A stretch of DNA of 6,946 bases. Origin: an uncultured Bacteroidota bacterium. GTDB lineage: Bacteria; Bacteroidota; Bacteroidia; Chitinophagales; Chitinophagaceae. Both the position numbers and the translations under genes were made by a program. The DNA is taken from contig CAMLEX010000266.1 of the NCBI GenBank assembly GCA_946479055.1, forward strand, positions 1-6,946, given 5' to 3'. Below, in pieces: positions 1-6,946 of this stretch (its first letter is position 1; the number at the start of each line of letters is the position of its first letter). The notes beneath the pieces were generated by a model, which searched no databases, had not been told where the DNA came from, and was given only the letters and a program-made list of their open reading frames with translations.

Positions 1-415
1 CAATAAAATTTTTCTTGATAAGCTCCGCAGTATACCGGCGGGTGATTTTTTCCAGTTCGTAAGCGGAATAACTACGTGGATTTATTTTGATACCACCTTT
101 ACCTCCACCAAAAGGAACATTAACGATAGCACATTTATAGGTCATTAATGCGGCCAGGGCCATTACCTCGTCCTGGTTTACCTCGGCGGCAAAACGGATA
201 CCACCTTTACATGGTGTTTTATGTTGCGAATGTTGCACACGGTAAGCTTCCATTACTTCAATGCTCCCATCATCTCTTTTGATCGGAAACTTCATTTGGT
301 ACACAGCATTACATGCTTTGATCTGTTCCAGGACACCCGGAGACCATTTCGTAAACTTTGCAGCTTTGTCGAAACTTTTTTCAACATCGCCAAAAAAACT
401 GTAATTGTCTGACAT
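1..415 (-). CDS. gdhA: Glutamate dehydrogenase (Glu/Leu/Phe/Val dehydrogenase family), N-terminal part
   Basis: Partial gene: 138 codons from the ATG at 415, running off the left edge. Family role: reversible oxidative deamination of glutamate to 2-oxoglutarate and ammonia with NAD(P), in the cytoplasm, linking carbon and nitrogen metabolism. The visible part is the substrate-binding domain. Residues 68-75 read PCKGGIRF, where K70 is the first substrate lysine. K94 in MTYKCA is the second. PFGGGKGGI at 101-109 carries K106, matching the catalytic lysine of the family. The cofactor-binding Rossmann domain lies outside the window, so NAD versus NADP preference cannot be judged. No Shine-Dalgarno sequence precedes the ATG, as is usual in Bacteroidota. 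It lies downstream of ccmD on the same strand, separated by 140 bases containing a hairpin-forming repeat, so it is probably transcribed separately. Family assignment is firm; glutamate as the substrate, rather than leucine or valine, is inferred. Confidence 0.93.
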
Positions 416-461
416 GAATTCAATTTTTAATTTTCAAATAGCAAGCGTCTTTTAATAGTAA

Positions 462-549
462 GCAATAGGCAATTGACAATTTGCAAAGTTTCCACAGGCT
501 GTAGTGTCTGTTGTTTATTGCATATTGCATATTGTCTATTGTCCATTGT
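462..549. repeat. Inverted heptanucleotide repeat, word RCAATNN
   Basis: On the plus strand 462-489 reads as heptads GCAATAG, GCAATTG, ACAATTT, GCAAAGT. On the minus strand 549-508 reads as six heptads ACAATGG, ACAATAG, ACAATAT, GCAATAT, GCAATAA, ACAACAG. The two blocks face each other: 462-486 pairs with 518-542 at 19 of 25 positions, with a loop of about 31 bases. The hairpin begins 7 bases past the ccmD stop, so it could end or stabilise that transcript. No clear T-run follows it on the minus strand, so it is called a repeat rather than a terminator. Confidence 0.75.
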
Positions 550-555
550 ATATCG

Positions 556-777
556 TTATTGTTCTTTTTCCAGCTTACTCATCTTCTTGTCTAATCTTAC
601 TAAGTATAAAATCAGACCAAATAAGATGGTAAGGATAACAGCGATCACCACATAAATCCGACCGCTGCTGCGCATCGTTTCTCCAAAAGCGGTGTTGGCT
701 GTTCCTTCCTGTGCCTGAACATAGATTGTAGTCAGCAATAATAGTAAAAGTGAAAGTATGGTTCTGATCTTTTGCAT
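556..777 (-). CDS. ccmD: CcmD family protein (small cytochrome c maturation membrane protein)
   Basis: A 73-residue protein from the ATG at 777. A longer reading from a TTG at 798 would add seven lysine-rich residues before what is already a complete signal peptide, so the ATG is preferred. Residues 1-22 form a signal peptide (basic MQKIR, a leucine-rich core, then VQA-Q). A short periplasmic linker leads to one transmembrane helix at about 40-60, followed by the charged tail RLDKKMSKLEKEQ. A single helix plus a short charged cytoplasmic tail is the CcmD pattern. In the classical system CcmD helps release haem-loaded CcmE from the CcmABC complex. The gene follows ccmC by 46 bases on the same strand, which is the main support for the name because sequence conservation in this family is low. 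The signal peptide ahead of the helix is typical of Bacteroidota CcmD-family proteins. Confidence 0.82.
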   Translation of the reverse strand: MQKIRTILSLLLLLLTTIYVQAQEGTANTAFGETMRSSGRIYVVIAVILTILFGLILYLVRLDKKMSKLEKEQ

Positions 778-795
778 CTTTATTTTTTTTGAAGG

Positions 796-823
796 CAACT
801 GCCAGTTTCTTATTGCTATTTGT
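796..823 (-). repeat. Short heptanucleotide repeat between ccmC and ccmD
   Basis: Read on the minus strand, 823-796 divides into ACAAATA, GCAATAA, GAAACTG, GCAGTTG. The first two match the RCAANNN word seen at 462-549. The opening ACAAATAGCAA is identical to the start of the block inside waaA at 5428-5418. It begins directly after the ccmC stop codon. Only four units, two of them degenerate, so the call is tentative on its own. Confidence 0.4.
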
Positions 824-1537
824 TTATGACATTAGCTTTTTTTCTTTCAATAAATTCAACCGGATCTTTAACGTGGTGATCCATACGCCAAGCAATGTCC
901 ATCCGATAACAGCCGGATAAAAAACTACCCGCATTCCGGCATCAATATCTTTATAATTCATCGCGGGGTTTCCTTCCTGGCCTGGATGCAGGCTGGGTAA
1001 TATGCGTGGCACTATCCAGATAGATGGAAACAACATCGCAAAAGCGAAAATATTATATACAGCACTGATCCTTGCTCTTTTGTCTATATCAGTAATGGAA
1101 TCCCGCAATACAAGATAGGCGGCATAGATCAGCAAAGCAATAGCGGCCCCAATCAGCTTTGGTTCCCTGGCAAGAGCACCAAAGGAATCAAATGCCGGAT
1201 TGTTGGGATCGGCCCAGGTATAACTCATCCAGATAGCCCCGGTGGCATAACCCAGCACACCAAACAAAATACCTACTACCGCATATTGGCGGGAGTAAAT
1301 ATCATATTTATGATTCAGTGTACGCAGATAGCGGATAGCATTTACTACTGAGATTGTAAATAATATCATCATGGCAAACCACATGCAAACATGGAAATAC
1401 AAATTGCGGATGGTTTCTTCCAAAGCGGGAAGTTGCGGGATCTTGAATAAAAGGCCTGCAATGATAGTATACACCAGCAGGATAACGCTTAATATCTTCC
1501 ACCAGGATTTATACATATAATTTTTTTCGTTGGCCAT
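824..1537 (-). CDS. ccmC: Cytochrome c maturation protein CcmC / CcsA-type haem-handling protein
   Basis: A 237-residue integral membrane protein with six hydrophobic segments, close to the usual CcmC length. CcmC binds haem at the outer face of the inner membrane and passes it to the chaperone CcmE for attachment to c-type apocytochromes. Two histidines expected to be axial haem ligands are visible: H49 in NLYFHV, and H184 in SLHPG. The C-terminal RVVFYPAVIGW and IDKRARISAVYNIFAF segments also fit Bacteroidota CcmC. The oddity is the periplasmic loop after TGAIW (99-103). The family's tryptophan-rich WGxxWxWDxR motif is not there; instead the protein reads YTWADPNNP followed by a loop to REPKLIGAA (about 106-132). 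The ATG at 1537 is used; an ATG at codon 8 is also possible. A perfect -7 box lies about 40 bases upstream, so it may have its own promoter apart from ccmB. Confidence 0.92.
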   Translation of the reverse strand: MANEKNYMYKSWWKILSVILLVYTIIAGLLFKIPQLPALEETIRNLYFHVCMWFAMMILFTISVVNAIRYLRTLNHKYDIYSRQYAVVGILFGVLGYATGAIWMSYTWADPNNPAFDSFGALAREPKLIGAAIALLIYAAYLVLRDSITDIDKRARISAVYNIFAFAMLFPSIWIVPRILPSLHPGQEGNPAMNYKDIDAGMRVVFYPAVIGWTLLGVWITTLKIRLNLLKEKKLMS

Positions 1538-1576
1538 GGTTCGTTATTCTATTTGAAGCTGGTAGATAAAGTGCAG

Positions 1577-1584
1577 CAAAATTA
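1577..1584 (-). promoter_or_regulatory. Putative ccmC promoter, Bacteroidota -7 box
   Basis: The minus strand reads TAATTTTG, an exact match to the Bacteroidota consensus TAnnTTTG, ending 39 bases before the ccmC ATG. This predicts a leader of about 30 bases. No TTG-type -33 element was found at the usual spacing, so the call rests on the -7 box and its position. Confidence 0.45.
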
Positions 1585-1719
1585 AGGTGGTGCTTTTAAT
1601 CCGTCCTAATTTTTCGCAAACTATTAATAATAACCTGCGGGCTTCATATTTTGTTTGAAAATTATTTTACAAATAGATTTTTTTCAAGAAAAACGGAAAA
1701 AGGTTAGTAGTTATAAAAC

Positions 1720-1796
1720 GTGAGTTGTCAAGTGAATGGTGAGTTTATCCCGCAAAGAATAGTTTCCACTCACAACTGCCTGCTCACAATTCACTT
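1720..1796. repeat. Inverted heptanucleotide repeat, word GTGANNN, downstream of ccmB
   Basis: On the minus strand 1794-1767 reads as heptads GTGAATT, GTGAGCA, GGCAGTT, GTGAGTG. The plus strand at 1720-1743 carries related words (GTGAGTT, GTGAATG, GTGAGT), less strictly phased. The arms 1730-1743 and 1783-1796 are complementary at 13 of 14 positions around a 39-base loop. The structure starts 29 bases past the ccmB stop and is followed on the minus strand by a short T-run (CGTTTTA), so it may end the ccmB transcript. Confidence 0.65.
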
Positions 1797-1825
1797 AAAA
1801 TACGGCAATCACACTTAACATGACA

Positions 1826-2440
1826 TTAGTCCTTCCATAAAAAAGGAAAAAGGATAACAGCCAGCAGGATCACCATTATATCCAATGCAATCAACAACAA
1901 TATCGTGCTTGCTTTTATGGTCAATACCGGGTTGAAAGCAGCATTGGAAAGCTGCATCAGTAAGATCAATTGCGGAATAATAAGCGGAAAGCCCAACACC
2001 GCCATGATAGCTGCATTCTGCTGTGCCCTGGCTGCAATAGCCGCTAAAAAAGTAAAGATCAGGCTAAGGCTCCACCCGCCTAATAATACCAAGCCGATAA
2101 ACGCTCCGGCTTTTACCATGGGGTTGCCAAGAAATAAACTGAAAAGAAATAAGCTCAGCAAGCTCATGATCAGCATCAGCAAGGAATTAAACAACAACTT
2201 GGCCAGTACAAAATGGCCGGGCGATGCGATTGAATAGAAATAAAGCATTCTTCCCTTGCTTTCCTGTAAAAAACTTTTAGCCACCGCATTGATGCAAATA
2301 AACAATTGGATCACCCAGAACAAACCGTTCCATACTTTACTTTCAGGTTCATCAATGGCCATGAATAAAACAAAAATAGTAGCGCCAATGTAAAGCAGGA
2401 TGCCATAAAAGCTATATTGTTGCCTTATTTCAAGTAACAA
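1826..2440 (-). CDS. ccmB: Haem exporter protein CcmB (ABC transporter membrane subunit)
   Basis: CcmB is the membrane partner of the ATPase CcmA in the complex that, with CcmC and CcmD, drives release of haem-loaded CcmE. From the TTG at 2440 the product is 204 residues, with about six hydrophobic helices. Family features are VWNGLFWVIQLF near the second helix, the stretch AKSFLQESKGRMLYFYSIASP, the LGGWSLSLIFTFLAAIAARA segment, and the LGFPLIIPQLIL helix. It ends FLWKD. The coordinates use the first conventional start. However, the open frame continues to a TAA at 2495-2497, and the upstream codons encode RIFTLFKKDLLLEIRQQ, which matches the normal CcmB N-terminus. The true protein therefore probably starts at a non-standard codon such as ATA at 2464 (212 residues) or ATC at 2482 (218 residues). 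No ccmA is visible in the window. Confidence 0.92.
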   Translation of the reverse strand: MLLEIRQQYSFYGILLYIGATIFVLFMAIDEPESKVWNGLFWVIQLFICINAVAKSFLQESKGRMLYFYSIASPGHFVLAKLLFNSLLMLIMSLLSLFLFSLFLGNPMVKAGAFIGLVLLGGWSLSLIFTFLAAIAARAQQNAAIMAVLGFPLIIPQLILLMQLSNAAFNPVLTIKASTILLLIALDIMVILLAVILFPFLWKD

Positions 2441-2501
2441 ATCCTTTTTGAACAGGGTGAATATGCGATGAACCGATCCGATGGCGAATTTATTTTATAT
2501 G

Positions 2502-2509
2502 CGAAAATA
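2502..2509 (-). promoter_or_regulatory. Possible ccmB -7 box
   Basis: The minus strand reads TATTTTCG, matching TAnnTTTG at seven of the eight positions. A transcript from here would begin near 2495, just inside the TAA that bounds the ccmB frame. That fits initiation at one of the non-standard codons between 2494 and 2441. No -33 element was identified. Confidence 0.25.
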
Positions 2510-2527
2510 ATACTTAATACCAGCCAG

Positions 2528-2535
2528 TAATTTTC
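2528..2535 (+). promoter_or_regulatory. Possible -7 box for the 2563 lipoprotein gene
   Basis: TAATTTTC matches TAnnTTTG at seven of eight positions and lies 27 bases before the ATG at 2563. A second near-match, TATTTTG, follows at 2536-2542. The 122-base gap from 2441 to 2562 must hold the promoters of both divergent genes. Confidence 0.25.
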
Positions 2536-2562
2536 TATTTTGCCGGCTAATAAATTTATGCG

Positions 2563-3471
2563 ATGAAAAGATTGACCTTATTGGTGCTTGTTATAATTAC
2601 TACGATAACGATAACAACTATTTATTCCTGCAAGAATTCCAAAACGTCCACTGGCAAAGTATTAAAGTTTAACCTGGAAAAGGGGAAAGGCTATGACTAT
2701 GAAATTCTTTGGGATTTAGATCAGCAGATGATGGGACAGAATAATAAAATCACCATATTGGGTGGCTATGCAGTAAATGTGGTAGATGAAAAAGATAATA
2801 TTAAAACATTGACCGCAGTATATACGAATTTTAAAATGTATATGAACTTTATGGGTATGGAGATAAAAGTGGATACCGATAAGCCATCAGAACCCATGGA
2901 CGCAGCGGAAATAAAAGCAAATCCATTAGGAATGATGGACCGGGTATTTGCAGGTATTAAAGGAAAAGAGTTTACGATGAAAGTGAATGAAGAAGGAAAA
3001 GTGCTTGAAGTAAGTGGATTTGATCAAATAATCAAAGGGATGGTAGATTCAATAGCAATGGATGAAGACACAAAAATGCAGGTAAGAGCGTCTTTGCAAG
3101 ACCAGTTCAATGAACAGGCTGTTAAGGACCAGTTTGGACAGGTATTTACAATTTTTCCCAGTAAAGAAATAAAAGTGGGTGATAGCTGGGAAAAAATTTT
3201 GCAAATGGGAGGAAGGATGCCGGCCCGATTCACAACTAAGTACACAGTAAAAGAAATAGAAGGTGATCATGTATCCTTATCGGCTCAAACCAATATCGGA
3301 TCTGGTAATAGTGATATGGAAATAAAAGGCACTCAACATGGCAGTTTACTGGTTGATAGTAAAACAGGATTGGTGATCAATGCGGAGTTTGACCAGGATA
3401 TGGAAACTAAATCCCAGGGCATGGAGATAAAAATAATCGGTAAAGGAAGCATCAAAGGAAAAGCGAGATAG
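2563..3471 (+). CDS. Predicted lipoprotein, DUF6263-like
   Basis: 302 residues from an ATG preceded by no Shine-Dalgarno sequence. Residues 1-22 are a lipoprotein signal (MKR, then a hydrophobic run rich in T, I and V) ending in IYS-C, so C23 is the likely lipidated cysteine and the mature protein begins CKNSK. The rest is soluble and predicted mostly beta: KVLKFNLEKGKGYDYEILW opens the mature domain, and FPSKEIKVGDSWEK (about 200-213) resembles the conserved VGDSW segment of the DUF6263 group of Bacteroidota lipoproteins. Methionine is frequent (for example KMYMNFMGMEIKV). The function of that group is not known to me. It lies between divergent ccmB and convergent thymidine kinase, so it is a single-gene unit and the neighbours do not suggest a role. 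Lipoprotein status is well supported; the family name is from memory of the motif. Confidence 0.85.
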   Translation: MKRLTLLVLVIITTITITTIYSCKNSKTSTGKVLKFNLEKGKGYDYEILWDLDQQMMGQNNKITILGGYAVNVVDEKDNIKTLTAVYTNFKMYMNFMGMEIKVDTDKPSEPMDAAEIKANPLGMMDRVFAGIKGKEFTMKVNEEGKVLEVSGFDQIIKGMVDSIAMDEDTKMQVRASLQDQFNEQAVKDQFGQVFTIFPSKEIKVGDSWEKILQMGGRMPARFTTKYTVKEIEGDHVSLSAQTNIGSGNSDMEIKGTQHGSLLVDSKTGLVINAEFDQDMETKSQGMEIKIIGKGSIKGKAR

Positions 3472-3474
3472 CTG

Positions 3475-3495
3475 AAGTCGGAGGTCAGAAGTCGG
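3475..3495 (+). repeat. Three heptads, word ARGTCRG
   Basis: AAGTCGG, AGGTCAG, AAGTCGG in exact 7-base register, starting 3 bases after the lipoprotein stop codon. The block matches the minus strand of 6154-6174 inside waaA at 19 of 21 positions, including the identical run GTCAGAAGTCGGAA. It sits just ahead of the larger hairpin at 3506-3594. Confidence 0.7.
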
Positions 3496-3505
3496 AACGA
3501 AAAAT

Positions 3506-3594
3506 TTGAACATTGAGCATTGAAAATTGGATATTGAACATTTTCTTAAGAGCTGGAAAAGTTCAATGCTCAACACTCAATTTTCAATGTTCAA
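3506..3594. terminator. Large heptad-built hairpin between convergent genes, probable two-way terminator
   Basis: Arms 3506-3539 and 3561-3594 are complementary at 26 of 34 positions around a 21-base loop. Each arm is five heptads of the form TTGNNNA: TTGAACA, TTGAGCA, TTGAAAA, TTGGATA, TTGAACA on the plus strand and TTGAACA, TTGAAAA, TTGAGTG, TTGAGCA, TTGAACT on the minus strand. All eight mismatches fall in variable positions of the heptad. It lies between the 3' ends of the lipoprotein gene and thymidine kinase. On the minus strand the hairpin is followed by AAATTTTT, which suits termination of thymidine kinase; on the plus side there is no T-run. Confidence 0.65.
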
Positions 3595-3615
3595 CAAAGA
3601 AATAATTTGATATAG

Positions 3616-4185
3616 TCACACTTTCTCGTTATAACAAACCCTGCATCTTGGCTCATAAACATCCGTTGCGCCAAGCATAACCTGGTCTTCATTAGGAATT
3701 TTTCGGTAAGAATAATTGGCGATATGTCCACATTTTACGCAAATAGCATGAAGTTTGGTCACATAATCGGCTTTTGCCATAATAAAAGGCATCTGACCAA
3801 AAGGTTTCCCGGTAAAATCCATATCAAGGCCTGCAACAATAACCCGGATACCATTATAAGCTAATTGATCACAAACATTGGGCAATTCATCATCAAAAAA
3901 CTGGGCTTCGTCAATGCCGATCACATCTACATCCTGTGCCATCAGCAATATCTTTTGCGAATTATCAATAGGTGTAGACTGGATAACATTGGTATCATGC
4001 GATATGATCTTTATTTCATCATAACGAATATCAAGAGCAGGTTTAAAAATTTCAACTTTCAGGTTGGCGATCTTCACTCTTTTTAACCGGCGGATCAGTT
4101 CTTCGGTCTTTCCGCTGAACATGGAACCACAGATTACTTCTATCCATCCGCGGCGTTCTCCCCGTATATTGGGTTCAATAAACAT
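3616..4185 (-). CDS. tdk: Thymidine kinase (type II)
   Basis: 189 residues, a normal length for bacterial thymidine kinase. It phosphorylates thymidine to dTMP with ATP in the cytoplasm, the salvage route to dTTP. Motifs are complete: P-loop GSMFSGKT at 20-27, the Walker B/catalytic segment GIDEAQFF at 90-97 with E93 as the likely catalytic base, [12 protein letters not shown] at 119-130 leading to the lasso region, and a structural zinc site made of C149/C152 (CVKC) and C181/C184 (CRVC). The ATG at 4185 gives a short N-terminal extension before the [13 protein letters not shown] strand, as in other Bacteroidota enzymes. It is transcribed alone, divergent from the 4365 gene and convergent with the lipoprotein gene. 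Confidence 0.97.
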
Positions 4186-4245
4186 TGTTAAGATTTTTTT
4201 CTGGGACTCAAAATCAATTTATTGGCAAACTGTTTGTAATTTTAA

Positions 4246-4351
4246 GAGCGCTGATTTGATGGGTTAAACAGATTGCACACATCGTTTCCGGAGTTATATG
4301 TAATAATAAAGGTATCAGTTAAATTATTTTAATCAATTTTAATCAGCGCTC
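4246..4351. repeat. Inverted repeat in the tdk/4365 divergent gap
   Basis: GAGCGCTGATT at 4246-4256 is perfectly complementary to AATCAGCGCTC at 4341-4351, with 84 bases between. The right arm ends a tandem decamer, TTTTAATCAA (4327-4336) and TTTTAATCAG (4337-4346). The repeat lies between two divergent starts, so it is not a terminator. It may carry regulatory sites for both genes or be an element with terminal inverted repeats. No clear 7-base period is seen here, unlike the other gaps. Confidence 0.55.
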
Positions 4352-4364
4352 CAAAAGTAGCAAA

Positions 4365-5042
4365 ATGGAACGAATAGAAGTCTTGATATCCAAATTAAAC
4401 GAGCAGTTTAAACAGAAAGCCACTCCTGAGCAAATGCTCTTCACCCTGCAGCTTCTGCAAAATGAACTGACCACACATCAACAGGAAAAAAGAACACTGG
4501 GCACCTCTAAGGTATCTGTTGTAATGCCTACGGTAATGAATGTTGATCCCTCTCAATATGAAAAATATGCACCAAAGCCAGTGGAGAAACAACCTATACA
4601 GGAAATAAAAGAAAAAGTATTGGTTGATGAAGAATCTGTTTCCATAGTACAGGAAAACGGGCAATTGGACATGGTGTTTGATCCGCTGGTGGAAATACCG
4701 ACCTTATCACACCAGGGAAAAAATAAGCAAGGCGGGCTGCCCGAATCGCTGAATGACAAATTAAAACAAGGAAGAGCTGAATGGGTGGAAGTTTTAAAGG
4801 AAACACCGATAAAAGATCTTCGTAAAGCTATTGGCATCAACGACAGGTTTTTATTTATCAATGATCTTTTCCGTGGAGATGAAGTTATGTATGAACGGAG
4901 TATAAAAACCATCAATAGTTTTAACATTTACCCCGAAGCGGAATATTGGATCAGCCGTGAATTGAAAACAAAATTAGGATGGGATACTGAGCTTCCGGTG
5001 GTATTGCAGTTTGATCAGTTGGTTAAAAGACGTTTCTCCTGA
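4365..5042 (+). CDS. Conserved hypothetical protein
   Basis: 225 residues from the ATG at 4365; no signal peptide or membrane segment, so cytoplasmic. Three parts can be seen. Residues 1-45 are charged and helical, probably a coiled coil (ISKLNEQFKQK, LFTLQLLQNELTTHQQEK). Residues about 50-128 are a low-complexity linker rich in P, K, E and V. Residues about 129-225 form a compact domain containing PIKDLRKAIGINDRFLFIND and then LFRGDEVMYERSIKTIN. I recognise the DLRKAIGINDRFLF segment as recurring in uncharacterised Bacteroidota proteins but know no function for it. The last 28 bases overlap the end of waaA on the other strand. The gene is divergent from tdk with a 179-base gap. A structural or regulatory adaptor role is only a guess from the coiled coil plus small domain layout. 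Confidence 0.85.
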   Translation: MERIEVLISKLNEQFKQKATPEQMLFTLQLLQNELTTHQQEKRTLGTSKVSVVMPTVMNVDPSQYEKYAPKPVEKQPIQEIKEKVLVDEESVSIVQENGQLDMVFDPLVEIPTLSHQGKNKQGGLPESLNDKLKQGRAEWVEVLKETPIKDLRKAIGINDRFLFINDLFRGDEVMYERSIKTINSFNIYPEAEYWISRELKTKLGWDTELPVVLQFDQLVKRRFS

Positions 5043-6304
5043 ATGTATTTCATTATTTTTTCTGTAGCGCCTTTATTTGAGTACACATAACCCTTTGATT
5101 TCTCACTACTTTTTATATATGCTGAATCGTCCCGAATCAATTTTTGAATTTCGGAAATGCAGTCTTCAGCATTATTTATACTGACAGCTCCTCCATTATT
5201 GACAAGATCAATAGCTTCATTGAACTTATGGTATGCTGGTCCGAATAAAATGGGTTTTCCATAGACAGCAGCTTCCAGCGTATTATGTATTCCTTTCCCA
5301 AAACCGCCACCGATATAAGTAATGGTGGCATACTTATACAACCGGGACAACATGCCAATATTATCAATAATGAGAATGTTGCTGGTTGCCTGTTGTTCGT
5401 CTATTGCCAATTGCCGGTTGCTATTTGTCAGTTCTGAAAATAAAATTGAATCAGGAAATAGCTTTTGAACGTGTGCAATATGTTCTTTATTTATTTCATG
5501 CGGTGCAACAATAAACTTTAGTGAAGGATCATTAATAGTCTTCAATGTTTTTTGCAATACTTCTTCATCTTCAGGCCAGGTGCTGCCGGCTACGATGGTT
5601 TTGCTGTTGCCAACAAATTTTTCAATAGCTGGTATTGCGGTGAAGCTTTTCGCAATTTCAATCACCCTGTCGAAACGGGTATCACCACAAACGCTGCTCT
5701 TATCTGTAAAACCTATATTGTCCAGCAGGCTTTTTGATATTTCATTTTGAACAAATAAATGATCAAAGAAAGAAAGCATTTTTCGTTGCAAACCTCCATA
5801 CCATTTAAAGAATATTGAATTTTTCCGGAACAAAGCCGATATTAATAAAAGAGGAACCTTGTTTTGTTTTATACTTTTTAGGTAATAATACCAAAACTCA
5901 TACTTTACAAATATTACCAATGATGGATTTATTATTTTCAAAAAACGTTTTGCATTCTTCGGGCCATCCATCGGAAGGTAAAAAACCCAATCAGCCCCCT
6001 GATAATTTTTCCTGATCTCATAACCTGATGGGGAAAAAAAAGTCAGTAATATCTTGAGCTCAAAGCCTTGTGCCCTGAGCCTTTCAATGACAGGTCTTCC
6101 CTGTTCAAATTCTCCCAAAGAAGCACAATGGACCCAAATAATCCTTAAATCTTCCGACTTCTGACTTCCGATTTTGGACTCTAATGCTTGCCATATGCCG
6201 TCCCGGCCCTGTACCCACTTTTTTGCCTTAGCATTAAAAAGTGCCGCTATACGTATACTTGCTTTGAATAGTATAAGAAAAATATTATATAAAAACAGTC
6301 CCAA
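5015..6304 (-). CDS. waaA: 3-deoxy-D-manno-octulosonic acid (Kdo) transferase
   Basis: A GT30-family, GT-B-fold enzyme that transfers Kdo from CMP-Kdo to the lipid A precursor at the cytoplasmic face of the inner membrane. From a TTG at 6304 it has 429 residues. Residues about 2-20 (GLFLYNIFLILF) are the membrane anchor. Family motifs in order are HCASLGEFEQGRP with the catalytic Glu of SLGE at about 65, FVKYEFWYYY, CGDTRFDRV, GSTWPEDEE, APHEI, DNIGMLSRLYKYA, and GGGFGKGIHNTLEAAVYGKP, which is the CMP-Kdo-binding region. The frame stays open to a TTG at 6352, but a -7 box at 6338-6345 lies inside that extension, so the later TTG is preferred. Two variable loops are made of intergenic-type heptad repeats (6154-6174 and 5401-5428). 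It is convergent with and overlaps the 4365 gene. Confidence 0.94.
   Translation of the reverse strand: MGLFLYNIFLILFKASIRIAALFNAKAKKWVQGRDGIWQALESKIGSQKSEDLRIIWVHCASLGEFEQGRPVIERLRAQGFELKILLTFFSPSGYEIRKNYQGADWVFYLPMDGPKNAKRFLKIINPSLVIFVKYEFWYYYLKSIKQNKVPLLLISALFRKNSIFFKWYGGLQRKMLSFFDHLFVQNEISKSLLDNIGFTDKSSVCGDTRFDRVIEIAKSFTAIPAIEKFVGNSKTIVAGSTWPEDEEVLQKTLKTINDPSLKFIVAPHEINKEHIAHVQKLFPDSILFSELTNSNRQLAIDEQQATSNILIIDNIGMLSRLYKYATITYIGGGFGKGIHNTLEAAVYGKPILFGPAYHKFNEAIDLVNNGGAVSINNAEDCISEIQKLIRDDSAYIKSSEKSKGYVYSNKGATEKIMKYIQEKRLLTN
5401..5428 (-). repeat. Heptanucleotide repeat block inside waaA, word RCAAYNN
   Basis: On the coding strand of waaA this reads ACAAATA, GCAACCG, GCAATTG, GCAATAG in exact 7-base register. 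GCAATTG and GCAATAG are the same heptads found at 462-475, and ACAAATAGCAA is identical to the block at 823-813. It encodes TNSNRQLAID, part of a stretch between FSEL and the conserved LIIDNIGML motif. Position 461-480 and the minus strand of 5422-5403 agree at 17 of 20 bases. Confidence 0.6.
6154..6174 (-). repeat. Heptanucleotide repeat block inside waaA, word ARGTCRG
   Basis: On the coding strand this reads AAATCGG, AAGTCAG, AAGTCGG: three heptads, 21 bases, seven codons, frame preserved. It encodes the core of SKIGSQKSED in the loop between the N-terminal helix region and the strand leading to HCASLGE. It matches the intergenic block at 3475-3495 at 19 of 21 positions, 2.7 kb away. Confidence 0.65.
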
Positions 6305-6337
6305 AACATTGATTTTAAACCGGTACCTACCGGGAAG

Positions 6338-6345
6338 CAAAAGTA
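6338..6345 (-). promoter_or_regulatory. Putative waaA promoter, Bacteroidota -7 box
   Basis: The minus strand reads TACTTTTG, an exact match to TAnnTTTG, ending 33 bases before the TTG at 6304. The predicted transcript start near 6331 leaves a leader of about 27 bases and lies downstream of the alternative TTG at 6352, which it therefore argues against. No -33 element was recognised. Confidence 0.45.
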
Positions 6346-6352
6346 AAGTCAA

Positions 6353-6369
6353 ACGGGGAAACTACCCGT
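6353..6369. promoter_or_regulatory. Small palindrome between two divergent -7 boxes
   Basis: ACGGG (6353-6357) and CCCGT (6365-6369) form a 5-base inverted repeat around a 7-base spacer, located between the waaA -7 box and the -7 box facing degT. A second palindrome, CCGGTA-CC-TACCGG, lies at 6320-6333 around the predicted waaA transcript start. Either could be an operator, but arms this short also arise by chance. Confidence 0.25.
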
Positions 6370-6376
6370 ATTTTAC

Positions 6377-6384
6377 TATTTTTG
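6377..6384 (+). promoter_or_regulatory. Putative promoter for the DegT-family gene, -7 box
   Basis: TATTTTTG matches TAnnTTTG exactly. The transcript would start near 6391 and have a leader of about 97 bases before the ATG at 6488. No -33 TTG is present at the usual distance. Confidence 0.4.
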
Positions 6385-6400
6385 CGCGGCCTGAAGGAAA

Positions 6401-6427
6401 TCAGGTTCAAAAGTCAAAAATCAGGTA
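6401..6427 (+). repeat. Short heptad-spaced repeat in the degT leader, word TCAAANN
   Basis: TCAAAAG (6407-6413), TCAAAAA (6414-6420) and TCAGGTA (6421-6427) follow in 7-base steps, preceded by TCAGGT at 6401. It is short and A-rich, so weaker than the other blocks, but it shares their period and intergenic position. Confidence 0.35.
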
Positions 6428-6487
6428 CACTTATTGGCTGACTTTTATGCTTATTCAAGAAATAAATACTATAAAATTCTTTCTTTG

Positions 6488-6946
6488 ATGCGTCCAATCC
6501 AGATGGTCGATACTAAAACCCAGTATCAAAAAATAAAGTCAGAAGTAGATGATGCGGTAATACAGGTAATGGAAAGTTCCGCTTTTATTAATGGGAAAGC
6601 GGTACAGGATTTTAGTGCGAATCTGTCAGCGTACCTTGGCGTGAAGCATACAATACCCTGTGCCAACGGAACAGATGCTTTGCAAATCGCTATGATGGCT
6701 TTAGAGCTGCAACCCGGCGATGAAGTCATTACTCCCTCTTTTACTTATATCGCTACCACTGAAGTTATAGCACTTCTCAGGTTAACACCCGTATTTGTAG
6801 AAGTGGATCCAAATACATTTTGTATGGATCCAGAAGCATTGCAAAAAGCGATTACGCCAAAAACAAAAGCAATTATTCCTGTTCATTTATACGGCCAGGC
6901 TGCATCAATGGAAGAGATCATGGCTATTGCAAAAAAACATAATTTG
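6488..6946 (+). CDS. DegT/DnrJ/EryC1/StrS-family sugar aminotransferase, N-terminal part
   Basis: The first 153 codons of a PLP-dependent aminotransferase that runs off the right edge. Family role: transfer of an amino group, usually from glutamate, to a keto-sugar nucleotide, making amino sugars for O-antigen, capsule or glycoprotein glycans. Visible motifs are MVDTKTQYQKIKSEVDDAV at the start, PCANGTDAL at 57-65 (PLP phosphate binding), TPSFTYIAT at 82-90, VEVDPNTFCMDPEAL at 104-118, and IIPVHLYGQ at 129-137. These most resemble the WbpE/WlbC branch (UDP-3-keto-GlcNAcA aminotransferases), but substrate cannot be fixed from the N-terminus. The PLP-binding lysine, expected near residue 180-190, lies outside the window. 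The ATG at 6488 fits the family start. Its position next to waaA suits an envelope-polysaccharide region. Confidence 0.93.
   Translation, partial: MRPIQMVDTKTQYQKIKSEVDDAVIQVMESSAFINGKAVQDFSANLSAYLGVKHTIPCANGTDALQIAMMALELQPGDEVITPSFTYIATTEVIALLRLTPVFVEVDPNTFCMDPEALQKAITPKTKAIIPVHLYGQAASMEEIMAIAKKHNL

Follow-up and report, generated by a model that had tools for sequence, protein, structure and literature searches.

The STRR of cyanobacteria are tandem heptanucleotides that occur as several words per genome, as do the arrays described in this study. They are named by particular words, and facing pairs and polarity are not known to belong to their definition. REP/BIME elements are dispersed, intergenic and hairpin-capable like these arrays, but differ from them in having a fixed family sequence that is not known to be built of seven-base units. 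Heptanucleotides were reported as the most abundant repeat class in most genomes, and polymerase slippage has been suggested for the number seven (Mrazek et al. 2007, cited in PMC4679880 and PMC4692102). That work is a count of repeats, and the passages citing it do not treat anatomy, polarity or word turnover.

Rehm et al. (2015) described GGGAATC and GGGGA(C/T)T heptameric repeats in Xanthomonas and Nostoc PCC 7120, and STRR heptanucleotides are mentioned in the same report (PMC4692102). As described there, GGGAATC-type repeats share with the present arrays seven-base units with a conserved core and variable positions (GGGANTN in that case), a mostly intergenic location and convergent pairs, of which two xanthomonads have 70 and 75. 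In both systems the G-rich or purine-rich strand has its closer gene on the 5' side (28 versus 160 nt for GGGAATC-type) and leaves that gene, and pairs are rare between divergent genes. However, each genome in that report has one G-rich word class, read as a quadruplex, whereas the arrays here have many words, nearly all without G-runs, which differ at orthologous places; a G-rich quadruplex word was not found as their rule.

MacGregor (2015) reported TAACTGA direct repeats from five Bacteroidetes as well as from Beggiatoaceae and some cyanobacteria (PMC4679880). They are likewise intergenic heptamers, with heptamer mixtures and 7-nt length differences among close strains, and an inverted arrangement was noted once, in a Beggiatoaceae genome. 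Unlike the present arrays, they are described as one word, mostly forward and upstream of start codons, and are read as a regulator site; no forward tandem TAACTGA upstream of starts was seen at window borders by direct inspection. A literature search of papers open without subscription found no publication that describes heptad arrays of Bacteroidota as facing pairs whose words change. Heptamer repeats are a known kind; what is new is an anatomy that does not depend on the word.

The window analysed here is a 6,946-nt stretch of DNA from an uncultured Bacteroidota bacterium of the Chitinophagaceae. Its relevant parts are as follows.

462 to 490, plus strand: purine-rich arm (59% purine) of CAATNNN-like units, facing pair in the gdh-ccmD gap (shuffles, autocorrelation).
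505 to 549, minus strand: pyrimidine-rich arm of ATTGNNN units, the window's strongest period-7 segment (lag-7 score 21.9).
796 to 823, minus strand: short pyrimidine-rich stretch next to the stop codon of ccmC, without a significant period 7 by itself (autocorrelation, shuffles).
1719 to 1745, plus strand: purine-rich arm GTGANNN of the facing pair downstream of ccmB, weak period 7 (inverted repeat).
1766 to 1797, minus strand: pyrimidine-rich arm of the same pair (inverted repeat).
3474 to 3495, plus strand: three AAGTCGG-like units, beginning 2 nt past the DUF6263 stop codon (direct inspection).
3506 to 3543, plus strand: left arm of TTGAACA units, facing pair between two convergent genes (lag-7 shuffles, inverted repeat).
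3557 to 3594, minus strand: right arm of the TTGAACA pair (inverted repeat, hairpin).
5395 to 5432, minus strand: heptad-like stretch in the WaaA variable loop near residue 305 (lag-7 segment, loop alignment).
6148 to 6180, minus strand: CTTCCGA-class heptads inside the waaA coding sequence (lag-7 segment).
6401 to 6427, plus strand: TCAAAANN stretch in the divergent waaA-degT gap, weak period 7 (lag-7 segment).

The best lag-7 segment of each gap was compared with 1000 dinucleotide shuffles of that gap. Segment 505-549 in gap 416-555 was reached by none of the 1000 shuffles, and segment 3506-3542 in gap 3472-3615 also lay beyond all of them. A weaker segment at 6407-6423 was matched by 9/1000, and the proposed blocks in gaps 778-823 and 1538-1825 yielded no significant lag-7 segment. 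At sites of strong lag 7 in the window, lags 5, 6, 8, 9 and 10 were not significant against shuffles. Autocorrelation at lag 7 gave z 7.8 in gap 416-555 and 6.3 in gap 3472-3615; it gave 2.4 for block 1720-1796 and 2.8 for block 796-823, yet the latter also reached 2.7 at lag 6. Block 3475-3495 consists of three near-copies by direct inspection. Tandem Repeats Finder reported 511-562 with period 7, and Rfam gave no match above the gathering score in the window. In gap 4186-4364, lag 10 was significant (1/1000 shuffles).

These results demonstrate that the period-7 signal in the window is genuine yet uneven. The initial annotation had listed six period-7 blocks; the signal is clear in gaps 416-555 and 3472-3615 and weak at 6407-6423, while 796-823 and 1720-1796 did not stand as significant alone. 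Its statement that such blocks occupy most intergenic gaps was overstated, as two of the seven gaps are clear and one is weak. It also lacked the main anatomy, namely that three of the stretches, 462-549, 1720-1796 and 3506-3594, each consist of inverted arrays that face one another. In the gdh-ccmD gap, arm 505-549 lies at most 7 nt from the ccmD stop codon, and hairpin 452-556 has z -4.9. The pair downstream of ccmB contains a 14-nt inverted repeat of 93% identity (1730-1743/1783-1796) with a hairpin z of just -1.6. The TTGAACA pair (3506-3543/3557-3594) forms a 38-nt inverted repeat of 76% with a 13-nt loop and a hairpin z of -6.4.

In DNA totalling 3,987 kb, mostly from Chitinophagaceae, arrays numbered 216 at lag 7, compared with 47 for lag 8 and 21 for lag 9; lags 5, 6, 10, 11 and 13 had at most 6 each. 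One dinucleotide shuffle per data set gave zero arrays at lags 5-11. Copies of GTGAAT were spaced by 7 nt 146 times, by 6 nt once and by 9-11 nt never. The predicted excess of period 7 over shuffles and over periods 6 and 8 thus holds in pooled DNA, although not in every small sample, and by this excess the arrays belong to the prokaryotic heptanucleotide tandem repeats in general. The cyanobacterial STRR parallel that had been drawn is apt as a kind, but would probably not extend to membership in those families by word. All 55 stronger arrays of Terrimonas ferruginea (G001) are intergenic. With a looser score and shorter ORFs, 5/108 arrays of this genome lay inside an ORF of at least 80 aa, as did 28/68 arrays at 80 loci, spurious ORFs being counted. 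Genes were called with a simple ORF finder (minimum 80-90 aa), and arrays with N or very low complexity were removed ahead of word and pair counts.

In neighbouring arrays, the purine-rich strands were directed inward. At a purine class cut-off of 0.52/0.48, 63 of 93 neighbouring pairs were RY, including two orthologous copies (L076 of L062 and L021 of L018), and two were YR, to which a cut-off of 0.50 adds pair L106; the other 28 were RR, YY or had a neutral member, and the window's own three pairs, whose arms fall below the score, are not part of these counts. The same word stood inverted on both arms in 12/16 RY pairs outside G001 and G006. In G328, where stretches were picked around GTGAATN matches, a shared inverted word was present in 7/10 pairs versus 17% for random arms. 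In G001 the arms shared a word in 2/34 pairs, below the 27% expected, and in G006 in 0/3. Pairing between arms cannot account for the facing layout in G001, whose arms have different words, and a single element with a fixed core was rejected since cores are variable and also occur alone.

Arrays began mostly at stop codons. Within 15 nt of gene 3' ends, the purine strand left the gene in 74 cases versus 7, a count in which arrays read through by an ORF were scored as inside, which may favour the stop-bearing orientation there; the pair polarity count is independent of ORFs. The nearer gene lay on the 5' side for 85/99, 28/39, 15/19 and 7/9 arrays. Orientation bias was 78:11 and 28:4 for arrays with stop or start codons; those without retained it (8:3 and 19:8, together 27:11). 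Three-frame stops were therefore rejected as the sole source of position and polarity, as a weaker bias persists without these codons. Array-free gaps showed no general purine polarity, apart from a slight one where the flanking genes diverge (62% of 240). Facing layout and purine polarity are as strongly recurrent as the seven-base step.

At orthologous gaps and in two protein linkers, period-7 arrays are spelled by different words in different species; hence the period returns while the word is replaced. The 238 arrays comprise 92 consensus words, wobble variants of one core being tallied separately, and 75 of the 92 are confined to one genome or locus. The proposal that the period rather than the word is the recurring trait was thereby supported. 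One dispersed repeat family with differing words had also been proposed; this is not one dispersed element, and the words are not fully free or unrelated, because Terrimonas ferruginea is filled with GTGAATN (235 overlapping pattern matches) and AAGTANT (182) and 89/92 words join in one chain of single-base neighbours, although many words would be linked in this way by chance as well. The reversed control pattern was present in 8/296 genomes in one scan and 7/296 in another; as it was not empty, the reversed words are also real words there.

At L007, more than 20 near-identical GGTACAA units lie within older degenerate heptads with the phase unchanged, and at L242 a single array changes from GAGGCGT to GTGAATA while keeping its phase. 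Among three relatives of 86-88% identity, orthologous elements vary in arm length and unit order while the flank frame is conserved. The arms of L018 and L021 differ by substitutions only.

With a confidence slightly short of even, we favour gene-border heptanucleotide minisatellites that are maintained by mutation, through slippage and hairpin template switching under a selection filter, rather than one dispersed element. Slippage would lengthen or shorten arrays by seven bases, at times eight. A variant unit may overtake an array with the seven-base phase intact, so that the word would turn over and the period stay. Facing copies would arise when one arm is copied from the other via a folded-back strand, and such template switching would place the same word on both arms of a locus. 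Arrays would persist where they do little damage, such as just past a stop codon, inside a short gap or within a variable linker of a protein, and selection on stop and start codons would filter their orientation near genes. Behind the observed period, words, facing pairs, polarity, position and arm-length change between relatives, slippage and template switching would thus be the generator, and harm the filter. The changes in unit order and arm length, the in-phase arrays at L007 and L242, the differing words that species have at one gap or linker, the shared arm words and the stronger orientation bias with stop or start codons all speak for it, as does the outcome of searches for Y1_Tnp, RVT_1 and Ku, in which no candidate enzyme family tracked the arrays. 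Against it, plain slippage predicts neither a single step length nor the RY to YR imbalance, arms in G001 and G006 rarely share a word, an orientation bias of 27:11 persists where stop and start codons are lacking, and the L018/L021 arms differ by substitution alone. Two words filling G001 also call for some spread between loci, and Rehm et al. place GGGAATC-type repeats in regions of increased genomic stability (PMC4692102).

It is possible, but unlikely, that the facing arrays are instead functional elements of gene borders, retained because as hairpins or spacers they terminate transcription arriving from either side, stabilise messages or hold them apart, or catch readthrough, with the seven-base step supplying stops in three frames. 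The stop codons at array starts, the 74:7 exit of the purine strand and the window hairpins (z -4.9 and -6.4) fit this, as do the terminator-like palindromes flanked by pairs in G001. However, only 15/274 orthologous gaps bear an array, so such an element would be dispensable; GGTACAA, GCAGTCG and GGGAATC of Xanthomonas contain no stop codon, coding linkers host arrays too, and the arms in G001 are not complementary.

Less probable is a dedicated machinery for end processing or repeat addition, telomerase-like in outcome, that steps by seven and extends purine-rich 3' ends at breaks, which are then joined to give inward polarity with any word. The polarity does resemble joined telomeres, G001 has different words on the two sides, and bacterial DRT10 reverse transcriptases add tandem repeats from an RNA template, with a 9-nt step in one system (PMC12632851). 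Yet joined ends should meet, while here palindromic cores lie between the arrays and the arrays adjoin genes. RVT_1 was unmatched in 8/12 genomes including G001 and G006, although divergent enzymes may escape the Pfam model and genome completeness was not given, and Ku was found in 6/12. Reverse transcriptase and Ku were accordingly rejected as drivers, being missing from several array-bearing genomes, with divergent enzymes or incomplete genomes a possible reason.

Slightly more doubtful again is an origin of the arrays as the ends or remains of a small MITE-type or REP-type transposable element, moved for example by a REP-associated tyrosine transposase. It would account for facing ends, dispersed copies and words repeated within one genome, but the cores between arms vary and occur alone too, and no target duplication was seen in an unsystematic search. 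Y1_Tnp gave one marginal match in G001, the richest genome, and none in array-bearing G016, G023, G024 and G026; it was present in 27/36 genomes with counts unrelated to arrays, and a Y1/RAYT transposase was thus rejected as driver.

G-quadruplex elements are very improbable here. The GGGAATC repeats for which they were proposed have an equal step, facing pairs and the same position relative to genes (PMC4692102), but GGG or CCC occurs in the consensus word of 7/238 arrays, with the four-G-run pattern in one, and quadruplexes therefore cannot be the general reason. Chance or composition, suggested by the two of six blocks not significant alone, has a negligible probability and is already refuted for pooled data by the array-free shuffles and the GTGAAT spacing.

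Beyond the mutational maintenance that we favour for these loci, we raise as a speculative proposal, and give it a clearly minor chance, that in three or more bacterial phyla a word-blind seven-stepping process works at the borders of genes and builds inward-purine facing arrays through one conserved enzyme property. Such a property might be that of a polymerase or end-processing enzyme slipping or folding back on purine-rich nascent strands. The STRR, GGGAATC, TAACTGA and Bacteroidota words would then all be products of one process. Our own cyanobacterial sample was 200 kb of a Trichormus plasmid, with 5 lag-7 arrays and no facing pair among those listed, and the claim across phyla therefore depends on what has been published for Xanthomonas and Nostoc. 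Heptamers have so far been reported by word, as fingerprinting markers (STRR), quadruplexes (GGGAATC) or regulator sites (TAACTGA). If the word is largely free while step, layout and polarity recur, word-based accounts explain the wrong thing, and the old puzzle of the bacterial preference for seven could be tested in one array-rich genome, Terrimonas ferruginea.

Proteins such as WaaA acquire new linkers from the arrays, which are thus a source of protein variation and annotation errors. The WaaA linker alignment comprised 78/81 proteins; the L056 frame was left out, and its waaA array was located by coordinates. In the window, the suggestion that period-7 stretches recur within waaA proved correct at two places, with segment 6151-6174 beyond all 1000 dinucleotide shuffles and a weaker segment at 5403-5421 matched by 16/1000.

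The initial annotation had placed blocks of period 7 with changing words at 462-549, 796-823, 1720-1796, 3475-3495, 3506-3594 and 6401-6427, recurring inside waaA. In this study, we compared each region of the window with 1000 dinucleotide shuffles. Period 7 was above chance in the gaps 416-555 and 3472-3615 and also at 6151-6174 within waaA, where the recurrence was upheld. It was weak at 6407-6423 (9/1000 shuffles) and, again in waaA, at 5403-5421 (16/1000). The blocks at 796-823 and 1720-1796 were not significant for period 7 against their shuffles. Autocorrelation at lag 7 gave z values of 7.8 (gap 416-555) and 6.3 (gap 3472-3615), and lags 5, 6 and 8 in the same gaps gave only -1.3 to 0.6. 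In block 796-823, lag 6 equalled lag 7 in strength. Tandem Repeats Finder detected period 7 at 511-562, 1840-1854, 3506-3542, 3561-3594 and 6151-6171. The observation was thus partly confirmed.

The period was compared with its neighbors in related genomes. The 80 related loci (1,369 kb) contained 55 arrays of period 7, 12 of period 8, 4 of period 9 and none of periods 5, 6 or 10. Terrimonas ferruginea (G001; 396 kb) had 92 arrays of period 7, 18 of period 8 and none of periods 5, 6 or 9-11, and Deminuibacter (G006; 400 kb) had 20 of period 7 and 3 of period 8. One dinucleotide shuffle of each of these sets gave zero arrays at periods 5-11, and 100 kb of E. coli K-12 contained zero period-7 arrays. 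Nine sets totaling 3,987 kb gave, in sum, 216 arrays of period 7, 47 of period 8, 21 of period 9, 6 of period 6, 3 each of periods 11 and 13, 2 of period 10 and 1 of period 5; in the pooled DNA, period 7 exceeded shuffled sequence and both adjacent periods. The samples were uneven: G022 (373 kb) had 4 arrays of period 7 and 3 of period 6, G012 (220 kb) a single period-7 array, G018 22 of period 7 and 12 of period 9, and one mixed set 4 of period 7 and 5 of period 8. In G328, another genome from this phylum, the 90 kb sampled around GTGAATN hits contained 28 arrays of period 7, one of period 9 and none of periods 4-6, 8 or 10-13. We judge the feature to be real.

The spacing of a single core showed the seven-base step directly. 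Spacings between GTGAAT copies numbered 146 at 7 nt, 15 at 8 nt, 1 at 6 nt and none at 9-11 nt; the values for TAAGTA were 81 (7 nt), 6 (8 nt), 3 (6 nt) and 1 (10 nt). Among the 12 cores tried, TTGAAC and CAATTG did not follow the seven-base step, though they resemble words of the window: in the pooled relatives, TTGAAC had a single spacing of 7 nt and nine each of 8 and 9 nt, and a spacing of 7 nt between CAATTG copies occurred only twice. Period-8 arrays, such as L094 14271-14330, L070 19904-19972 and L027 4807-4905, sometimes consisted of a period-7 core plus one base (GTGAAT, TCAAA). In 125 arrays of at least 35 nt, variation within the unit was focused on about two positions; the two most variable columns were conserved at 0.54 and 0.69 on average, and a random spread of mismatches would give 0.67 and 0.76.

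Read in order, the genes of the window encode part of a Glu/Leu/Phe/Val dehydrogenase, CcmD, a protein of cytochrome c assembly, CcmB, a DUF6263 protein that we read as a lipoprotein, thymidine kinase, a product that matches no Pfam family (hyp), WaaA and part of a DegT aminotransferase. From family identity, we take the genes concerned to be gdh, ccmC, tdk and waaA. Relatives identified by WaaA were mostly Chitinophagaceae; identity was 66% to Terrimonas pollutisoli (residues 13-445) and 68% to the MAG locus L056 (best segment). The order degT-waaA-hyp-tdk-(DUF6263)-ccmB-ccmC-ccmD-gdh was conserved, wholly or largely, in dozens of the 80 loci. The tdk-hyp gap of the window also holds an inverted repeat of 24 nt (4233-4256/4341-4364, 79%) and a 10-nt direct repeat (4326-4345).

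Different words occupied the same site. In the ccmB-ccmC gap, they were GTGANNN (window), GCAGTCG (L003), TTGTAGC-like (L024) and GGTCAGA (L022). The ccmD-gdh gap carried RCAATNN (window), GGTACAA in more than 20 units (L007), TTGCCAA (L005) and TTCACNA (L024), and the tdk-ccmB gap GTGAATC (L039), AGGCGGG (L005), GTGAATG (L056) and AAGTACG (L053). Orthologous gaps mostly lacked arrays: at a score of at least 12, below which the ccmB-ccmC element of the window falls, 15 of 274 held period-7 arrays, the window's counted (gap by gap 1/68, 0/72, 3/14, 0/11, 4/36, 3/36, 0/2 and 4/35), and period 8 gave 3 and periods 5 and 6 none. Near residue 305, the WaaA loop of the window, of L003 and of L006 was rich in heptads whose words differed; the loop was also heptad-rich in L056, placed by coordinates. 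An ABC ATPase with two domains likewise had heptad arrays of differing words in its linker (L018/L021, L055 and L053). The proposal that words change while the period is kept was thus supported at orthologous gaps and in two protein linkers.

The 238 arrays scoring at least 14 had 92 consensus words, of which 75 occurred in one genome or locus, 11 in two and 6 in three to six (n = 29). Cores are fewer than words because wobble variants were counted separately. Single-base changes linked 89 of the 92 words, as they would partly do in a random set of this size. Among 296 genomes sampled evenly across the phylum, 16 contained three consecutive GTGAATN units and 10 contained three consecutive GAAGTCN units, G160 being the only genome common to the two groups; reversing the patterns as a control gave 8 and 7 genomes, respectively. 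The reversed control TAAGTGN, in tandem units in G048, G053, G160, G164, G186, G195, G221 and G237, is another heptad word. G001 was dominated by GTGAATN (235 overlapping hits) and AAGTANT (182), and a search of 22 other genomes gave a single hit for the latter in each of two.

An element that lies between convergent genes in L062, L072 and L076, which share 86-88% identity, had an almost constant left arm and a right arm varying in length and unit order. The in-gene element of L018 and L021 differed by substitutions only. At the one site compared in G008, which belongs to the same genus as T. ferruginea, the gene that adjoins an array in G001 had no period-7 array in the surrounding 3.9 kb. 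A young GGTACAA run in L007 was nested in older degenerate heptads in shared phase, and a single array in L242 shifted from GAGGCGT to GTGAATA with phase kept.

The initial annotation overlooked the inverted-arm anatomy of the window arrays.

Inverted arms in the window
3506-3543 and 3557-3594, 38 nt, 76% complementary, 13 nt between
1730-1743 and 1783-1796, 14 nt, 93%

Fold z-scores were -4.9 (452-556) and -6.4 (3500-3600), but only -1.6 for 1715-1800 and -1.4 for 6385-6460. With arm limits placed by hand, the left arm was richer in purine in all three facing pairs, at 462-549, 1720-1796 and 3506-3594 (59/35, 59/34 and 54/47%). No more than 7 nt separate the array at 505-549 from the ccmD stop codon, and the three units at 3474-3495 begin 2 nt past the DUF6263 gene stop.

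The same polarity was found in the relatives. Among 82 pairs of neighboring arrays less than 250 nt apart (3,987 kb), 53 were purine-rich on the left and pyrimidine-rich on the right (RY), 1 was the opposite (YR), 13 were RR, 7 YY and 8 had a neutral member; G328 had 10 RY and 1 YR among 11 pairs. Strand choice cannot produce this excess because RY is its own reverse complement. Array-free gaps lacked purine-polarity bias, save a slight one between divergent genes. Arrays were closer to the gene lying 5' of their purine strand in 85 of 99 cases in G001 and in 28/39, 15/19 and 7/9 in other sets. Where arrays lay no more than 15 nt from a gene end, the purine strand left the gene 74 times and entered it 7 times at 3' ends, and 28 and 6 times at 5' ends; beyond 60 nt, the counts were 21:10 and 16:7. 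The bias was 78:11 and 28:4 with stop or start codons in the array and weaker, 8:3 and 19:8, without them. Usual protein ends were kept beside arrays beginning a few bases from the stop in ccmB (L003, L022, L024), ccmD (L007, window) and tdk (L005, L027, L053), and the tdk stop of L039 lies within an array. In L010, the usual end of thymidine kinase is replaced by a repeat-derived tail, ESDKSDKSEV.

Outside G001 and G006, 12 of 16 RY pairs had one word in both arms, inverted in the second (0-1 differences), against 5-29% for random arms drawn from these sets; in G328, 7 of 10 pairs did so (random 17%). The word was shared in only 2 of 34 RY pairs in G001 (random 27%) and 0 of 3 in G006 (random 23%). 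In G001, long near-perfect pairs may perhaps be too unstable as palindromes.

Mrazek et al. (2007), as cited by Rehm and MacGregor, reportedly noted a heptanucleotide excess and raised polymerase slippage as an idea for seven. According to Rehm et al. 2015 (PMC4692102), two xanthomonads and Nostoc carry one G-rich word class (units GGGANTN), mainly intergenic, with 70 and 75 convergent pairs in the xanthomonads, where repeats lie closer to the gene 5' of the G-rich strand (28 vs 160 nt); a quadruplex reading was proposed and a function was not found. Our arrays resemble those described there in unit type, intergenic position, convergent pairs and the nearer 5'-side gene, but have many words, 231 of 238 arrays being without a G-run in the word. 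MacGregor 2015 (PMC4679880) describes TAACTGA arrays and heptamer mixtures, five Bacteroidetes included, and two close cyanobacteria differing by indels in 7-nt increments. New relative to these accounts are a layout independent of the word and words that differ between orthologous sites. This word-independent anatomy deserves further study.

We favor, with moderate confidence, a mechanism in which arrays would change by slippage, seven bases per step, one arm would be copied into the other through a hairpin, and selection on placement would decide where arrays persist. This model does not account for why the step is seven bases, why the polarity points inward, why paired arms in G001 carry two words or how two words spread through that genome, and a dedicated mechanism instead of plain slippage would fit these features better. 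As drivers, Y1 transposase (27/36 genomes, its distribution not tracking arrays), reverse transcriptase (matched in 4/12, G001 not among them) and Ku (6/12) were not needed.

A dispersed palindrome around GTTCGTGTATACACGAAC was also observed in G001 gaps, between heptad arrays in some and alone in others (for example, L090 11366, L091 8627, L098 13062 and L101 9843). In L091, 17065-17664 consists of a unit of ~190 nt containing a heptad array, itself in about three tandem copies.
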